Assembly: GCF_963677845.1 (NCBI RefSeq)
Contig: NZ_OY782498.1
Location: 3,107,518-3,171,517, forward strand
DNA from: an uncultured Pseudodesulfovibrio sp.
GTDB lineage: Bacteria > Desulfobacterota > Desulfovibrionia > Desulfovibrionales > Desulfovibrionaceae
Length of the DNA stretch: 64,000 nt
Reading direction: 5' to 3'
A model generated the notes under the pieces. The model searched no databases, had not been told where the DNA came from, and worked only from the letters and a program-made list of their open reading frames with translations. Below, piece after piece: positions 1 through 64,000 of the stretch (the stretch's first letter is position 1; the number at the start of each line of letters is the position of its first letter). The translations under genes and the position numbers were made by a program.

Positions 1-131
1 CCTCGAACTGGGAAGAAGTCGGAGACCGTGCCAAGGCACTCAACTTACTCCCCGGCACTGTAGCCGTCAGTTATCAGCATGCCTTCACCTGGGCCGACGC
101 TTTTTTTGCATCCTCAACCAGCGGGAAATAG
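1..131 (+). CDS. C-terminal end of an unidentified protein (partial)
   Basis: An open frame enters from the left edge in the frame of position 3 and stops at TAG 129-131, giving the last 42 residues of a protein whose start lies outside the window. The translation is protein-like, with phrases such as WEEVGDRAKALNLLPG and YQHAFTWADAFF, and no competing frame is as long. No family is recognised. It ends 22 bp before the amidohydrolase on the same strand, so the two may be co-transcribed. Confidence 0.5.
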   Translation, partial: SNWEEVGDRAKALNLLPGTVAVSYQHAFTWADAFFASSTSGK

Positions 132-153
132 TAACAGGAGCACCCACAACTCC

Positions 154-1356
154 ATGTTCCTCACCAGACGCGATTTTCTCACTTCGCTGATTGGCCTCGG
201 TGCAATACCAGCCCCCCTGAGCTTCGCAAAAGCCCTGCCCACAAAAACGTTTGCTCTTGTCGGGCGAATCATCATCGGAGATGGTTCTCTCCCGCTCAAC
301 GACCACGCCATCCTCATAGACAACGGCCTTATCGAAGCCATCGTACCGGCCAAAAATATCACTGACCGCCCGGTGTTGAACTTGCCATATTCAACCATTC
401 TTCCGGGTATCATTAATGCCCACTGTCATCGGATCCATACTTCAACAGGACGTCGAAAGCGTTGGCTGATGCACGGCGTCACAGCCATCGGAGACGTCGG
501 GTCGCCATTGGACGCCATGCCCCAATTAGCCAACTCCCCGTCAGGCTTCACTGCTACGGCCAGTTTTTCCGGCCCCATGCTTACCCCTCCCGGCGGGTAT
601 CCACTCCCTGTTCACGACTCAAAATATGCCTTGATCGTGAAGTCTTCCGATGACGCACGGAAAGTTGTTTCCATGCTGGTCGACCACGGCGCAACCATGA
701 TCAAATTTGCCTTTGAGCCTGGCGTACTTCCAAAACCATGGCCCCAGTTCGATGCCAAGACTGTCAGCGTCCTTTGCAACACAGCCCGTCAACAAGGCCT
801 GACGATTCGCTGTCACGTGGAAGATTTTTCTGGCTTGGAAAAGGCTTTAAACGCTGGTGTACATACGGTGGAACATGTCCCGCATCGCTGGCGTAGACGC
901 GGCCATGTTCGCCCGATTCTCACATCGGACAACAAACTGATTGACCAATATATAACTTTGCTGGAGCGCATGAAGAAGGAGAACGTCATTCTTACCCCCA
1001 CATTGGATGTGTTGTGCCGTTCTCCGTGGCAGGGGGCTTCACTTTTCGAACCAGTCCGGATTTTCCATACCATGGGAGGACGTATCGCTGTCGGCAACGA
1101 TTATCCCTATAAACGAACAGAAGCAGGTATGCCTTTACGCGAAATGAATCTGCTTTCCAAAACAGGCATGTCACCGCTTGCCGTCATTCAGGCGGCAACC
1201 AATGTTTCTGCCGCAGCCTGCGGATTTACAGATCGAGGAACACTCTTTCCAGGTATGGTCGCAGACATGATTGTGGTACGCGGCAATCCTGCCCTCGGAC
1301 TGGAAAAGATGGACACCCCCACACACGTCATCAAAAATGGTGAATTCGTTCGCTAA
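154..1356 (+). CDS. Exported amidohydrolase-family protein
   Basis: About 400 residues of the metal-dependent amidohydrolase (imidazolonepropionase/prolidase-like) superfamily. The first strand carries the HxH metal ligands in INAHCHR, followed by a lysine segment (MIKFAFE), a histidine in TIRCHVEDF, another in GVHTVEHVPH and an acidic residue in AVGNDYPY, which is the usual order of the binuclear metal site. The chosen ATG at 154 gives the N-terminus MFLTRRDFLTSLIGLGA, a twin-arginine-like export signal followed by an Ala-rich cleavage region. A longer reading starts at 79, but an AGGAG sequence at 136-140 supports 154. The substrate cannot be predicted; related proteins hydrolyse cyclic amides, dipeptides or organophosphates. 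The position of the signal suggests a periplasmic enzyme folded in the cytoplasm. Confidence 0.8.
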   Translation: MFLTRRDFLTSLIGLGAIPAPLSFAKALPTKTFALVGRIIIGDGSLPLNDHAILIDNGLIEAIVPAKNITDRPVLNLPYSTILPGIINAHCHRIHTSTGRRKRWLMHGVTAIGDVGSPLDAMPQLANSPSGFTATASFSGPMLTPPGGYPLPVHDSKYALIVKSSDDARKVVSMLVDHGATMIKFAFEPGVLPKPWPQFDAKTVSVLCNTARQQGLTIRCHVEDFSGLEKALNAGVHTVEHVPHRWRRRGHVRPILTSDNKLIDQYITLLERMKKENVILTPTLDVLCRSPWQGASLFEPVRIFHTMGGRIAVGNDYPYKRTEAGMPLREMNLLSKTGMSPLAVIQAATNVSAAACGFTDRGTLFPGMVADMIVVRGNPALGLEKMDTPTHVIKNGEFVR

Positions 1357-1362
1357 AAAGAC

Positions 1363-2232
1363 TCAAAGTCGACGAGCGGATTCAGGAGTCAAAACGACCT
1401 TTCCAGACAAGGCTTGGTCTATACGATCCAAGGCTGCCTGTTTGCCCGAGGGCAAACGCACCTTGAGCGGAAGATAATTGGAAGCGTGATTGGCAAGAAA
1501 CAGCCCACGTGTCAGAGTCAAACCAGACAACATCTCCCGAATCTCGATTAACATACCAACACCGTCCGGCAACTCGAATTCTCCACGTTCCCATCGGTCA
1601 TGCAAAGGAGTACCCGGCACAAGCATCAGGCTGAGTGCGCCCACCTGATCCGGGTCCATTTCGCTCAAGGCGCGAGCTGTTTCACGGGCATGCGCGGCAG
1701 ACCGCTCCACTCCGCCCAAACCATTGATAACCGTCACATTAAGTTTCAATCCGGCCTCTCTCACACGCCGCCCTTGGGCTACTATAAAAGCGGAATCTCC
1801 ATTCTTATTCATGGCTTTGAGTATCTGATCATCACCAGACTCCAATCCCATATAAACGATGCCCAATCCCAAATCCCGAAGTTCCTGAAGCTCGGTATCG
1901 GACTTACGCTTGAGACTCTTCGCATTGGCATACACCCCCACTCGTGTAACCCATGGAAGATGCTTGCGAAGGAGTAACAAAATCTCTGCCAGTCGTTTAT
2001 GCGGAAGAATCATGGCATCCCCATCACAAAGGAAAACCCGCCGCTGTCGTTGGCACTCACGAGCAGCGAATTTTATATCACGAAGCACAATTTCACGATC
2101 CTTGATATCGAACCGCTTATCCAGATAAGCGCCACAAAATGCACACTTCCCGTGCGAACACCCAAGGGTGACTTGCAGCAAGATGCTCCCCGCCTCACTG
2201 GGAGGGCGTATGATCATACCCTGATAATCCAT
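1363..2232 (-). CDS. Radical SAM protein (B12-independent, COG1032-like)
   Basis: About 289 residues. The cluster motif near the N-terminus reads GCSHGKCAFCGAY, a C-x4-C-x2-C arrangement seen in a large uncharacterised radical SAM group instead of the usual C-x3-C-x2-C. It should bind a [4Fe-4S] cluster and cleave S-adenosylmethionine. The rest follows a TIM-barrel pattern (FLCDGDAM, GLESGDDQILKAMNK, LNVTVINGLGG). The start at 2232 (MDYQGMIIRPP) is preferred over a longer reading because AGGAGG lies 6 nt upstream. It converges on the amidohydrolase with only 6 bp between them. Substrate unknown. Confidence 0.8.
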   Translation of the reverse strand: MDYQGMIIRPPSEAGSILLQVTLGCSHGKCAFCGAYLDKRFDIKDREIVLRDIKFAARECQRQRRVFLCDGDAMILPHKRLAEILLLLRKHLPWVTRVGVYANAKSLKRKSDTELQELRDLGLGIVYMGLESGDDQILKAMNKNGDSAFIVAQGRRVREAGLKLNVTVINGLGGVERSAAHARETARALSEMDPDQVGALSLMLVPGTPLHDRWERGEFELPDGVGMLIEIREMLSGLTLTRGLFLANHASNYLPLKVRLPSGKQAALDRIDQALSGKVVLTPESARRL

Positions 2233-2402
2233 AAAATCCTCCTGACAACAGTCACGATACGGAAACACCAAAAAATGGCAACTGTGACCAAGTGAAATGG
2301 TGCAAAATCACGAGGCAAGGTTTTATCATTGACCAATTTACGATGTTTTTTTACGCTTTTTAGCATTGAAAATCTTTCGGACACCGACAGGCATAGGAAC
2401 GG

Positions 2403-4868
2403 ATGTCTCAATTCACCGCCACACTCAGAAAAGACTTCAGGCACATCATGACAATCAAAAAAAAACCTGCGAGACCAACGTCATACGTTGCTTTAGACGA
2501 AACATCGCGAGCCTTGATGGACTCCTCTGTGGAATCCGCATTCGTCATGGATGTAAGCGGATACGTCTTGGCGGCCAACGGAGCCGCGGAAAAACTTTTT
2601 GAGCTGAAGCCTGGGCAGACACTCCAACAATCCAATGTCTACGAACTTCTGCCCAGAGGGGCCGCAGATTCCCGCAAGGCCAAAATCGAAGAAGCGATCC
2701 GTGAAGTCCGCTCTGTCCAGTTTGAAGAAGAAATCGACGGTCGTTCTCTGGTTCATTCCATTGTCCCGGTAGCCAATCCTTGGGGAGAAGTGGCCCGACT
2801 GGCGGTTCACACTCTTGATCTGACAAAATTACGAAGAACCGACGAAGATCTTCGACGCGAACAACAACGACAAATTTTCTTCATGGAATCACTTCCCGGC
2901 ATCGTCTACCACCTCTACCCGGACCAAACCATCCGGTACGCAAACCGTTATTTCAGAAGATATTTTGGCAGCCCAAAAAATAAAACATGCAAAGAAGCCC
3001 TGAATTGTTCCTCTGGCTCCTGCGCATCCTGCCCCCCCATGGAAGCCATGAATACAGACCGGGCCGTGGAATGGGACTGGACCGATTCACAGGGGCGGAC
3101 ATTCCACCTTCAATGCAGTCCTATGACGGATTCCGCTGGAGAACGAATGATCATGGTCCTCGGCATAGACATCACAGCCAGACAGCAGGCTGAAGATGCC
3201 TTGAAACGAGCACATGACAAACTGGAAGATCGAGTAAAAAAACGTACAAAAGAACTCGAAGAAGCCAACATCAAATTGACCAACAAATCGACAAGACTAA
3301 TCTCCGCCATGAAAAAGGCAGATGCCGCCACACGGGCAAAATCATCCTTTCTGGCTAATATGAGTCACGAAATACGCACCCCCCTCAACGCAGTGCTCGG
3401 CATGTCAGAACTGGCTCTGACAATGAGTGACCCGGAACGAAAGGACGCGTACCTCAAACGGGTCATGGAAGCGGGCAACTCACTCCTCTCGATTATCAAC
3501 GACATCCTTGATTTTTCCAAAATCGAAGCCCGCAAACTGGCTCTTGAGGCCATTGATTTCGATGTAAAAAAAACTGTGGATTCTACCATGGATCTACACA
3601 TGCTCTTGGCAGCCGACAAAGGATTGGATTTAACATCCACGGTGGACGGATCCGTTCCTGCTGTACTGGAAGGAGATTCATCACGGCTACGCCAAATCCT
3701 TATCAATCTCATTTCAAACGCCATCAAATTCACTGAAACCGGCAGTGTCCATGTCGACGTGACAGCACAAGAACCACCTTCTGATATGAAGCCAGGAACC
3801 CCGGTGGCCGTGACGTTTACAGTACGAGATACGGGTATAGGCATCCCCATAGACAAACAAAAAACCATTTTCGGTTCATTTCTTCAGGCTGACGACTCCA
3901 TCACCCGCAAACACGGGGGCACCGGCCTAGGGCTCGCCATCTGCACGTTGTTGGTAAAACTCATGGGAGGAGAATTCTCACTCCAAAGTGAGGAGGGCAA
4001 AGGAAGCGCATTTTCCTTCACCGCCAATCTCCGCGTTGGCAACCAGAAGGCTCTGCAAGCTCAAGAGCAAAACCTGATGAATGCATCCATCCCGGAAATT
4101 CCCGAACTCAAAGTCTTGTTGGCCGACGACAACCCGCTTAACCGGGAACTTGCCACCACTCTACTGACTGAACGTGGTCACACCGTCACGGCTGTAGAAA
4201 ACGGCATCCAAGCCTTGGAGGCTCTCAAGGAAGAACGTTTTGACCTTATCCTCATGGATGTCCAGATGCCCATCATGGACGGAGTTTCGGCCACACGGGC
4301 CATCCGTGCGCCACAATCCGGCGTCGTCGATCCTTCAGTTCCCATTCTGGCCCTGACCGCCCACGCCCTCAAAGGCGATCGCGAACGTTTTCTGGATGCG
4401 GGAATGGATGATTACATTGCCAAACCCATTACCATGAACAATTTTTACAACGCCATTGCCCGAAACGTAGACAAAGGGCTGGTTAAGAAAAATTTACATC
4501 GTACGCCTCAACCCAAACCGAATAACGGCCAGCCCTATGATCGAGTGACGGCCTTGGACATGCTCGGAGGCAAAAAGGAGTTGCTGGCCCGTATGGATAC
4601 AATTTTCCTTCGAGACGTCCCCGGTGAAATGACTGAATTAACATCGGCCTTCGAGAGCCGCGACTGGGATACTGCCATGCGACTTGCCCACTCTATCAAA
4701 GGATCATCCAGAACTGTTGGGGCACTTAAAGCCGGTGCGGTTGCCGAACAAGTTGAATACTTGTGCAGGCACCAAGATGCCTCCTCTGCCAAGAAAGAAC
4801 TTAAAAGCCTTGAATCTGAAGTTAAATCTGCGCTACAGTATATTAATCTGACGCAAGGTTCGGCGTAA
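2403..4868 (+). CDS. Hybrid sensor histidine kinase with receiver and Hpt domains
   Basis: An 821-residue cytoplasmic kinase with no membrane segment. Order: PAS (about 38-145), second PAS (about 155-265), coiled coil (265-310), HisKA with the phosphoacceptor H322 in MSHEIRTPLNAVLG, HATPase (N box NLISNAIKFTE, G boxes DTGIGIP and GGTGLGLAI), receiver starting VLLADDNPLNR with the acceptor Asp in LILMDVQMP, and an Hpt domain with AHSIKGSSRTVGA. All catalytic residues of the phosphorelay look intact. The second PAS carries four cysteines close together (C196, C202, C207, C210), which could bind a metal or cluster. A single-domain receiver follows 28 bp downstream and is the likely partner or a competing phosphate sink. 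Confidence 0.9.
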   Translation: MSQFTATLRKDFRHIMTIKKKPARPTSYVALDETSRALMDSSVESAFVMDVSGYVLAANGAAEKLFELKPGQTLQQSNVYELLPRGAADSRKAKIEEAIREVRSVQFEEEIDGRSLVHSIVPVANPWGEVARLAVHTLDLTKLRRTDEDLRREQQRQIFFMESLPGIVYHLYPDQTIRYANRYFRRYFGSPKNKTCKEALNCSSGSCASCPPMEAMNTDRAVEWDWTDSQGRTFHLQCSPMTDSAGERMIMVLGIDITARQQAEDALKRAHDKLEDRVKKRTKELEEANIKLTNKSTRLISAMKKADAATRAKSSFLANMSHEIRTPLNAVLGMSELALTMSDPERKDAYLKRVMEAGNSLLSIINDILDFSKIEARKLALEAIDFDVKKTVDSTMDLHMLLAADKGLDLTSTVDGSVPAVLEGDSSRLRQILINLISNAIKFTETGSVHVDVTAQEPPSDMKPGTPVAVTFTVRDTGIGIPIDKQKTIFGSFLQADDSITRKHGGTGLGLAICTLLVKLMGGEFSLQSEEGKGSAFSFTANLRVGNQKALQAQEQNLMNASIPEIPELKVLLADDNPLNRELATTLLTERGHTVTAVENGIQALEALKEERFDLILMDVQMPIMDGVSATRAIRAPQSGVVDPSVPILALTAHALKGDRERFLDAGMDDYIAKPITMNNFYNAIARNVDKGLVKKNLHRTPQPKPNNGQPYDRVTALDMLGGKKELLARMDTIFLRDVPGEMTELTSAFESRDWDTAMRLAHSIKGSSRTVGALKAGAVAEQVEYLCRHQDASSAKKELKSLESEVKSALQYINLTQGSA

Positions 4869-4896
4869 AAGAACCACCCAGCCTAAGGAGCATGAG

Positions 4897-5265
4897 ATGA
4901 AAACCATACTTGTCGTAGACGATGCCCCCATGATTCGCGAGTTACTCAAATCCGTACTCGAAGCAGAAGGATACAACGTTGTTGAAGCTGTGGACGGCGA
5001 AGAAGCCATTCATATATGTCAAGAAACCAAGATAGATCTTTCCATCATTGATATTTTCCTGCCCAAAAAAGGCGGACTTCAAGTCATGGGAGAACTCATC
5101 AAAGCAGACAGTTCCCACAAGTTCATTGCCATATCCGGCGGCGAGGCCTTCAACCCGGAAGCCATTGTCGAACTGGCCAAAGTATATGACGTGGTCGACA
5201 CCTTCACCAAACCCATTGATACCCGCAAAATGGTGCGTGTCGTCAACAAGGCATTGGCGGACTAA
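4897..5265 (+). CDS. Single-domain response regulator (CheY-like)
   Basis: 122 residues, a lone receiver with no output domain. It shows the acidic pair in VVDDAPMIREL, the phosphoacceptor Asp in LSIIDIFLPKKGG, the Thr/Ser switch position (AISGGEAF) and a Lys in TFTKPID. AAGGAG lies upstream of the ATG. It follows the hybrid kinase by 28 bp and ends just before a strong hairpin terminator, so the two genes probably form one transcript. Confidence 0.88.
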   Translation: MKTILVVDDAPMIRELLKSVLEAEGYNVVEAVDGEEAIHICQETKIDLSIIDIFLPKKGGLQVMGELIKADSSHKFIAISGGEAFNPEAIVELAKVYDVVDTFTKPIDTRKMVRVVNKALAD

Positions 5266-5272
5266 TAAACGC

Positions 5273-5326
5273 CCCACGCAACAACGCCCTGCCTGATTAA
5301 AATCAGGCAGGGCGTTGTTGCGTGGG
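5273..5326. terminator. Perfect 26-bp hairpin between convergent genes
   Basis: Positions 5273-5298 and 5301-5326 are exact reverse complements, separated by two bases. The structure lies between the convergent receiver gene and the CBS gene and could end transcription from both sides. A stem this long and perfect is unusual for a simple terminator, and no long T-run follows on the plus strand. Confidence 0.7.
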
Positions 5327-5344
5327 ATGAAACTCAAAAATGAT

Positions 5345-6022
5345 TTATTCCATATCGACAGTCACACCTTCAACGACGTAAAAAAGCAGTTCATATTTAT
5401 CCTGAAGAATTCCCACGACCTCTTCCACAGACATATCGCCCATGTCGGCCACTGTGACATAAGCGTTGGTAAATCCGGATTGAACCGGATCGTGCGCCGT
5501 GAACACGCTTGTAAAAATAATTCCCACATTCCTAATCTCGCACAACAGTTCTGCCAAAAGCTCTGGCCGCCCATCCATGCGGATGGCAAATTGTGCTCCA
5601 CCTCGCAGAGAACCAGACGCCGTACACAAAAAGCGCAGCACGTCGGCTTGAGTAATAATGCCCTTCAGTTGACCGCCATCAACAACCGGCAAACCACCAA
5701 CCTTGTTCTTCACCAATGTTTCGGCAACTTCAGTCATGGCTGCATCCGAATGCACACTAATGGGATCCGAAGTCATGATGTCACTCGCGGTCAATGTATA
5801 CAGGCCCCCACCTTGCTCAGTCGCAAGGTCGCCAGGAATAAACTTGGAAGGCATGGCGTCACGGATATCCCGATCAGACACGATGCCGACCAAGGCTCCT
5901 TGACTGTCGATAACCGGAAATTGTCGAATATTTTTCTCACGCAGAAATTCAGCAGCGTCCAGAACAGACGAGTTAACCCCCAAAGAAATGACATTGATCG
6001 TCATCCAATCTCTGACCAGCAT
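5345..6022 (-). CDS. CBS-pair protein with C-terminal ACT-like domain
   Basis: 225 residues. Two CBS motifs are clear: residues about 1-60 (MLVRDWMTINVISL... FPVIDSQGALVGIVSDRDI) and about 80-140 (DIMTSDPISV... LPVVDGGQLKGIITQADVL). The remaining 85 residues (QFAIRMDGRPELLAELLCEI) look like an ACT-type small-molecule domain. Such proteins sense adenine nucleotides or amino acids. AGGAGG lies 7 nt before the ATG. It stands alone between signalling genes. Confidence 0.85.
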   Translation of the reverse strand: MLVRDWMTINVISLGVNSSVLDAAEFLREKNIRQFPVIDSQGALVGIVSDRDIRDAMPSKFIPGDLATEQGGGLYTLTASDIMTSDPISVHSDAAMTEVAETLVKNKVGGLPVVDGGQLKGIITQADVLRFLCTASGSLRGGAQFAIRMDGRPELLAELLCEIRNVGIIFTSVFTAHDPVQSGFTNAYVTVADMGDMSVEEVVGILQDKYELLFYVVEGVTVDME

Positions 6023-6103
6023 TCTCCACCTCCTGCATGAGCTTTTCCAGAATGAAAATGATCGGTAGAGCTTACGTGTTCAGGAAACGAATTGCAATGG
6101 AAG

Positions 6104-8974
6104 TTACAGTTTTACCGCTTCCGCACTGACAACTTTGACCAACTCTTTAAAACTAGACTTCAAAGGTCCAAGTTCCTCTATAACGGAATCCAATCGACCA
6201 AGATAACAACGTTTTTCCAACTCTCTTGATTTCTTAACCAACTCCATCGCCAACACGTGACTGGCAATATTCGTGATCGAATGCAAAGAAGCCCCCATCA
6301 CCTTTGCATCACGATTTTCTGTAGCTTTATCAAGATTGATAATTTTCTCTTCCGCCTCCACGACAAACAGATCAAGAATATCCTTGAGCAAAGCCATGTT
6401 ACCCTCAAATCTGTCAATCAAGGCTTGCATATCGAGTTTGATCGGGATGGCCTCTTCCCCAACTTTTTTCCCGGTTGATGACGTGGAAGAGGTCCCAGCC
6501 GTTATCCCTTGAGGGTGCCGAGTGCCCATGCTACGAACAATTGCATCTGAAAGTTCGTGCATATCAACAGGCTTGCTCACGTAATCGTTCATACCGGAAT
6601 CCAGCATCCGTTCCTTGTCACCCTTCATGGCATACGCTGTCAGGGCAATAATCGGAATTGATCGATCATACAATTTGCCATCTGATTCCCGTATGGCCTG
6701 AGTAGCCTCAATGCCACTCATTTCTGGCATCTGAACATCCATAAGAACAAGATCAACGGCCCTCCCTTGTGTCTCAAGGACGCTCAACGCCTCGATCCCA
6801 TTCTCAGCGGTGGTAATGGTATGCCCAAACATGGAAAGGAAATGAGTCAAATACTTCCGGTTCAGCGGATTGTCTTCAGCCAACAATATATTCAAATGCA
6901 ACGTTTTGGGAGTCGAAGGCGTACGCACTTCTTCCATCTCCTGTTCTTCCGCGACACCAAACCAGGCTGTAAAATGGAAAGTTGAGCCAAAACCCTGCTC
7001 GCTCTCAACACCGATTTCCCCACCCATCATGTTTACCAATTGTCGGGAAATTGTCAGCCCCAACCCTGTCCCCTGATGTTTCTTCCGAAGGGAACTGTCC
7101 GCCTGAGTGAAACTATCAAAAATGCTTTCAAGTTTATCTTCAGAAATACCTGCACCGGTATCCCGAACCTTAAACAACAGACAAACACGGCCCGCTTCTT
7201 GGCGGGTCACACTGACCGTCAACTCGACCAATCCTCGTTCAGTAAATTTGAGAGCATTACCCAAAAGGTTCCATAGAATCTGCCCCAACCGATCAGAATC
7301 ACCATTGAGTACGGTCGGGACGTCCTTGCTTACGGAATACCGAAAAGCAATGTTATTCACATCAGCCTGCGGCCCAAAAGACCGGACGCTTGTCTCAAGC
7401 GCAGACCGAAAATCGAAATCCACAGGCTTGAGTTCCATCTTGCCCGCTTCAATCTTTGAAATATCGAGAATGTCATTGACAATATGCAGCAATGAACCAG
7501 CGGCATCACGGATCATATCCATATGTTCCCGTTGTTCATCCGTGAGTCCAGTTGTGACAACCATTTCCGCCATGCCAAGAATTCCACTAATGGGGGTCCT
7601 GATCTCATGACTCATGTTAGCCAAGAACATGGACTTAGCCAAATTTGCTTCAAGCGCAACCGCCGAAGCCTCTTCCGCAGATCGATTTGCGGAGACCAAC
7701 TTTTCTCCCATACGGCCATAATGAATGGCTGAACCAAAAAGATTGGCCGCAAGGGTCAAGGATTCGATTTCCACGGGCAACCAATCTCTCTCCGAACGAT
7801 GTTCGGAAAATCCCAAGAACCCCCACCATGTATTCCCGGCAAACACGGGAACAATCATGACGGACTTTGCTCCAGTCGCCTCAAAAAAACCACGTTCTCC
7901 TTTGCGAAAATCTTTGACGTGACCACAAATAATCTTGCGCCTGAGCAAGGGGATACGCCACGAATCATAGTGCGGAGAAAAGCTCTGATTGATGAATTCC
8001 GGCCTTCCTACAATACTCGGGAAACCATCAGCCACCCATTCATGATTCAACGACAGGGTTTCCTCCGAGGAGCCTTCATCACTCTTGCTAAAAAGAAAAA
8101 CTCTCGTGATGTCAGCAGCTTTACCCAGCTCATCAAGCGCGTTACCAATTCCTTCTTCCCAATCCGCCTTACGCAAAAACCGACCCGCAAAAGAAGTTAA
8201 AACCTGCAAAATAGCATCCCTACGGAATAGCATCTCTTCCAGTTCCTTTTGCAAGGAAACATCTCGTACCATGCCGTAAGCCCGCCGAAGATTCCCGGCA
8301 TCATCAAGTTCGACTTCCCGGTTAGCATGCAGATAGTTGATCGTGTTATCTTTGCCCAAAGTCCGGTATTCAAAATCAAGCGGCCAGCCTTGTTCAAAGG
8401 TCGCTTCATTGGCTCGATCAAAAACCTCAACATCGTCAGGGTGAACACAAGCCCGAATCGAATCGAAATCTTCAGTAAGGAAACGACAGCCACGCTCCAT
8501 AATCCGACGGAAGCCTCTCGACCATTTCACCCGGTTCCGACTATCCATTTCCCAATGGCCAAAACGATCTGTCTCTTCCATCCACTCGTGCATGAAACGT
8601 TTCTTGAACAGCTGCCTTTCCAATGCCATGCGGCTTTCCAGATGCCGAAGGCTCCGGACCATATTTTCCGGTATAGCCTGTGCACGAGAAAAAAAATCAA
8701 AAAGCCCTAATGAACGGGCTTTATCCTCATCCCCTTCATCCGTCACAACGATGACATGGACACCATACTCCTTACGAATACGCTGAACAGCCCGTGTCCA
8801 CGTGGTATCTCCTTCGTCGGGAACAAGAAGAACACAATCTGCATCTTCTTTCTCTAACCGACGTACACCGCGCGAGACAGACGCCAGATGAACCAATGAG
8901 TATTCATATCCCTGCACTATAGGGGTAATGGAAGCCGACTCCACATTTTTCCCGGCCAAGACCAACAGCTTCAA
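6104..8974 (-). CDS. Hybrid sensor histidine kinase with pseudo-receiver, PAS, GAF, receiver and atypical Hpt
   Basis: 956 residues without membrane helices. The N-terminal 110 residues resemble a receiver (MKLLVLAGKN... CVLLVPDEGD... VIVVTDEGDEDKARSLGLFDFF), but the acidic pocket and the acceptor Asp are missing, so it is probably a protein-binding pseudo-receiver. A PAS (about 130-240), GAF (about 265-425), HisKA (MSHEIRTPISGILGMAE), HATPase (NLLGNALKFTE, DTGAGIS, GTGLGLTIS), receiver (LLAEDNPLNRK, LVLMDVQMPEM) and Hpt domain follow. The Hpt histidine H898 sits in LHSITNIAS, where the usual lysine after the serine/leucine is not present. It faces the tolQ operon across a 276-bp divergent promoter region. 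Confidence 0.88.
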   Translation of the reverse strand: MKLLVLAGKNVESASITPIVQGYEYSLVHLASVSRGVRRLEKEDADCVLLVPDEGDTTWTRAVQRIRKEYGVHVIVVTDEGDEDKARSLGLFDFFSRAQAIPENMVRSLRHLESRMALERQLFKKRFMHEWMEETDRFGHWEMDSRNRVKWSRGFRRIMERGCRFLTEDFDSIRACVHPDDVEVFDRANEATFEQGWPLDFEYRTLGKDNTINYLHANREVELDDAGNLRRAYGMVRDVSLQKELEEMLFRRDAILQVLTSFAGRFLRKADWEEGIGNALDELGKAADITRVFLFSKSDEGSSEETLSLNHEWVADGFPSIVGRPEFINQSFSPHYDSWRIPLLRRKIICGHVKDFRKGERGFFEATGAKSVMIVPVFAGNTWWGFLGFSEHRSERDWLPVEIESLTLAANLFGSAIHYGRMGEKLVSANRSAEEASAVALEANLAKSMFLANMSHEIRTPISGILGMAEMVVTTGLTDEQREHMDMIRDAAGSLLHIVNDILDISKIEAGKMELKPVDFDFRSALETSVRSFGPQADVNNIAFRYSVSKDVPTVLNGDSDRLGQILWNLLGNALKFTERGLVELTVSVTRQEAGRVCLLFKVRDTGAGISEDKLESIFDSFTQADSSLRKKHQGTGLGLTISRQLVNMMGGEIGVESEQGFGSTFHFTAWFGVAEEQEMEEVRTPSTPKTLHLNILLAEDNPLNRKYLTHFLSMFGHTITTAENGIEALSVLETQGRAVDLVLMDVQMPEMSGIEATQAIRESDGKLYDRSIPIIALTAYAMKGDKERMLDSGMNDYVSKPVDMHELSDAIVRSMGTRHPQGITAGTSSTSSTGKKVGEEAIPIKLDMQALIDRFEGNMALLKDILDLFVVEAEEKIINLDKATENRDAKVMGASLHSITNIASHVLAMELVKKSRELEKRCYLGRLDSVIEELGPLKSSFKELVKVVSAEAVKL

Positions 8975-9250
8975 ATTTGCCTCCGCATCTCCAACGCAAC
9001 ATGCTCTTTATCAAATATTTACCCATGATTCATACGCTCAACAGATCTTCTGGACAAGTTTTTTCAAATAAATATCATCGCTTCACACATCATATATGGT
9101 CAAAAGCATGTGCCGACTACAAATTGCAACCGTCTGAAAAGACAGTTCTTCCAGTCGAACTACCCCTTGCTTTCTCTAGTCACGAGGTTTACACACACAG
9201 CAAGGTTCACAAAAAGTGAACATCGACCACTAATCTCCATAGGTGCCACC

Positions 9251-9955
9251 ATGAATTTTTTACCTGAAAGCGACATGCTGACTCTCCTGACAGGAGCAAC
9301 TCTGGCCGTAAAAATGGTTATGATTTTTCTCGCCCTGATGTCAGTGTGGAGTTGGACCATCATTTTTTTCAAATTCTTCACCATTGGCTCAGCTCGAAAA
9401 AAAGTCATGCAGGGATATGACGCCTTCATGGAGGCTCAAGACTTGACCAGCGGCCTCAAGAGTTTGGGAGATAAAGACCATTCTCCTCTGGCCCGTGTCT
9501 CGACCTTGGCGGTGCAGGAATTCCGGCTACTGGAAAAAGCAGAGGTCAACCGGGAGCGAAAACGCCTGCTCGTCAAAGACACACTGCGTCGTGTACTCAA
9601 ACAAGGCATAACCAAGGAAATGCGTGTATTAACACGCAACCTCCCCTTCCTCGCCACCTGTGCCAACGCAGCGCCATTCATCGGCCTGTTCGGTACGGTT
9701 TGGGGCATAATGCATTCTTTTCACTCTATCGGGCTGGCCCAGTCAGCTGCTCTGGCAACCGTGGCTCCCGGTATTTCTGAAGCGCTTATTGCCACAGCCA
9801 TCGGGCTTCTGGTCGCTATCCCGGCCACCATTTTCTATAACTATTTCCTCGGCAAACTCGGTGAAGTTGAAACCGGCATGATCGATTTCGCGGGAGCCTT
9901 TCTGAATCGGGCTGAACGTGAAATAACGTGGGCCTCCAAAATGGAAAAGAGATAG
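9251..9955 (+). CDS. tolQ: MotA/TolQ/ExbB proton channel protein
   Basis: About 234 residues, three membrane segments in the TolQ/ExbB order: one near residues 15-40 (MVMIFLALMSVWSWTIIFF) and two close together (NAAPFIGLFGTVWGIMHSF and ATAIGLLVAIPATIFYNYF). The signature Thr/Pro residues of the proton path, including LFGTVWG, are present. The ATG at 9251 is preferred over an upstream in-frame reading because it gives the normal family N-terminus. It forms an operon with a TolR/ExbD protein (9 bp apart) and a TonB-like fusion protein. Confidence 0.88.
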   Translation: MNFLPESDMLTLLTGATLAVKMVMIFLALMSVWSWTIIFFKFFTIGSARKKVMQGYDAFMEAQDLTSGLKSLGDKDHSPLARVSTLAVQEFRLLEKAEVNRERKRLLVKDTLRRVLKQGITKEMRVLTRNLPFLATCANAAPFIGLFGTVWGIMHSFHSIGLAQSAALATVAPGISEALIATAIGLLVAIPATIFYNYFLGKLGEVETGMIDFAGAFLNRAEREITWASKMEKR

Positions 9956-9964
9956 GATCAGCCC

Positions 9965-10387
9965 ATGGCAATCAAGACCGGCGGAGGCTTCCTCAACGAA
10001 ATCAATGTCACGCCCTTTGTGGATGTGATGCTGGTGTTGCTGATCATTTTTATGGTCACGGCCCCGCTCATGACTCAAGGAGTCGAAGTGGATCTTCCTG
10101 TGACCAAAACGGTCAAAAATCTGCCACAGGATTCCGAACATCTGGTCTTGTCGGTAAAAAAAGACGGCACCTTATTTCTTGACGAATATCAGGTGGCTCT
10201 GGATGAATTGCAAGATCATCTGAAACGACTGGTCGCCAAACAGAAAAAGCAACTGTTCCTTCGTGCCGACAAGGAAGTGGCTTATGGCACCGTGGTCATG
10301 ATCATGGGCGAAATCAAAGGTGCCGGCATTGACCGGCTGGGCATTGTGGCAGAAAAGTCCACAAATCTAAAAAAAGATAAAAAGTAA
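9965..10387 (+). CDS. tolR: ExbD/TolR proton channel partner
   Basis: 140 residues. One N-terminal membrane helix carries the essential Asp in NVTPFVDVMLVLLIIFMV, followed by the VDLP motif and a periplasmic domain ending in an AGIDRLGIVAEK strand, all typical of TolR/ExbD. With the preceding TolQ protein it forms the channel that uses proton motive force to energise an outer-membrane-spanning partner. The next gene, 6 bp downstream, encodes the TonB-like partner. Confidence 0.88.
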   Translation: MAIKTGGGFLNEINVTPFVDVMLVLLIIFMVTAPLMTQGVEVDLPVTKTVKNLPQDSEHLVLSVKKDGTLFLDEYQVALDELQDHLKRLVAKQKKQLFLRADKEVAYGTVVMIMGEIKGAGIDRLGIVAEKSTNLKKDKK

Positions 10388-10393
10388 ACTTCT

Positions 10394-11851
10394 ATGCGAC
10401 ACGCTCTGAGTTGGTTCCTCTCTATCCTCTTTCATGCCATTCTGGTGGTGGCATTGCTGCAATCGGTCGACCTTGAACCGTTGCTACCCGAGGATATCAT
10501 GCAAGTGGATCTGACCGAGGTCGAAGAACCGCAACCGATCATGCCCATGCCGGAGCCGCAGAAGATTCCCGCTCCAGACCCCATGGCGGAAATGCCCGCC
10601 CCTGAAGAACCAGCCATGGCAGCTCCTCTGCCCATGGACAAGACCGTGGTTCTTGCAAACGAACTCCCGCCACCGCCAGAACCGGAACTCCCTCCCGAGC
10701 CGGAACCTGAGCCGGAACCCGATGTGATCGAAATCAGTCCCAACAAGACACTTCCGCCGGAAGAGGAGCTTGAAGAAGACGGCAAACCGAAAAAAATTTT
10801 CATTCGCAAAGATTTTACTGTCCACCGTGGACACGAAGCGCGTTTTGGCCGCGCCATGATGGGAGACTATTTTTCCTATTCAACTAAAGAATTTTCAGGC
10901 CAGTTCCGCACCAAGGACGATCGGGTCGTTTCCATCATCGACGCTCGCAACACCAAATACGGGCGATTCCTGATCTACGACTCGAAAAACAAAACCCTGC
11001 GACGCCTTAAGCAATCCTTCGGTAAATATGTGTACACCATCGGACCGTCAGTCTACGCAGACGAACCGGTCACAGGTTCAGTCACCTTTTTGGCCAAGAA
11101 CGACCGTATCGAACGATTCATTCTCATGACCGACGATGACCGCATCGCTCATTACCCACGCAAGGTTCATGTCCGGGAAGAAGAAGTCACAATTCCCGGT
11201 CCATCCGAAAAAATTGAAGCGGGGATATCCAGACCACCCTATGGCGAAGGCCATGAAGGGGTCATCGTCATCCATGGCCCTGGCTGCGTCAATCCGGGGC
11301 TGGTGCAAGGCTTTACCCGTACTTTGTCCATGCATGATCTTGCCACCCTGCACTTTATCTCTCGCGGTTGCATGAATGAAGAGCCGACTCCCGGCACCAC
11401 GGAAGATCTGGTACAGGATACAGCTGCCGCGCTGGATTACTTTGCCAATCGTAAGGAAATCGATGCAAACCATGTCGGAATATGGGGCAATGGTCTGGGG
11501 GCGCCCGCCGCAATCATGACCGCAAGTCAAAGCAAGCCCGCTTTTTTGGTTTGTGTTCTTACAGATTCCGTCAAGACCAATGATATCCCAAATCACAAAA
11601 CCCTTGCTGAATTGAAAATCCCTGTTTTGTGGCTGATTACAGGCAGAAACACCGCAAAATGGACACCTCTGATCCGCACTCTTGAAGCCTTCCGCGACAA
11701 GAACAAGCGTCCATTTTCAATCATTGTCGCCCCGCTCAAGGCAAGCCAGGACGTGCTTGATGCGGAAGGTGAACAATCCGCCTGGGTAGAACAGGTCGCC
11801 GACGACCACGCCTCGCTTGCGGCCTCTTGGATTCACAACCTAAAAAAATAG
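10394..11851 (+). CDS. TonB-like protein fused to a catalytically altered alpha/beta-hydrolase domain
   Basis: 485 residues. One membrane anchor (about 5-25, LSWFLSILFHAILVVALLQ), a Pro/Glu-rich rod (about 30-115, with repeated PEPEPEP and PPPPEP) as in TonB/TolA, then a middle beta domain (about 125-265) and a C-terminal alpha/beta-hydrolase fold (about 280-485; VIVIHGPGC oxyanion strand, DTAAALDYF helix, VGIWGNGLGAP elbow). The nucleophile elbow should read G-x-S-x-G, but residue 367 is Gly, so hydrolysis is unlikely; a DDH near the C-terminus remains. A canonical TonB or TolA C-terminal domain is not visible. The third gene of a tolQ-tolR operon, it probably uses the channel's energy to act on the envelope. 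Confidence 0.75.
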   Translation: MRHALSWFLSILFHAILVVALLQSVDLEPLLPEDIMQVDLTEVEEPQPIMPMPEPQKIPAPDPMAEMPAPEEPAMAAPLPMDKTVVLANELPPPPEPELPPEPEPEPEPDVIEISPNKTLPPEEELEEDGKPKKIFIRKDFTVHRGHEARFGRAMMGDYFSYSTKEFSGQFRTKDDRVVSIIDARNTKYGRFLIYDSKNKTLRRLKQSFGKYVYTIGPSVYADEPVTGSVTFLAKNDRIERFILMTDDDRIAHYPRKVHVREEEVTIPGPSEKIEAGISRPPYGEGHEGVIVIHGPGCVNPGLVQGFTRTLSMHDLATLHFISRGCMNEEPTPGTTEDLVQDTAAALDYFANRKEIDANHVGIWGNGLGAPAAIMTASQSKPAFLVCVLTDSVKTNDIPNHKTLAELKIPVLWLITGRNTAKWTPLIRTLEAFRDKNKRPFSIIVAPLKASQDVLDAEGEQSAWVEQVADDHASLAASWIHNLKK

Positions 11852-11981
11852 ATTTTACCCATAAGAGGATATCTCCCACCTTCCATTTGTCATACGAATA
11901 CGCTATGGTTGATAGAATGACGTTTTCCTGCGAACCGTCTCTATAAAATCAGACTTACAGCCATATTAAAATACGCCAGAC

Positions 11982-14420
11982 ATGAATCGGAATCACGAAT
12001 ATCTTAAGCCAAGCCCTCAATTATTCGAGCATGTTCTCGAAGCTTCGGGAGTGGCCATGGCTATTCGGACCGCAGATCTGAAACCGATCTTCGTGAACAA
12101 GGCTTTTGCCGTTTTTTTTGGATATACGATCCCCGAAATGTTTTCCCTGCCTCAGGAAAACGCGCTTCCGGAAGAAACCCGAGCGTTGTATGCAACGTAT
12201 ATCCGACCAGCACTCAATGCCGGACAAAGCTGGGAAGGCGAATACTTCATCCGCCATGCAAACAATGAGAACATTCTGGTCTGGGGACGATTCGATCCTG
12301 TCCTCGACGCATCCGGCAACCTGGCCAATGTCATTTCCATCATGCAGGACAATCTGGCCTGCAGCCAAACCGCCAAAGCTCTCAAAATCAGTGAAGACAA
12401 ATTCCGTCTACTCGCCGAAAATATCACCGATGTCATTTGGACAATGGATGACGCATACAACTTCACATATGCCACTCCATCCGTTCAAGATGTGTGGGGC
12501 TACACTCTTGAAGAGCTCGAAGGATTATCCCTGATCGGGATTACACTGCCCGAATCTCATAAAATCCTCAAAAAAGCCGAACAAGACCGCGCCACAGCCG
12601 AAGCACAAGGCGACTTCGATCACATTAATCGGCTGGAAATGGAACATTATCACGGCAAGGGCGGAACTATCTGGGTTGAAACCGCCGTCAGACGACTCTT
12701 TACCGAGAACGGCAAACCCGGAGGATACCAAGGTGTTTCCCGCGATATTACCCTTCGAAAACAGACCGAAGCCGCGTTGTTTGAACGAGAATTCCGATAT
12801 CGCACACTCTTTGAGGACTCTCCCATATCTCTTTGGGAAGAAGACCTTTCCCGCCTTAAAACATATTTCGACGCTCTCAAAAAAGACGGAATCACCGACT
12901 TCCGACAATATTTCTACGACAACCCGGACGCCTTAGCCAAATGCGCCACGCTGGTGACCGTCGTGGATGTGAACAAGGCCACGTTGGATTTGTTAGCTGC
13001 AAAATCCAAAGAAGACCTGTTTGGCAACTTGGAAAAAGTCCTCACAGAAAGCTCCATGGCCGCTTTCACGGAAGAAATGATACTACTCGCCTCCGGTGGG
13101 TGTGAATATTGCGGAGAGATTACTAACCGTACGCTTCAAGGGGAAACAATTTGGGTGGTAGTCCACTTCTTTGTTCCCCCTGAGTACAAAGATTCTCTGG
13201 CTCGCGTCATCGTGTCATTGCTGGACGTCACCCCACGGAAGCGAGCAGAGCAGGCTCTTATGGATTCCGAAGAACGATACCGTGTACTGGCGGAAAATTC
13301 TCAGGAAGGTGTCGTCGTCATTCAAAATCGAGAAATCAAATATATTAATGAAAGCATGAGTGAAATATTTGGTCTCTCAACCGAAGAACTTGAACAAATT
13401 CATCCTCTTGAAATGGTTCACCCAGAAGACAAAGCCTTCATCCATGAGCAATTCAGAAGCATGTATGCGGGCAAAGAAAACGAAGGATTTGCCACATTCA
13501 GGGTCATAACACATCATGGCGATATCAAATGGCTCACGATCTCAGTCAAACCCATTATGTGGGAAGGCCAAGAGGCTCAACTGGAAATTCTCACAGATAT
13601 CACACACTACAAAACACTGGAACGAGAGCTGTTATCCACCCATGCCCAAATGGAAGACCGCATTTCAAAAAGGACCGCAGAACTTTCCGAAGCCAATATT
13701 CAACTCAAGGCACAGGCTGAAGAACAAGGCAAAGCACAACAACGCATTGTTGCTTTGACCCAAGAACTCATTCGCATCCAAGAAGACGAACGGCAGCGCA
13801 TTGCCCGGGATCTTCACGACAACGTCGCTCAAAATATTTCTTCCATTATGCTAAAAATGGAAACGTTGTTTGACGACCACTCATGTGTGGACGAAAAACT
13901 TCGTAAACGGGGCGAATCCGTGACAGACATTCTCAAAGAAGTCGTCGCCTCGGTACGGGATATCGCATATGGACTACGACCACCTGCACTGGACCAGCTC
14001 GGTCTGGTAAAATCTTTGCAAAACCTTTGTCTCGAAGCAGGTAATAAGCACGGTTTTGCAGTGGACTTCGTCGCCACAGGTGTCGAAGACTTCAGTATGG
14101 ATTTCGATAGTGAAATCAACATTTATCGAATGATTCAGGAAGCAGTCAGGAACATTATACGCCACGCTTACGCGGATAAGGCTACTATCCGCCTCGTAAG
14201 AAGCCACCCTGACATCTTTATTCGCATTGAAGACAATGGGCAGGGATTCAAAGTTCGGGAACGCCAGGCAAAAGCCTTGACTGAAAAACGCATGGGATTG
14301 CGTAGCATGGAGGAACGGGCGCGCCTAATTGGCGGCTCCATGGAAATCCAATCACTGGTCGGAACAGGAACCCGCATAATCTTCCGACTGCCTACACACC
14401 ATTCCAGGAGACACACATAA
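11982..14420 (+). CDS. Multi-PAS sensor histidine kinase, NarX/DegS type
   Basis: 812 residues, no membrane segments. Four PAS-like blocks can be traced (about 15-125, 135-260, 265-420 with an unusual insert, 425-540), the second and fourth followed by PAC motifs (GGYQGVSRDITLRKQTE; LEILTDITHYK). A coiled coil leads into a HisKA_3 domain with the phosphoacceptor in RQRIARDLHDNVAQNIS and an ATPase domain (MIQEAVRNIIRHA, IEDNGQGF, MGLRSMEERA). It pairs with the LuxR-type regulator whose start lies 1 bp after its stop. The signal is probably a cytosolic redox or ligand cue. Confidence 0.9.
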   Translation: MNRNHEYLKPSPQLFEHVLEASGVAMAIRTADLKPIFVNKAFAVFFGYTIPEMFSLPQENALPEETRALYATYIRPALNAGQSWEGEYFIRHANNENILVWGRFDPVLDASGNLANVISIMQDNLACSQTAKALKISEDKFRLLAENITDVIWTMDDAYNFTYATPSVQDVWGYTLEELEGLSLIGITLPESHKILKKAEQDRATAEAQGDFDHINRLEMEHYHGKGGTIWVETAVRRLFTENGKPGGYQGVSRDITLRKQTEAALFEREFRYRTLFEDSPISLWEEDLSRLKTYFDALKKDGITDFRQYFYDNPDALAKCATLVTVVDVNKATLDLLAAKSKEDLFGNLEKVLTESSMAAFTEEMILLASGGCEYCGEITNRTLQGETIWVVVHFFVPPEYKDSLARVIVSLLDVTPRKRAEQALMDSEERYRVLAENSQEGVVVIQNREIKYINESMSEIFGLSTEELEQIHPLEMVHPEDKAFIHEQFRSMYAGKENEGFATFRVITHHGDIKWLTISVKPIMWEGQEAQLEILTDITHYKTLERELLSTHAQMEDRISKRTAELSEANIQLKAQAEEQGKAQQRIVALTQELIRIQEDERQRIARDLHDNVAQNISSIMLKMETLFDDHSCVDEKLRKRGESVTDILKEVVASVRDIAYGLRPPALDQLGLVKSLQNLCLEAGNKHGFAVDFVATGVEDFSMDFDSEINIYRMIQEAVRNIIRHAYADKATIRLVRSHPDIFIRIEDNGQGFKVRERQAKALTEKRMGLRSMEERARLIGGSMEIQSLVGTGTRIIFRLPTHHSRRHT

Positions 14421-14421
14421 T

Positions 14422-15087
14422 ATGAATATCATGATTGTTGATGACCACCCCCTGTTCAGGGAAGGTCTCAAAACCATCGTCAACCGGGACAATAAGTACA
14501 CGGTTTGTGCTGAAGCCGGGAATGGCAGGGAAGGCATTGCCATTGCCAAAGAACGTCAGCCGGACATCATGCTGGTGGATATTTCCATGCCTGAAAAGAA
14601 CGGTGTCCAGATGATCCGTGAACTCAAATCCTCTTTGCCGGACACACAGTTCATCATCATCTCCATGCACTCCGAGGCCGACTATATAGTGGAAGCTTTC
14701 CGGGCCGGAGCTACTGGATACATGATCAAGGAATCTGCTTCGTCCCAACTCATCAAAGGACTGGATACCGTCGCCGCAGGAGAACTTTTTCTGGACAACG
14801 CACTGTCTCAAGAAGTGGTATTCAAACTTTTGCAATCAAAACCAGACAGCCCCGGCGGCAGCAGCGATCCATACTCTACCCTGACCCCCCGAGAACAAGA
14901 AGTCATGCGCATGTTGGCGGAAGGACTGACTGCTAAAGGTGTGGCGGAAAAGCTCTTCATCAGTCCTAAAACCGTTGAAAATCACCGCACCAACCTGATG
15001 AAAAAGCTTGGCCTGAAAAGTACGGTGGAACTTGTTCGTTACGCGGCCCGGCTCGGCCTCATCGATATAGAAACCTGGGCCATCTAA
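14422..15087 (+). CDS. NarL/FixJ-type response regulator
   Basis: 221 residues: receiver (MIVDDHPLFREGL, acceptor Asp in IMLVDISMPEKNG, Lys in GYMIKES) and a LuxR-type HTH (LTPREQEVMRMLAEGLTAKG, SPKTVENHRTNLMKKL). It is the cognate regulator of the kinase immediately upstream, with translation probably coupled. A GC-rich hairpin terminator follows. Confidence 0.92.
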   Translation: MNIMIVDDHPLFREGLKTIVNRDNKYTVCAEAGNGREGIAIAKERQPDIMLVDISMPEKNGVQMIRELKSSLPDTQFIIISMHSEADYIVEAFRAGATGYMIKESASSQLIKGLDTVAAGELFLDNALSQEVVFKLLQSKPDSPGGSSDPYSTLTPREQEVMRMLAEGLTAKGVAEKLFISPKTVENHRTNLMKKLGLKSTVELVRYAARLGLIDIETWAI

Positions 15088-15106
15088 CGCAGAGTAAACA
15101 TATCAG

Positions 15107-15143
15107 AGAAGCCCCCCAGAGACAGTGTCACCGGGGGGCTTCT
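15107..15143. terminator. GC-rich hairpin between convergent genes
   Basis: AGAAGCCCCCC at 15107-15117 pairs with GGGGGGCTTCT at 15133-15143. It lies between the response regulator gene and the convergent small heat-shock gene and probably stops transcription from the left. Confidence 0.65.
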
Positions 15144-15167
15144 CGCAGGCAATGGTATCAAAAAGAA

Positions 15168-15539
15168 TTACCCTTGAGAGATGGAAATCCTCTTAGGCTG
15201 AATCTTCTCCACCTTGGGCAGATGCAACTCAAGCACGCCGCCGTCAAGGTTGGCTTTAATCCGTTCTCGATCAACAATATCGGTAATGGAAACGGAACGA
15301 ACGTATTCACAATCGCCGAATTGCATCTCCACATACTGCTCATTGGGATGCCGGACCAGACTGGTCCTGCCCGTGACTGTCAACTCACCTTCTTGCAAAT
15401 CAATAGTCATGTCCTCGCGTCGGACACCGGGCATATCCATATAAATATAAAATCCATCCTCGCATTCCAGAATATCCGTGGCCGGACGATAGCGAGCCAT
15501 GCTCTTATCTTCTTTCTTCATAATATTGCTCATAGCCAT
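15168..15539 (-). CDS. Small heat-shock protein, Hsp20 family (second of pair)
   Basis: 123 residues. An alpha-crystallin domain from about residue 20 (YIYMDMPGVRREDMTIDL) ends in the GGVLELHLPK motif; the C-terminal tail contains a KRISI version of the IxI motif. It acts as an ATP-independent holdase. It follows the other hsp20 gene by 8 bp and is probably expressed with it under stress. Confidence 0.88.
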   Translation of the reverse strand: MAMSNIMKKEDKSMARYRPATDILECEDGFYIYMDMPGVRREDMTIDLQEGELTVTGRTSLVRHPNEQYVEMQFGDCEYVRSVSITDIVDRERIKANLDGGVLELHLPKVEKIQPKRISISQG

Positions 15540-15547
15540 GTCCTCCC

Positions 15548-15961
15548 TTACTCCACGCTGATGCTGATGTTCTTCGGTTTTACTTCCTCGGACTTAGGCA
15601 AAGACACAGTCAAAACACCATCCTTCATGGAAGCTGTGACTGCATCTCTATCCACGGGGACTGAGATGTTGACAACTCTGTGGAAAACACCACTTGGACG
15701 TTCCTGTCGAAAGTATTTTCCTTGTGGAGCTTTGCGCTCACCCTTGATGACCAAAGTTTTGTCAGTCAACGTCAATTCAACATCGTCGATGGATACGCCA
15801 GGGACTTCTGCCCGCACATAAATATTTTCCTGATCATTGCTCAGATTGAGCGGAGGATAAGCCAGACGGCGATCATCGCCCATGGGTGACCGCAAAAACT
15901 CTTCAAAAACCCGGTCGAACCGGGACGGGAAATTATAGAGAGTATTAAAATCAATAACCAT
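15548..15961 (-). CDS. Small heat-shock protein, Hsp20 family (first of pair)
   Basis: 137 residues: a short N-terminal arm (MVIDFNTLYNFPSRFDRVF), an alpha-crystallin domain (IYVRAEVPGVSIDDVELTL to DGVLTVSLPK) and a C-terminal KNISISV tail. The ATG at 15961 has AAGGAGG upstream; a longer frame has no such site. The paired Hsp20 proteins may form mixed oligomers. Confidence 0.88.
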   Translation of the reverse strand: MVIDFNTLYNFPSRFDRVFEEFLRSPMGDDRRLAYPPLNLSNDQENIYVRAEVPGVSIDDVELTLTDKTLVIKGERKAPQGKYFRQERPSGVFHRVVNISVPVDRDAVTASMKDGVLTVSLPKSEEVKPKNISISVE

Positions 15962-15994
15962 GAAAGGTACCTCCTTTTCTTGCGTTCCACAAAA

Positions 15995-16022
15995 AAGTAG
16001 GCACGTTTTTTTTGTCGTCAAG
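15995..16022 (-). promoter_or_regulatory. Candidate sigma-32-like promoter of the hsp20 pair
   Basis: On the minus strand CTTGAC (16022-16017) is followed after 15 nt by CCTACTT (16001-15995), 34 nt before the first hsp20 start codon. This partly matches the heat-shock CTTGAA and CCCCATT elements. The -10 match is weak, so this is only a candidate. Confidence 0.3.
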
Positions 16023-16099
16023 TCCACTTGTGGAAAAAATTTGCTCCGCACCCTTTTCCAAGGACACGGAGCAACAATAATCACAGTGATTACATCTTC

Positions 16100-16288
16100 T
16101 TATTTAGAACCAGTCCACTCCTTTTCAGGAATGGCCTCATCGACCAACATAATCGGAATATCGTCCTGCACAGGATACACAATCTTGCACTTGGCGCAGG
16201 CCAGTCCATCTTCACCGGGCTTCAATTCAAGCTCCCCCTTACATTGAGGGCAAGCCAGTATATCCAAAAGTTCTTTATTCAAAGACAT
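16100..16288 (-). CDS. Trm112-like zinc-ribbon protein (UPF0434)
   Basis: 62 residues with the CPQC and CAKC knuckles and the IVYPVQDDIPIML segment that defines the bacterial Trm112/UPF0434 family. These small proteins bind zinc and activate methyltransferases. The ATG at 16288 is chosen over the TTG at 16291 because AGGAGG is then 5 nt upstream. It stands alone upstream of the hsp20 genes. Confidence 0.88.
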   Translation of the reverse strand: MSLNKELLDILACPQCKGELELKPGEDGLACAKCKIVYPVQDDIPIMLVDEAIPEKEWTGSK

Positions 16289-16434
16289 CAATTCCTCCTT
16301 GTACTGTCAGGACACTACCCGCCGTACCGCTCACTGGCAACTGCCTTTGTTCACTTTACCAGACACCATGGAAACGATACACTACGGCGTTCAGTTACAG
16401 ACTGTCCCTTAAACCATAAACCACACCCAAAATC

Positions 16435-17295
16435 ATGAGCATAGATTTACACTCCCATTCCACGGCTTCGGACGGCACTTTGTCCCCTACCGAATTGATC
16501 AAATTGGCCAAGGAGTCCGGTCTTGATGCCATTGCCATCACTGATCATGACACCTTTCAAGGCGTTCAAGAAGCTTTGGCCGCAGGCAAAAAATACGGCA
16601 TCGAAGTTATTCCGGGTGCTGAATTAAGCCTTGAATCCCCAGAAGGCGCTGGCTGGATTCACGTGGTTGCTCTGTGGTTGCCTGAAAGTGCTACAGAACT
16701 TCAGGAAGCCTTTGACTGGGTGCAGGAAGGCCGCAAGAATCGCAACCGCGAAATAGTCGAAAAGCTCCGGTCTTTGGGCATAAGCATCACCTATGAAAAT
16801 GTTGCCGCCCGTGCCAAGGGGACCATTGGTCGCCCTCACTTCGCGCAGGAACTCATGGCACTCGGCGTGGTTTCATCCGTTGACGAAGCATTCAAGGTCT
16901 GGCTTGGTGACAATGGACGGGCATATATTCCCAAACGCAAACTCACGCCTGCGCAGGCATTTCCCATTCTCAATAAAATTGGTGCAACGTCCATTCTCGC
17001 CCATCCCTTTGCCCTTGGTCTCAACCTTAAGGACACAGAAAAAGTAGTTAAAGATCTCATGGAATTCGGTCTGGACGGTATAGAAGTCTATTATACAGAA
17101 CATAGTGACGCCGAAGTAAAAGCATATAAGGAAATGGCCGAACGCCTCGGCCTGCTCATCAGCGGAGGCTCGGATTTTCATGGTTCAGTCAAACCAAAAA
17201 TCAGACTCGGCAAAGGAAAAGGAGGCCTTCACGTCCCCACGGAACTCCTTGAAAAGATGAAAGAGGATCGCCGCTCAAAAGGACTCCCCGTATAA
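16435..17295 (+). CDS. PHP-domain phosphoesterase (YciV/RNase AM-like)
   Basis: 286 residues. The N-terminus DLHSHSTASDGTLSP and the following ITDHD carry the metal ligands of the polymerase-and-histidinol-phosphatase fold; later ligands lie in VIPGAELS, ILAHPFAL and GGSDFHG. Members of this subgroup hydrolyse 3',5'-bisphosphonucleotides or trim RNA from the 5' end. No strong ribosome-binding site is visible before the ATG. A terminator follows. Confidence 0.88.
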   Translation: MSIDLHSHSTASDGTLSPTELIKLAKESGLDAIAITDHDTFQGVQEALAAGKKYGIEVIPGAELSLESPEGAGWIHVVALWLPESATELQEAFDWVQEGRKNRNREIVEKLRSLGISITYENVAARAKGTIGRPHFAQELMALGVVSSVDEAFKVWLGDNGRAYIPKRKLTPAQAFPILNKIGATSILAHPFALGLNLKDTEKVVKDLMEFGLDGIEVYYTEHSDAEVKAYKEMAERLGLLISGGSDFHGSVKPKIRLGKGKGGLHVPTELLEKMKEDRRSKGLPV

Positions 17296-17324
17296 TCTTG
17301 CCAACTGACTTCAAAAACATTTTC

Positions 17325-17360
17325 AGCGAGACCAGGATGCAACTCTGGTCTCGCTTTTTT
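17325..17360 (+). terminator. Rho-independent terminator after the PHP gene
   Basis: AGCGAGACCAG (17325-17335) pairs with CTGGTCTCGCT (17344-17354) and is followed by a run of T. Confidence 0.85.
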
Positions 17361-17518
17361 ATTCCAACATATTTTATATTTCATAAAGATCCTGATTTCC
17401 AACCTCACACTTCACAAAGCGACACAAAAGGTTGGAGAAAAGGAGAAGAAAGGAAGCCGCCGGGAACCTCCAAAATTCCACCTAGCGCACCTGTGCAGTT
17501 TAATGTAGCGTGGCGACC

Positions 17519-18919
17519 ATGCCTGAGACTCGTACATATATACCGGAATTGTTGGCGCCTGCGGGCGACATGGAAAAATTAGAAACCGCCATTTTGTATG
17601 GTGCGGACGCTGTCTATCTTGGCGGCGACGGCCTGAACCTGCGTGCAGGGGCTGGCGGTTTTGACAAGGAAAGCCTCGCTTTAGGGTTGGCAAAAGCCAA
17701 AAAAGCAGGAGTAAAAGCCTATTACACATTGAACGTGTACCCACGTGAATCAATGATGGCACAAGTCCGTGAACAAATAGAGACTTTGGGCGAACTCCAG
17801 CCTGACGGCGTGATTGCAGCCGACCCCGGCGTCATTCGCTTATTACGCCGTGAATTACCGGAAATTCCGGTCCATGTTTCGACACAGGCCAACACATCCA
17901 ACTCTGAATCTGTCCGTTTCTGGCGAGAAAACGGTGCCAAACGAGTCAATGTTGCCCGCGAACTTCGTTCCGGTGAATTGACAGAGATGCTCGATGCGGT
18001 TCGAAAAAAGATGCCAAATATGGAACTTGAAGTCTTTGTCCACGGCTCCATGTGCATGGCTATTTCAGGCCGGTGTTATATGTCCGCCCTGCTCAACGAC
18101 CGCCCCGGCAACCTCGGAGAATGTTCGCACCCGTGTCGTTATGAATACCGCCCCACTGCCATCACCTTTGAAGAACGCACCCGTCCCGGGGAGAACCTCT
18201 GGGAAATCCGCGAAGAAGGCGAAGCTCCGGCAAACGACTTCACCTTTGAGACACCGTCCGAAGACTTTACTTTTGCACCACTTGGTGATGAAGAAGAAAA
18301 GGCAACTCCTCCGGCTGATCCGGCTTTGTCCTTGGCATTAGACAATGAACGGTGGACCAAATTTTTCGCAGCTGAAGACCTGTGTCTCCTGCATTATCTG
18401 GAATGGTTTTCGCGCATGAAAGTCGCCTCCATAAAGCTGGAAGGCCGCACCAAAAGTTCTGCATATCTCGCGCAGGTTGTGGATGCATACCGGACTGGCC
18501 TGAACGATGTCGCAGCCAACCAATTTCAAGCTGAAAAATATCTGACCGAACTGGTCAATGCAGCGACCCGTCCTTTGACCACCGGCTTCTTCGACCCTCA
18601 AAATCGAGGCGCTATTGCCGAGCCACCGGCTCCCGGCGAAAAACGCTCAGTTCTTGGCCGTATTCTTGAACCGGCTGGCGATGGAAAATGGCTTATCCAG
18701 ACAAAGTCACGCTGGACCACATCCGAAGATATGGAACTTCTCATCCCCGGCATGATCCGCCCACGCCTTTCTCGCGAAGACTACGGTGTAGAAAATGACC
18801 AAGGTATCGGCCTCGACGTATCCCATCCCGGCCAAAAGGGACTGCTGATCTGCGACCACCCGGACATCAAACCCGGCATGTTCATCCGCAAACCTTGGGA
18901 CCTTGATACGATCGAATAA
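17519..18919 (+). CDS. Peptidase U32 family protein (RlhA/TrhP/UbiU-like)
   Basis: About 466 residues. The N-terminus PELLAPAGDMEKLETAI and YGADAVYLGG, the ANTSNSESVRFW segment and the MCMAISGRCYMS...CSHPCRY block with its cysteines define the U32 family, whose members take part in tRNA or rRNA hydroxylation or ubiquinone synthesis and bind a [4Fe-4S] cluster. Between about residues 205 and 275 there is an acidic, low-complexity insert (EEGEAPANDFTFETPSEDF) longer than I expect in the family. ATG 17519 is taken as start; a GTG nine bases earlier is possible and neither has a good ribosome-binding site. Confidence 0.85.
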   Translation: MPETRTYIPELLAPAGDMEKLETAILYGADAVYLGGDGLNLRAGAGGFDKESLALGLAKAKKAGVKAYYTLNVYPRESMMAQVREQIETLGELQPDGVIAADPGVIRLLRRELPEIPVHVSTQANTSNSESVRFWRENGAKRVNVARELRSGELTEMLDAVRKKMPNMELEVFVHGSMCMAISGRCYMSALLNDRPGNLGECSHPCRYEYRPTAITFEERTRPGENLWEIREEGEAPANDFTFETPSEDFTFAPLGDEEEKATPPADPALSLALDNERWTKFFAAEDLCLLHYLEWFSRMKVASIKLEGRTKSSAYLAQVVDAYRTGLNDVAANQFQAEKYLTELVNAATRPLTTGFFDPQNRGAIAEPPAPGEKRSVLGRILEPAGDGKWLIQTKSRWTTSEDMELLIPGMIRPRLSREDYGVENDQGIGLDVSHPGQKGLLICDHPDIKPGMFIRKPWDLDTIE

Positions 18920-18978
18920 CATCCGAATTCCCCAAACAATCCACTTCGCCGAAGGCGCACCAAAAAGTTTAAGAGATG

Positions 18979-19008
18979 CTTAAGAACCCTTTGAAAAGGG
19001 TTCTTAAG
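18979..19008. terminator. Bidirectional hairpin between convergent genes
   Basis: CTTAAGAACCCTT (18979-18991) pairs with AAGGGTTCTTAAG (18996-19008). It lies between the U32 gene and the convergent RND pump. Confidence 0.6.
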
Positions 19009-19034
19009 TCACCGGAGGGACCGCCGGTAGGCTT

Positions 19035-22000
19035 TTATTCTTTACCACCATACAGTGCGTAGTAGCCGCTTGGTACGACAACCAGCGTAAACAGCGTTGA
19101 TGCCACCAAACCAAATATCAGCGCCCATGCCAATCCCGAAAAAATCGGGTCCAAGGTAATGGGCCACGCACCAAGCGCAGTCGTCAACGCCGTGAGCACG
19201 ATAGGCCGCATACGCACCGCGCCGGACAAGATGATGGCATCCTTGAGCGGCTTGCCGCTCTTGACCTCGGTCTGAATAAAATCAATGAGCACCAATGAGT
19301 TACGAATAACAATCCCGCCGAGCGCAATCATTCCGATCATTGAGGTTGCAGTGAAAAAAACCGGATCACCAAATCCACCGATCTCCCCACCCGCTATGAT
19401 GTTAAGCAACCAGAATCCCGGCAAAATACCGAGCAAGGTTAAAGGGATGGCCGACATGATAAGCAACGGCATGACGAATGACCCCGTCTCAGCAACAAGC
19501 AAAATAAAAATACCAAGCAATGCAGCAATATTAGCCAACCCGAGATCACGAAAAACATCAAGAGTAATCTTCCATTCACCCTCGCCAGCCCATTCCGCAC
19601 GGGTACCCGGTGGCATGGGGTTGTCCTTGAGCTGAGACTGCAAATCAAGCACAGCCTCACCCGGCGGGATACCTGCCGTGTCACCAAAGACATACGCCAA
19701 TCGCTTCAAATTCTTATGATAAATAGGCTGTTCCGAAGAAACCTCGCGAAACCTCCCCAACTCAGCCAACGGGACCATGGCCCCGGACGCACTTTTCATG
19801 CGTAATTCGCCGAGCGTGTCAGGACCGGTCCTCAACCCGACCGGCAAGACCATGCGCACAGGCAACGGCTGCCGTTCACGCTCCATGTGAACAGAGGCCG
19901 GGGTTGCGCCGGACAGGGCGAGGCGAAGGGTATCCACCACGTCAGCAGCTGTTACGCCATGCAAAGCGGCCTTTTCCTTGTCGAGAACAAAATCAACCAT
20001 CATCCGATCAGTCTCGGCAGAATTATCCAAATCGACCAAACCGGGCTGGGCCGCCATAAGCGACTCCACATGCTTTGCCCCGTCGATGAGTACGGAATAA
20101 TCCAGTCCTGGCCGACCATATATTTCAGCGGTCAAAGTGGAGATAACCGGCGGACCGGGTGGCGTTTCGATAAGCTTAAGCCGCGCACCATGGCGGACAG
20201 CGATTTCATGCAAATCGTTTCGCAGTCGCAAACCAATACCGTGCGACTGCATATCCCGCTCGGACTTGTCCGCCAAATTCACTCGAATGTCGGCTAGGTT
20301 CGAATGCTCGCGCCAGTAATAATGACGCACCATACCGTTAAAATCCATGGGGGACGGCGACCCGGTGTACGTGACGAAATTGGTCACCTCCGGTACGGAT
20401 CGAAGATACGCCTCAAAATCACGTACAGTCCGATCAGACCGCTCCAATGTCGTGCCTTCGGGCATATCCACAAGCAGTTGAAATTCGTTTTTATTGTCAA
20501 ACGGCAGCATCTTGAGCGGCACCAAACGCATGAGTACCAAACCGGCACACAACCCAAGCCCCACGAAAATACCACCCAACAACAAACGACGATTCCGAGC
20601 CGATTCAAGAAATGGGACAATAACCTTGGAATACACTGCGAGTAGTCGAGAATTCACACCCTGCTCCGGGGATTCCCCTTCCTTGGCCTTTGCAGGAGCA
20701 CGATTCCTCAGCAGCAGATATGCCATCCACGGGACCACAGTCAGGGCAGCCACGGTGGAAAAGGTTACGGTCAGCGGAACATTGGCGGCCATGGGAGCCA
20801 TGTATGGTCCCATCATGCCGGTGATAAAGAAAAGCGGGGTAAAAGACACGATAATTGCCAAGGTGGACATGATGACGGGCGGCAAAACCTCTTTGACCGC
20901 ATTCAACGTGGCTTCAAGCGACGACCGAATACCCATACGAATATGCCGCTGGATATTATCTACATTGGTAATGGGATCATCCACTACAAGCCCTAATGAC
21001 AAAATCAAAGCAAACAGTGTCACCCTATTGATGGTGTAGCCAAACAAGTAATTAACAAAAAGGGCCAAGGAAAAACTCATGGGCACGGCCAGAGCCACAA
21101 CAAGAGCTTCTCGCCACCCCAGCGCGAACGCAAGCAGGGCCACAACCGTAATGATGGCGAACAAGAGCGAAGACAACAACTCGTTGACCTTGGACTGAGC
21201 GGTTTCGCCATAATTACGAGTGACTGTAACGGTTACACCCTCGGGCAAGATCGTCCGCTCAAGCTCACGCACCTTTTTGATAACTGCATCCGCCACGCCT
21301 ACCGCGTTGACGCCTTTTTTCTTGGCCAACCCGATGGTTACAGCTGAACGCGAAGTGCTTTCGGCTTGCTGGTCGATCTTAGCCAGATACACGTCGGAAA
21401 AACCAATCCGCGAATAACTGGTCGGTTCCTGTGGCCCGTCGATAACATCCGCTACGTCTCGAAGGTAGACCGGCTTGTGATCAAATACCCCCACCACAAG
21501 CGATGCCGCGTCGTCGGCATGAAGAAGAAAGGATTGACTAACAACCTGCGTCTCAACATCACGCCTGACAAACCGCCCTGCAGAGAGTGAACGGTCTGCC
21601 CCCTTGAGTGCTGTGTAAACTTCCAACGGCGACACATTAAACCCGGCCAAACGGTCAGGGTGTACCTCCACCCGCACCTCGCGACTCCGCCCGGAGTGCA
21701 GGGAAACGCGGGACACATCCTCGACCTCGGCCAGTCGATGAAAAAGTTCTTCGGCCATGCGCCTCAAATCAAAATCCGAATACCGCTCTTCAAATCCAAA
21801 ATCTGCATGCAGCGTCAAAGCCACAATAGGAACGTCATCGATTTCAACGGGTTTTACAACCCATCCGGCCACGATATCAGGCGCTAAATCACGGTTCTTG
21901 AGGATAGTATTATGCAACTTAATGAGCGAATCCTCACGATCCTCACCGACAAAAAAACGAACTGTAACCGCAGTCATGTCCTTGGTGGAAGTTGAATAAA

Positions 22001-22271
22001 CATACTCCACCCCATCGATCTGCCAGAGCAGCCGTTCAAGCGGGGTGGTCACAAGCTTTTCCACTTCCTCGGCACTGGCTCCCGGCACCTGTACCATGAC
22101 ATCTGCCATGGGAACCACAATCTGTGGTTCCTCTTCACGCGGGGTAATGAGAATGGCAGCCACTCCAAGCAGAATCGCCGCCAAAGCAACAATGATGGAC
22201 ATCTGTGATGTCAAAAAATATCGGACAATAGACGGCAACAAGCCTTTTACCGGAGGAGTCTCCATGCTCAT
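19035..22271 (-). CDS. RND-family efflux pump, inner-membrane transporter
   Basis: About 1078 residues, the full length of an AcrB/CzcA-type transporter. Two sets of six membrane helices are separated by large periplasmic loops; helix 4 carries the proton-relay aspartates in LGLVVDDPITNVDN. The hydrophobic first helix (SIIVALAAILLGVAAIL) is followed by the family motif VVPMADVMVQVPGASAEEVE. The upstream stop codon overlaps the ATG at 22271 (TGATG), so translation is coupled with the adaptor. It is closer to the HAE-type drug pumps than to heavy-metal pumps. No outer-membrane channel gene is adjacent. Confidence 0.88.
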   Translation of the reverse strand: MSMETPPVKGLLPSIVRYFLTSQMSIIVALAAILLGVAAILITPREEEPQIVVPMADVMVQVPGASAEEVEKLVTTPLERLLWQIDGVEYVYSTSTKDMTAVTVRFFVGEDREDSLIKLHNTILKNRDLAPDIVAGWVVKPVEIDDVPIVALTLHADFGFEERYSDFDLRRMAEELFHRLAEVEDVSRVSLHSGRSREVRVEVHPDRLAGFNVSPLEVYTALKGADRSLSAGRFVRRDVETQVVSQSFLLHADDAASLVVGVFDHKPVYLRDVADVIDGPQEPTSYSRIGFSDVYLAKIDQQAESTSRSAVTIGLAKKKGVNAVGVADAVIKKVRELERTILPEGVTVTVTRNYGETAQSKVNELLSSLLFAIITVVALLAFALGWREALVVALAVPMSFSLALFVNYLFGYTINRVTLFALILSLGLVVDDPITNVDNIQRHIRMGIRSSLEATLNAVKEVLPPVIMSTLAIIVSFTPLFFITGMMGPYMAPMAANVPLTVTFSTVAALTVVPWMAYLLLRNRAPAKAKEGESPEQGVNSRLLAVYSKVIVPFLESARNRRLLLGGIFVGLGLCAGLVLMRLVPLKMLPFDNKNEFQLLVDMPEGTTLERSDRTVRDFEAYLRSVPEVTNFVTYTGSPSPMDFNGMVRHYYWREHSNLADIRVNLADKSERDMQSHGIGLRLRNDLHEIAVRHGARLKLIETPPGPPVISTLTAEIYGRPGLDYSVLIDGAKHVESLMAAQPGLVDLDNSAETDRMMVDFVLDKEKAALHGVTAADVVDTLRLALSGATPASVHMERERQPLPVRMVLPVGLRTGPDTLGELRMKSASGAMVPLAELGRFREVSSEQPIYHKNLKRLAYVFGDTAGIPPGEAVLDLQSQLKDNPMPPGTRAEWAGEGEWKITLDVFRDLGLANIAALLGIFILLVAETGSFVMPLLIMSAIPLTLLGILPGFWLLNIIAGGEIGGFGDPVFFTATSMIGMIALGGIVIRNSLVLIDFIQTEVKSGKPLKDAIILSGAVRMRPIVLTALTTALGAWPITLDPIFSGLAWALIFGLVASTLFTLVVVPSGYYALYGGKE

Positions 22272-23413
22272 CACTGGCCTCCGCCAACCGCAAGACCGAC
22301 GGTTTCTCCGCCGGACAGGCCAGACAATATTTCTACCCGCTGATCGTGAACTTCACCGGTACGAACATACACCGATTGCCAGCCGACTTCAGTCTTGACC
22401 ATGACTGTTTCAAGCTGCCCGACGCGCACGACTGCGGTTTCCGGCACGAGAACAACCACCTCTTCACCCAATGGCACCATCAACCGACCAAACATGCCAG
22501 GGTACAAACCGGGCACTATAGGCAATCGAACCTGAACCAGAAAGGAACGGGTCACAGGATCGGCCAATGGCTCAATTTCATCCACCGTTCCGACAAGCGG
22601 TTCGGTTCCGTCCAACGCCGAAACGATCACGGATAAAGAATCACCAAGCCGCACCTGACCAATGAGAGATTCACGCACCATGGCTTCCAATTGCAGAGAC
22701 CCACCGGTCTGCAAACTCAATAATTCCTTGCCCGGAAAAGCCAGATCACCGGGTTCGGCCAACCGTTTGGCGACCTCGCCCGATTCCTGCGCTTTGATAG
22801 TGGTGTATCCAAGACCGATCTCAGCCTCCTGCACCACTTTACCCGCCTCACGAGCACGTGCCTGCGCAGCAGCCACGCCCTGTTCAGCCTGCCCCAGCCC
22901 AGCCTTGGCCTGAAGATAGGCAGACTCGGCTTTCTCCACTTCTTCGGCTGTAACCACCTTCTGGTCGTGCAATGTGCTCATGCGCTTATAGGTGGACTCT
23001 GCCTTGGCAAAACCAGCTCTGGCAGCGGCCAAAACATCACGGGACTGGCTGACCATACTGGAGGCTGAAGACTCGGCCTGTCGCGAACGCTCCAAACGAG
23101 TCTGGGAAGCTCGACTATCCAATACGACCAGATCATCACCGGCCTTAACGGTATCACCGGGGCGCACCAACACCTTAAGGACCCGGCCTGTCACCTGAGC
23201 CTCAACGCGAGTGTCAGTCTTGGCCTTGACCGTTCCCACGGCCTCATGCAGCCGAGGTAATGAAATGCGCTCGGCCACGACAGAAGAAGCGGGATCATTG
23301 GCTTGACCACGCTTTGCGGATGGGACCTCATCAGCCCCACAGGCCGACAGACACAAAACAAGAACAACAAAAAGGAAAAGACAGGGTATCGTATTCTTCA
23401 TATGAACACGCAT
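22271..23413 (-). CDS. RND efflux periplasmic adaptor lipoprotein
   Basis: 380 residues. The N-terminus has a signal peptide with a lipobox ending LSAC near residue 24, so it should be anchored to the inner membrane by lipid. A biotinyl-lipoyl half (VLVRPGDTVKAGDDLVVLDS), an alpha-hairpin rich in Ala/Gln/Glu (about 80-190) and a beta-barrel (PLVGTVDEIEPLADPVTRSF) follow in the MFP order. It overlaps the pump gene and is its partner. Confidence 0.88.
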   Translation of the reverse strand: MRVHMKNTIPCLFLFVVLVLCLSACGADEVPSAKRGQANDPASSVVAERISLPRLHEAVGTVKAKTDTRVEAQVTGRVLKVLVRPGDTVKAGDDLVVLDSRASQTRLERSRQAESSASSMVSQSRDVLAAARAGFAKAESTYKRMSTLHDQKVVTAEEVEKAESAYLQAKAGLGQAEQGVAAAQARAREAGKVVQEAEIGLGYTTIKAQESGEVAKRLAEPGDLAFPGKELLSLQTGGSLQLEAMVRESLIGQVRLGDSLSVIVSALDGTEPLVGTVDEIEPLADPVTRSFLVQVRLPIVPGLYPGMFGRLMVPLGEEVVVLVPETAVVRVGQLETVMVKTEVGWQSVYVRTGEVHDQRVEILSGLSGGETVGLAVGGGQ

Positions 23414-23733
23414 ACCATAAGAGGGAGGCTAAAGACTACAATTAATAATGATTCCTACGGATTTCAACAAGATCGATTCTGCCTGGACAGAGGGCGCAAA
23501 AAAAGTGCGCCTTGCCTATCCAGGCCATCCCCTTCCGGGGCTTCACGCGCACACTATTTTTTGCATGGTCGCGACTCGTTTCGCTGTTTTATGGTGTGAA
23601 ATGGTTTAACGGATATCACCCTCCGTTGCGGTAATCCGACTATGTCATGGACCCGTTCATCTTGGGTCCTTCCGCTATTTTATAAATAAGCATTAAACAC
23701 CCGATGTCCAGTGGTACCGAGGCTTGAAAAAAG
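23414..23733. other. 320-bp gap without a convincing gene
   Basis: No gene is well supported. A 53-codon plus-strand frame at 23448-23609 reads as protein-like but has no ribosome-binding site at a usable distance. An inverted repeat, GGACCC at 23649-23654 with GGGTCC at 23664-23669, precedes the nuclease operon's stop and may be a weak terminator. Confidence 0.4.
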
Positions 23734-24387
23734 CTATTTAACTTGTTTAATAATGGCACCGCGTTCACGGTCAGGGACGAGCTCAAAAATACGCTGAGCT
23801 GAACCGGCAAATAAATCAAGCGGATGGTGCGAAATTACAAGGAGTTGTAACTCAAGGCGGTCAGCAATTTCCCCGATAAGTTTCATAAATTTAGGAATAA
23901 GCGCGGGTTTAAGCCAACAATCCTGTTCATCGAGAACAAGGAAAGGTCGGTGCTGTTCTTCAGGCAACTGCGACAAAGCGATAAGCCGCAATCCCACAGA
24001 AAGGATATTACACACCGAGCCACCCTGACCGGTCATGATATCCTCTATCTCATCTTCCTTGCCCTGATTGCGAATCTGAAATTGAATCTGGAGACGATTG
24101 TTTTTGACCTCGCGCAAAGTGGTCACAACACGATCCTGCCCCAGAATCTCACGAATGGCGTGGGTCAAATTGGCTTCAACCTCGTCAAGAATCTTGCCAA
24201 ACAAGGCCGTGGACAACTCTTCAAGCGTATCCCGAGCCTTTGGGGCGAGCGTCAAAAAATCCCGCACGCCACCAAGAGATTCACGCACGCGACTATGCTC
24301 GCTATGCAGGGTCTCGGCCAAAGCCGACAACCTGTCCAGACGACGTTCAGCCTCACGCAATTCGCCCCTGGCTTGCTCAAAGGACAC
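23734..24387 (-). CDS. Rad50/SbcC-like ATPase, C-terminal half
   Basis: 217 residues. A coiled coil (1-60) leads into an ATPase lobe with a signature-like region (TGQGGSVCNILSVGLRLIA, about 119-137), Walker B with the catalytic acid (FLVLDEQD, D153/E154) and an H-loop (LLVISHHP, H187). There is no Walker A, so it cannot form an ATP site by itself and must pair with the N-terminal-half protein encoded first in this operon. It is the last gene of the four and its start overlaps the stop of the coiled-coil gene. Confidence 0.78.
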   Translation of the reverse strand: MSFEQARGELREAERRLDRLSALAETLHSEHSRVRESLGGVRDFLTLAPKARDTLEELSTALFGKILDEVEANLTHAIREILGQDRVVTTLREVKNNRLQIQFQIRNQGKEDEIEDIMTGQGGSVCNILSVGLRLIALSQLPEEQHRPFLVLDEQDCWLKPALIPKFMKLIGEIADRLELQLLVISHHPLDLFAGSAQRIFELVPDRERGAIIKQVK

Positions 24388-24710
24388 TACTTTCCTCCCT
24401 CCACTGCATTTTCAACGTCCGCAAGATCGGCTTGTATTTGTTGTATATGCTGGCGATATTTCGAAATAACTTCTTCATTTTTTTGCCGTTTTTCTTCCAG
24501 CAACGATTGGAGTTCCTTGATGTCGCTGGTACCATATTCAGCCATGGCCTGCTGTTTCAAGGTCTCCAATTGGCTGGTCAGATTGGCCACATCCTGCTCG
24601 GTGCGCACCTTGCGGTCACGCAGTTGTTCATAGTGACTTCGCAGTTCGTTAAGTTCCTTTTCCACTGCGGAATCCCTGCTTGTCCCAGTTTGGTTGGAGT
24701 TATTAATCAC
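24387..24710 (-). CDS. Small coiled-coil protein of the split Rad50 operon
   Basis: 107 residues, almost wholly heptad-like and rich in Glu/Gln/Lys (LRSHYEQLRDRKVRTEQDV; LLEEKRQKNEEVISKYRQH). No cysteine pair and no known domain. It starts at a GTG with AGGAGG 9 nt upstream, overlaps the nuclease gene by 8 bp and the C-terminal ATPase half by 1 bp. It could supply part of the coiled-coil arm missing from the two ATPase halves. Confidence 0.75.
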   Translation of the reverse strand: MINNSNQTGTSRDSAVEKELNELRSHYEQLRDRKVRTEQDVANLTSQLETLKQQAMAEYGTSDIKELQSLLEEKRQKNEEVISKYRQHIQQIQADLADVENAVEGGK

Positions 24711-25662
24711 TGTGTATAACCTCCTCGTAAAGTTCCCAGATGAGCTTGCCCTCCGGGGTCTGTGTACTCAGATTTTCTTCAAGAAATTGTTTCAGACCGG
24801 TGCCCTCATGTGTCCGCTGCCACGCGAGCCGTTCCAATCCGTTGATAAAATTGGATTCACCCTCGTCTTCATGTTCTTCGGTAGGCAGTTCCTGATCCGG
24901 AAACACCTTGTCGAACGGCTCGAATGGCACCACCCATTTCTCCAGATCATCGCAACCGGGTGTCCAGATGGCAGCGGCAGGCTCCCGTTCCATGGAACGG
25001 CGAGTAAATGTCAGCCGCGTTATATTGCCGGGGTTGGCCCATGTGGTCTGCCCCTTGGTGATGGTTATCTGTGGGCGATGGATATGCCCGTTCACCAACC
25101 AGTCAATGCCGGGAAGTTCCTTGATCGTATAGGCGCGATCAATAAATTCCGGGAATTGAATATTATGATGCGTCAACCAGATGACCGTATCAGGGTCATC
25201 TGGTTGACGATCATATTTCTTGGGAAGCGGGGTACCGTCCGGGCTAGCACAAACCAAAACCTGTTCATCGTCGGTCTCAAGAATAAATTGCGGACTGCTT
25301 TCTTTCATCAGCCGGATCACTCCGGCGGCCTCCAAGACCGCAAGAGTGACATCCTCAGTAAAACGGGACTGGTATTTGTCATGATTTCCGACCAATGCCC
25401 AGACCGCTGAATCACCGGTTCTTGCCCCAAAAATCCGTATCAACTCCACAAGCATCTTGTTGGAGTTGTCACGAGGCCAGTGGAAGAGGTCCCCCAAAAG
25501 GACCGGAACCATGCCGAGAGCCTCAGCCTGGTCGAGACAGGCCTCAACCTTGTTCATGATCTGATCGAGATAACCATCAAGCCTCTGACCCGGCGGATGG
25601 TCCGCCAAATGGGGATCTGCGATGAAGAACAGACCATTGCCGTGGATATGGTCAACCGTCAT
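24703..25662 (-). CDS. Mre11/SbcD-like metallophosphoesterase
   Basis: 319 residues. The calcineurin-type motifs are in order: FIADPHLADH (D-x-H), LLGDLFHWPRD (GD), LVGNHDKY (GNHD), TVIWLTHHNI and VNGHIHRPQ (GHxH). It should be a Mn-dependent nuclease partner of the Rad50-like halves. ATG 25662 is taken because AAGGG lies 7 nt upstream; an in-frame ATG at 25680 is also possible. It overlaps the N-terminal ATPase gene. A capping domain with an acidic tail (EEHEDEGESNFI) follows the catalytic core. Confidence 0.82.
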   Translation of the reverse strand: MTVDHIHGNGLFFIADPHLADHPPGQRLDGYLDQIMNKVEACLDQAEALGMVPVLLGDLFHWPRDNSNKMLVELIRIFGARTGDSAVWALVGNHDKYQSRFTEDVTLAVLEAAGVIRLMKESSPQFILETDDEQVLVCASPDGTPLPKKYDRQPDDPDTVIWLTHHNIQFPEFIDRAYTIKELPGIDWLVNGHIHRPQITITKGQTTWANPGNITRLTFTRRSMEREPAAAIWTPGCDDLEKWVVPFEPFDKVFPDQELPTEEHEDEGESNFINGLERLAWQRTHEGTGLKQFLEENLSTQTPEGKLIWELYEEVIHSD

Positions 25663-26995
25663 GACGACACCCTTGATCAATGAATGTTGCAGTTGTCATA
25701 TCACCACCACAAGTTGGGCAGCAGCCAAGCTGTTTTATACGTTCTTCCACGGTCTCTTCAAGCTTCTTCAAGCTGTTCTCCAACTTGGATAGCCCCACAT
25801 TGGCCGATTCGAGTCTTGATGACAGATCATCCATGGCGGACAAGGTACCATCCAATGCTTCTGTTGACTCGACAGAAGGCGGCTCCACAACCTTCCGCAA
25901 GATGTTTTCCCAGCGCGATAAACGAGAACGTCGATATTGAACAGATATAAATTCATCAATAAAAGCAGCCATATCATCTGTCGATTCGGGAGAGGGAAAG
26001 ATTTCAAGATTTGCAAAAACCGTTGTCTGAACTTCAGCCTTCCGCAAACTTCGGTCCGCCGAATCCAGTTTTTGCATCAGCACAGCGAGTGCGCCCGTAT
26101 TTTCAAGAGGATCAGGCTGTTGCAGTCCGTTCAAAGCCTCAGTGTTGCCTGACGCGTATGAAAGTCGACTTTCAACAGTCTTCATTGATGAGATCAATGC
26201 GTCCAACACTCTGACATCATGAGTTTTCGGAGGATCAAGAACACCATCCAAGGTCGTCTTGCATTCTGTTTTTTTCAGGAGTGTATCAGACAGTTTTTTC
26301 TGTCTCTCAAGTACTGCTTCCAGTGCCGGAATAATTTTGTCGAAGTCGATTGCGGTTTTTTCCAATTCACGAGCTGCCGAAACTTGCAAATCAATATCAG
26401 GCAAGGGGGCCAAACGATCTATAACACCTTCAATTCTTTCGGTTTGCCCCTCCAAATCACGAACCTGCCGTTTGGCGTCTGTTGTCTGACGCTTCAACAA
26501 GTTCTGCATGGCCAAAAGATGGGCGCTTTCCGTGGATGCGGCAAAAAAAGCGGCGGCGTTACTTGCAGGTTTGTTCAACAAAAACACAGGCTCTCGCTGA
26601 TTGCCTACATGAATATCAACCGGATCGCCGGATTCAAGCTCCACTAGATCCAATCTCAAGGCAGCACGGATATCTTCCGGTGGAGTTCTCCCGAATTTCC
26701 AATACTCTTCAGGCTCTTCCGCACCGGGCTTCCAGAGTTCATACCCGGAGGACCGTTTCTTACGTACCCAGACCACCCTGGTCCCATCGTCAAGTTCAAC
26801 ACTGACCCGAGCTTCTTTGGCACCATGTCGAATATTATGACTCGGCATGGGATTGGTTGCCAGACAACGCAACGCCTCCACCACAGCGGATTTGCCGGTG
26901 TTATTGCCGCCGGTCAGGATGGTCAGACCACTCCCGAGTTCCATCTCGGTGTGTTCATGAGCCATAAAGTTATCGATTATGATTTTTTTAATCAT
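25652..26995 (-). CDS. Rad50/SbcC-like ATPase, N-terminal half with zinc-hook motif
   Basis: 447 residues. The N-terminus has the Rad50-type start (IIIDNFMAHEHTEMEL) and Walker A TGGNNTGKS (K35). A long coiled coil occupies about 160-415, and the C-terminus ends with a zinc-hook-like CPTC (C426, C429) followed by about 18 residues and the stop. Walker B and the signature are absent; they are encoded three genes later. The protein therefore stops at the hook, where a normal Rad50 would turn back. The next gene starts inside its last codons. Confidence 0.8.
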   Translation of the reverse strand: MIKKIIIDNFMAHEHTEMELGSGLTILTGGNNTGKSAVVEALRCLATNPMPSHNIRHGAKEARVSVELDDGTRVVWVRKKRSSGYELWKPGAEEPEEYWKFGRTPPEDIRAALRLDLVELESGDPVDIHVGNQREPVFLLNKPASNAAAFFAASTESAHLLAMQNLLKRQTTDAKRQVRDLEGQTERIEGVIDRLAPLPDIDLQVSAARELEKTAIDFDKIIPALEAVLERQKKLSDTLLKKTECKTTLDGVLDPPKTHDVRVLDALISSMKTVESRLSYASGNTEALNGLQQPDPLENTGALAVLMQKLDSADRSLRKAEVQTTVFANLEIFPSPESTDDMAAFIDEFISVQYRRSRLSRWENILRKVVEPPSVESTEALDGTLSAMDDLSSRLESANVGLSKLENSLKKLEETVEERIKQLGCCPTCGGDMTTATFIDQGCRHDG

Positions 26996-26998
26996 TAT

Positions 26999-27901
26999 CT
27001 AAGGATATCTCGGCTTATCGTTACTAATTCTGAAATATTCTTCAATACCATATTCTCGCATCCTCTCATTATTCATGCGCCATATCTGCGCTAGCCTATC
27101 AGGCATTCCGTGTTCTTCACACGGGAATTCTTTACACTCAAAACAGTATGTAACGTCATGCTCTCGTGCACACGCAGGGACAACGCACGCCTTGAACAAA
27201 CAGCCTGATTCACGACAACCAGAACAATAACCGGAAGCAAAATAGTCCAACAGTTCAGCAAATTGATGACAATGCTGAAAAACAGCATTGGTCGATTCAA
27301 ACCGTTTGGCGTATTCTCCGAAATTGGCACCAAGATGCTCTTTCAACGCGGCACTCAACTCTTGAACAGGGCCACCTGCATACGCTACGCATTTTCCACA
27401 CATCAATCCGCATGGGGCCAACTGTGATGCCATAAAATCTTCCGATCCAACAAGATAACCGTGCTCCCGCAGAATGAGAAGAGAGGTTTTGATTGCAAAG
27501 ACAACCATTTCAACACACTTTGAATGCAGGTCCAGACGCTTGTATCGTTCCTGTCCTTCCTGAGTGGAAAAATCACATTCAATCAAGTCAAAACAATTGA
27601 TACTGTTGTATTTTTCAACGAAGATGTCCCGAAATTCCTGAACCATAACATACACCGGGTCCAAATCCGCCCCCGGCTCCTGTCGACCTGCATACAAACC
27701 GAATCCCATGACAGCGCCGGTCACTGCGCCACACGGCCCACAAGTGCGCCCCATGCCGCTACAAAAACCGGTAGCCATCGCTACGGCCTCTTTCGAATTC
27801 TTACCACCAGCTTCTGCAATAAGCTTCAACACAGTCTCGGCGCACAAAAACTGATCGCCCGAGAACAATTTTTCCACGCGTTTCTCAAGAATATCAGCCA
27901 T
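26999..27901 (-). CDS. C_GCAxxG_C_C redox-like protein fused to DUF3795
   Basis: 300 residues. The first half has the Cys pattern of the C_GCAxxG_C_C family (FLCAETVLKLI; GFCSGMGRTCGPCGAVTGAVM; NCFDLIECDF), a helical redox-like family of unknown role. The second half (from about 160) reads APCGLMCGKCVAYAGG ... CSGCRESGCLFKACVVPACA ... CFECKEFPC, the cysteine pattern of DUF3795. The total is more than 20 cysteines. It overlaps the methyltransferase gene by 8 bp. A metal- or cluster-binding role is likely but unproven. Confidence 0.75.
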   Translation of the reverse strand: MADILEKRVEKLFSGDQFLCAETVLKLIAEAGGKNSKEAVAMATGFCSGMGRTCGPCGAVTGAVMGFGLYAGRQEPGADLDPVYVMVQEFRDIFVEKYNSINCFDLIECDFSTQEGQERYKRLDLHSKCVEMVVFAIKTSLLILREHGYLVGSEDFMASQLAPCGLMCGKCVAYAGGPVQELSAALKEHLGANFGEYAKRFESTNAVFQHCHQFAELLDYFASGYCSGCRESGCLFKACVVPACAREHDVTYCFECKEFPCEEHGMPDRLAQIWRMNNERMREYGIEEYFRISNDKPRYP

Positions 27902-28661
27902 GAGGCATCATTCCGGTATTGCAGGCCAGATACGGACAAAATTCCACAGCTTCAGGTGTCATACGAGTCGCACGCCCTTTCCCCTCATGAAGAATCAATG
28001 GAGGTTCAACCATGAGTCCTTGTCCGCCTGCTTTCATTGTTTCCATAAGAACCATCTTTGCGTTGTCACCCTCACGGCTATGAACCAATCGCATTCGCTT
28101 GGGGACAAGGCCGACTTCGGCCAGATCAACCATCAGTTCCGGCAGTCGTTCCGGCAGATGAACAAAGAAAAATTTACCTCGCGTCTTCAGTGCCACGGCA
28201 GCACATCGGGCAAAAGCCTTGAAGGTTCCTTGTGCCTCGAAACGAGCAGTTTCACGCCCAGCCCCTTTGCTCGTTTTTCCCTTTCCTAATTCTCGATACG
28301 GCGGATTAGCTACGACAAAATCCACTACTGAATCAGGTCGCCATTCAGCCACGTCACCCTGCTGCAGCGTAAACTTATCGATAAGGTGGAGGTCGATACG
28401 ATTTTCCTCGGCAGCACCTATGCTTTCTGGATTTAACTCAACACCAACAATTGTCATTCCGGGGTGACGAAGGAGCATTCCAATACCAATAACCCCGCAC
28501 CCGCAGCCGAGATCAACACCTGTATGCCGGCGGCCTGCGTGGGCAAAACAACTCAAGAGCAGGGAGTCCAATGAAAACCGATATCCACCTTCCGGCTGCA
28601 CGAGTCCACGCGGGAATAATTCGCGCCTCTTGAGTATGGCTTCCGTATCAATACCAGCCAT
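27894..28661 (-). CDS. TrmN6-like adenine-N6 methyltransferase
   Basis: 255 residues of the Rossmann methyltransferase fold: SAM-binding GVDLGCGCGVIGIGM, acidic end of strand 2 in VGVELNPES, and the catalytic NPPY in VVANPPYRE, typical of enzymes that methylate adenine-37 of tRNA1(Val) or similar. It starts 1 bp into the stop of murJ and overlaps the following cysteine-rich gene. Confidence 0.85.
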   Translation of the reverse strand: MAGIDTEAILKRRELFPRGLVQPEGGYRFSLDSLLLSCFAHAGRRHTGVDLGCGCGVIGIGMLLRHPGMTIVGVELNPESIGAAEENRIDLHLIDKFTLQQGDVAEWRPDSVVDFVVANPPYRELGKGKTSKGAGRETARFEAQGTFKAFARCAAVALKTRGKFFFVHLPERLPELMVDLAEVGLVPKRMRLVHSREGDNAKMVLMETMKAGGQGLMVEPPLILHEGKGRATRMTPEAVEFCPYLACNTGMMPHG

Positions 28662-30208
28662 TATGCCCCCTTCGGTTTTTTACCGCGCCGGATTCGCGCC
28701 TTGAACATATCTGCAAAAAGACGAGCCTCATTCAACCTCAAAAGAAAGGCCATCCCAATATACACTACGACCCACAAGGGAATGAGTAACAAACACCAAG
28801 GAGTCCATGTTCCGGTTAAATAGGCTCCCCACCCAATTAATATTGACAGCACCGCTGTTTTTGCTGCTGAACCGGCAGGCAAAAGGCGTGTTCCCCGCTT
28901 GCGCGTCAAGAGAACATGCAACAACACAAAATTCAGAAGTGATGACAGACTCACGGCCAAAGCCAATCCGACATGGGCCATGGACTGCATAAGCCAGACA
29001 CCCAGCCCGACATTGGCTATCAGACAGGCCACAGCAATCTTTACCGGTGTTTTCGTGTCCTCCAAGGCATAGAATCCAGCAACCAGCGGACGGGACAGGG
29101 CAATAAACGGCAACCCGACAGAATAGGCGACAAGGGCCTGTGATGTTGCCGCGACCGCTTCCGAAGTAAAGGCTCCGCGCTCAAAAAGCAGGACGATAAC
29201 CGGCTCCGCCAACCCGATAAGGCCTGCGGCAGCGGGCAAAGCAATAAAAAGTGTCAATCCAAGTGAAACGGACAAGGCCTTGTCGTATTCTTCCATCTCA
29301 TTACGCGCAGCCAACTTCGCAAGGCTTGGCAAGGCCGCAGTGCTGACAGCTATCCCAAACACCCCTAGGGGGAACTGAACCAACCTATCGGCATAGTACA
29401 GATAGGACACAGACCCCACTGGCAAAAATGAAGCAAGGAGTGTCCCGAGCAAAATATTCAACTGATAAACAGCGGCTCCGAACACGGTAGGAAGCATGAG
29501 CAATCCCATACGCGCCACGCCCTTGTTGCGCCACGCCCATGGACCACGCCATGAAAAACCGGCCTTCTTCAAAAAGGGTTGTTGCAAAAACCATTGAGCC
29601 GCTCCGCCGATCAACACGCCGTAAGCCATGCAATAGGCCACGTTGTACCCCATGAAATATCCGAACAACGCAGAGCCTATCAATGCCACGTTCAGGGCCA
29701 CGGGGGCCAGTGCCGGAGCAAGGAAATGACCTCGCGAGTTGAGAATGCCCATGCACAACGCCACGCCGCAAATAAAAATGACATACGGAAAGCAAATGCG
29801 AACAAGATCTATGGTCACCTGAAACTGTTCGGCATTATCGATAAAACCGGGAGCAATGGCCATGGTCAAAGGCCGAGCCAATATCTCCACAAGCACTGTG
29901 ATAGCGACAAGAATTCCGACCAGCCAAATCATGGCGGACCGTGCCATGGCCTGAGCCGCTTCTTCTCCCTCTTCCTCAAGAGTCCGCGAATAGACCGGAA
30001 TAAAGGCCATGGTCAGCGAGCCTTCGCCAAAAAGCCGCCGCAAAAGATTCGGAATACGGAAAGCCACAAAAAAGGCATCGGCAAAAAGCCCGGCACCCAA
30101 CGCAAAGGCGACGATGATATCCCGAACAAATCCCAATATGCGAGACACCAGCGTGGCCCCTGCCACGACAGCCGCATTTTTCGCTATTGTTTTGGCGTGT
30201 TTATTCAC
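28661..30208 (-). CDS. murJ: Lipid II flippase MurJ
   Basis: About 515 residues with 14 predicted hydrophobic segments. The first, VSRILGFVRDIIVAFALG, and FRIPNLLRRLFGEGSLTMAFIPVY carry the conserved arginines and the FGEGSL motif of MurJ/MviN. It should flip undecaprenyl-linked peptidoglycan precursor across the inner membrane. A GTG at 30208 with AGAGGA just upstream gives the normal N-terminus; a longer frame to 30256 lacks these features. Confidence 0.92.
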   Translation of the reverse strand: MNKHAKTIAKNAAVVAGATLVSRILGFVRDIIVAFALGAGLFADAFFVAFRIPNLLRRLFGEGSLTMAFIPVYSRTLEEEGEEAAQAMARSAMIWLVGILVAITVLVEILARPLTMAIAPGFIDNAEQFQVTIDLVRICFPYVIFICGVALCMGILNSRGHFLAPALAPVALNVALIGSALFGYFMGYNVAYCMAYGVLIGGAAQWFLQQPFLKKAGFSWRGPWAWRNKGVARMGLLMLPTVFGAAVYQLNILLGTLLASFLPVGSVSYLYYADRLVQFPLGVFGIAVSTAALPSLAKLAARNEMEEYDKALSVSLGLTLFIALPAAAGLIGLAEPVIVLLFERGAFTSEAVAATSQALVAYSVGLPFIALSRPLVAGFYALEDTKTPVKIAVACLIANVGLGVWLMQSMAHVGLALAVSLSSLLNFVLLHVLLTRKRGTRLLPAGSAAKTAVLSILIGWGAYLTGTWTPWCLLLIPLWVVVYIGMAFLLRLNEARLFADMFKARIRRGKKPKGA

Positions 30209-30326
30209 TGTATCCTCTGCACTATGCCTTCCATCTCTTCCCGGCACGGCACACATATATAAATATTATTGAGCAAGACAATCCTTTCCTTGCAGTCTTT
30301 ATCTCTTCCAGCGCTAAACCGCTAGT

Positions 30327-31145
30327 TTATTGCTTTGGCTGACAATACGGACAAAAAGTAGACGTCCGGCCTGCGACCTTCACAGCCTGCAACAAGGTGT
30401 CGCACCGAGCACATTTCTGGCCTTTCTTGCCGTACACATTGAAGCTGTTTTGAAAAGCCCCGGCATCCCCGTGGGCATTGACATAATCCGAAATGGAGCT
30501 GCCATTTTCGCGAATAGCCAGCTTGAGAACCGCCTGTAATTCTGAAAACAATTTCAAAGCCTTGGCATGACTCACTCGATGGCCTTTTGTTTCAGGATGA
30601 ATTCCCGACCGAAACAGGGATTCATCTGCATAAATATTCCCCACACCGGCCACCACCGACTGATTGAGCAGCAGCCCTTTTATCGCTGTCTTTCTTTCGG
30701 CGATTCGTTCAGCCAGTTCAGCGGGAGTAACCTCAAGCGGTTCAGGTCCGACTTTTCGCAAAAACTCCCAATTCTCAAGCTGTTGTGCTGTGAATAACTT
30801 GACGTAGCCAAACTTGCGCATGTCAGAAAAGATCAGCCAAGAACCGTCATCAAGGATAAAAACTATCCGGTCATGTTTATGAATATCACGATGATCGCTA
30901 TGGACCACCCGCCCCGTCATTTTAAGATGAAATACGAGTGTGCTGTCATTCGTCAGTTCAACGAGTAAAACCTTGGCTCGACGATAGACCCGACGAACCT
31001 TCTGTTTCAGAACTCCCGGCACAATAATTTCCGCAGCATCACTCAAACGGGTCAGGCCTGGAATTTCCACGGACACAATAGTTCGCTCCGTCAGGGTGTC
31101 GTTCAACCCACGGGCGATAACTTCAACTTCAGGCAATTCAGGCAT
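30327..31145 (-). CDS. mutM: Formamidopyrimidine-DNA glycosylase MutM
   Basis: 272 residues starting PELPEVEVIARGL, with the catalytic N-terminal Pro2/Glu3, the SVVAGVGNIYADE helix-two-turn-helix and a C-terminal zinc finger (CARCDTLL ... CPYCQ). It excises 8-oxoguanine and ring-opened purines from DNA. Length matches the family. Confidence 0.95.
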   Translation of the reverse strand: MPELPEVEVIARGLNDTLTERTIVSVEIPGLTRLSDAAEIIVPGVLKQKVRRVYRRAKVLLVELTNDSTLVFHLKMTGRVVHSDHRDIHKHDRIVFILDDGSWLIFSDMRKFGYVKLFTAQQLENWEFLRKVGPEPLEVTPAELAERIAERKTAIKGLLLNQSVVAGVGNIYADESLFRSGIHPETKGHRVSHAKALKLFSELQAVLKLAIRENGSSISDYVNAHGDAGAFQNSFNVYGKKGQKCARCDTLLQAVKVAGRTSTFCPYCQPKQ

Positions 31146-31223
31146 GGTTAGATGAGTACCTGAAAACGGTTATGGTGAAAAGCGTCCGTCAAGGGCAGAC
31201 ACTTAAACCAAAAGGCTTTGCGA

Positions 31224-31715
31224 CTAGCGACAAAAGGCATCAAGCATAACCTGTTCATCAGAAGGTTGTGAACTGATCCAATAAGCCAGATCGCCTACAT
31301 ACCAAAGGAGGTGCACCTGCCCCATCCCGGTGAATCGATAGACTGACACACCATTTTTCTCCAATTTTTTTGGATTTTTGAATGGTGATTTCGGATTGTC
31401 ATACATTTTGTGAACCATGACACCAATCTGTCGACGCGCTTCTTTTTCAGAAGACACACGAGAAAGCCACACTTCGGCTGGACGCACCTTGCCCGCATCT
31501 TCTGGACGCATATACCGAGCGATGGCACTGGCTTCGGCTGACAGAGCCTTGCCATGCAACTGATTCACTTCCGTCTGTGCCTGTTGCCCAACAACAAGTT
31601 GAACTCGATCCAAACCACCGACCTTTGCAGGAAGGAACTCGGACAAATCACTGCCAAAAGCCGCGAACGGCATCCATAAAACGACCAACAGAACAAGAAC
31701 TGCACGACGTATCAT
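31224..31715 (-). CDS. Secreted protein of unknown function
   Basis: 163 residues with a signal peptide (MIRRAVLVLLVVLWMPFAAFG, cleavage likely after FG). The mature part has no recognised domain; phrases such as FLPAKVGGL and VYRFTGMGQVHLLWY recall small periplasmic proteins found in sulfate reducers. It overlaps the ChaN-like gene by 1 bp and is probably translated with it. Confidence 0.7.
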   Translation of the reverse strand: MIRRAVLVLLVVLWMPFAAFGSDLSEFLPAKVGGLDRVQLVVGQQAQTEVNQLHGKALSAEASAIARYMRPEDAGKVRPAEVWLSRVSSEKEARRQIGVMVHKMYDNPKSPFKNPKKLEKNGVSVYRFTGMGQVHLLWYVGDLAYWISSQPSDEQVMLDAFCR

Positions 31716-32953
31716 TATTTATCTCCACTTTCATCTGATTCGATTTTCATGTTTTTCTTCGAAGACTTGGGAGAACCAAGCTTCCCCACATTAGCGGTAA
31801 ACAAGTCATCACCGCGCCGAACAGTAAATACAAGCTCTTCTCCGGCTTCATGAACCTTGAACCCCGCAATATGCAGGCTAAACAAATGTTCCAAGGGAAC
31901 ATCTGAGGCCTCTACAAGCAAATCGCCGGGACGCAGACCGGCCTTGGCCGCGCGTGACTCTCGCTGGACAGACTCGACAAGAAGGCCGCCCGTTCCAACG
32001 GCCGTTAGTAATGCCCCCATCTTCGACTGGTAACTATCTGGCGAATAGAAGAAAACATCACCCGCATCGGCATCGAATTCATCACCACGCCACGGCATGA
32101 TGGACAAAACACGTGCGCCCGGATCAAACCGTCTGATACGCATGGCAATGCCCCATGCCTGTTCAACATGCCCGGCCCCAGCAACGATCAGCACGGGCCA
32201 ATCATACTGATGACGCACCCTGACAGCCTCTTCGGCCATCTTGGAATCCCAGATGGACTGAATCAGATGGAATCGTTCCCGTTGCACTTCGTCCTCAGCA
32301 TCCTTGGATTCATGCTGCCTAAAAATTTCATCAAGCACAGCCCGTTGGTCACTGGTCGGCGGCACGATGACCTTGGGTAAAAAGGCCTGTTCTTCGTCGG
32401 AAAGCGCTTCAAGGCCCTCTTTGGATATTTTTTTGGTCACAAAAGTGGGAACATTCAACCCCGCCACAGGCACACTGTTGCGCTGAGCAAGTTCAAAATG
32501 CCTACGGAATAAAGGAAATGGGTATCCCCATTTTGTTGACCATTGCAGTTCTTCGGCCAGGTCCTCCAATTCAACCTGCCCTTTTCCAAAATCATCGAGC
32601 ACTTGCTGCATGTCCACGGCCACCATTTCCAACCCAAGTGAAAGGCCTTCACCAGACTCGGAAAGTCCTGCCAAAATACGTTGTTGAACCTTGTGGTCCC
32701 ATGTGTTTCGATGCCCCTCCCCAACAAGAACATACTCATAACTATCTGCCATTGCTATGATCTCTTCAAAAAGCACCTGATCACCATATTTGGAGATAAA
32801 TTCTCCTTTCTGCGGGAGAAAAGTCACCCGAAGAGGCTCCACAGGCAAAGGTTCAATAGCTTTTTTCACACACGCCCCCATGGACAAAAGCAGACTCAGC
32901 AACACAAATAACGTCACGTTGCATTTCCGTGCTCCATTCAAAATATATTGCAT
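31715..32953 (-). CDS. ChaN-type lipoprotein with PDZ domain
   Basis: 412 residues. A lipoprotein signal (LLSLLLSMGAC, cysteine near residue 28) precedes a ChaN/Tiki-like domain (YEYVLVGEGHRNTWDH; GLEMVAVDMQQVLDDFG; VLIVAGAGHVEQAWGI), with the paired GE/H residues expected of the family that binds haem or cleaves peptides. A C-terminal PDZ segment (GGLLVESVQRESRAAKAGL RPGDL) follows from about 320. It sits in an operon with a small secreted protein. Confidence 0.82.
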   Translation of the reverse strand: MQYILNGARKCNVTLFVLLSLLLSMGACVKKAIEPLPVEPLRVTFLPQKGEFISKYGDQVLFEEIIAMADSYEYVLVGEGHRNTWDHKVQQRILAGLSESGEGLSLGLEMVAVDMQQVLDDFGKGQVELEDLAEELQWSTKWGYPFPLFRRHFELAQRNSVPVAGLNVPTFVTKKISKEGLEALSDEEQAFLPKVIVPPTSDQRAVLDEIFRQHESKDAEDEVQRERFHLIQSIWDSKMAEEAVRVRHQYDWPVLIVAGAGHVEQAWGIAMRIRRFDPGARVLSIMPWRGDEFDADAGDVFFYSPDSYQSKMGALLTAVGTGGLLVESVQRESRAAKAGLRPGDLLVEASDVPLEHLFSLHIAGFKVHEAGEELVFTVRRGDDLFTANVGKLGSPKSSKKNMKIESDESGDK

Positions 32954-32962
32954 CCTTTCCCC

Positions 32963-33682
32963 TCAAATTCGGTCTTGAAAATCCCCATGCCAAATTGCCA
33001 TTGGCAGCCCGGTTGCATCAATTTCAGGAAAATCAGGTATCGACCGCAGCCGTCCGCCCCCTTTCCACGCCGTAACAGCCAGCACGCAGGCGTCAAGAAT
33101 ATCATCGCCAGCGACTTGACTTGCTCTATATTTCAACCGGATAGCTTCAATAAGCGAACGAAGATCACACACCTTTTTTTCCAAAAGGACAAACCGATCC
33201 ACCACCCCTAAAACATCTCTCTTCGGGAAAGGCATCGGCCCCCCAAACAATTGCGAAAAACACAATTCAGGGTGTGATTCATAAACTCTGTGGCGGGCTT
33301 CGACATTTCCTTGCAAAAACTCATCTACTTCATATATCTTTTTCACAATACCCAAGGATTGTTCGGATAACGACTTACCGGAAAGTTTCTGACTTATCAA
33401 TTTAGCTTCACGTTTTGATCCGGCATAAACAGCCTTGCGAACCGGAGTATTAAAGACACTGCTCTTACGTTTTCCCAACCTCTCTCGAGTCAAAACATCG
33501 GCCTTTCTCGTTCCTGTTTCAGGAAGTCCAATAGGGATATCCACCAACACGGCTTCAGCGTCCTTATGCTTGTCCCACAGCGCAACAAATTCATCATACA
33601 GAGCAAAAGACCACCCCCCGTTAGTGACCCAAACAGCAAACCACCCGCCCTTGCACCCGTCTACGCCTACGTATTTCATCAT
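32963..33682 (-). CDS. DUF429 family protein
   Basis: About 239 residues. The start MMKYVGVDGCKGGWFAVW and the internal VLVDIPIGLPE and FNTPVRKAVY are hallmarks of DUF429, an RNase H-like fold predicted to be a nuclease. The ATG at 33682 gives the family N-terminus with GAAGAG upstream. Function not known. Confidence 0.85.
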   Translation of the reverse strand: MMKYVGVDGCKGGWFAVWVTNGGWSFALYDEFVALWDKHKDAEAVLVDIPIGLPETGTRKADVLTRERLGKRKSSVFNTPVRKAVYAGSKREAKLISQKLSGKSLSEQSLGIVKKIYEVDEFLQGNVEARHRVYESHPELCFSQLFGGPMPFPKRDVLGVVDRFVLLEKKVCDLRSLIEAIRLKYRASQVAGDDILDACVLAVTAWKGGGRLRSIPDFPEIDATGLPMAIWHGDFQDRI

Positions 33683-33790
33683 GCATATATACTCTTCCAC
33701 CAACATCCCCGCAACCAGATGCACAATTCAGCACACCCTTTGCAAAACGACACCAAATTATTTTGGCAGGAGGGAGAAAATTTAAGGGAA

Positions 33791-33827
33791 AAACAAAAAC
33801 CCCGCACCGACAGCAGCCGGTGCGGGG
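33791..33827 (-). terminator. Rho-independent terminator of the phenylacetate-CoA ligase-like gene
   Basis: CCCCGCACCG (33800-33809) pairs with CGGTGCGGGG (33818-33827); on the minus strand it is followed by TTTTTGTTTTT. Confidence 0.9.
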
Positions 33828-33851
33828 TATAACTCTCAATAACTCGCGCGC

Positions 33852-35117
33852 CTAATCCCAGGTGCGCTTGTCTTCGATGGGTCGGATCTGCGGAGGCAGG
33901 GTTCCGGGTGCAAGCACCTTGAGGATCGGACGAAGCTTGATCTTTTCACGGAACAAATGGAGCAATTCGTCTTCCTGATTAAACTGTCCGGCTTCGATGG
34001 AAAGAACCATCTCATCAATACCACCCGGGTTGGTGACTTCGATCTGCCAACGCTTGACCTCTTCGAAGCGAGCCATGACCTGCTCAACCTGATGCGGATA
34101 GACAAACATACCCTTGATGCGGGCGGTGGTGTCAACGCGACCGACGATGCCACCGAGACGGGGGCTGGTGCGGCCACAGGCGCACGGTGAGCGATCCAGA
34201 TAGCCGAGATCGCCGGTGGCGAGTCGGATGAGCGGATAGGTGCGGTTGAATGCGGTAACAACGATTTCGCCAACCTCGCCGTCCTTAAGCGGGATACCCG
34301 TGTCAGGATGGCAGATTTCAACAAATGCACGGTTGGAAAGGTGCAGACCGTTCTTGTGGAAGCATTCGTAACCGATACAACCAACGTCTGCGGTGCCGTA
34401 GCCCTGACGCATGATGCAGTCGAATTTCTTCTCAAGAGTGGAACGCATCTTCTCTGAGAATTTTTCGCCAGTGACAAAAGCGACTTCGAGGAACAAATCC
34501 TTACGCAGAGACAGACCCATTTCCTCGGCCTTCTGTGCCAGGTGCATGAGATAGCTGGGAGTACCGACGTAGCCGGTGACGCGCAACTTCTGCATGATCT
34601 CAATCTGGGAGTTGGTGTTACCGGGACCGGCAGGCACCACGGCGCAGGCCAGGTTACGAAGAGGTTCTTCGAACATCAGACCGGCGGGAGCCAGATGATA
34701 GTTGAAAGTAATCTGAGACAGATCTCCGGAACGGAAACCGGCGGCATAAAAACCTTCGGTCCAACCCCAGTAGTCTTCGGAACGATCTTCGGGATCAAAG
34801 ATCGGGCCGGGAGACAGGAAAACACGCTGCAATTCGCCCAGGTCCTTGGTCAACAGTCCGCCGAGACGGGGACCCATGGACTGAAGAAAGATCAGCTCTT
34901 TTTTCTTGATGATGGGGATGTGCTTGATGTCGTTGAGCACGCGGAACTTGTCCACATTGAACTGTGCGCGGTCAAAACGCTTTTTGACATCTTCGGAGTA
35001 ACGGTAGGCATATGAAAGCAACTCCTTGAGCTGAAGCTGATAATATTGCCTGCGTTCCGATTCGTCGAGTACCTCACGGCGGGAATAAATACCCTCGGTG
35101 CGATCCTTTCTGGTCAT
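33852..35117 (-). CDS. Phenylacetate-CoA ligase-like (PaaK family) enzyme
   Basis: 421 residues of the AMP-forming ligase superfamily, PaaK branch: GYVGTPSYLMHLA, MRQGYGTADVGCIGYE (adenine/AMP region), LATGDLGYL (A8-like Asp) and IKGMFVYPHQVEQVM. A CACGRTSPRLGG segment is typical of the family. It should activate an aromatic or related acid as its CoA ester. An aryl-CoA partner gene is not adjacent. A terminator follows it. Confidence 0.85.
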   Translation of the reverse strand: MTRKDRTEGIYSRREVLDESERRQYYQLQLKELLSYAYRYSEDVKKRFDRAQFNVDKFRVLNDIKHIPIIKKKELIFLQSMGPRLGGLLTKDLGELQRVFLSPGPIFDPEDRSEDYWGWTEGFYAAGFRSGDLSQITFNYHLAPAGLMFEEPLRNLACAVVPAGPGNTNSQIEIMQKLRVTGYVGTPSYLMHLAQKAEEMGLSLRKDLFLEVAFVTGEKFSEKMRSTLEKKFDCIMRQGYGTADVGCIGYECFHKNGLHLSNRAFVEICHPDTGIPLKDGEVGEIVVTAFNRTYPLIRLATGDLGYLDRSPCACGRTSPRLGGIVGRVDTTARIKGMFVYPHQVEQVMARFEEVKRWQIEVTNPGGIDEMVLSIEAGQFNQEDELLHLFREKIKLRPILKVLAPGTLPPQIRPIEDKRTWD

Positions 35118-35272
35118 ATGTATACTCCTTAAACTGGATGATTTGCCATTTTTGACAAGGAGCGGGACTATACCACGTGAAAATTATTTTGCAAGGAATA
35201 TTTTTTTTCGTTCAGTATCTCAGCTAGTTAGAAAAAAACTTTTCTAAAAAGCAACTCTTTTTTAAAATAAAC

Positions 35273-35299
35273 TTGACACTTGATAACCAACTGGATAGT
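35273..35299 (+). promoter_or_regulatory. Candidate promoter of the tRNA pair
   Basis: TTGACA (35273-35278) followed after 15 nt by GATAGT (35294-35299), 20 bases before tRNA-Lys. The -35 is perfect, the -10 is weak and the spacer is short. Confidence 0.45.
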
Positions 35300-35318
35300 G
35301 ATACGTTCCTCGGAACAC

Positions 35319-35394
35319 GGGTCGTTAACTCAGTTGGTAGAGTATCTGCCTTTTAAGCAGAGAGTCACTGGTTCGAGCCCAGTACGACCCACCA
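35319..35394 (+). tRNA. tRNA-Lys (anticodon TTT), CCA encoded
   Basis: 76 nt. Acceptor stem GGGTCGT pairs with ACGACCC; the anticodon arm is TCTGC-CTTTTAA-GCAGA, giving anticodon TTT; the T arm contains GGTTCGAGCCC; the sequence ends in A-CCA. Confidence 0.97.
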
Positions 35395-35399
35395 TTTCC

Positions 35400-35475
35400 G
35401 TCCCCATCGTCTAGTGGCCTAGGACTCCGGCCTCTCACGCCGGCAACAGGGGTTCAAACCCCCTTGGGGACGCCA
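35400..35475 (+). tRNA. tRNA-Glu (anticodon CTC), CCA encoded
   Basis: 76 nt. Acceptor GTCCCCA pairs with TGGGGAC; the anticodon arm is CCGGC-CTCTCAC-GCCGG, giving anticodon CTC; the T arm contains GGTTCAAACCC; the sequence ends in G-CCA. Separated by 5 nt from tRNA-Lys and probably in the same transcript. Its 3' end is a plausible integration site for the island that follows. Confidence 0.97.
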
Positions 35476-35486
35476 TAAGAATTTCA

Positions 35487-35519
35487 AGCGGTTACAGTGA
35501 ATGCTGTAGCCGCTTTTTT
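35487..35519 (+). terminator. Rho-independent terminator of the tRNA pair
   Basis: AGCGGTTACAG (35487-35497) pairs with CTGTAGCCGCT (35504-35514) and runs into TTTTTT. Its core resembles terminators at 41185 and 45859. Confidence 0.88.
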
Positions 35520-35591
35520 CGTTGCGTATCACAGGCGCAAAAAGGCCTCGGGGGTCAGTACTTCCGGGGCTTTTATCGTTGCTCGCTTATT

Positions 35592-35750
35592 TCATTGCAG
35601 GCTGCATTCAGACCAACCCACAAAATCCGTCAAGCGATATTTACGGTTTCTTTCCAGCATTTGGCTGACCAAGCCGTGTATTTGATCGACATCAGGCCAT
35701 ATTTCACTGACATGCCCCGCGCAGGTGGCTCTCTCCTTTAAAACCCCGTG
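35592..35750 (-). pseudogene. Possible gene remnant between tRNA-Glu and the Rhs gene
   Basis: A minus-strand frame of 52 codons without a usable start codon reads as ordinary protein, for example AGHVSEIWPDVDQIHGLV and QMLERNRKYRLTDFVGW, and stops at 35592. The family is not recognised. Since the region also carries an integrase remnant, this is probably the decayed end of another island gene. Apart from this remnant and the terminator, I see nothing else in 35476-35812. Confidence 0.35.
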
Positions 35751-35812
35751 TTACAATTTCCCGGATTCCCGCGAATGGTCTTTGGGAACGAAATGCTCAG
35801 AGAGGTAACGCC

Positions 35813-37123
35813 ATGAGCAAACCATATTCGTATCAACTGAAACACGACCAAAACGGTCGCATCTTGGAGAAAACCGAAACCGTGGCAGGCACCCCCGTCA
35901 CCTGGAAATATTCCTATGACAAGGAGGGGCGACTTTTCGAAGCGCACCTGGATCACAGGCTGATCTGTCAATGCTACTACGACAAAGAAGGTCGCCGACT
36001 GCGGGACTACCTGCCCGCCACCTGCGGGTATAATTACCGTGACTTCCAGTACAAACTGGATAACCGGCTTCTCCATGCCGGAGACAGTACATACGTTCAC
36101 GATGACAAAGGATTCCGCTCCATGTGGTGCCGCAAGGGAACCTATCATCTCTATAAATATGCCCCGGACTATCGGCTGCTCAAAATGGAAATCGAGGGTC
36201 TGGACCGCGTCTACTCCTTCCGCCACGACGAGAACGGCCAGCGGACTGCCAAGTACCTGAACAAACAGCTTGTGGAAGCATATCAATGGCTCGATTTCGT
36301 CAGACTCGGGGCTTTCCATGACGGACGTATGAGCTACGAAATCGGCTATGAGGAAGGCGAACGGTTGCCCTCGGTCATGCGCCGCGAGGACGGCTTCACG
36401 TTCACGCTACACTACGATCAGGTCGGTTCTCTGCGCGTAGTTGCCGACCAGACCGGCAACGTGATAAAGGAGGTTCTGTACGACCCCTTTGGTGGCATTA
36501 TCGAGGACACTGCTCCGGGCCTGCGTGTACCCATCGGCTTTGCGGGTGGCCTGCACGACCATGACCTCGGCTTAGTTCGCTTTGGCTGGCGAGACTATGA
36601 CCCCTTCACCGGCAGATGGACTGCGCCTGATCCTATCGGCGACAAGGGCGGCGACCCGGATTGGTATGGGTACTGTCTGGATGATCCGGTCAACCTGAAT
36701 GACCCTCTGGGTCTGGAAGGCGGATTCTGGGGTGGAATGAAAAAGATCGGAGCCGGTTTTGGCAAACTTTGGGACAAGGCGCCTGCGGGAATCGGCGAAG
36801 CCGTGACCAAAGGAGCAAAAGGAGCCGGTAAAGCATTGAGCAAAACTGCCGAAGCTTTTGCAACAAACAAGGATTTGCAGAAGTATACAGGAATTGCTCT
36901 GGGGGCGGGAGCCTTACCCATTGCGGTAGCAGGGGGTGCTTCAGCCGCTCCTGCCATTGTAGGGGCTGCCATGCAACACCCGGAAAAAATTGCTGCGGCG
37001 TCAAAGGCCACCGTTGATTTCGCTAATGGCCTAGTAGAAGGTCCGCCGCCCCAAAGCCCCGCTGGTGGAGCAGGAGCGTTCACCAAGGGAGTCTATGATT
37101 GGTACAAGCAGAACAGGAGATAG
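35813..37123 (+). CDS. Orphan Rhs-family protein (core end plus variable tip)
   Basis: 436 residues. YD-type repeats (YSYDKEGRLFEAHL, YYDKEGRRLRDYL, FRHDENGQRTAKY) lead into the RHS core sequence (VLYDPFGGII, FAGGLHDHDLGLVRFGWRDYDP, GRWTAPDPIGDKGG, YGYCLDDPVNLNDPLGLEG), ending at about residue 302. The remaining 134 residues are an Ala/Gly-rich variable tip with a hydrophobic stretch (GALPIAVAGGASAAPAIVG). Full Rhs toxins exceed 1000 residues, so this is a short orphan or a displaced C-terminal cassette. It has its own ATG with AGAGAGG upstream and ends 1 bp before a two-helix membrane protein, the usual immunity position. Confidence 0.82.
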   Translation: MSKPYSYQLKHDQNGRILEKTETVAGTPVTWKYSYDKEGRLFEAHLDHRLICQCYYDKEGRRLRDYLPATCGYNYRDFQYKLDNRLLHAGDSTYVHDDKGFRSMWCRKGTYHLYKYAPDYRLLKMEIEGLDRVYSFRHDENGQRTAKYLNKQLVEAYQWLDFVRLGAFHDGRMSYEIGYEEGERLPSVMRREDGFTFTLHYDQVGSLRVVADQTGNVIKEVLYDPFGGIIEDTAPGLRVPIGFAGGLHDHDLGLVRFGWRDYDPFTGRWTAPDPIGDKGGDPDWYGYCLDDPVNLNDPLGLEGGFWGGMKKIGAGFGKLWDKAPAGIGEAVTKGAKGAGKALSKTAEAFATNKDLQKYTGIALGAGALPIAVAGGASAAPAIVGAAMQHPEKIAAASKATVDFANGLVEGPPPQSPAGGAGAFTKGVYDWYKQNRR

Positions 37124-37124
37124 A

Positions 37125-37316
37125 ATGCGTATTAAAATATGGGAAGGATTAATGAGCCTCTTAATGGTGTTCTATGGCGTATCCATGATTCGAACTGGGG
37201 TTTACACACTATATGGAGTGCCCATGTTTCCATTGGCAGCCTATGCAATGACTGCGATAGGAGTTGCTCTTCCCATTCTGGCTTGGTTTCTTAGATCGCC
37301 CAAAAGAAAGAAGTAA
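37125..37316 (+). CDS. Small two-helix membrane protein, putative Rhs immunity protein
   Basis: 63 residues. Two membrane helices (LMSLLMVFYGVSMIRTGVY and FPLAAYAMTAIGVALPILAWF) and a basic tail RSPKRKK. The ATG at 37125 has AGGAGA 4 nt upstream, starting 1 bp after the Rhs stop; an upstream in-frame reading would overlap Rhs by 59 bp and is rejected. Its size, topology and position match immunity proteins for membrane-acting tips, but no homology was recognised. Confidence 0.65.
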   Translation: MRIKIWEGLMSLLMVFYGVSMIRTGVYTLYGVPMFPLAAYAMTAIGVALPILAWFLRSPKRKK

Positions 37317-37321
37317 CAAAA

Positions 37322-37356
37322 TGCCCTTGGAAACACATATTCCAGGGGTGTTTTTT
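37322..37356 (+). terminator. Terminator of the Rhs cassette
   Basis: CCCTTGGAA pairs with TTCCAGGGG (one G-T pair) and runs into GTTTTTT. Confidence 0.7.
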
Positions 37357-37466
37357 ATTCTCCAAACACATCCTCAAGGACGTTCTCGGTGACACCGAAT
37401 CGCAGATACCGAGTTGTGATCATCGGATTTTTGTGCCGCAGTATGGCCTGAATCGTGCCCCCCCTC
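37355..37466 (-). pseudogene. Tyrosine recombinase (integrase) C-terminal remnant
   Basis: The minus strand from about 37466 to a TAA at 37355-37357 reads GGTIQAILRHKNPMITTRYLR followed by FGVTENVLEDVFGE. This matches the C-terminal end of phage-type integrases: the helix before the catalytic tyrosine, then the tyrosine in TTRYL. The upstream two thirds of the enzyme is missing and there is no start. It marks a former mobile element next to the tRNA pair. The surrounding 37317-37587 contains no other gene; a hairpin with AACGGGTT and AACCCGTT at 37489-37519 may be a terminator. Confidence 0.7.
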
Positions 37467-37587
37467 TTTGGGATACTAAAAGAAAAATCAACGGGTTACA
37501 CCGAAAGATGCAACCCGTTTTCTTATTTTACCGATGAACCCCGCTGGCTCGCCTCTGTTTCCGGCTTTCAGCGGTAAGTCAAAAGCT

Positions 37588-38388
37588 CTACAGAAACGTC
37601 TCCGGCTCTTTCGGATCGGAACATTTTTCGTGCAAGAATGTGTTTATCTCACGTATTTTTGGAGCATCCCAGAACCGGGCCTGAGTAGGGCAGGCCTTGA
37701 TGCATGCGCCACACCAAATACAGCCGGTCACATCGGTTTCCACACCCATTTCGGTCACGCTCACGACCTGTGAGGGGCACATCTGAGCGCACTCGCCACA
37801 CAAGGTGCATGTATCTTTATCGGTAACCGGGCTAAACGTGGATGGCGGCATGCCATCGCGGTGGGGGGTATTACCGGGGACTTCCAAAGTATCAAGCTGC
37901 TCCAGCGATGCGAGGCCCTGTATTTTATCGCGAACCTGAGAACCGAAAAGGTGAGCCTTGTCGATGTCCTTGTCGTTTGGACGTCCGGGGGCAACCGGAA
38001 GTTCGGAAGAGGAATAGGAATGCTGTGCGATAAATGCACCTGCAGCGCAGGGAACAAATCCCAGTTCATCAGTCAGATTACGAAGCTCCAGCAGTGCGTC
38101 TTCATAGGCTCGGTTGCCGTATACGGCCACGAGAACGACGGGACGGCCTTTGCCCTGAATATACTGACGAAGACGCTCCACCGCCAAATTGGGAACCCTC
38201 CCGGCATATACCGGCACACCAACGATTACGACCTCTCCGAGGGCTTTTACAGATTCACTTTCCACGGGAAATGTCAGGTCAGTGCGGGTGACAGAGTCAA
38301 AACCCATACCCTCGGCAACTGCCTCGACAACCTTCAAAGTCGATTTGGTAGGAGAAAAGAATATTATTTGTCCGGTGTTGTATTTCAT
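37588..38388 (-). CDS. EFR1-type flavodoxin with two [4Fe-4S] clusters
   Basis: 266 residues. A flavodoxin-like domain (IIFFSPTKSTLKVVEAVAEG, VIVGVPVYAGRVP, VAVYGNRAYEDAL) is followed by two ferredoxin motifs (CTLCGECAQMCP and CIWCGACIKACP). This arrangement is the EFR1 family, thought to pass electrons between flavin and iron-sulfur partners in anaerobes. ATG 38388 has AAGGAG upstream. Confidence 0.9.
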   Translation of the reverse strand: MKYNTGQIIFFSPTKSTLKVVEAVAEGMGFDSVTRTDLTFPVESESVKALGEVVIVGVPVYAGRVPNLAVERLRQYIQGKGRPVVLVAVYGNRAYEDALLELRNLTDELGFVPCAAGAFIAQHSYSSSELPVAPGRPNDKDIDKAHLFGSQVRDKIQGLASLEQLDTLEVPGNTPHRDGMPPSTFSPVTDKDTCTLCGECAQMCPSQVVSVTEMGVETDVTGCIWCGACIKACPTQARFWDAPKIREINTFLHEKCSDPKEPETFL

Positions 38389-38581
38389 GTTTAGCTCCTT
38401 ATTTTTTTTGGGATACTTATGCCTTTCGATGCATGAATGCAAACAACGTCCATTCACATGTTCCTGAAAAAAGGTCTCTATGCCTTTTCATATTCATGCA
38501 ACGTTCAGCATCGCGTTCCTCAAAAACACCAAGGGCTGACCGTAGGCCGGTCTTTGCTATCAAGACCTCGCCTCTAGTACG

Positions 38582-39385
38582 TCACTCTCTATCAACAGAC
38601 CTTAACGCCTCATAGGGGGCATCAATCTCAATGCCGAAATACGTCTTCAGGGCATCCATATATTCCTGCCCTTCAGGGAGCTGTATTTCGTTTTCCTGTC
38701 CATCCCGAAGCAGGGTGAGCCTGTTGTTGAACAATGTGACCATGCCGTCCTCAAGAGGTTTCATGGCAACACGGGAGGTGGTGAAAAATGAATTGGAATT
38801 GGTTGACGTGTAGTGGGCGCCGTAGTTGATGTCTCCCTGGCAGACGTGCTCCATGTCAAAACTGTAGAGGTTCTGCCATCCCTCTTCAGAACGCGCCTGA
38901 AGCATATTCCCGAAAACACCGCCGTCGACCAGACGGATATACTTCCCGCTAATATCCTGAATTGTGTCTCGTTCAAGCAGATAGGGACCACGTGGATTAT
39001 TTTTTCCAAACCCCACATCCACCAACCATTGACGGCCTCCCACATTCACAAGGGAAAGCTGGTGGCCTCGCCCAGAAGGCTGCCCCGACAAATGAACCCG
39101 AGCCAAGAGCGGACGGGCGTCGAATCCGAAAGCACGAAGTGCCATAAGCAACAAACCGTTCAGCTCAAGGCAATAGCCACCACGGGGGCGGCGTACGAGT
39201 TTATCAAAGAGATTTGCCGGATCGAGGTCGACGCCTCGGCCTAGTTGGATGTCAAAATTCTCAAATGGAATGTTGTAGAATTGCGCCCGTTGCAAGGCGT
39301 GCAGCCCCTCCGTCGTCGGCAATATTTTTTCTGAAAGATGCAATCGCTGAAGGTACGCTGTCGAATCGAACTCGAAGACTTTCAT
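38582..39385 (-). CDS. nat: Arylamine N-acetyltransferase
   Basis: 267 residues. The catalytic triad is visible: Cys in RPRGGYCLELN, His in GRGHQLSLVNV and Asp in WLVDVGFGKN. It acetylates arylamines and hydrazines from acetyl-CoA. ATG 39385 has AGGAG upstream and gives the family length; a longer frame to 39427 is not needed. Confidence 0.93.
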   Translation of the reverse strand: MKVFEFDSTAYLQRLHLSEKILPTTEGLHALQRAQFYNIPFENFDIQLGRGVDLDPANLFDKLVRRPRGGYCLELNGLLLMALRAFGFDARPLLARVHLSGQPSGRGHQLSLVNVGGRQWLVDVGFGKNNPRGPYLLERDTIQDISGKYIRLVDGGVFGNMLQARSEEGWQNLYSFDMEHVCQGDINYGAHYTSTNSNSFFTTSRVAMKPLEDGMVTLFNNRLTLLRDGQENEIQLPEGQEYMDALKTYFGIEIDAPYEALRSVDRE

Positions 39386-39617
39386 TTGCGGCTCCTGCTC
39401 TACGGAGGATAAATTTTCCCCTGACACTACATACTCATCCGGGTGGATTCAAGACGAAAGGATTGTCAGACCTCTTGTGCCTTGCTTAAAATGACCAAAT
39501 CTACCGATATTATCGAGTTATCCTATCCATAAGAATCTCATGGAAACTAAACAAAAGAACCTATAAAATAAAAACGGCCACGAAAACACCCGTACACTTC
39601 TCCCAGCAGGAGTTCCT

Positions 39618-40097
39618 ATGAAGAACGTATATAGCTTTCAATCCAAAGCCCTTCTCATAGGCCTTGTCATTTTTCACGTATTCGCCGGATTTTTGGTAGG
39701 TCACTTTTTCCCGCCCGGTCCTTGGGTTGAACAACTTTCAAAGCCTTCTTTTTACCCTCCTCCTATGGCCTTCCCTGTTGTCTGGTCACTTCTTTATACT
39801 CTTATGGGTGTCTCTGTTTGGCTTCTCTTGCACTCTGACAAGCAGGGCAAAGGGAAGGCTCTTTTATTGTGTGCGTCCCAATTGACCGTAAACCTACTCT
39901 TCACACCATTGATGTTCGGTCTGCGCAATGTGTTTTTGGGCTTTTTGGATGTCCTGATTCTATTACCATTATTGGTTGTAACGATTGTTGTGCTATACAA
40001 GTTCTCTCCAAGGGCTTCATTGCTCCAGATTCCATATCTCCTCTGGGTCGGTTTTGCTCTGACCCTCTCTTTCTCTCTATGGAGATTGAATTCGTAA
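39618..40097 (+). CDS. tspO: TspO/MBR family membrane protein
   Basis: 159 residues with five membrane helices. The tell-tale WVEQLSKPSFYPPPMAFPVVWSLLY matches the conserved tryptophan/proline block of TspO. It binds tetrapyrroles and cholesterol-like ligands in relatives. CAGGAG lies 7 nt upstream of the ATG. The next gene starts 23 bp downstream on the same strand. Confidence 0.9.
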   Translation: MKNVYSFQSKALLIGLVIFHVFAGFLVGHFFPPGPWVEQLSKPSFYPPPMAFPVVWSLLYTLMGVSVWLLLHSDKQGKGKALLLCASQLTVNLLFTPLMFGLRNVFLGFLDVLILLPLLVVTIVVLYKFSPRASLLQIPYLLWVGFALTLSFSLWRLNS

Positions 40098-40120
40098 AAG
40101 CGCTAATGCCGGAGGGCATC

Positions 40121-41092
40121 ATGAAAAAGCAGGAAAACCAAACAAACGGTAAAATCAAATTGGGAATTGCCAAATGTCTGCTTGGACATAAGGTTCGATA
40201 CGATGGCTCTCAAAAACTTGACCGCTTCCTGCGCGACACCCTCGGAGAATACGTTGAATGGGTGCCTGTTTGCCCTGAAGTCGAAACCGGCATGCCTGTT
40301 CCGCGGGAAGCCGTCAGGCTGGTTGGAGACGTTGATGCTCCGAGACTGGTTGGACGCAAGACCGGAGAGGATTGGACCGACCGTATGCAAAAATGGGGAA
40401 GCAAACGGTTGAAGCAACTCGAAGAGCAAAACATCTGTGGCTATGTCTTCAAATATGGCTCCCCTTCCAGCGGAATGACTCGTGTGAAGGTATATGCAGA
40501 CAATGGGATGCCCCGGCTTGAAGGAAACGGAATGTGGGCGCGCATGGTCATGGAGCGCTTCCCTCAATTGCCATTCGAGGATGATGGACGACTCCATGAT
40601 CCAAGATTAAGGGAAAACTTCATATCAAGAGTCTTCACGCTGAAACGATGGAGGGAAGCAATGGCCGCCGGGCACACGCCCGGAAAACTTGTCGAGTTCC
40701 ATACAAGACACAAAATGCTGATCATGTCGCACAACGAAGTGATATACCGCGCGATGGGAAAACTGGTCGCTCAAGCCGGGACCGACAAAACTGATGTTCT
40801 TTTCTCGCAATATTTCGAGATGCTTTTCAAGGCCCTTTCCTACAAACATACAGTGAAAAAAAACGTCAACGTCCTGACTCATGCCGTCGGTTTTTTCAAA
40901 AAGGATCTTACATCCTCCGAGAAAGTCGAACTACTGGAACTCATTGATCAGTATCAGAAAGGACTTGTCCCACTTATCGTCCCCATGACTATGATCAATC
41001 ACTATGTCCGAAAATATGGAAAAGAATATTTGGGAAAACAATATTACCTGCATCCATATCCGGCAGAACTCATGTTGAGGAATCATGTCTGA
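40121..41092 (+). CDS. DUF523 (TudS-like) and DUF1722 fusion
   Basis: 323 residues. The N-terminal half resembles DUF523, the thiouracil desulfurase family that binds a [4Fe-4S] cluster: IAKCLLGHKVRYDG, VPVCPEVETGMPVPREAVRL. The third cluster position, usually SPSCG, reads SPSSG here (FKYGSPSSGMTRV). The second half (from about 165) is DUF1722 (HDPRLRENFISRVF, LVEFHTRHKMLIMSHN). The ATG at 40121 has GGAGGG 4 nt upstream; a much longer in-frame reading from 39869 overlaps tspO and is rejected. Whether it is an active desulfurase is uncertain because of the missing cysteine. Confidence 0.78.
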   Translation: MKKQENQTNGKIKLGIAKCLLGHKVRYDGSQKLDRFLRDTLGEYVEWVPVCPEVETGMPVPREAVRLVGDVDAPRLVGRKTGEDWTDRMQKWGSKRLKQLEEQNICGYVFKYGSPSSGMTRVKVYADNGMPRLEGNGMWARMVMERFPQLPFEDDGRLHDPRLRENFISRVFTLKRWREAMAAGHTPGKLVEFHTRHKMLIMSHNEVIYRAMGKLVAQAGTDKTDVLFSQYFEMLFKALSYKHTVKKNVNVLTHAVGFFKKDLTSSEKVELLELIDQYQKGLVPLIVPMTMINHYVRKYGKEYLGKQYYLHPYPAELMLRNHV

Positions 41093-41184
41093 TAAGCAAC
41101 AAAAACGTATTGGCACTCTTGTTGTCACAGGGAGCTGTTAGCGGATAACTTTTCTCGATGGTTTTTTTCGTAATGATCTAAATA

Positions 41185-41230
41185 CGAGCAAGGGGTTACA
41201 GCATATCGCTGTAACCCCTTGCTCGCTTTT
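41185..41230 (+). terminator. Strong 18-bp perfect hairpin terminator in a 311-bp gap
   Basis: Positions 41185-41202 and 41208-41225 are exact reverse complements around the loop ATATC, followed by CTTTT. It shares the core GGTTACAG-CTGTAACC with terminators at 35487 and 45859. The remaining gap (41093-41403) holds no gene. Confidence 0.85.
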
Positions 41231-41403
41231 ACAACTCTTCACAGTCCATCTCAATCCTTCTCCACAAGCCAACTCTTTGAAAAATACATCGGGTTTCCTT
41301 TTTTTTATTCATGCTAAGTCTTTTCAATTGTCGTTCTTTTTGTAAACATCCTTTCTTTCCGACGGGTACAGGCTCGCCATACTATATATTCAGGAGACTA
41401 TTG

Positions 41404-42282
41404 ATGAACGCCAAAATTGGACGTAATGATCCCTGCCCTTGCGGTAGTGGTAAAAAATACAAGAAATGCTGCATGAATACGACAAATTCTGAGAGTCTGA
41501 ATCTGTCAGAAACATACTTCAAACGCTACAAGGTGCGCCTGAAAACGCCAGAACAGATCGAAGGCATACGTCGTTGCGGCAAGCTCGTCATGAAAACGTT
41601 CGATGCCATCAAAGACATGATCAGGCCCGGCGTGCAGACCGAAGAAATCAACAAGGTCGTCCACGAATTCACCATCAAGAACAATGCGCGCCCCGCGCCG
41701 TTGAACTATCACGGATTCCCCAAAAGCGTCTGTATCTCGCCCAACGAGGTCATCTGTCATGGAATTCCCGGTGAATACACACTCAAAGACGGCGACATCG
41801 TCAACGTGGACATAACCTCCATTCTTGATGGCTACTATGCTGACTGCAACCAGACGTTCTTCGTGGGGACTCCCTCCCCGGATGCCCGCAAAATTGTTGA
41901 CGTGGCCCGTGAATGTCTGCGCCTTGGCCTTGAACAGGCCAAACCCGGCAATATCATCAATGATATCTCCACCGCCATTCAGGTGTACGCTGAAAAACAG
42001 GGATGCTCGGTGGTGCGGGAATACATGGGCCACGGTGTCGGCATCGAATTCCACGAAGCTCCCAACGTTCCCCACTTCCGTTCTCAATGGGGCAACGTTC
42101 CCCTCACACCGGGTATGACGTTCACCATCGAACCGATGATAAACCTCGGTAACAAGGAAGTTCGTGTTCTTGATGACGAATGGACCGCCGTGACCAAAGA
42201 CGGCTCCCTTTCCGCCCAGTTTGAACAGACCATCGTCATTACCGAAGACGGTTTCGAAAGCCTGACGCCGTTCGAATTATAA
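41404..42282 (+). CDS. map: Methionine aminopeptidase type I with N-terminal SEC-C zinc motif
   Basis: 292 residues. The first 25 residues form a SEC-C motif ([17 protein letters not shown]) that binds zinc and ribosome-associated partners. The catalytic domain has the pita-bread fold with metal ligands in [18 protein letters not shown] (Asp, Asp), [12 protein letters not shown] (His), FTIEPMI (Glu) and AQFEQTIVI (Glu). It removes initiator methionine. ATG 41404 has CAGGAG upstream. A terminator follows. Confidence 0.92.
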
Positions 42283-42306
42283 AATACTAAATTCTAAAAA
42301 ATCATA

Positions 42307-42340
42307 CCATCCCTGATATACACATCAGGGATGGTTTTTT
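42307..42340 (+). terminator. Rho-independent terminator after map
   Basis: CCATCCCTGAT (42307-42317) pairs with ATCAGGGATGG (42324-42334) and is followed by six T. Confidence 0.9.
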
Positions 42341-42525
42341 ATTTTTCATCCATAAATTCAACTCAGAAGCCTCAAATCATCCGCCCCGTATACCATTTCA
42401 CCTCTCGCGCAACTCCTTGTCTTCAGATTCTCCTATGGACTTTTCCTTTCAAACACCTGTATGTTTTTTCTTAATATTTATTGGAGTATCCAAAATTCGT
42501 TCTGCTTGAAAACCATGGAGGTGTG

Positions 42526-44211
42526 ATGGAATTGTTACGGGCTAATCCGTTCATGGCACTGTTCCTTTCTCTGGCCTTTGGTTATCTGCTGGGGAAAATC
42601 AAATTCGGCAAATTCCAACTCGGGGGCATTGCCGGAACACTGATAGCCGCCGTCATCATCGGGCAGATCGGTCTAAAGGTTGATGAAGGCGTCAAAAGCA
42701 TCTTCTTCGCCCTGTTCATCTATGCCGTTGGATACAGCGGTGGCCCACAATTCTTCAGTTCCATCAATCGCTCCACCATCAAACTGGTCTTTGCCGCCAT
42801 CATGATGACCGTGACAGGGCTACTGACCGTTCTTCTTTTCGCACAACAATTCGATCTGGGAGTCGGACTGGCTGCAGGACTGGCCGCAGGTGGCCTGACC
42901 CAATCCGCAATCATCGGCACCGCAGGAAGTGCAATAGACTTGCTGGGATTAAGCCAAAGTGCGGTGAACAGCTTAAAGGTCGACATCGCGGTGGGCTACT
43001 CCGTGACATATATTTTCGGGTCACTCGGGCCAATTCTCTTTGTGACAGCCATTCTGCCGATGCTCTACAAGTGGGACATCCGCAAGGAAGCCAAGGCCCT
43101 TGCCCACAAACTTGGCGGTGGCGGACTCGAACTGAATGAAGGCGAATACCTTCCTTTGTCCCGCATCGTTTCCCGCGTCTATCGTGTTGCCGAAGGCGCA
43201 CCGGTTGTCGGACACAATCGCAACTTTCTGGAAGACCTGCACGACGACATGATTCGTGCTGAGTCCGTCATGCGCAACGGCGCAGCCGCTGAACTTGATG
43301 ATACTTTCAGTTTCCAGCCAAACGACTTGGTCATGGTAACCGGCCTACGCACGGTGTTACAAAAATGCTCGCCATCCATAGGCCCGGAATACGAAGAAGA
43401 GGACGACCTTTTCACGCTGGTTGAAGAATCCCGCAAAATATTCATAACCAACAAAGCCTTCCATGGACGCACCCTTGAAGAGGTTCATCACCGCGGCGAA
43501 GGAGAACACTACGGGATCTATTACACGGCACTCACCCGTATGGGGCATGCAATGCCCCTGCTACCCAAAACCGAAGTGCATGTCGGTGACGAGATAACGC
43601 TCAGTGGTTCCAAAGAGGACCTCGACAAAGTGGAAAAAGCCATCGGCTACAAGTCCCCTTCAGTCCACGCCACGGAGTTCATGACCTTTGGCCTTGGCAT
43701 GGTTGTCGGTTACCTGATTGGCCTTATCTCATTCCATGTCGGTTCTGCAGAAGTGACGCTCGGCAGTGGCCTTGGTTGTCTCGTCGCGGGTCTCGGTTTC
43801 GGTTTCCTGCGGATGAAGCACCCCCATTTCGGCGGCGTTGACTCTGGCGCAGTCAGTTTCCTGCAAAGCTTCGGTCTGGCCGTATTCGTTGGTGTCGTCG
43901 GACTCAATGCGGGCGCAGAGGCCCTGACAACCATCCAAAAGCATGGGGTCACTCTCCTGCTGCTGGGAGTGGGCGTCACCATGATCCCTCAGTTCGTGAC
44001 GTTCCTGTTCAACTACTATGTATTGAAAATCAAAAATCCCGTCATCGCCCTTGGCGTGGTCACCGGTAGTCGAAGTGCAAACCCGGCTTTTTCCGCACTG
44101 CTCGACAAGACGCAAAACGCCACCCCCGTGGCTGCATTCACCGTGACCTACGCCATTGCCAACATCATGCTGACGCTCTGGGGTCCGGTCATCGTCACAA
44201 TTCTTCACTGA
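42526..44211 (+). CDS. aspT: Aspartate:alanine exchanger AspT-like
   Basis: 561 residues. Two halves of hydrophobic helices flank a pair of TrkA-C-like domains (about 200-380; VVGHNRNFLEDLHDD, GRTLEEVHHRGEGEHYG). The glycine-rich transporter motifs (GLAAGGLTQSAIIGTAGSA; ALGVVTGSRSANPAFSAL) match the aspartate:alanine exchanger family. With the next gene it should import aspartate and export alanine, and the net decarboxylation inside makes an ion gradient. ATG 42526 has GGAGGT upstream; a TTG at 42481 is rejected. Confidence 0.88.
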   Translation: MELLRANPFMALFLSLAFGYLLGKIKFGKFQLGGIAGTLIAAVIIGQIGLKVDEGVKSIFFALFIYAVGYSGGPQFFSSINRSTIKLVFAAIMMTVTGLLTVLLFAQQFDLGVGLAAGLAAGGLTQSAIIGTAGSAIDLLGLSQSAVNSLKVDIAVGYSVTYIFGSLGPILFVTAILPMLYKWDIRKEAKALAHKLGGGGLELNEGEYLPLSRIVSRVYRVAEGAPVVGHNRNFLEDLHDDMIRAESVMRNGAAAELDDTFSFQPNDLVMVTGLRTVLQKCSPSIGPEYEEEDDLFTLVEESRKIFITNKAFHGRTLEEVHHRGEGEHYGIYYTALTRMGHAMPLLPKTEVHVGDEITLSGSKEDLDKVEKAIGYKSPSVHATEFMTFGLGMVVGYLIGLISFHVGSAEVTLGSGLGCLVAGLGFGFLRMKHPHFGGVDSGAVSFLQSFGLAVFVGVVGLNAGAEALTTIQKHGVTLLLLGVGVTMIPQFVTFLFNYYVLKIKNPVIALGVVTGSRSANPAFSALLDKTQNATPVAAFTVTYAIANIMLTLWGPVIVTILH

Positions 44212-44266
44212 TAACAAAACATAATCACAATAAAGCTACGTACAAACTCGCAGGAAGGAGAAAACC

Positions 44267-45838
44267 ATGAGTCCCAAACTGAGTCCTTTTGAACTGAAAG
44301 ACACATTGATCGAACTCGCTGGAAAGGCCAAAAACCACATGATGCTCAACGCTGGACGTGGCAACCCCAACTTTCTCGCTATCCAGCCACGCCACGCCTT
44401 CATTCGCATGGGCGAATTCGCTTTGGAAGAATCCAGCCGTTCCTACGCATATCTTTATGGCGGATTCGGCGGCGCGAGCGACAAGAAACACATCGGTGCA
44501 CGGTTCAGCGAATTTCTCATTCGCAATGAAGACAAAAAGGGCACCCATCTCCTGCGCGCCGCGTTCTCGTACATGCGGGATCAGCTCGGTCTAGATTATG
44601 ACGACGTGGTCTTTGAATTCTGCGAAGCCTATCTCGGTTGCAACTACCCGGTTCCGCCCCGAATGCTGACCTCCATGGAAAAAGTCGTGCGCGAATATCT
44701 GGTCAAGGAGATGTACGGAGGCAAAGCTGCCTTGAATGAATTCGACATCTTCGCCACCGAAGGCGGCACTGCTGCCATGACCTATATTTTCCAATCCCTG
44801 AAGCGAAATCGTCTCCTTGCCGCCAAGGACAAGGTCGCTATTGTCACACCGATCTTCACGCCATATCTGGAAATCCCAGTCCTGCCCGAATACGGACTGG
44901 AAGTCCTGACCCTTGAGGTTGAAGAAGAACTGGGATGGCAGTTGAGCGAAAAAGCGATCAAGCAATTGGAAGACCCGGCCATCAAGGTTTTATACGTGGT
45001 CAACCCGTCCAATCCGCCGTCCGTGAAAATGAGTTCCAGCGTCCTTGAATCCGTTGCCAAACTGATCAAGGAAAAGCGTCAGGACCTCATGGTCATCACC
45101 GACGACGTATACGGCACCTTTGCCGACGACTTCCTGTCATTGGCCGCCATGGTCCCGGAAAACACATTGCTCGTGTATTCCTTCTCCAAATACTTCGGTG
45201 CGACCGGCTGGCGTCTCGGAGCCATCGCTCTTGCGGAAAACAATATCTTCGACGAAAAGCTCGCGGCTCTCGGCAATGCTGACAAGGCAGTACTGGCCGA
45301 ACGGTATAGTTCACTCACGGACGATGTCCCCGGTCTGAAATTCATCGACCGCATGGTGGCCGACTCCCGCGCCGTGGCATTGAACCACACTTCCGGCATC
45401 TCCCTGCCCCAACAATTGCAGATGGCTTTCTTTGCCCTGTTCGCATTGGTAGACGGCCACGACGAGTACAAACAGGCCACCAAGAACCTCATTCGCCGTC
45501 GTTACGACCGCTTGATGGGCAGCATCGGTGTTGAGACTGAAAAAGACGAAAACAGCGTTGAATACTACACCCTGCTGGATTTGCAGGTACTCGGTGAATA
45601 CTTCTATTCCAAGGAGTTCGGCCAGTGGGTCGTGGATAACAATCAGGACATGGAATTCCTGTTCACCATCGCCAGAGAATGCGGCATTGTCATGCTACCC
45701 GGTAACGGATTCGATGACTCTCACCCCTCGGCCCGAGTCTCTCTGGCTAACCTCACGGAATGGGAATACGAAACCATCGGCAAAATGACACGTCAGGTAC
45801 TTGATGAAATGTATCAGACGTACAGTTCCAAAAAATAA
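44267..45838 (+). CDS. aspD: Aspartate 4-decarboxylase / aminotransferase (AspD)
   Basis: 523 residues of the fold-type I PLP family. The PLP lysine is in VYSFSKYFGATGWRLG; the Asn and Asp contacts are in YVVNPSNPPS and MVITDDVYG. Its length, longer than typical aminotransferases, matches aspartate beta-decarboxylases. It removes the 4-carboxylate of aspartate to give alanine and CO2, driving the AspT exchange. AAGGAG precedes the ATG. Confidence 0.9.
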   Translation: MSPKLSPFELKDTLIELAGKAKNHMMLNAGRGNPNFLAIQPRHAFIRMGEFALEESSRSYAYLYGGFGGASDKKHIGARFSEFLIRNEDKKGTHLLRAAFSYMRDQLGLDYDDVVFEFCEAYLGCNYPVPPRMLTSMEKVVREYLVKEMYGGKAALNEFDIFATEGGTAAMTYIFQSLKRNRLLAAKDKVAIVTPIFTPYLEIPVLPEYGLEVLTLEVEEELGWQLSEKAIKQLEDPAIKVLYVVNPSNPPSVKMSSSVLESVAKLIKEKRQDLMVITDDVYGTFADDFLSLAAMVPENTLLVYSFSKYFGATGWRLGAIALAENNIFDEKLAALGNADKAVLAERYSSLTDDVPGLKFIDRMVADSRAVALNHTSGISLPQQLQMAFFALFALVDGHDEYKQATKNLIRRRYDRLMGSIGVETEKDENSVEYYTLLDLQVLGEYFYSKEFGQWVVDNNQDMEFLFTIARECGIVMLPGNGFDDSHPSARVSLANLTEWEYETIGKMTRQVLDEMYQTYSSKK

Positions 45839-45858
45839 TTTATTCCGCCAAAAGATCA

Positions 45859-45894
45859 ACGGGCTACAGTGACAGCTGTAGTCCGTTTTTTTTT
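45859..45894 (+). terminator. Rho-independent terminator of the aspT-aspD operon
   Basis: ACGGGCTACAG (45859-45869) pairs with CTGTAGTCCGT (45876-45886), one G-T pair, and is followed by a T-run of nine. Confidence 0.9.
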
Positions 45895-45999
45895 GAGGGA
45901 TATTTCGGCCTCCAACAGCACTTAATTCAACGCCGTCTGTTTACAGAAGATTCTCCGTATTGTATCTCGGCTAGAACTCGTACCGAGGAGCAAGACAGA

Positions 46000-46986
46000 A
46001 TGTATTCCAAAGACGCAAACCCGGAAAGAACTGTTACTGACCTTTCATACAGCTTGATCACATCAGGTTATTCCACCACAGGCGTCGCCAATATTGTTCT
46101 GAATTACGCCAAAAAAATCACGGATAGCACTATTGGCTACGCGTCGGTTATTGATCCGCTCACCCGAAACAATATCTGTCATACACTCACGGGCATGATC
46201 GGCGATTCTTGTGAAATCCCTCCCAGCAAAACCGGCATTGTTTTCCCGGTCGGAACAACCGGTGAATATCCAACCCTCTGGGGTCACGCGCTCAACACAC
46301 GTACCCCTTTTTACAGCAACACCCCACACACGCATCCCGCCTCAACCGGGTTACCGTCCAACCACGTAACCATCGAACGTTTTCTCTCCGTCCCTGTCAT
46401 GCTGAAAGACGACCTTTGCGGACAGATCAGTCTGGCAAACGCAACCCGTGAATATGATGATGACGATCTGGAAATCGTTTCACAGATAGCCCTGCTTTTC
46501 GCACACGCCCTGCAACGCTTCCTGCTGGAAGACTCTCCCACTTTGAATATTCCGACGGAACAGCCCCTTGTTCAAAAAGAAAGACCTTTAAAAAATACGG
46601 ACACGGTAGAGGAACGGCCCCATAACATTCAAACGACCATCAAAAACAATCTCAAGCGGCTGACCACCCCGTACATAGAACAATTGATGCAGACCGAGCT
46701 GACCAGCACCCAACAATTCCTGCTCGAAAAACTTCAGGAAAATCTGGAAGGATGTGCATCGTCGCTCCTTTCTCATACACGGCTCCTAAATGTCACGTTC
46801 ACGCCTCAAGAATTTCAGGTCGCGGTACTGATCAAGTCCGGTCTGAAAACTAAAGAGATATCCGACCAACTCGATATCTCCATCAATGCCATTAACTTCC
46901 ACCGCAAAAATATCCGCAAAAAGCTCTCCATCAGCAACAAGCAGGTCAACCTGCAAACCTACCTGCTTTCCCTCGAGGAATGGTAG
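46000..46986 (+). CDS. GAF-domain LuxR-type transcriptional regulator
   Basis: 328 residues. A GAF-like sensory domain (about 20-175; FLSVPVMLKDDLCGQISLANA, YDDDDLEIVSQIALLFA) and a C-terminal LuxR-type HTH (FTPQEFQVAVLIKSGLKTKE, ISINAINFHRKNIRKKL). The middle 90 residues are coiled and acidic. It is not a two-component receiver. It lies between aspD and mop and could control either; no operator was identified. Confidence 0.82.
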   Translation: MYSKDANPERTVTDLSYSLITSGYSTTGVANIVLNYAKKITDSTIGYASVIDPLTRNNICHTLTGMIGDSCEIPPSKTGIVFPVGTTGEYPTLWGHALNTRTPFYSNTPHTHPASTGLPSNHVTIERFLSVPVMLKDDLCGQISLANATREYDDDDLEIVSQIALLFAHALQRFLLEDSPTLNIPTEQPLVQKERPLKNTDTVEERPHNIQTTIKNNLKRLTTPYIEQLMQTELTSTQQFLLEKLQENLEGCASSLLSHTRLLNVTFTPQEFQVAVLIKSGLKTKEISDQLDISINAINFHRKNIRKKLSISNKQVNLQTYLLSLEEW

Positions 46987-47091
46987 GAGGAGACTACCAA
47001 TCAACTCCTATTCATTCCCATTGTTCTCCCCCTAATACTCTCTATACTTCAGCATATCGAAGACTCACACTAACTTGATAGGAGTTGTGGT

Positions 47092-49812
47092 ATGCTAAGT
47101 AAAACCCTGATTGTAAACGGGATTGCCAGAGACATCGTTGCTGACGGGGAGACGACACTTGCTGATATCCTGCGCAAGAATCTGTCCCTGACCGGCACCA
47201 AAGTAGGTTGTGACACAGGTCATTGCGGAGCGTGCAGTGTCATCGTTGACACCAAGCTCATCCGTTCCTGCTCATACAAATTCAAACGGCTCAAGCAGCA
47301 CGCCACAATCACCACCATCGAGGGTGTCGGCACACCGGACAACCTGCACCCCTTGCAACTCGCCTGGATTCTCCACGGCGGTGCCCAGTGTGGATTCTGT
47401 ACCCCCGGTTTCATAGTCTCAGCTAAAGCACTTTTGGACCTGAACCCCAACCCGACCCGCGAAGACGTCCGCGACTGGTTTCAAAAACACAGAAATGCCT
47501 GCCGTTGTACGGGCTACAAACAACTCACCGATTCTGTCATGGACGCGGCAGCCGTCATGCGCGGAGACAAGGACATCAAAGCCCTGTCATGGGAGATGCC
47601 CGAAGACCAGCGTATTTGGGGAACCCGATACCCCAAGCCGTCTGCCGTGGCCAGAGTCACTGGCATGACCGACTTCGGTGCGGATAAAATCCTCAAGATG
47701 CCTGAAGATACCCTGCACATGGCACTGGTTCAGGCGGAAGTCTCTCACGCAAACATCATCTCCATCGACACCACTGAAGCTGAAAAAATGGAAGGCGTGT
47801 TCAAGGTTGTCACGCACAAGGATGTACCGGGTAAAAATCGCATCACCGGATTGATCACTTTCCCCACCAACAAGGGAGACGGGTGGGATCGCCCCATCCT
47901 CTGTGACGAAAAAATCTTTCAGTATGGCGATGCTCTTGCCATTGTCTGCGCAGACACAGAAGCACATGCAAAAGCCGCAGTCTCCAAAGTCAAGGTCGAG
48001 CTTGAACAACTGCCGGAATACATGAACGCACCGGCAGCCATGGACGATAATGCCATGGAGATTCACCCCGGCACACCGAATATCTATTTTGAACAGACTG
48101 TCAAAAAGGGTGAAAGCACTGAAGCCATCTTCCAAAAGGCTCCGGTCGTGGTTGAAGACGATTTCTACACTCAACGTCAGCCCCACATGCCCATTGAGCC
48201 AGATGTCGGGTTTGCTTACTTTGATGACGAAGAACGTCTGGTTGTCCATTCCAAATCCGTTGGCCTCTACCTGCATCACGCCATGGTTGCCCCCGGTATT
48301 GGTATCGAGCCAGACAAACTCGTCTTGGTGCAAAACCCCGCTGGCGGCACTTTCGGATACAAATTCAACCCGACCATGGAAGCACTGCTCGGTGTCGCGG
48401 CACTGGCAACGAAACGGCCCGTGGCTCTCTGCTATAGTTATGTGCAGCAACAGATTTATACAGGCAAACGCTCCCCTTGGTTCTCCCATCTCAAATTGGC
48501 CGCAGACACGTCTGGCAAACTACTCGCCATGGATAGCGACTGGACTGTAGATCATGGTCCATACTCGGAATTTGGAGATCTGTTGACCCTGCGAGGCGCT
48601 CAGTTCATCGGTTCGGGCTACAACATTCCCAGCATCAACGGCATTGGCCGCTGTGTTGCCACCAACCATGCTTGGGGTGCCGCCTTCCGTGGTTTCGGTG
48701 CCCCCGAAGGGGAATTCGGTTCTGAAGTGCTCATGGATGAGCTGGCTGAAAAGCTTGGCATGGACCCACTCGAACTACGCTACGCCAACGTCTATAGAAA
48801 AGGGTCCACAACCCCCACAGGCCAAGAACCGGAAGTCTATTCTCTGCCAGAGATGATCGACATCCTGCGCCCGATATACAAGGAAGCACAAACAAAAGCG
48901 GCGGACAACTCCACTGACGCAGTAAAGCGGGGCGTCGGCGTTTCCATCGGCATCATCTGCGCAGGACTGGACGGCCCGGACCATGGTTCTGCGGACATCG
49001 AATTAAACGAAGACAACACCGTCACCCTGTACACGACGTGGGAAGATCATGGACAAGGCGCAGATAGCGGCACGACATGCACGGCACACGAAGCTTTACG
49101 GCCGCTCAAACTCATGCCTGAAGACATCCGTCTCGTTTTGAACGACACAGGACGTTGTCCTGACGGTGGTCCCGCCGGCGGCAGTCGTTCGCAGGTCATT
49201 GTCGGAAACGCAATCGTCGATGCATGTAAAAAACTGTTGGCAGGCCTGAAGACTGACGACGGAACTTTCCGCACCTATGACCAAATGGTGGAGGAAGACC
49301 TTCCTCTTCGATACAGCGGTTCATGGACCGCTCCAGCCGAAGCCTGCGGCCTTGACGGGCAGGGAAACCCCTTTGTCTTCTACATGTATGGTCTGTTCAT
49401 GGCCGAAGTGGCTGTCACATTGGAGACTGGCGTCACGGAAGTTGAAAAGATGACGCTAGTCGCAGACATTGGCACCGTGGGTAACAAGCTCATCGTCGAT
49501 GGTCAGATGTACGGTGGCATTGCCCAAGGCATCGGCATGGCCCTGTTCGAAGACTTCGAGGACATCAAGAAGCACTCGACCATGCTCGGAGCTGGTTTCC
49601 CCTACATCAAACAAATCCCGGACGATATGGACCTGATCTACGTGGAAACGCCTCGCAAAGAAGGACCTTTCGGCGCATCTGGCGTAGGGGAACTTCCTCT
49701 GACCACGCCTCACGCCGCGGTCATCAACGCCATCACTCAGGCATGTGGTGTCCGCATCACCAAACTTCCAGCCCGGCCTGAAAAAGTCCTTGCCGCACTG
49801 AAGAATCAATAA
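47092..49812 (+). CDS. mop: Molybdenum aldehyde oxidoreductase (Mop)
   Basis: 906 residues, within one of the D. gigas Mop length as I recall it. The first [2Fe-2S] cluster ligands are C40, C45, C48 and C60 (VGCDTGHCGACS ... RSC), the second are in CGFCTPG and CRCTGY. The molybdenum domain contains the PCD-binding segments FGYKFNPTMEALLG, AAFRGFGAPEGEFG and the catalytic Glu in GASGVGELPLTT. It oxidises aldehydes to acids and passes electrons to ferredoxin or flavodoxin. No signal peptide, so it is cytoplasmic. The following molybdopterin-binding protein probably helps its cofactor. Confidence 0.95.
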   Translation: MLSKTLIVNGIARDIVADGETTLADILRKNLSLTGTKVGCDTGHCGACSVIVDTKLIRSCSYKFKRLKQHATITTIEGVGTPDNLHPLQLAWILHGGAQCGFCTPGFIVSAKALLDLNPNPTREDVRDWFQKHRNACRCTGYKQLTDSVMDAAAVMRGDKDIKALSWEMPEDQRIWGTRYPKPSAVARVTGMTDFGADKILKMPEDTLHMALVQAEVSHANIISIDTTEAEKMEGVFKVVTHKDVPGKNRITGLITFPTNKGDGWDRPILCDEKIFQYGDALAIVCADTEAHAKAAVSKVKVELEQLPEYMNAPAAMDDNAMEIHPGTPNIYFEQTVKKGESTEAIFQKAPVVVEDDFYTQRQPHMPIEPDVGFAYFDDEERLVVHSKSVGLYLHHAMVAPGIGIEPDKLVLVQNPAGGTFGYKFNPTMEALLGVAALATKRPVALCYSYVQQQIYTGKRSPWFSHLKLAADTSGKLLAMDSDWTVDHGPYSEFGDLLTLRGAQFIGSGYNIPSINGIGRCVATNHAWGAAFRGFGAPEGEFGSEVLMDELAEKLGMDPLELRYANVYRKGSTTPTGQEPEVYSLPEMIDILRPIYKEAQTKAADNSTDAVKRGVGVSIGIICAGLDGPDHGSADIELNEDNTVTLYTTWEDHGQGADSGTTCTAHEALRPLKLMPEDIRLVLNDTGRCPDGGPAGGSRSQVIVGNAIVDACKKLLAGLKTDDGTFRTYDQMVEEDLPLRYSGSWTAPAEACGLDGQGNPFVFYMYGLFMAEVAVTLETGVTEVEKMTLVADIGTVGNKLIVDGQMYGGIAQGIGMALFEDFEDIKKHSTMLGAGFPYIKQIPDDMDLIYVETPRKEGPFGASGVGELPLTTPHAAVINAITQACGVRITKLPARPEKVLAALKNQ

Positions 49813-49880
49813 GCATCACTGCCAACAGGGAGGGGTATCAGCAATGCCCCTCCCTCCATAAAAAACGAGGTTATTGACTC

Positions 49881-50897
49881 ATGAAAACTGTTCCTGTTCA
49901 AAAAGCCATCGGCATGGTCCTATGTCATGACATGACACAAATTATACCCGGTGAAATCAAGGGACCAGCTTTCAAAAAAGGCCATGTCATTGCCGAAGAA
50001 GATATCTCCAAACTTTTGAAAATCGGCAAAGAACACATCTATGTGCTCAACATGGAAAAAGGACGCATCCACGAAAACGAAGCTGCTGAACGCATTGCCA
50101 AAGCAGCAACCGGACCGGGGATCACTCTTTCAAATGTCAGCGAAGGAAGGATAAACTTCATCGCTTCACCCGGTCTGCTCGATATCAACACCGAAGCCCT
50201 GAACCGCATCAACTCCATTGAAGAAGTCGTTCTTGCCACCATGCACGATGGTCAGCAGGTCACGGAATCACATCCCGTTGCCGGGACACGAGTGGTCCCG
50301 TTGGTCATTGATGAAAAGAAAATAGAACAGGTTGAAGCGATCTGTGCCGAGTACCCATATGTGGTCGGTATTCGCCCATTCCAACATCACAACGTGGGGC
50401 TGGTGACGACAGGGAGCGAAGTCTATCACGGGCGCATTACGGACAAATTCGGTCCAGTCATCCGAAAGAAATTTTCCACACTCGGCTCCTCTGTCATGGA
50501 CCAGCGTCTGACCTCGGACGATCCAGCCATGACCCGTGACGCCATTCTCGCCTTCATTGCCGAAGACGCCGAAATGGTCGTGGTAACTGGTGGCATGTCC
50601 GTGGACCCGGATGACCAGACACCTACAGCCATTCGAGCAACAGGAGCCGATGTCGTCACATACGGCTCCCCAACATTCCCCGGCGTCATGTTCATGCTGG
50701 CAATCAGGGACGGCGTACCCATTCTGGGATTGCCCGGATGTGTCATGTATTACCGGGCATCCATTTTCGATCTCGTAGTCCCTCGTCTTCTGGCCGGAGA
50801 ACATGTCACGCGGGAAACAATCGTCGGCATGGGGCACGGCGGCTTCTGCGCAGGCTGTGACGTTTGCCGTTATCCAACCTGTCCCTTTGGCAAATAA
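49881..50897 (+). CDS. Molybdopterin-binding MoeA-like protein with C-terminal cysteine cluster
   Basis: 338 residues. The middle contains the molybdopterin-binding fold of MoeA/MogA/CinA (NVGLVTTGSEVYHGRITDKFG, VVVTGGMSVDPDDQTP, ILGLPGCVMYYRA). The N-terminal domain (IGMVLCHDMTQIIPGE) recalls MoeA domain I. The C-terminus adds CAGCDVCRYPTC, a C-x2-C-x2-C-x4-C cluster not expected in MoeA. It lies 69 bp after mop and likely serves Mop cofactor insertion or molybdate handling. Confidence 0.82.
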   Translation: MKTVPVQKAIGMVLCHDMTQIIPGEIKGPAFKKGHVIAEEDISKLLKIGKEHIYVLNMEKGRIHENEAAERIAKAATGPGITLSNVSEGRINFIASPGLLDINTEALNRINSIEEVVLATMHDGQQVTESHPVAGTRVVPLVIDEKKIEQVEAICAEYPYVVGIRPFQHHNVGLVTTGSEVYHGRITDKFGPVIRKKFSTLGSSVMDQRLTSDDPAMTRDAILAFIAEDAEMVVVTGGMSVDPDDQTPTAIRATGADVVTYGSPTFPGVMFMLAIRDGVPILGLPGCVMYYRASIFDLVVPRLLAGEHVTRETIVGMGHGGFCAGCDVCRYPTCPFGK

Positions 50898-50925
50898 CAT
50901 TAAACTTGTGCTCTTCCCTGAAACA

Positions 50926-50965
50926 AAAAAAGGCCGACCAACAAGTATAGTTGGTCGGCCTTATG
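50926..50965. terminator. Bidirectional terminator between mop and ferredoxin operons
   Basis: AGGCCGACCAAC (50931-50942) pairs with GTTGGTCGGCCT (50950-50961). On the minus strand it is followed by a T-run (the A-run at 50924-50931), so it mainly ends the cluster ending at 50979. Confidence 0.9.
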
Positions 50966-50978
50966 AATTTGATATGTA

Positions 50979-51533
50979 TTAAGCGTTTTTGACGTAAAGA
51001 ATGGACTGGGTACTCATTTTCTTGATCACCTGCTTACCTTTGGCCTCAGCTTGCATCAGGAGAATTTCCTTTTCGCCGAAACTGAGTGCTCCTGTCAGAC
51101 AGACATCAACACAAACCGGGTCCAGACCGTGAGTCACGCGGTCATAACATAGATTGCACTTATGTGCGTAGTTCTCTTCCTTGTTGAACTGAATAACATT
51201 ATATGGACACTTTTCGATACATTCGCCACAACCGGTACACTTCTCCGTGTCGATAAGCACGATGCCGGTCTGTGGGTCCTTGGATATAGCATCGTATTCA
51301 CATGCCTTGGCACAAGGATACTTCTTGCAATGCTGACACATGACGACCCAATAGTCTTCACGCAGTTCAGGATAGGTTCCTTCCAATTTACTTTCTACCC
51401 GAAGATAATTGGCCATGGCTCCGGGTTGATCATTCTCGTGGTCGATTATTTCGTGATGATTCCGGCAAGCCACGATGCAGGTCTTGCAACCGATGCAGCG
51501 GTCCAGATCCACCATAATGCTGAGTTGTCTCAT
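50979..51533 (-). CDS. Four-cluster ferredoxin, electron-transfer subunit
   Basis: 184 residues with four [4Fe-4S] motifs: DLDRCIGCKTCIVACRNHH, CQHCKKYPCAKACEYDA, CTGCGECIEKCPYN and CNLCYDRV ... CVDVCLTGA. This matches the DmsB/HycB-type subunit that accepts electrons from a molybdopterin catalytic protein. It follows the oxidoreductase gene by 12 bp. No signal peptide. Confidence 0.9.
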   Translation of the reverse strand: MRQLSIMVDLDRCIGCKTCIVACRNHHEIIDHENDQPGAMANYLRVESKLEGTYPELREDYWVVMCQHCKKYPCAKACEYDAISKDPQTGIVLIDTEKCTGCGECIEKCPYNVIQFNKEENYAHKCNLCYDRVTHGLDPVCVDVCLTGALSFGEKEILLMQAEAKGKQVIKKMSTQSILYVKNA

Positions 51534-51545
51534 TTCACACCCCTC

Positions 51546-53681
51546 TTATTTGTATATCTTGACTCGAGTCGAGACATGCGCCTCGCCACCGCGCATATCC
51601 TGTTCGTCCAACGTGGAACCGGCATCGGCAATCAATTCATTGTCGCCTATCCACTTGCCGCGAGATGCCACCTTGCCCATGGTCTGACCAAATCCGTGAA
51701 TGATGCCCGCGCAACCGGGAATAATCTTTTCAGTCAACATGACAGGGACCTCAACAGAACCTGTACCTGATGCCATGGTCACGGTATCGCCATCAGAAAT
51801 ACCGAGTTTTTTTGCATCAAGAGGATTCAGGAGACAGGGGTTGGCGTCGAGACCGGATACGGGGTCACGAAGCTGTGCGTTATTTTGGGACCATGCGCCC
51901 GTATTGTTCAGGAAAATGGTCCTGAAATTAACAAGAATGAATGGGAACTCATCTTCACCACGACGATATTCCAATGGCAGTTCAGGACTGGGCCACTTCT
52001 GATCAATGTCCTCGTACATCTGCCATTCCAACTCGATCTTGCCGGATGGTGTATTGAATTTTCCGTTATCTTCATATTTACGAAAACCAACAGCTCCCGG
52101 CGACCAAAGGCCACCGTTCTCTTGGAGTGTCTTGACGGACATACCCACGCCGGACAATTCGATGTCGTAATATTCTACATCGTCCTTGAACGCGAAGTAC
52201 TCGGGGAACATGCGCTGACCAAGCTCGATAAAGACACGGTTGGCATGTCTGGACTCACCGATGGGATCAACAACTGGCTGACACAGCGCCGCACAATGAC
52301 CAAAGTTGTACCACCACGGCATGTAGAGTAATTCCCACCGCTCAAAGTTGGTCTGATCAGGCAAAACGAGATCGGCCCATTTCATGGTTTCCGACGGCAT
52401 AATCTCGGTCACTACAAGCAGTTCCAGCTTGTAGTCGCCATTCTCGTCCTTCATGGTCACGGCCTTACGCCATTCGCCTGACCCCATTTCGGACAGAGCC
52501 GGGTTGCACTCCGAGGCAAAGAAGACCTTGAGGGTATCGTCCTTGATAGCCTGCGCAGCGTACCATGTGGGCTGAAGGAAGAAATTGTAATTGTCGAATT
52601 TTTCCCTGTTATTACCGGACCGATGATAGCCAAGCTCTGTAACATCAGGTGCCGGAGGAACGGGTTCAACCGCTGCCATGGGTGCGATGTCTGGCAAGGG
52701 CTGCCCCCCCGGATTGTCCAGATTGCCGGTAATGACAAGGAAGATGGACCAAGCGTGTCCCCAATCCATGGCGTTCCCGTACATAATGGACTTGAATGCG
52801 TCGATACAGGCACTGGGAGCCTCGGCAACCATCTTGGCGAGCTTGATGATATCCTCGGCCGGGACATCACAAATCTTGCTCATGGCTTCCGGTGTCTTGT
52901 CCTTGATGTATGCCATCAGGCCGTCCATGTCGCCTTCACGAACCCATTTGTCACAGAACTTCTTGTCATGCAGATCATTCAGCAACAAATAGTTGCAGAC
53001 TCCCAAAAACAACGATGCGTCTCCACCGGGCTTAATGGGAATCCACCAATCCGCCTTGGATGCTTCCGTACGATAAATGGGATCGATAACAATGAGTTTT
53101 GCTCCGCGCTCCTTTGCGTCGAGGATGTAACTAGGTACTGCGGCGTCATCCAGACAACCGAACGGATGACGACCGGACAAAATCATCAGGCCGCCCTTGG
53201 GCACCGTGTGATACATAGGGGCGATGTGATGATTGGGAAAACAGCCGAATGTATGCATCATGGCCATGATCTTTCCCGAATCGCAATGAGGCAGGCCGGT
53301 CGAAATGAAGCCTCCGGCAGCATTGACAAAACGCCACTTCGGATCGGTCACGGAGTGTGGAAACATGGAGTAGGTAAACTTGTGGGCCTCACCGCGATCA
53401 CGCAGTTCGGTCAACTTTGTTTCCATGATGTCCATGGCTTCTTCCCAGGTAATGCGCTCGAACTTTCCACTGCCACGCTCCCCTACACGCTTCATGGGAT
53501 GCTTGAGACGCTCGGACGAATACAACGAAGTGATGCCAGCCATCCCTTTGACGCAGGCCTTGCCGCGTCCGCGAGGATTTCCCTTCACTTCCTTGACGAC
53601 ACCATTCTCTACACGCGCCAAAATGGCACATTCAGCTTTACACTGATAGCAGACAGTTGGAATCCACCCATCTTGATACAT
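51546..53681 (-). CDS. Molybdopterin (W/Mo-bisPGD) oxidoreductase catalytic subunit
   Basis: 711 residues. The N-terminal [4Fe-4S] ligands are C11, C14, C18 and C43 (VCYQCKAECAI ... KACVKG); bis-MGD binding blocks follow (GGLMILSGRHPFG, LIVIDPIYRTEASKADWW, FFASECNPALSEM, NPLDAKKLGISDGDTV). No twin-arginine signal, so it is cytoplasmic. It has no selenocysteine; a Cys at 133 (LPHCDSGK) may be the metal ligand. It is in the DMSO-reductase superfamily, near polysulfide/thiosulfate reductases and acetylene hydratase; the substrate is not clear. Its operon holds an FNT channel and a tiny membrane protein, pointing to a small-anion substrate. Confidence 0.88.
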   Translation of the reverse strand: MYQDGWIPTVCYQCKAECAILARVENGVVKEVKGNPRGRGKACVKGMAGITSLYSSERLKHPMKRVGERGSGKFERITWEEAMDIMETKLTELRDRGEAHKFTYSMFPHSVTDPKWRFVNAAGGFISTGLPHCDSGKIMAMMHTFGCFPNHHIAPMYHTVPKGGLMILSGRHPFGCLDDAAVPSYILDAKERGAKLIVIDPIYRTEASKADWWIPIKPGGDASLFLGVCNYLLLNDLHDKKFCDKWVREGDMDGLMAYIKDKTPEAMSKICDVPAEDIIKLAKMVAEAPSACIDAFKSIMYGNAMDWGHAWSIFLVITGNLDNPGGQPLPDIAPMAAVEPVPPAPDVTELGYHRSGNNREKFDNYNFFLQPTWYAAQAIKDDTLKVFFASECNPALSEMGSGEWRKAVTMKDENGDYKLELLVVTEIMPSETMKWADLVLPDQTNFERWELLYMPWWYNFGHCAALCQPVVDPIGESRHANRVFIELGQRMFPEYFAFKDDVEYYDIELSGVGMSVKTLQENGGLWSPGAVGFRKYEDNGKFNTPSGKIELEWQMYEDIDQKWPSPELPLEYRRGEDEFPFILVNFRTIFLNNTGAWSQNNAQLRDPVSGLDANPCLLNPLDAKKLGISDGDTVTMASGTGSVEVPVMLTEKIIPGCAGIIHGFGQTMGKVASRGKWIGDNELIADAGSTLDEQDMRGGEAHVSTRVKIYK

Positions 53682-53720
53682 AACGTTCTCCTGTTGTTAT
53701 CGCAGAAAACACATTTTCAT

Positions 53721-53852
53721 TTACTTTTTATGACTATCTTCTTTAAAGCGGTATTTTTTTCTATACGCATTCCCGATGATCCAAATAAACGCCCATACAG
53801 CGATGAAGACGCCCCAGATCAACGGATTGAAAGGACTGTAATCGAAGTTCAT
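53721..53852 (-). CDS. 43-residue single-helix membrane protein
   Basis: An unmarked small gene between the molybdoenzyme and the FNT channel. It reads MNFDYSPFNPLIWGVFIAVW, continues as a hydrophobic helix to about residue 30, and ends in a basic tail RKKYRFKEDSHKK. AAGGAGG lies 5 nt before its ATG and its start overlaps the FNT stop by 4 bp (ATGA), so translation is coupled. Stop TAA at 53721-53723. Probably a channel- or enzyme-associated helper; no family recognised. Confidence 0.75.
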   Translation of the reverse strand: MNFDYSPFNPLIWGVFIAVWAFIWIIGNAYRKKYRFKEDSHKK

Positions 53853-54751
53853 TCCACCTCCTTAAGTTCCCCGTCGGCAGCCATGAATTCATGACGTTTG
53901 CGGTACAAATCCTTGAGTTTGAGGGGATCTGCCACCAACTGGAACACAACCGCCACGAAAAGCGTTCCACCAATAGCATTCCCCATGATTGTAAAGAGTT
54001 GGTTATGTGCCCAGCCAAACTTACCGAATCCCCAGTGCATCAGCACTGGAACGACGTTGTTCATACCGGAAACGGCCTCAACCCACATGTCCTGTTGAAA
54101 AAGCGGCACAGCCAAAAAGCCGATGTTCGCTATGCAGTGTTCATTCATGCCTGCCACAAAGGCCAATGGCCCGTAAGCGGTCAGAACGATCTTGCTCATG
54201 TCATCGTTGGTTTTCATGAAAAGGATGGCTGCGGATTGCAGTGTCCAAGTGCAGATTATACCCATGACAAAGATTTCCATGGCGGTCTCGCCGGTCTTTG
54301 CCAGGCCAATTTCATGGGCCCGCATAAGCCAAGGAAGAGCGTGGTAACCGCCGCCTTTACTCATGATCCACATGAACGTCATGGAGCCTATGAAATTACC
54401 AATATATCCCACAAAAACACCCCAGACGAACTGTCGCCAAGTGATGCGATCCTGAAACACTCCAACCAACCCATAGGCCATGTCTGCCGTGACAAGCGTC
54501 ATTCCGCTGAACATGATGATGACCAACGAGAACATAAATACGAGACCCATAAGTAAATTGGCTAATCCCGGAGCCAGACTACTCGGCACCCCGGCAGAAA
54601 CGGCCAATGCCAACATGGCACCGAAGCAGACAAATGCCCCTCCCGCAAAAGCGGAAAGTAGAAAGGCCAGCGGCCTTTTTCGCAGCATTCCCCACTTCTT
54701 GTCGCATACGTCTGCGACTTCCATCAGATGTTTTTCAGGACTCAAAGGCAT
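53849..54751 (-). CDS. FNT-family formate/nitrite-type channel
   Basis: 300 residues with six membrane helices (AFAGGAFVCFGAMLALAV, LVFMFSLVIIMFSGMTLVTADMAY, FIGSMTFMWIM, MGIICTWTLQSAAILF, IANIGFLAVPLF, GNAIGGTLFVAVVF), the FNT pattern. These pentamers pass formate, nitrite, hydrosulfide or lactate. ATG 54751 (MPLSPEKHLMEVADV) has GGGAG upstream and gives the family length; an open frame to 54910 adds 53 residues that do not look like an FNT N-terminus. First gene of the molybdoenzyme operon. Confidence 0.88.
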   Translation of the reverse strand: MPLSPEKHLMEVADVCDKKWGMLRKRPLAFLLSAFAGGAFVCFGAMLALAVSAGVPSSLAPGLANLLMGLVFMFSLVIIMFSGMTLVTADMAYGLVGVFQDRITWRQFVWGVFVGYIGNFIGSMTFMWIMSKGGGYHALPWLMRAHEIGLAKTGETAMEIFVMGIICTWTLQSAAILFMKTNDDMSKIVLTAYGPLAFVAGMNEHCIANIGFLAVPLFQQDMWVEAVSGMNNVVPVLMHWGFGKFGWAHNQLFTIMGNAIGGTLFVAVVFQLVADPLKLKDLYRKRHEFMAADGELKEVE

Positions 54752-55032
54752 CCAATTCTCCCATTCGAAGGGATACGCCTCTGATATAATAGCGCATCCC
54801 CTCACTCTCTCAGCAATCGCTTGCATGGTTATCCTGTCTTTCCACCAGCCAGCGCCGTGCACTGCGCGCAGACGTTTTTCGTCGTCCACACAAATAAGAG
54901 CCATGGGCACAAGAAAAAGTTACCTGTATAAGGATAAAATATGAAAGTTTTATAAAAAACCTAACAAAAAAGGAGTGTTGGGAGATGTCTTTTTTTAAAG
55001 GACAGAAAGAAGAAGAAAAGCGTGATCCTTCT

Positions 55033-56418
55033 TCAACAGAATTCATCACAAACAAATTCATCGAGATCACACGAGGAAGACAGAACACCACTGGCAATGG
55101 CCAATTGCATAAACTCATAAATACGCCCCCGATCAGGACTCAAATCATCAAATGTGACAATTTTTTCTTCAAGGACTTTGGCTGCAAGATCTCGAGATAC
55201 GCCGGTATACACAGCCTGGGTTGCGGCACAGTAGTCGATATCCGTATGAAGCTTGTCTCTGGCCTGATATAAAATACGGACATAATCGCTCACCAATTCA
55301 GGATAAGCATTAAAAAAGTCCTCACGAACGGCAACCACACAGCAGATATGTCCCGGCGCAATCTCTTTGGAACGAATCTGCACATCAGCTCCGCCTTCAC
55401 TGAGGCACTTCGTACTCCAGGGTTCGGCACAAAAAAAGGCGTCTATCAACTGTCGCTTCAAGGAACTGATGACGTAGGAAGGGTTGGTATCAGCAGTACT
55501 GACGTTGCCCCAATTCCCCGGTTGATCCTGGGCCAACTTGCCGAGCAGGACACGATGCGTAGAATATTTGCCAGGGACGCCCACAAGCTTCCCCTCCAAC
55601 TTTTCTGCAGAAGTTGTCAACGAACTCCCATCGTGATGCCCATCCATGATGTATTTGAGCGGTGTCCCGGAATTGCACAACTGCATGGCCAGAGGTGCCA
55701 TGATAAATGCCGCGTTGATTGTTCCCTGACGCAAAGCATTGGCAAGCGCGGTCCAGGACAGAAATCGCTTCATGTGGATCCGGGAGTTGCGTCCCATGCC
55801 TAAACGATGGGCCACCATACCCAGCAAATGATCCGATATGGGAAGATAACCGACCTTGATGGCGGGTTCACTGACATACTTCTCCAACATATTAGAAAGT
55901 AATGGGCGAGCATTGTGCAACCGCTTGCGTACGGTTCCTCTTTTCAAAGAAAGGGCATCAGCAACTTCTCCCACTGAATAGCCGGATTCAAAATAAAGTT
56001 GGCAGACATCCCGCAACGGCTCAGACAACTTTAAAATAGCCTGACTAGCCGTAGCGCGAAAGCACTTGGATTCATAACTCAATAAAGGGTCAAAAGACTT
56101 CGGGGCAAGAGGCTCGAAACGAGCCAGACTCTCCAGAGAGATTTCTCGCCCTCGGACTCGCAACTGCCGATGACATTGAGACACGACTATCGCCTTGAGC
56201 CAAGCGGGGAAACGGTCCACTTCACGCAGTTGATCCAACCGGGAATAGGCTATGAGTAAAGATTCTTGAACAACATCTTGCGCCTCATCAGAGGAACCAA
56301 GCATACGGTTAGCATGAGCGAGAATGCCGGGCATCAACCCGGTAATAAGTTCGTTCATCCCGCGAACATTCGTCTGTTCTTCAAAGTATCCCATGGGTCG
56401 GACGCACTCCACGTTCAC
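55033..56418 (-). CDS. ECF-type sigma factor fused to a NrtA/NasS-like ligand-binding domain
   Basis: 461 residues. Region 2 (about 22-95, LAHANRMLGSSDEAQDVVQE) and region 4 with its HTH (about 130-185, YSVGEVADALSLKRGTVRK) define an ECF sigma factor. From about 190 the protein becomes a substrate-binding-protein-like domain of the NMT1/NrtA/SsuA type: IKVGYLPISDHLLGMVAH, FLSWTALANALRQGTINAA, KLVGVPGKYSTHRVLLG, DAFFCAEPWSTKCL. No signal peptide or membrane helix, so it is a cytoplasmic sensor. Starts at GTG 56418 or ATG 56394. It is transcribed towards the FNT-molybdoenzyme operon, 281 bp away. Confidence 0.85.
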   Translation of the reverse strand: MNVECVRPMGYFEEQTNVRGMNELITGLMPGILAHANRMLGSSDEAQDVVQESLLIAYSRLDQLREVDRFPAWLKAIVVSQCHRQLRVRGREISLESLARFEPLAPKSFDPLLSYESKCFRATASQAILKLSEPLRDVCQLYFESGYSVGEVADALSLKRGTVRKRLHNARPLLSNMLEKYVSEPAIKVGYLPISDHLLGMVAHRLGMGRNSRIHMKRFLSWTALANALRQGTINAAFIMAPLAMQLCNSGTPLKYIMDGHHDGSSLTTSAEKLEGKLVGVPGKYSTHRVLLGKLAQDQPGNWGNVSTADTNPSYVISSLKRQLIDAFFCAEPWSTKCLSEGGADVQIRSKEIAPGHICCVVAVREDFFNAYPELVSDYVRILYQARDKLHTDIDYCAATQAVYTGVSRDLAAKVLEEKIVTFDDLSPDRGRIYEFMQLAIASGVLSSSCDLDEFVCDEFC

Positions 56419-56677
56419 TTAATCAACTATTCAGACCTATTACGTATAGCGGTATATCAAGAAAAATAATTAGTCGAGAAAAAACGAAGAACCAAAGTTG
56501 CCTTTCACTTTTTATGAAAAAAAGCAGGACACCAAAAGAACAGTTCAAGTCATTATTTCAGACATATAACGCCACTGTTTATGTCTTTTCATCGCGAATA
56601 AAAAATAAAATATATAATATGACTAAAAGGTCTAGATGGATATCTTGAGCGTGAATAAAACTTTAAGGGAGTATCCT

Positions 56678-58738
56678 ATGGCGTTCAAAGATCTTTCACT
56701 AAGGATAAAAATCGGGGGAAGTGTTTGTCTTATCGTTTCCCTCATCCTCGTGGTGTACACAGCGATTGTCGTCTCAAAGACGCAAACCATTTCTATTGAT
56801 TCCGCCAAAGAAATCGCGGATGAGATGGCCAACCGGTATGGCAATCAAGTCAAAAACAACATTGAAAAAGCACTTGATGCGTCTATCACAACTGCCGCCA
56901 TATTCGGAGGCATGGTCAAGGACCGTGATATCATCGATCGCACCATCATCGACGAAATCCAAAAACAGGTCGCTCTTTCCGATGACACATTCTATGGAAT
57001 TCAGTCCTGCTTCGAGCCAAATGCTCTTGATGGCAAGGACGCGGAATTCCATGCGACAGGCGACCCCATGTGGGAACACATGAATGGTGCTTACGGCAAC
57101 TATTGGTGGAAGGAAGGCGGCACACTGAAAGTCGTGAACCTTACCAAATATGATTATCCAAATACGCGCGCATGGTATAAAGGCCCTCGAGACAAGGATG
57201 GACCGTTCCTGACGGAACCGTATTACACTGAGGTTGCCAAGACGAACATGTCCACCATCAGTGTCCCCATCCGGGAAAATGGCAAGTTCATCGGTATTGT
57301 CGGCATCGACTTTGTTCTAAGTGCTTTCCAGAAAATGGTCGATGGCATCAAGCCCATGGAAAGCGGTTACGCCTTCATCGCTTCAAATAAAGGCTACTGT
57401 GTGGCCCACCCGGACAGCAATGTTGTGGGCAAAAATATCACTGAAGCTTTCCCCCAGGAACTGAAGACCACCATTCTTTCCTCATTGGAAAATGGTAAAA
57501 CGTTTGAAGACTTTATCGTATCCCCACTGGATGACATGGAATACCTCTTCGTGTTCCAACCTATCTTAGTAAATGGAACAGGTTCCCCATGGTCCATTGG
57601 TATCGCCATTCCCAAAGACAAGATTTATGAAGACGCCGACGCATTCCTGCAGTTGAGCGTTATCTTGACCATAGCCGCAATCCTTCTGGTCGTGGTTGTC
57701 GTTGTTCTGCTCGCAAGGGCCATCACCAGTTCCCTGATCAAGGCCGTCGAATTCGCCAAGGAAATTGCCGCAGGCAATCTCATGGCGCAACTCGATATCA
57801 ACCAGAAAGACGAAATTGGTGTCATGGCCTCAACGCTCGCGGAAATGGGTGCAAACCTCAGAAGCGTGGTTGGCGAAGTACGTGGTGTGACCAACAACGT
57901 CGCCTCAGGTTCAGAAGAACTCTCTTCTACTTCCATCGCACTCTCGCAAGGGGCAACCGAACAAGCGGCCTCCATTGAGGAAGTTTCCTCCAGCATGGAG
58001 GAAATGGCCTCCAATATCAGCCAGAATGCTGAAAACGCCGCCCAAACGCAAACCCTTGCAGACGGCGCTGCCAAGCAGGCAGAAGAAGGCGGCGAAGCCG
58101 TATCCGAAGCCGTCACAGCCATGCGGGAAATCGCTGACAAGATCAGTATCATTGAGGAAATAGCTCGACAGACCAATCTACTCGCCTTGAACGCGGCCAT
58201 TGAAGCTGCCCGCGCAGGCGAGCACGGCAAAGGCTTTGCGGTGGTCGCAGCCGAAGTCAGAAAGCTGGCGGAACGTTCAGGTGTCGCAGCGGGTGAAATC
58301 AGCCTGTTGGCAACCGAAAGCGTAGACGTGGCTGACCGTGCAGGCGAGCTGCTTGGCAAGTTGGTCCCGGACATCCAACGCACAGCTGAACTGGTCGAAG
58401 AGATCACCACTGCCAGCAATGAGCAGAATGCAGGAGCCTCCCAGATCAATACAGCGATTCAGCAACTCGACAGCGTGGTACAGCAAAACGCAGCTGCCTC
58501 GGAAGAGATGTCTTCGACATCATCCCAGCTGTCCGCTCAGGCCACACAGCTCCAGTCCACCGTCTCCTTCTTCAAACTTGATGAAGGCGGTTACCAGCAA
58601 CCCCGGCAAGTCGTAGCAACCAGAAAGCCTGCACAAGCGCTGAGCACAACACAGTCTGCTCCTCAGGCCCCAACCCAAAGTGCACAAGGTGGTGTCGCAT
58701 TGGAAATGAATGAGGACGAAGACTTCGAACGGTTCTAA
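56678..58738 (+). CDS. Methyl-accepting chemotaxis protein with Cache-type sensor
   Basis: 686 residues. N-terminal membrane helix (about 17-35), a dCache-like periplasmic domain ([33 protein letters not shown]), second membrane helix ([20 protein letters not shown]), HAMP and a signalling hairpin with the tip [23 protein letters not shown]-terminal linker ends [11 protein letters not shown] 56678 is chosen because AAGGGA is upstream; a frame to 56636 gives a doubtful N-terminus. Ligand unknown. It is divergent from the sigma-fusion gene. Confidence 0.92.
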
Positions 58739-58744
58739 CAACAA

Positions 58745-58776
58745 AGAGCCGGATACCATCAATGATATCCGGCTCT
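58745..58776 (+). terminator. Hairpin after the chemoreceptor
   Basis: AGAGCCGGATA (58745-58755) pairs with TATCCGGCTCT (58766-58776). Confidence 0.65.
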
Positions 58777-58834
58777 CTTCCAACGGATTCAATTCTTTGG
58801 ATGCTGAGACTCCCCGGCATACAGAGAACAACGA

Positions 58835-58864
58835 AAAAGGCCCCTGCCAAAACAGGGGCCTTTT
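58835..58864. terminator. Bidirectional terminator between chemoreceptor and cytochrome operon
   Basis: AAAAGGCCCCTG (58835-58846) pairs with CAGGGGCCTTTT (58853-58864), with T-runs on both strands. Confidence 0.88.
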
Positions 58865-58884
58865 AATTTCATAGATAAACCCGA

Positions 58885-59529
58885 TTATGCCTTCTTTTCC
58901 CATTCCTCTACTTCAAAGCCCTCGGGAACTTCTTCCCAACCGGAGAACATGGCCGCAATATGCGCGGTGACAGAATGTCCGGTGGTCGTCATATAAACGT
59001 GAACAATGAGGAAGATAAGGATAGAAAACCCGCCAATCAGATGCAACAAACCTATCACTTCAAGTGAGAGGAATGACAACCCCCAATTGGCCCAATCGTT
59101 GTATCCCCAGTACAGGAAACCGGTCACCATCTGGAATGGCAACAGCATGGCCGTCAATGCCAGATAGGTCAGTCGCTGCATGGGATTATGCTTTGCGCTC
59201 TTGGACTTGTGCACAGGGTGCTCTTCTCCCTTGAAGATGCCTGACCCATAATACGTGGCCACCTCGAAAAGCTTCTTGGTGGTCGGAATGTATTGTTTGT
59301 ATTCGTGGGTTACGAACATCCAAAAGGCAAAGAAGAAAAACATGCCGAGCCACAACAGCCCCAGGGTGTTGTGCAGATCAACCGCCCCCATGAAACCGAA
59401 CAACTCAAACGTACCATGTACTTCAAAACCAGTGGCCAGAAGCAGGATAATCATGATGGCCTGAAACCAGTGCCAGAAACGCTCAAACTTGGAATACAGG
59501 TATATTTTTTTCATTGATTGTTGACTCAT
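58885..59529 (-). CDS. Cytochrome b (thiosulfate/formate reductase b-type, quinone subunit)
   Basis: 214 residues with four membrane helices and paired histidines (FERFWHWFQAIM, DLHNTLGLLW, GLLHLIGGFSILIF, VHVYMTTTGHSV), the pattern of di-haem b subunits of formate dehydrogenase or thiosulfate reductase. It should move electrons between menaquinol and the octahaem cytochrome encoded just upstream. AAGGAGG precedes ATG 59529, which lies 3 bp after the cytochrome stop. Confidence 0.88.
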   Translation of the reverse strand: MSQQSMKKIYLYSKFERFWHWFQAIMIILLLATGFEVHGTFELFGFMGAVDLHNTLGLLWLGMFFFFAFWMFVTHEYKQYIPTTKKLFEVATYYGSGIFKGEEHPVHKSKSAKHNPMQRLTYLALTAMLLPFQMVTGFLYWGYNDWANWGLSFLSLEVIGLLHLIGGFSILIFLIVHVYMTTTGHSVTAHIAAMFSGWEEVPEGFEVEEWEKKA

Positions 59530-59532
59530 GGA

Positions 59533-61254
59533 CTAATCCTCCTTCCTTCTGAGACCGGAGACAAAGCGCATAATGCCATGAATGATAACAGCCAATAATG
59601 CGGCTCCTGCGCCAAACCACCCTGCGGAATCCACAAGCTGATACTTGTCCCGACCCGGCATATAGAATCCAGTCAGGTCCTTGAGTCGCCCTTCAGGATT
59701 ATGGCACTGGGCGCACTTCAGCGCGTTCTCGCGGGGTGCAACCATATGTGTGGTCGGGAAAGCGTAGGTCGTTTCCACAAACCCGAATTCACCACTGTAT
59801 TTCTGTCCGGCATATTTCATGCCCACTTCAATGGATTTTTCCCAGTCAAACCCCTTCCAGTATGCAGTCTTGTCCTTCTTGTCGAAGGGGAAAAGATGCG
59901 GAATGACCATGGTCTTGTTGACCTTGTCATATGGAGACATGGCCCGATGCACTTTGAACGGCATGATGCGGGAATTCGGGTCTTTCCTGTCGCCGTTTGG
60001 CCGATTCAGCCAGACTTCCCCGGTAGGATCGATGGCATCTTCGGTGGTGACGTGATCCATGGTCCCGTCGAACCAATAATATTCAGGTACAACATCCTTT
60101 TCCCAGACAAACTCACCCTTTTTCTTCAAAAATACCGGCTTACCATCTGGCCCCTTGATCTTGGCTTTACCGTCCATAAGTTGTCCTGCTTTGGACCAAT
60201 CCCACCACATCTTGGTGGATTGGGCACGAGCAAATTCAGGAATATGGCATGACTGACACGCCACCTTGTCGGTATGATCATTCAACTTGGAAAACATACC
60301 GCCGCTCATGTGGGGCTGGCTGCCGTGGCAGGATTCACACATAATCTTGTCGCCAAGGTCGTCCTGAAGCAGACTCTTGCGTTCCAAAGCCGCAGGCTTC
60401 TCATAAATACGCCCGGCCACATGATGATTCCGTGTGGTGTGACAACGGGTACAGGCAAAGTCCTGACCGCCGGATTCCTTGGTCCCCATATGAACATCGA
60501 GATTCTTGTCAGGTTTGACCAAGGAGGAATCAAGATCGCCATGCTTAACCGCATCAGCCCCACCACCAAAGAAATGGCAGGAACCGCAGTTCTTGCGTTC
60601 CGGGCGGCCAACGGATTGGGCAACCTTGGCCCAGTCAGGTGCATAATAGGTCTTGCCGTTTGATTTGAAGACCACGCCCTTCTGCGTACCCGGATTTTCC
60701 GGGTCCTCGACATATTTGGCGGGATAACCCGCACCGGACGGAAACTTTTTGTAGGTTCCGGTTTTTTCGTGACAGACAAGACAGTCGACTTTTTCCTGAG
60801 AGGTAAAGTCAAAGCTGTTGTCTTTCCATCCATAACCGGCATGACATGATGTGCAACGAGCCTCGTTGCTTGCGGTGTTTATTCAAAAATTGTTGACGGA
60901 TATTCCGCCCTTGCCGAACTTTGCCGGATTCCCGGCTTCGTCTTCATCCCGCCAAGTCCAATGAATGGTCTGATGAAATTGTAAAGCCGCCTTGTTGTGA
61001 CAACCAAGGCAGGCTTGCGTGACCTCTTCGGGTCGCATGGTCTTTTGTTTTTCCGGATCAAATTGCAGCTGGGCGAATTTGCTGTGATCAGCCGTGATAG
61101 TCTGAATAAGCGGTTTCGCCTTGGTCGCCTGAATGGCCAATTTTCTGCCCGGCGCGTTTTCGTGCTCCACTGCGGCCCATGCGCTTCCGGCATGAACCAT
61201 CACGAACAACACCGCCAGGGCCGTCAACAGCCATCGCCGATTGCGAATGGTCAT
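59533..61254 (-). CDS. Octahaem cytochrome c (tetrathionate reductase family) with an in-frame TGA, probable selenocysteine
   Basis: 573 residues if TGA 60883-60885 is read as selenocysteine 124. Signal peptide (RRWLLTALAVLFVMVHAGSAWA), eight CxxCH motifs (CLGCH 82-86, CTSCH 134-138, CLVCH 158-162, CGSCH 223-227, then CTRCH, CESCH, CQSCH, CAQCH) and a C-terminal membrane anchor (GAGAALLAVIIHGIMRF) give the shape of an octahaem tetrathionate reductase family protein, anchored to the outer face of the inner membrane. The frame is open for 123 codons before the TGA and 449 after, with haems on both sides. The TGA lies ten residues before CTSCH, where I recall a cysteine in relatives (NNFC). A hairpin follows. 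ATG 61254 has AGGAGG. Annotated separately, it would look like two broken genes. Confidence 0.85.
60853..60885 (-). promoter_or_regulatory. Candidate bacterial SECIS hairpin after the in-frame TGA
   Basis: On the minus strand the TGA (60885-60883) is followed after 13 nt by GCAACGA (60869-60863), loop GGC (60862-60860) and TCGTTGC (60859-60853), a perfect 7-bp stem with two G in the loop's first two positions. The distance from TGA to the loop is 20 nt, within the range described for bacterial SECIS elements as I recall it. Confidence 0.7.
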
Positions 61255-61376
61255 GTTCAACCTCCTGTTACTCTCGGTACCCCTTCCCGGAGGCCCATGC
61301 GCTCCGGAAAAAACTTTCATCTGTCTATATGTGCATGTTTTCATGTTTGATGTCCATATTTCATGAAATCGATCAA

Positions 61377-62384
61377 TCATCCCTTCACCGGGACTGTAAC
61401 AGCACCTTGCATGGACTCGGCTTGTGAATCACCAAAGATTTTCGGAGTAAACCGGACGTACCAGGCCGCGGACTGAACCTGAATGACATACGCCATGGCT
61501 ATGACTAAAGCGGCATCCGACCCCTTGGAGCCAAAGGCGTTGATGGCAATTGCCAATGCAATGGAAAGATTACGCATGACCGAGCCATAAACCAATGCAA
61601 TAGCATCACCACGCGACAAGAAGAACTTGCCCACCACGGTACTCAAAACAAAATTCACGCCGTAAATAATCACGAGCGGGGCAAGGATATCGAGCAGTAC
61701 TTCGGGAGCCGAGGCAATAGTCTTTGCCTTGAGCGCCAAGGCCACGAACACGATGCCGAGAACGCCCAGCGTGGAAAGCGACGGAAACTTCGGCCCGATC
61801 TCTTTCTGAAATAATCCTTGACCATAACGGGCCACCAGAAACCATTGAGTGAAAAAGCCCAAAACCATGGGCAAAAACACAATGAAAAAGATCTGCCTGA
61901 ATACGGCCAAAAGGCTTATATCAATGGTCGTCCCCATGAAGGCCTGCACATAAAAGGGTGTAGCCAAAGACCCCAGAATCAGACCGATAACAGTCATTTT
62001 GATGGCAGCAGACATGTTTCCCTTGGCAAAACCGGTCCACGAAATGGTCATACCACTCGTGGGTACCAGTCCGGCCAAGAGCAGACCGAGGGCCATGTAT
62101 GGATTGTCTTTAAAAAAGAGGAGGCCGACGCCAAAGGCGAGGAAGGGAATCAGCCCGAAATTAATGAGCTGAGTAAGTATTTGCGCCTTGACGTCGCCCC
62201 CCTCAAAAACCTTCCTGATCTTGAGTGTGACCATCATGGGATAAACCATGAGGAAGGTGAATGGAACGATCATGGATTTAAGCCAGCCGGTATCGGCGGA
62301 CACTCCGTAAACAAACCCTGCCACCATCATCACAGGGATGACGACAACAAGATTTTTAGATATTTTCTGAAGCAATGCGAACAT
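61377..62384 (-). CDS. BASS/ACR3-family membrane carrier
   Basis: 335 residues, about ten membrane helices (VVVIPVMMVAGFVYGV, PFTFLMVYPMMVTL, LLAGLVPTSGMTISWTG, IVFLPMVLGFFTQWF, VMRNLSIALAIAINAFG). It resembles the bile-acid:sodium symporter and arsenite (ACR3) superfamily. ATG 62384 has AGGAA upstream. It sits between a zinc-ribbon gene and the octahaem cytochrome, so it may move the cytochrome's substrate or product. Confidence 0.8.
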   Translation of the reverse strand: MFALLQKISKNLVVVIPVMMVAGFVYGVSADTGWLKSMIVPFTFLMVYPMMVTLKIRKVFEGGDVKAQILTQLINFGLIPFLAFGVGLLFFKDNPYMALGLLLAGLVPTSGMTISWTGFAKGNMSAAIKMTVIGLILGSLATPFYVQAFMGTTIDISLLAVFRQIFFIVFLPMVLGFFTQWFLVARYGQGLFQKEIGPKFPSLSTLGVLGIVFVALALKAKTIASAPEVLLDILAPLVIIYGVNFVLSTVVGKFFLSRGDAIALVYGSVMRNLSIALAIAINAFGSKGSDAALVIAMAYVIQVQSAAWYVRFTPKIFGDSQAESMQGAVTVPVKG

Positions 62385-62405
62385 GAATATTCCTCGCTTG
62401 AGCAA

Positions 62406-62624
62406 TCAGTCCTGACCGGAGTCGCCCATTTCGGTTTCACGACATTCAGGATCGGAACAACACGGAGCCTCACCGTCACGGTACACAACCACTCCGTTAC
62501 GCACCGGTTCCACGATGAACCGTCTGGTACAATCTGAGCAATTGACGTAGAAAGGACGGTAGTCGCTGTATTCAGCGGTTTCCTGACCAACAGAACAATA
62601 CGGGCAATGAACGTGGGCACTCAT
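62406..62624 (-). CDS. Small cysteine-rich zinc-ribbon protein
   Basis: 72 residues with CPYC, CSDC, CC and C-x4-type cysteines (VHCPYCSVGQ; YVNCSDCTRRF; APCCSDPECRE). No family recognised beyond a zinc ribbon. AAGGAGG lies 6 nt before ATG 62624; an upstream in-frame start at 62687 lacks it. First gene of the octahaem-cytochrome operon. Confidence 0.75.
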   Translation of the reverse strand: MSAHVHCPYCSVGQETAEYSDYRPFYVNCSDCTRRFIVEPVRNGVVVYRDGEAPCCSDPECRETEMGDSGQD

Positions 62625-62726
62625 GATGACCTCCTTGATATGTCTCAGTGTCGCCCTTAAAATAGACCTCTCCACGCTGGACGGCATTGATCTCGATCAA
62701 CACAAACGACTTTTTCAGGATTTTTG

Positions 62727-63380
62727 ATGAAAAAAAATGAACTCAAGGACGCAATCCGGGATTTTCCGGTATTTGCCAAGCTCAAGGAAGAGCAGCTCGA
62801 CCGACTGGCTTCACATGCCGAAATCATGGAATTCCCCAGAAAATCACTGTTCTTCAGTGAAGACAAATCAGCTCAGGGCATGCATGTACTGCTCTCGGGA
62901 CAGGTGAAACTGTTCAAGATATCCGAAGACGGAAAAGAACAGACCATCTTTGTCTTCGGTCCGGGAGAGCCGTTCTGTCTCTGCTCCACCTTTTCCGATG
63001 GCAAGCTGCCAGCCAATCTCGGAGCATTGGAGAACAGTCAGGTTCTATACATCACGCCGGATGAATTCGAACTGTTGGTCCAGGAAGACCCGTCCATCCT
63101 GCTCGTCATGATGCGGGTCATGTCCCGCCGTCTGAAAGAAGCCATGGACATGATCGATTCCCTATCACTCAAGCAGGTGCCGTCCCGATTGATGGCCTAC
63201 TTTGAAAGCCGCCATCAGGGTGGCCGCGTCACGCTTGATCTGTCATACCGGGAACTCGCCAAGATCATCGGTATCACCCCGGAGGCTCTGTCGCGAACCC
63301 TGCATAAGATGGTCAACGACAAGCTGATCGCCATGGATGGATCAGACATAATGCTTACAGGTACAGACAAAACAGACTGA
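62727..63380 (+). CDS. Crp/Fnr-family transcriptional regulator
   Basis: 217 residues. Cyclic-nucleotide-binding-like beta roll (about 12-120; [38 protein letters not shown]) and a C-terminal winged HTH ([20 protein letters not shown]). The N-terminus has no cysteine cluster, so it is not a classical Fnr; it may bind a ligand or haem, as in HcpR or DNR types. It is divergent from the octahaem-cytochrome operon (103 bp between starts) and is its most likely regulator. ATG 62727 is used. Confidence 0.88.
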
Positions 63381-63421
63381 ACATCATAAAGTGGCATCAG
63401 TACCAATCAGAGGAGGAGACC

Positions 63422-64000
<579 letters not shown>

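Follow-up and report, generated by a model that had tools for sequence, protein, structure and literature searches.

Octahaem cytochromes of the tetrathionate reductase family are represented by the protein family model TIGR04315. The structure PDB 1SP3, which appears among our matches under the name 'cytochrome c, putative', is taken here to be that of the octahaem tetrathionate reductase (OTR) of Shewanella oneidensis, and the lysine at position 153 of its chain (Lys153) is assumed to be the distal ligand of its catalytic haem. This presumed lysine ligand, which is kept in the protein studied here, distinguishes OTR from the thiosulfate dehydrogenase/tetrathionate reductase TsdA, whose haem ligand is a cysteine. 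The Shewanella OTR reduces nitrite, hydroxylamine and tetrathionate, and haem II is its catalytic haem, according to a paper in which the structure code is printed as 1S3P (PMC4484225). TsdA is comparable as a sulfur-compound enzyme with a cysteine at its active haem and His/Cys ligation; it differs in being a dihaem protein of a class distinct from OTR and in that the cysteine itself is the haem ligand (PMC5146829). The gene considered here lies in a stretch of 64,000 nucleotides from an uncultured Pseudodesulfovibrio sp., the whole of which is referred to below as the window.

Multihaem cytochromes with selenocysteine (Sec) have been described or proposed before, and two of them, ExtKL and GSU2937+GSU2936, presumably constitute one family. 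Both are, like the window protein, deltaproteobacterial multihaem cytochromes with an in-frame TGA (PMC13188914; PMC1914089). ExtKL is given as a selenoprotein with the family model NF040886 and not TIGR04315 (PMC13188914), and GSU2937+GSU2936, a candidate from Geobacter, differs from the window protein by five N-terminal CxxCH motifs and a C-terminal part that resembles no characterised protein (PMC1914089). TIGR04315 itself is listed as a selenoprotein family in a table of a 2026 review, where it is marked 'GenBank annotated' and represented, in a row without a motif, by WP_331457571.1, a member of the same family as the window protein and likewise with one Sec (PMC13188914). The term 'octaheme' occurs a single time in the text of this review, which under that name does not take up position, SECIS, history or function. 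TIGR04315 is not named as a selenoprotein in the available portions of PMC9012536, PMC1914089 and PMC2702500, and the terms cytochrome, tetrathionate and heme are absent from the main texts of PMC5029168, PMC2398784 and PMC12013277. No further account of a Sec octahaem cytochrome was found in the literature covered. Because of the listing in the review, this kind of gene is already known and its novelty is lower than a first-pass annotation of the same DNA had implied: the window gene is a well-supported member of a known selenoprotein family. What is added here is the equivalence of its Sec with Cys64 of OTR, the distinction of two types of SECIS, no fewer than seven Sec/Cys exchanges required by a quick tree, a Cys gene retaining the hairpin and the presence of Sec in a second paralogue clade.

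The interrupted gene and its surroundings

The first-pass annotation had described a single TGA in an otherwise open frame of 573 codons, with reading resumed in the same frame through the second CxxCH motif, and this description holds. On the minus strand, a frame runs from an ATG at 61254 to a stop codon ending at 59533 with codon 124 as its single interruption (Table 1). The CxxCH motifs at residues 82, 134, 158, 223, 268, 306, 333 and 514 all share this frame, the second one starting 10 residues beyond the TGA. In a profile search the 573-residue frame matched TIGR04315 with 591.1 bits (cut-off 375) over profile positions 1-440 of 440, in agreement with its identification as an octahaem cytochrome. 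As had been foreseen for automatic annotation, an ORF listing made with the standard code splits the gene into two pieces (60883-61380 and 59533-60675). The nearest named record among the matches listed is that of Pseudodesulfovibrio sp. isolate OB3, whose protein is 99% identical. The genome of the window (3.70 Mb, one contig) contains a single TIGR04315 match.

Table 1. Positions of the features of the octahaem cytochrome locus, numbered from the first letter of the window
Feature	Position	Strand	Remarks
Octahaem cytochrome c gene, TGA read as Sec	59533..61254	-	573 aa; TIGR04315; 8 CxxCH
TGA codon 124, very probably read as selenocysteine	60883..60885	-	Only Cys or TGA among 198 homologues; aligns with Cys64 of 1SP3
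SECIS-like hairpin GCAACGA-GGC-TCGTTGC	60853..60869	-	7-bp stem, GGC loop; overlaps the SNEARC codons
Second haem motif CTSCH, residues 134-138	60841..60855	-	Overlaps the hairpin end; aligned with CTSCH of 1SP3
Lys237	60544..60546	-	Equivalent to the Lys at chain position 153 of 1SP3
Putative export signal peptide, about residues 1-27	61174..61254	-	Translation judged by eye
C-terminal hydrophobic helix, about residues 546-565, possible membrane anchor	59560..59619	-	Translation judged by eye
AGGAGG ribosome-binding site ahead of ATG 61254	61261..61266	-	Upstream sequence
Cytochrome b561-type membrane protein	58885..59529	-	Ni_hydr_CYTB match; thiosulfate reductase cytochrome B match below cut-off

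Residues 76-179 and 207-524 of the window protein align with OTR 1SP3. Since the alignment is ungapped over residues 76 to 179, residue 124 is equivalent to chain position 64, a cysteine, in line with the earlier proposal that Sec124 stands in place of the non-haem cysteine of OTR. The spacing from the NNF-Cys/Sec motif to CTSCH is equal in both proteins and Lys153 is kept as Lys237. Besides having Sec for Cys64, the window protein differs from OTR by a C-terminal hydrophobic helix (judged by eye) and by an adjacent cytochrome b gene. In view of these two features, the cytochrome may be anchored to the membrane and face the periplasm instead of being free in it.

The cytochrome b561-type gene starts 3 nt beyond the stop codon of the OTR-family gene. 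A cytochrome b homologue was found on the same strand at 40 of the 49 other TGA loci and at 107 of the 146 Cys loci, any distance being accepted and short loci being scored as lacking. Its presence at most loci suggests that electrons come from the quinone pool via the cytochrome b neighbour. Upstream of the cytochrome gene, at 61377-62687 (minus strand) and 62724-63380 (plus strand), lie an SBF/ACR3-like transporter, a Cys-rich protein of 93 aa without family match and a divergent Crp/Fnr-type regulator, and a 12-bp palindrome, ATTTCATGAAAT, is found at 61358-61369. Elsewhere in the window, the minus-strand region 50979-54910 encodes a molybdopterin oxidoreductase-like protein of 711 aa (51546-53681) beside ferredoxin-like and formate/nitrite-transporter-like proteins; these names rest on inspection by eye and on weak matches to formate dehydrogenase. 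Two tRNA genes stand side by side at 35319-35472 (plus strand).

The sel genes expected in the genome were all found over cut-off: selA (615.1 bits), selB (398.4 bits), selC, i.e. tRNA-Sec (81.8 bits), and selD (341.6 bits). The SelD gene has one in-frame TGA of its own, and the hairpin behind it, with a stem of 7 bp and a loop of 3 nt, stands at a spacing identical to that of the cytochrome gene. Three formate dehydrogenases over cut-off in this genome each contain one TGA with an 8-bp stem behind it.

Codon 124 and its hairpin among homologues

Homologues were drawn from a genome-contig scan (80 of 97 loci), a family sample of 199 genomes and a phylum sample of 395 genomes. The TGA genes were fetched deliberately and the other matches in part only, which gave 203 aligned open frames; three rows without a letter at the position (two fragments and one N run) and two duplicates were left out of the count, leaving 198. 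In the family sample, 51 of the 73 rows over cut-off were aligned, including all 13 TGA rows, and the other 22 are without internal stop. All 31 TGA rows over cut-off in the phylum sample were aligned, together with part of the remaining rows.

Position 124 is encoded by a cysteine codon in 148 of the 198 non-duplicate homologues (97 TGC, 51 TGT) and by TGA in the other 50, and no other residue was found at this position among them; the ratio 50:148 is no frequency because matches were sampled in part and TGA genes purposely. The cysteine predicted at this position in relatives is present in every one of these rows that lacks TGA. Apart from the haem motifs, column 124 is the sole invariant Cys/Sec column of the alignment. 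TGA recurs at this same codon in rows that span 99% to 42% identity, a recurrence that answers the earlier concern about a sequencing error. For the six closest of seven pairs compared, pN is 0.09-0.24 before the TGA and 0.09-0.15 after it, with pS at 0.61-0.87; for the seventh, L041 (60% identical), pN is 0.37 before and 0.26 after. Both sides of the TGA are under purifying selection. The apparent stop is very probably a selenocysteine codon at a place where relatives have an invariant cysteine, and the Sec reading of TGA 60883-60885 is strongly supported. A further 22 genes, more distant and with few exceptions below cut-off, were inspected by eye; 19 of them seem to have a cysteine at the like place, in the contexts INDFC, INTFC, NSYC, YTMC and YSMC. 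TGA seems to stand at this place in L242 (genome G348) and L243 (G457), both below the family cut-off and included in the alignment as L186 and L187, and L246, a relative below the family cut-off, seems to have neither Cys nor TGA. These assignments in distant relatives are leads only.

The 7-bp stem with a GGC loop that had been noticed downstream of the TGA is indeed present, the stem starting 13 nt and the loop 20 nt after the TGA. On its own this hairpin is only modestly unusual. When the peptide was recoded synonymously, 297 of 20,000 versions had a stem as long and 784 of 3,000 folded at least as stably, and a perfect 7-bp stem follows at a suitable place 15 of the 2,573 TGA trinucleotides of the window (both strands, any frame). 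These counts are not far beyond chance, and the significance of the hairpin by itself was thus rejected. It comes instead from the homologues, as a perfect stem of at least 7 bp follows 46 of the 50 TGA codons vs 1 of the 148 Cys codons. In two further TGA genes, L170 and L174, six of seven pairs are Watson-Crick pairs and the seventh is G-U (by eye).

Three sets can be told apart among the 50 TGA genes: type A (19), type B (29) and the pair L186 and L187, the two most distant TGA genes, from which both hairpin types are absent. In type A the TGA is followed by NEARC, and the codons AAC GAG GCT CGT TGC as well as the full 17-nt hairpin are identical in all 19. The type A hairpin is invariant though synonymous sites elsewhere are near saturation, and among the 71 Cys genes with NEPR (65) or NEAR (6) the codon AAC is used in 52, GAG in 37, CGT in 8 and TGC in 47. 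Type B is characterised by NWCRC (25) or NWCSC (4) and by a hairpin, mostly CTGGTGC-AGGT-GCACCAG, that begins 17 nt past the TGA; its codons TGG, TGC and ACC are constant in 29/29. The tip of this hairpin appears to resemble the element of E. coli fdhF.

Exchange between Sec and Cys

A TGA gene is present in 11 of the 67 family-sample genomes and in 30 of the 69 phylum-sample genomes with a match over cut-off, the genome of the window being included in both. In the family, tRNA-Sec was detected in 23/23 genomes examined, with and without a TGA gene. In the phylum it was found in 29 of the 31 genomes with a TGA gene, two of which (G348 and G457) have the TGA in distant relatives only, and in 27 of the 30 with a Cys gene. 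As tRNA-Sec is common in both groups, it is compatible with Sec and does not separate the two forms, and it was discarded as a discriminator of Sec and Cys genomes.

A FastTree tree of 195 rows, computed with the trait columns removed, shows eight Sec/Cys changes, of which at least seven are forced by starred branches; the tree is unrooted with long branches and does not give the direction of exchange. Sec and Cys copies occur in one genome in G329 (L158 and L184 with Sec, L207 with Cys) and in G377 (L182 with Sec, L155 with Cys). Each of types A and B occurs twice on the tree, once in the main clade and once in a second paralogue clade that is 42-45% identical to the window protein and in which L137-L139 are of type A and L182-L185 of type B. 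A cytochrome b homologue was not found in the DNA covered at these seven second-clade loci, two of which have no room downstream. Matches to class III cytochrome models were obtained in addition for L138 and L139. The occurrence of the same 17 nt in such different proteins suggests either gene conversion or convergence.

The gene L057 of a Desulfatitalea MAG (positions 3001-4548) has TGT at 3244-3246, yet all 17 nt of the type A hairpin follow; in the sister gene L157, which is 71% identical, the codon is TGA. L057 may represent a recent change from Sec to Cys or, possibly, a consensus error. No tRNA-Sec over cut-off was found in its genome (best 45.1 bits). Pieces of selA and selB over cut-off are present, selB from base 1 of its contig and selA split over two contigs, so that an account of L057 through lost Sec machinery fails. 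Of the sister Cys genes, L140 retains 5 of the 7 stem pairs and L050 retains 4. Since Cys genes overall have 0 to 7 stem pairs (4 pairs in 52/149) and many of them keep as many, these two genes are no clear hairpin fossils.

A possible role for selenocysteine 124

The most coherent explanation of this locus is a Sec octahaem cytochrome of the OTR family, with hairpin-directed decoding of UGA124, export, an electron path and Sec124 near haem 2, to which as a whole a probability of about 0.9 is given. UGA124 would be decoded in the cell by tRNA-Sec and SelB under the direction of the downstream hairpin. The product would be exported, loaded with eight c-type haems and held, probably, at the periplasmic face of the membrane together with the adjacent cytochrome b, and electrons delivered by the quinone pool would travel along the haem chain as far as haem 2, the catalytic one. 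In place of the invariant cysteine of OTR position 64, Sec124 would lie near haem 2 and its lysine; as Cys/Sec sits 10 residues ahead of the CxxCH of that haem, we infer that it lines the haem pocket. A substitution of Sec for the lysine ligand was considered and rejected because Lys237 is retained in all rows counted (48/48 Sec rows, the two most distant omitted, and 148/148 Cys rows). The most likely role of Sec124, which we hold at roughly even odds, would be that of an active-site selenolate: it would bind an S-S (or N-O) substrate or attack it, with the electrons coming from haem 2. More tentatively, the selenolate over the Lys-ligated haem 2 might form a covalent Se-S (or Se-N) intermediate that is reduced by the haem chain. 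Selection for this chemistry could then account for the many Cys/Sec switches, and the two SECIS cassettes could have come to stand in both the main OTR clade and the second paralogue clade, part of which carries class III cytochrome domains as a fusion, either by gene conversion or by a convergence forced by combined coding and RNA constraint.

A rival reading is that the gene is a pseudogene, that the TGA is a sequencing error or that UGA is read as a residue other than Sec. A standard ORF listing does split the gene, but the same-codon TGA in 50 non-duplicate genes led us to reject both pseudogene and error, and purifying selection on both sides, near-invariant hairpins and the sel genes of the genome make this whole reading very improbable. 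It is much easier to conceive of a Sec124 that is real and non-catalytic, serving fold stability, the tuning of the haem 2 potential or protection against oxidation, with the chemistry taking place at the haem alone. Cys forms persist in genomes with tRNA-Sec (27 of the 30 mentioned above) and Sec and Cys have been exchanged repeatedly, so that Sec as such is not essential. However, a purely structural site might be expected to admit Ser or Ala somewhere, and the 198 homologues have Cys or Sec only, next to a lysine that is invariant and, judging from OTR, belongs to the same pocket; by eye, the distant L246 alone seems to have neither residue. A non-catalytic Sec124 accordingly retains a substantial, though minority, share of our belief. 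An unlikely third possibility is that UGA124 acts as a selenium-dependent switch, the product ending after the first haem at low selenium and its task passing to a Cys enzyme or another pathway. The co-occurrence of Sec and Cys copies, as in G329 and G377, would fit such a switch, but the genome of the window has its one TIGR04315 match alone.

With the reading as a Sec octahaem cytochrome, what was a single line of database annotation becomes an enzyme that can be put to the test. As a plain ORF listing cuts them in two, genes of this kind may escape annotation that is blind to Sec. The finding also bears on the exchange of Sec and Cys in bacteria, for which changes from Sec to Cys are documented mainly for FdhA and SelD according to the 2026 review (PMC13188914). 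In the OTR family, the match of Sec to the invariant non-haem cysteine in many relatives indicates that this cysteine is chemically important, and the natural Sec/Cys pairs, some of them within one genome, offer a ready comparison for the role of the residue at a multihaem active site.
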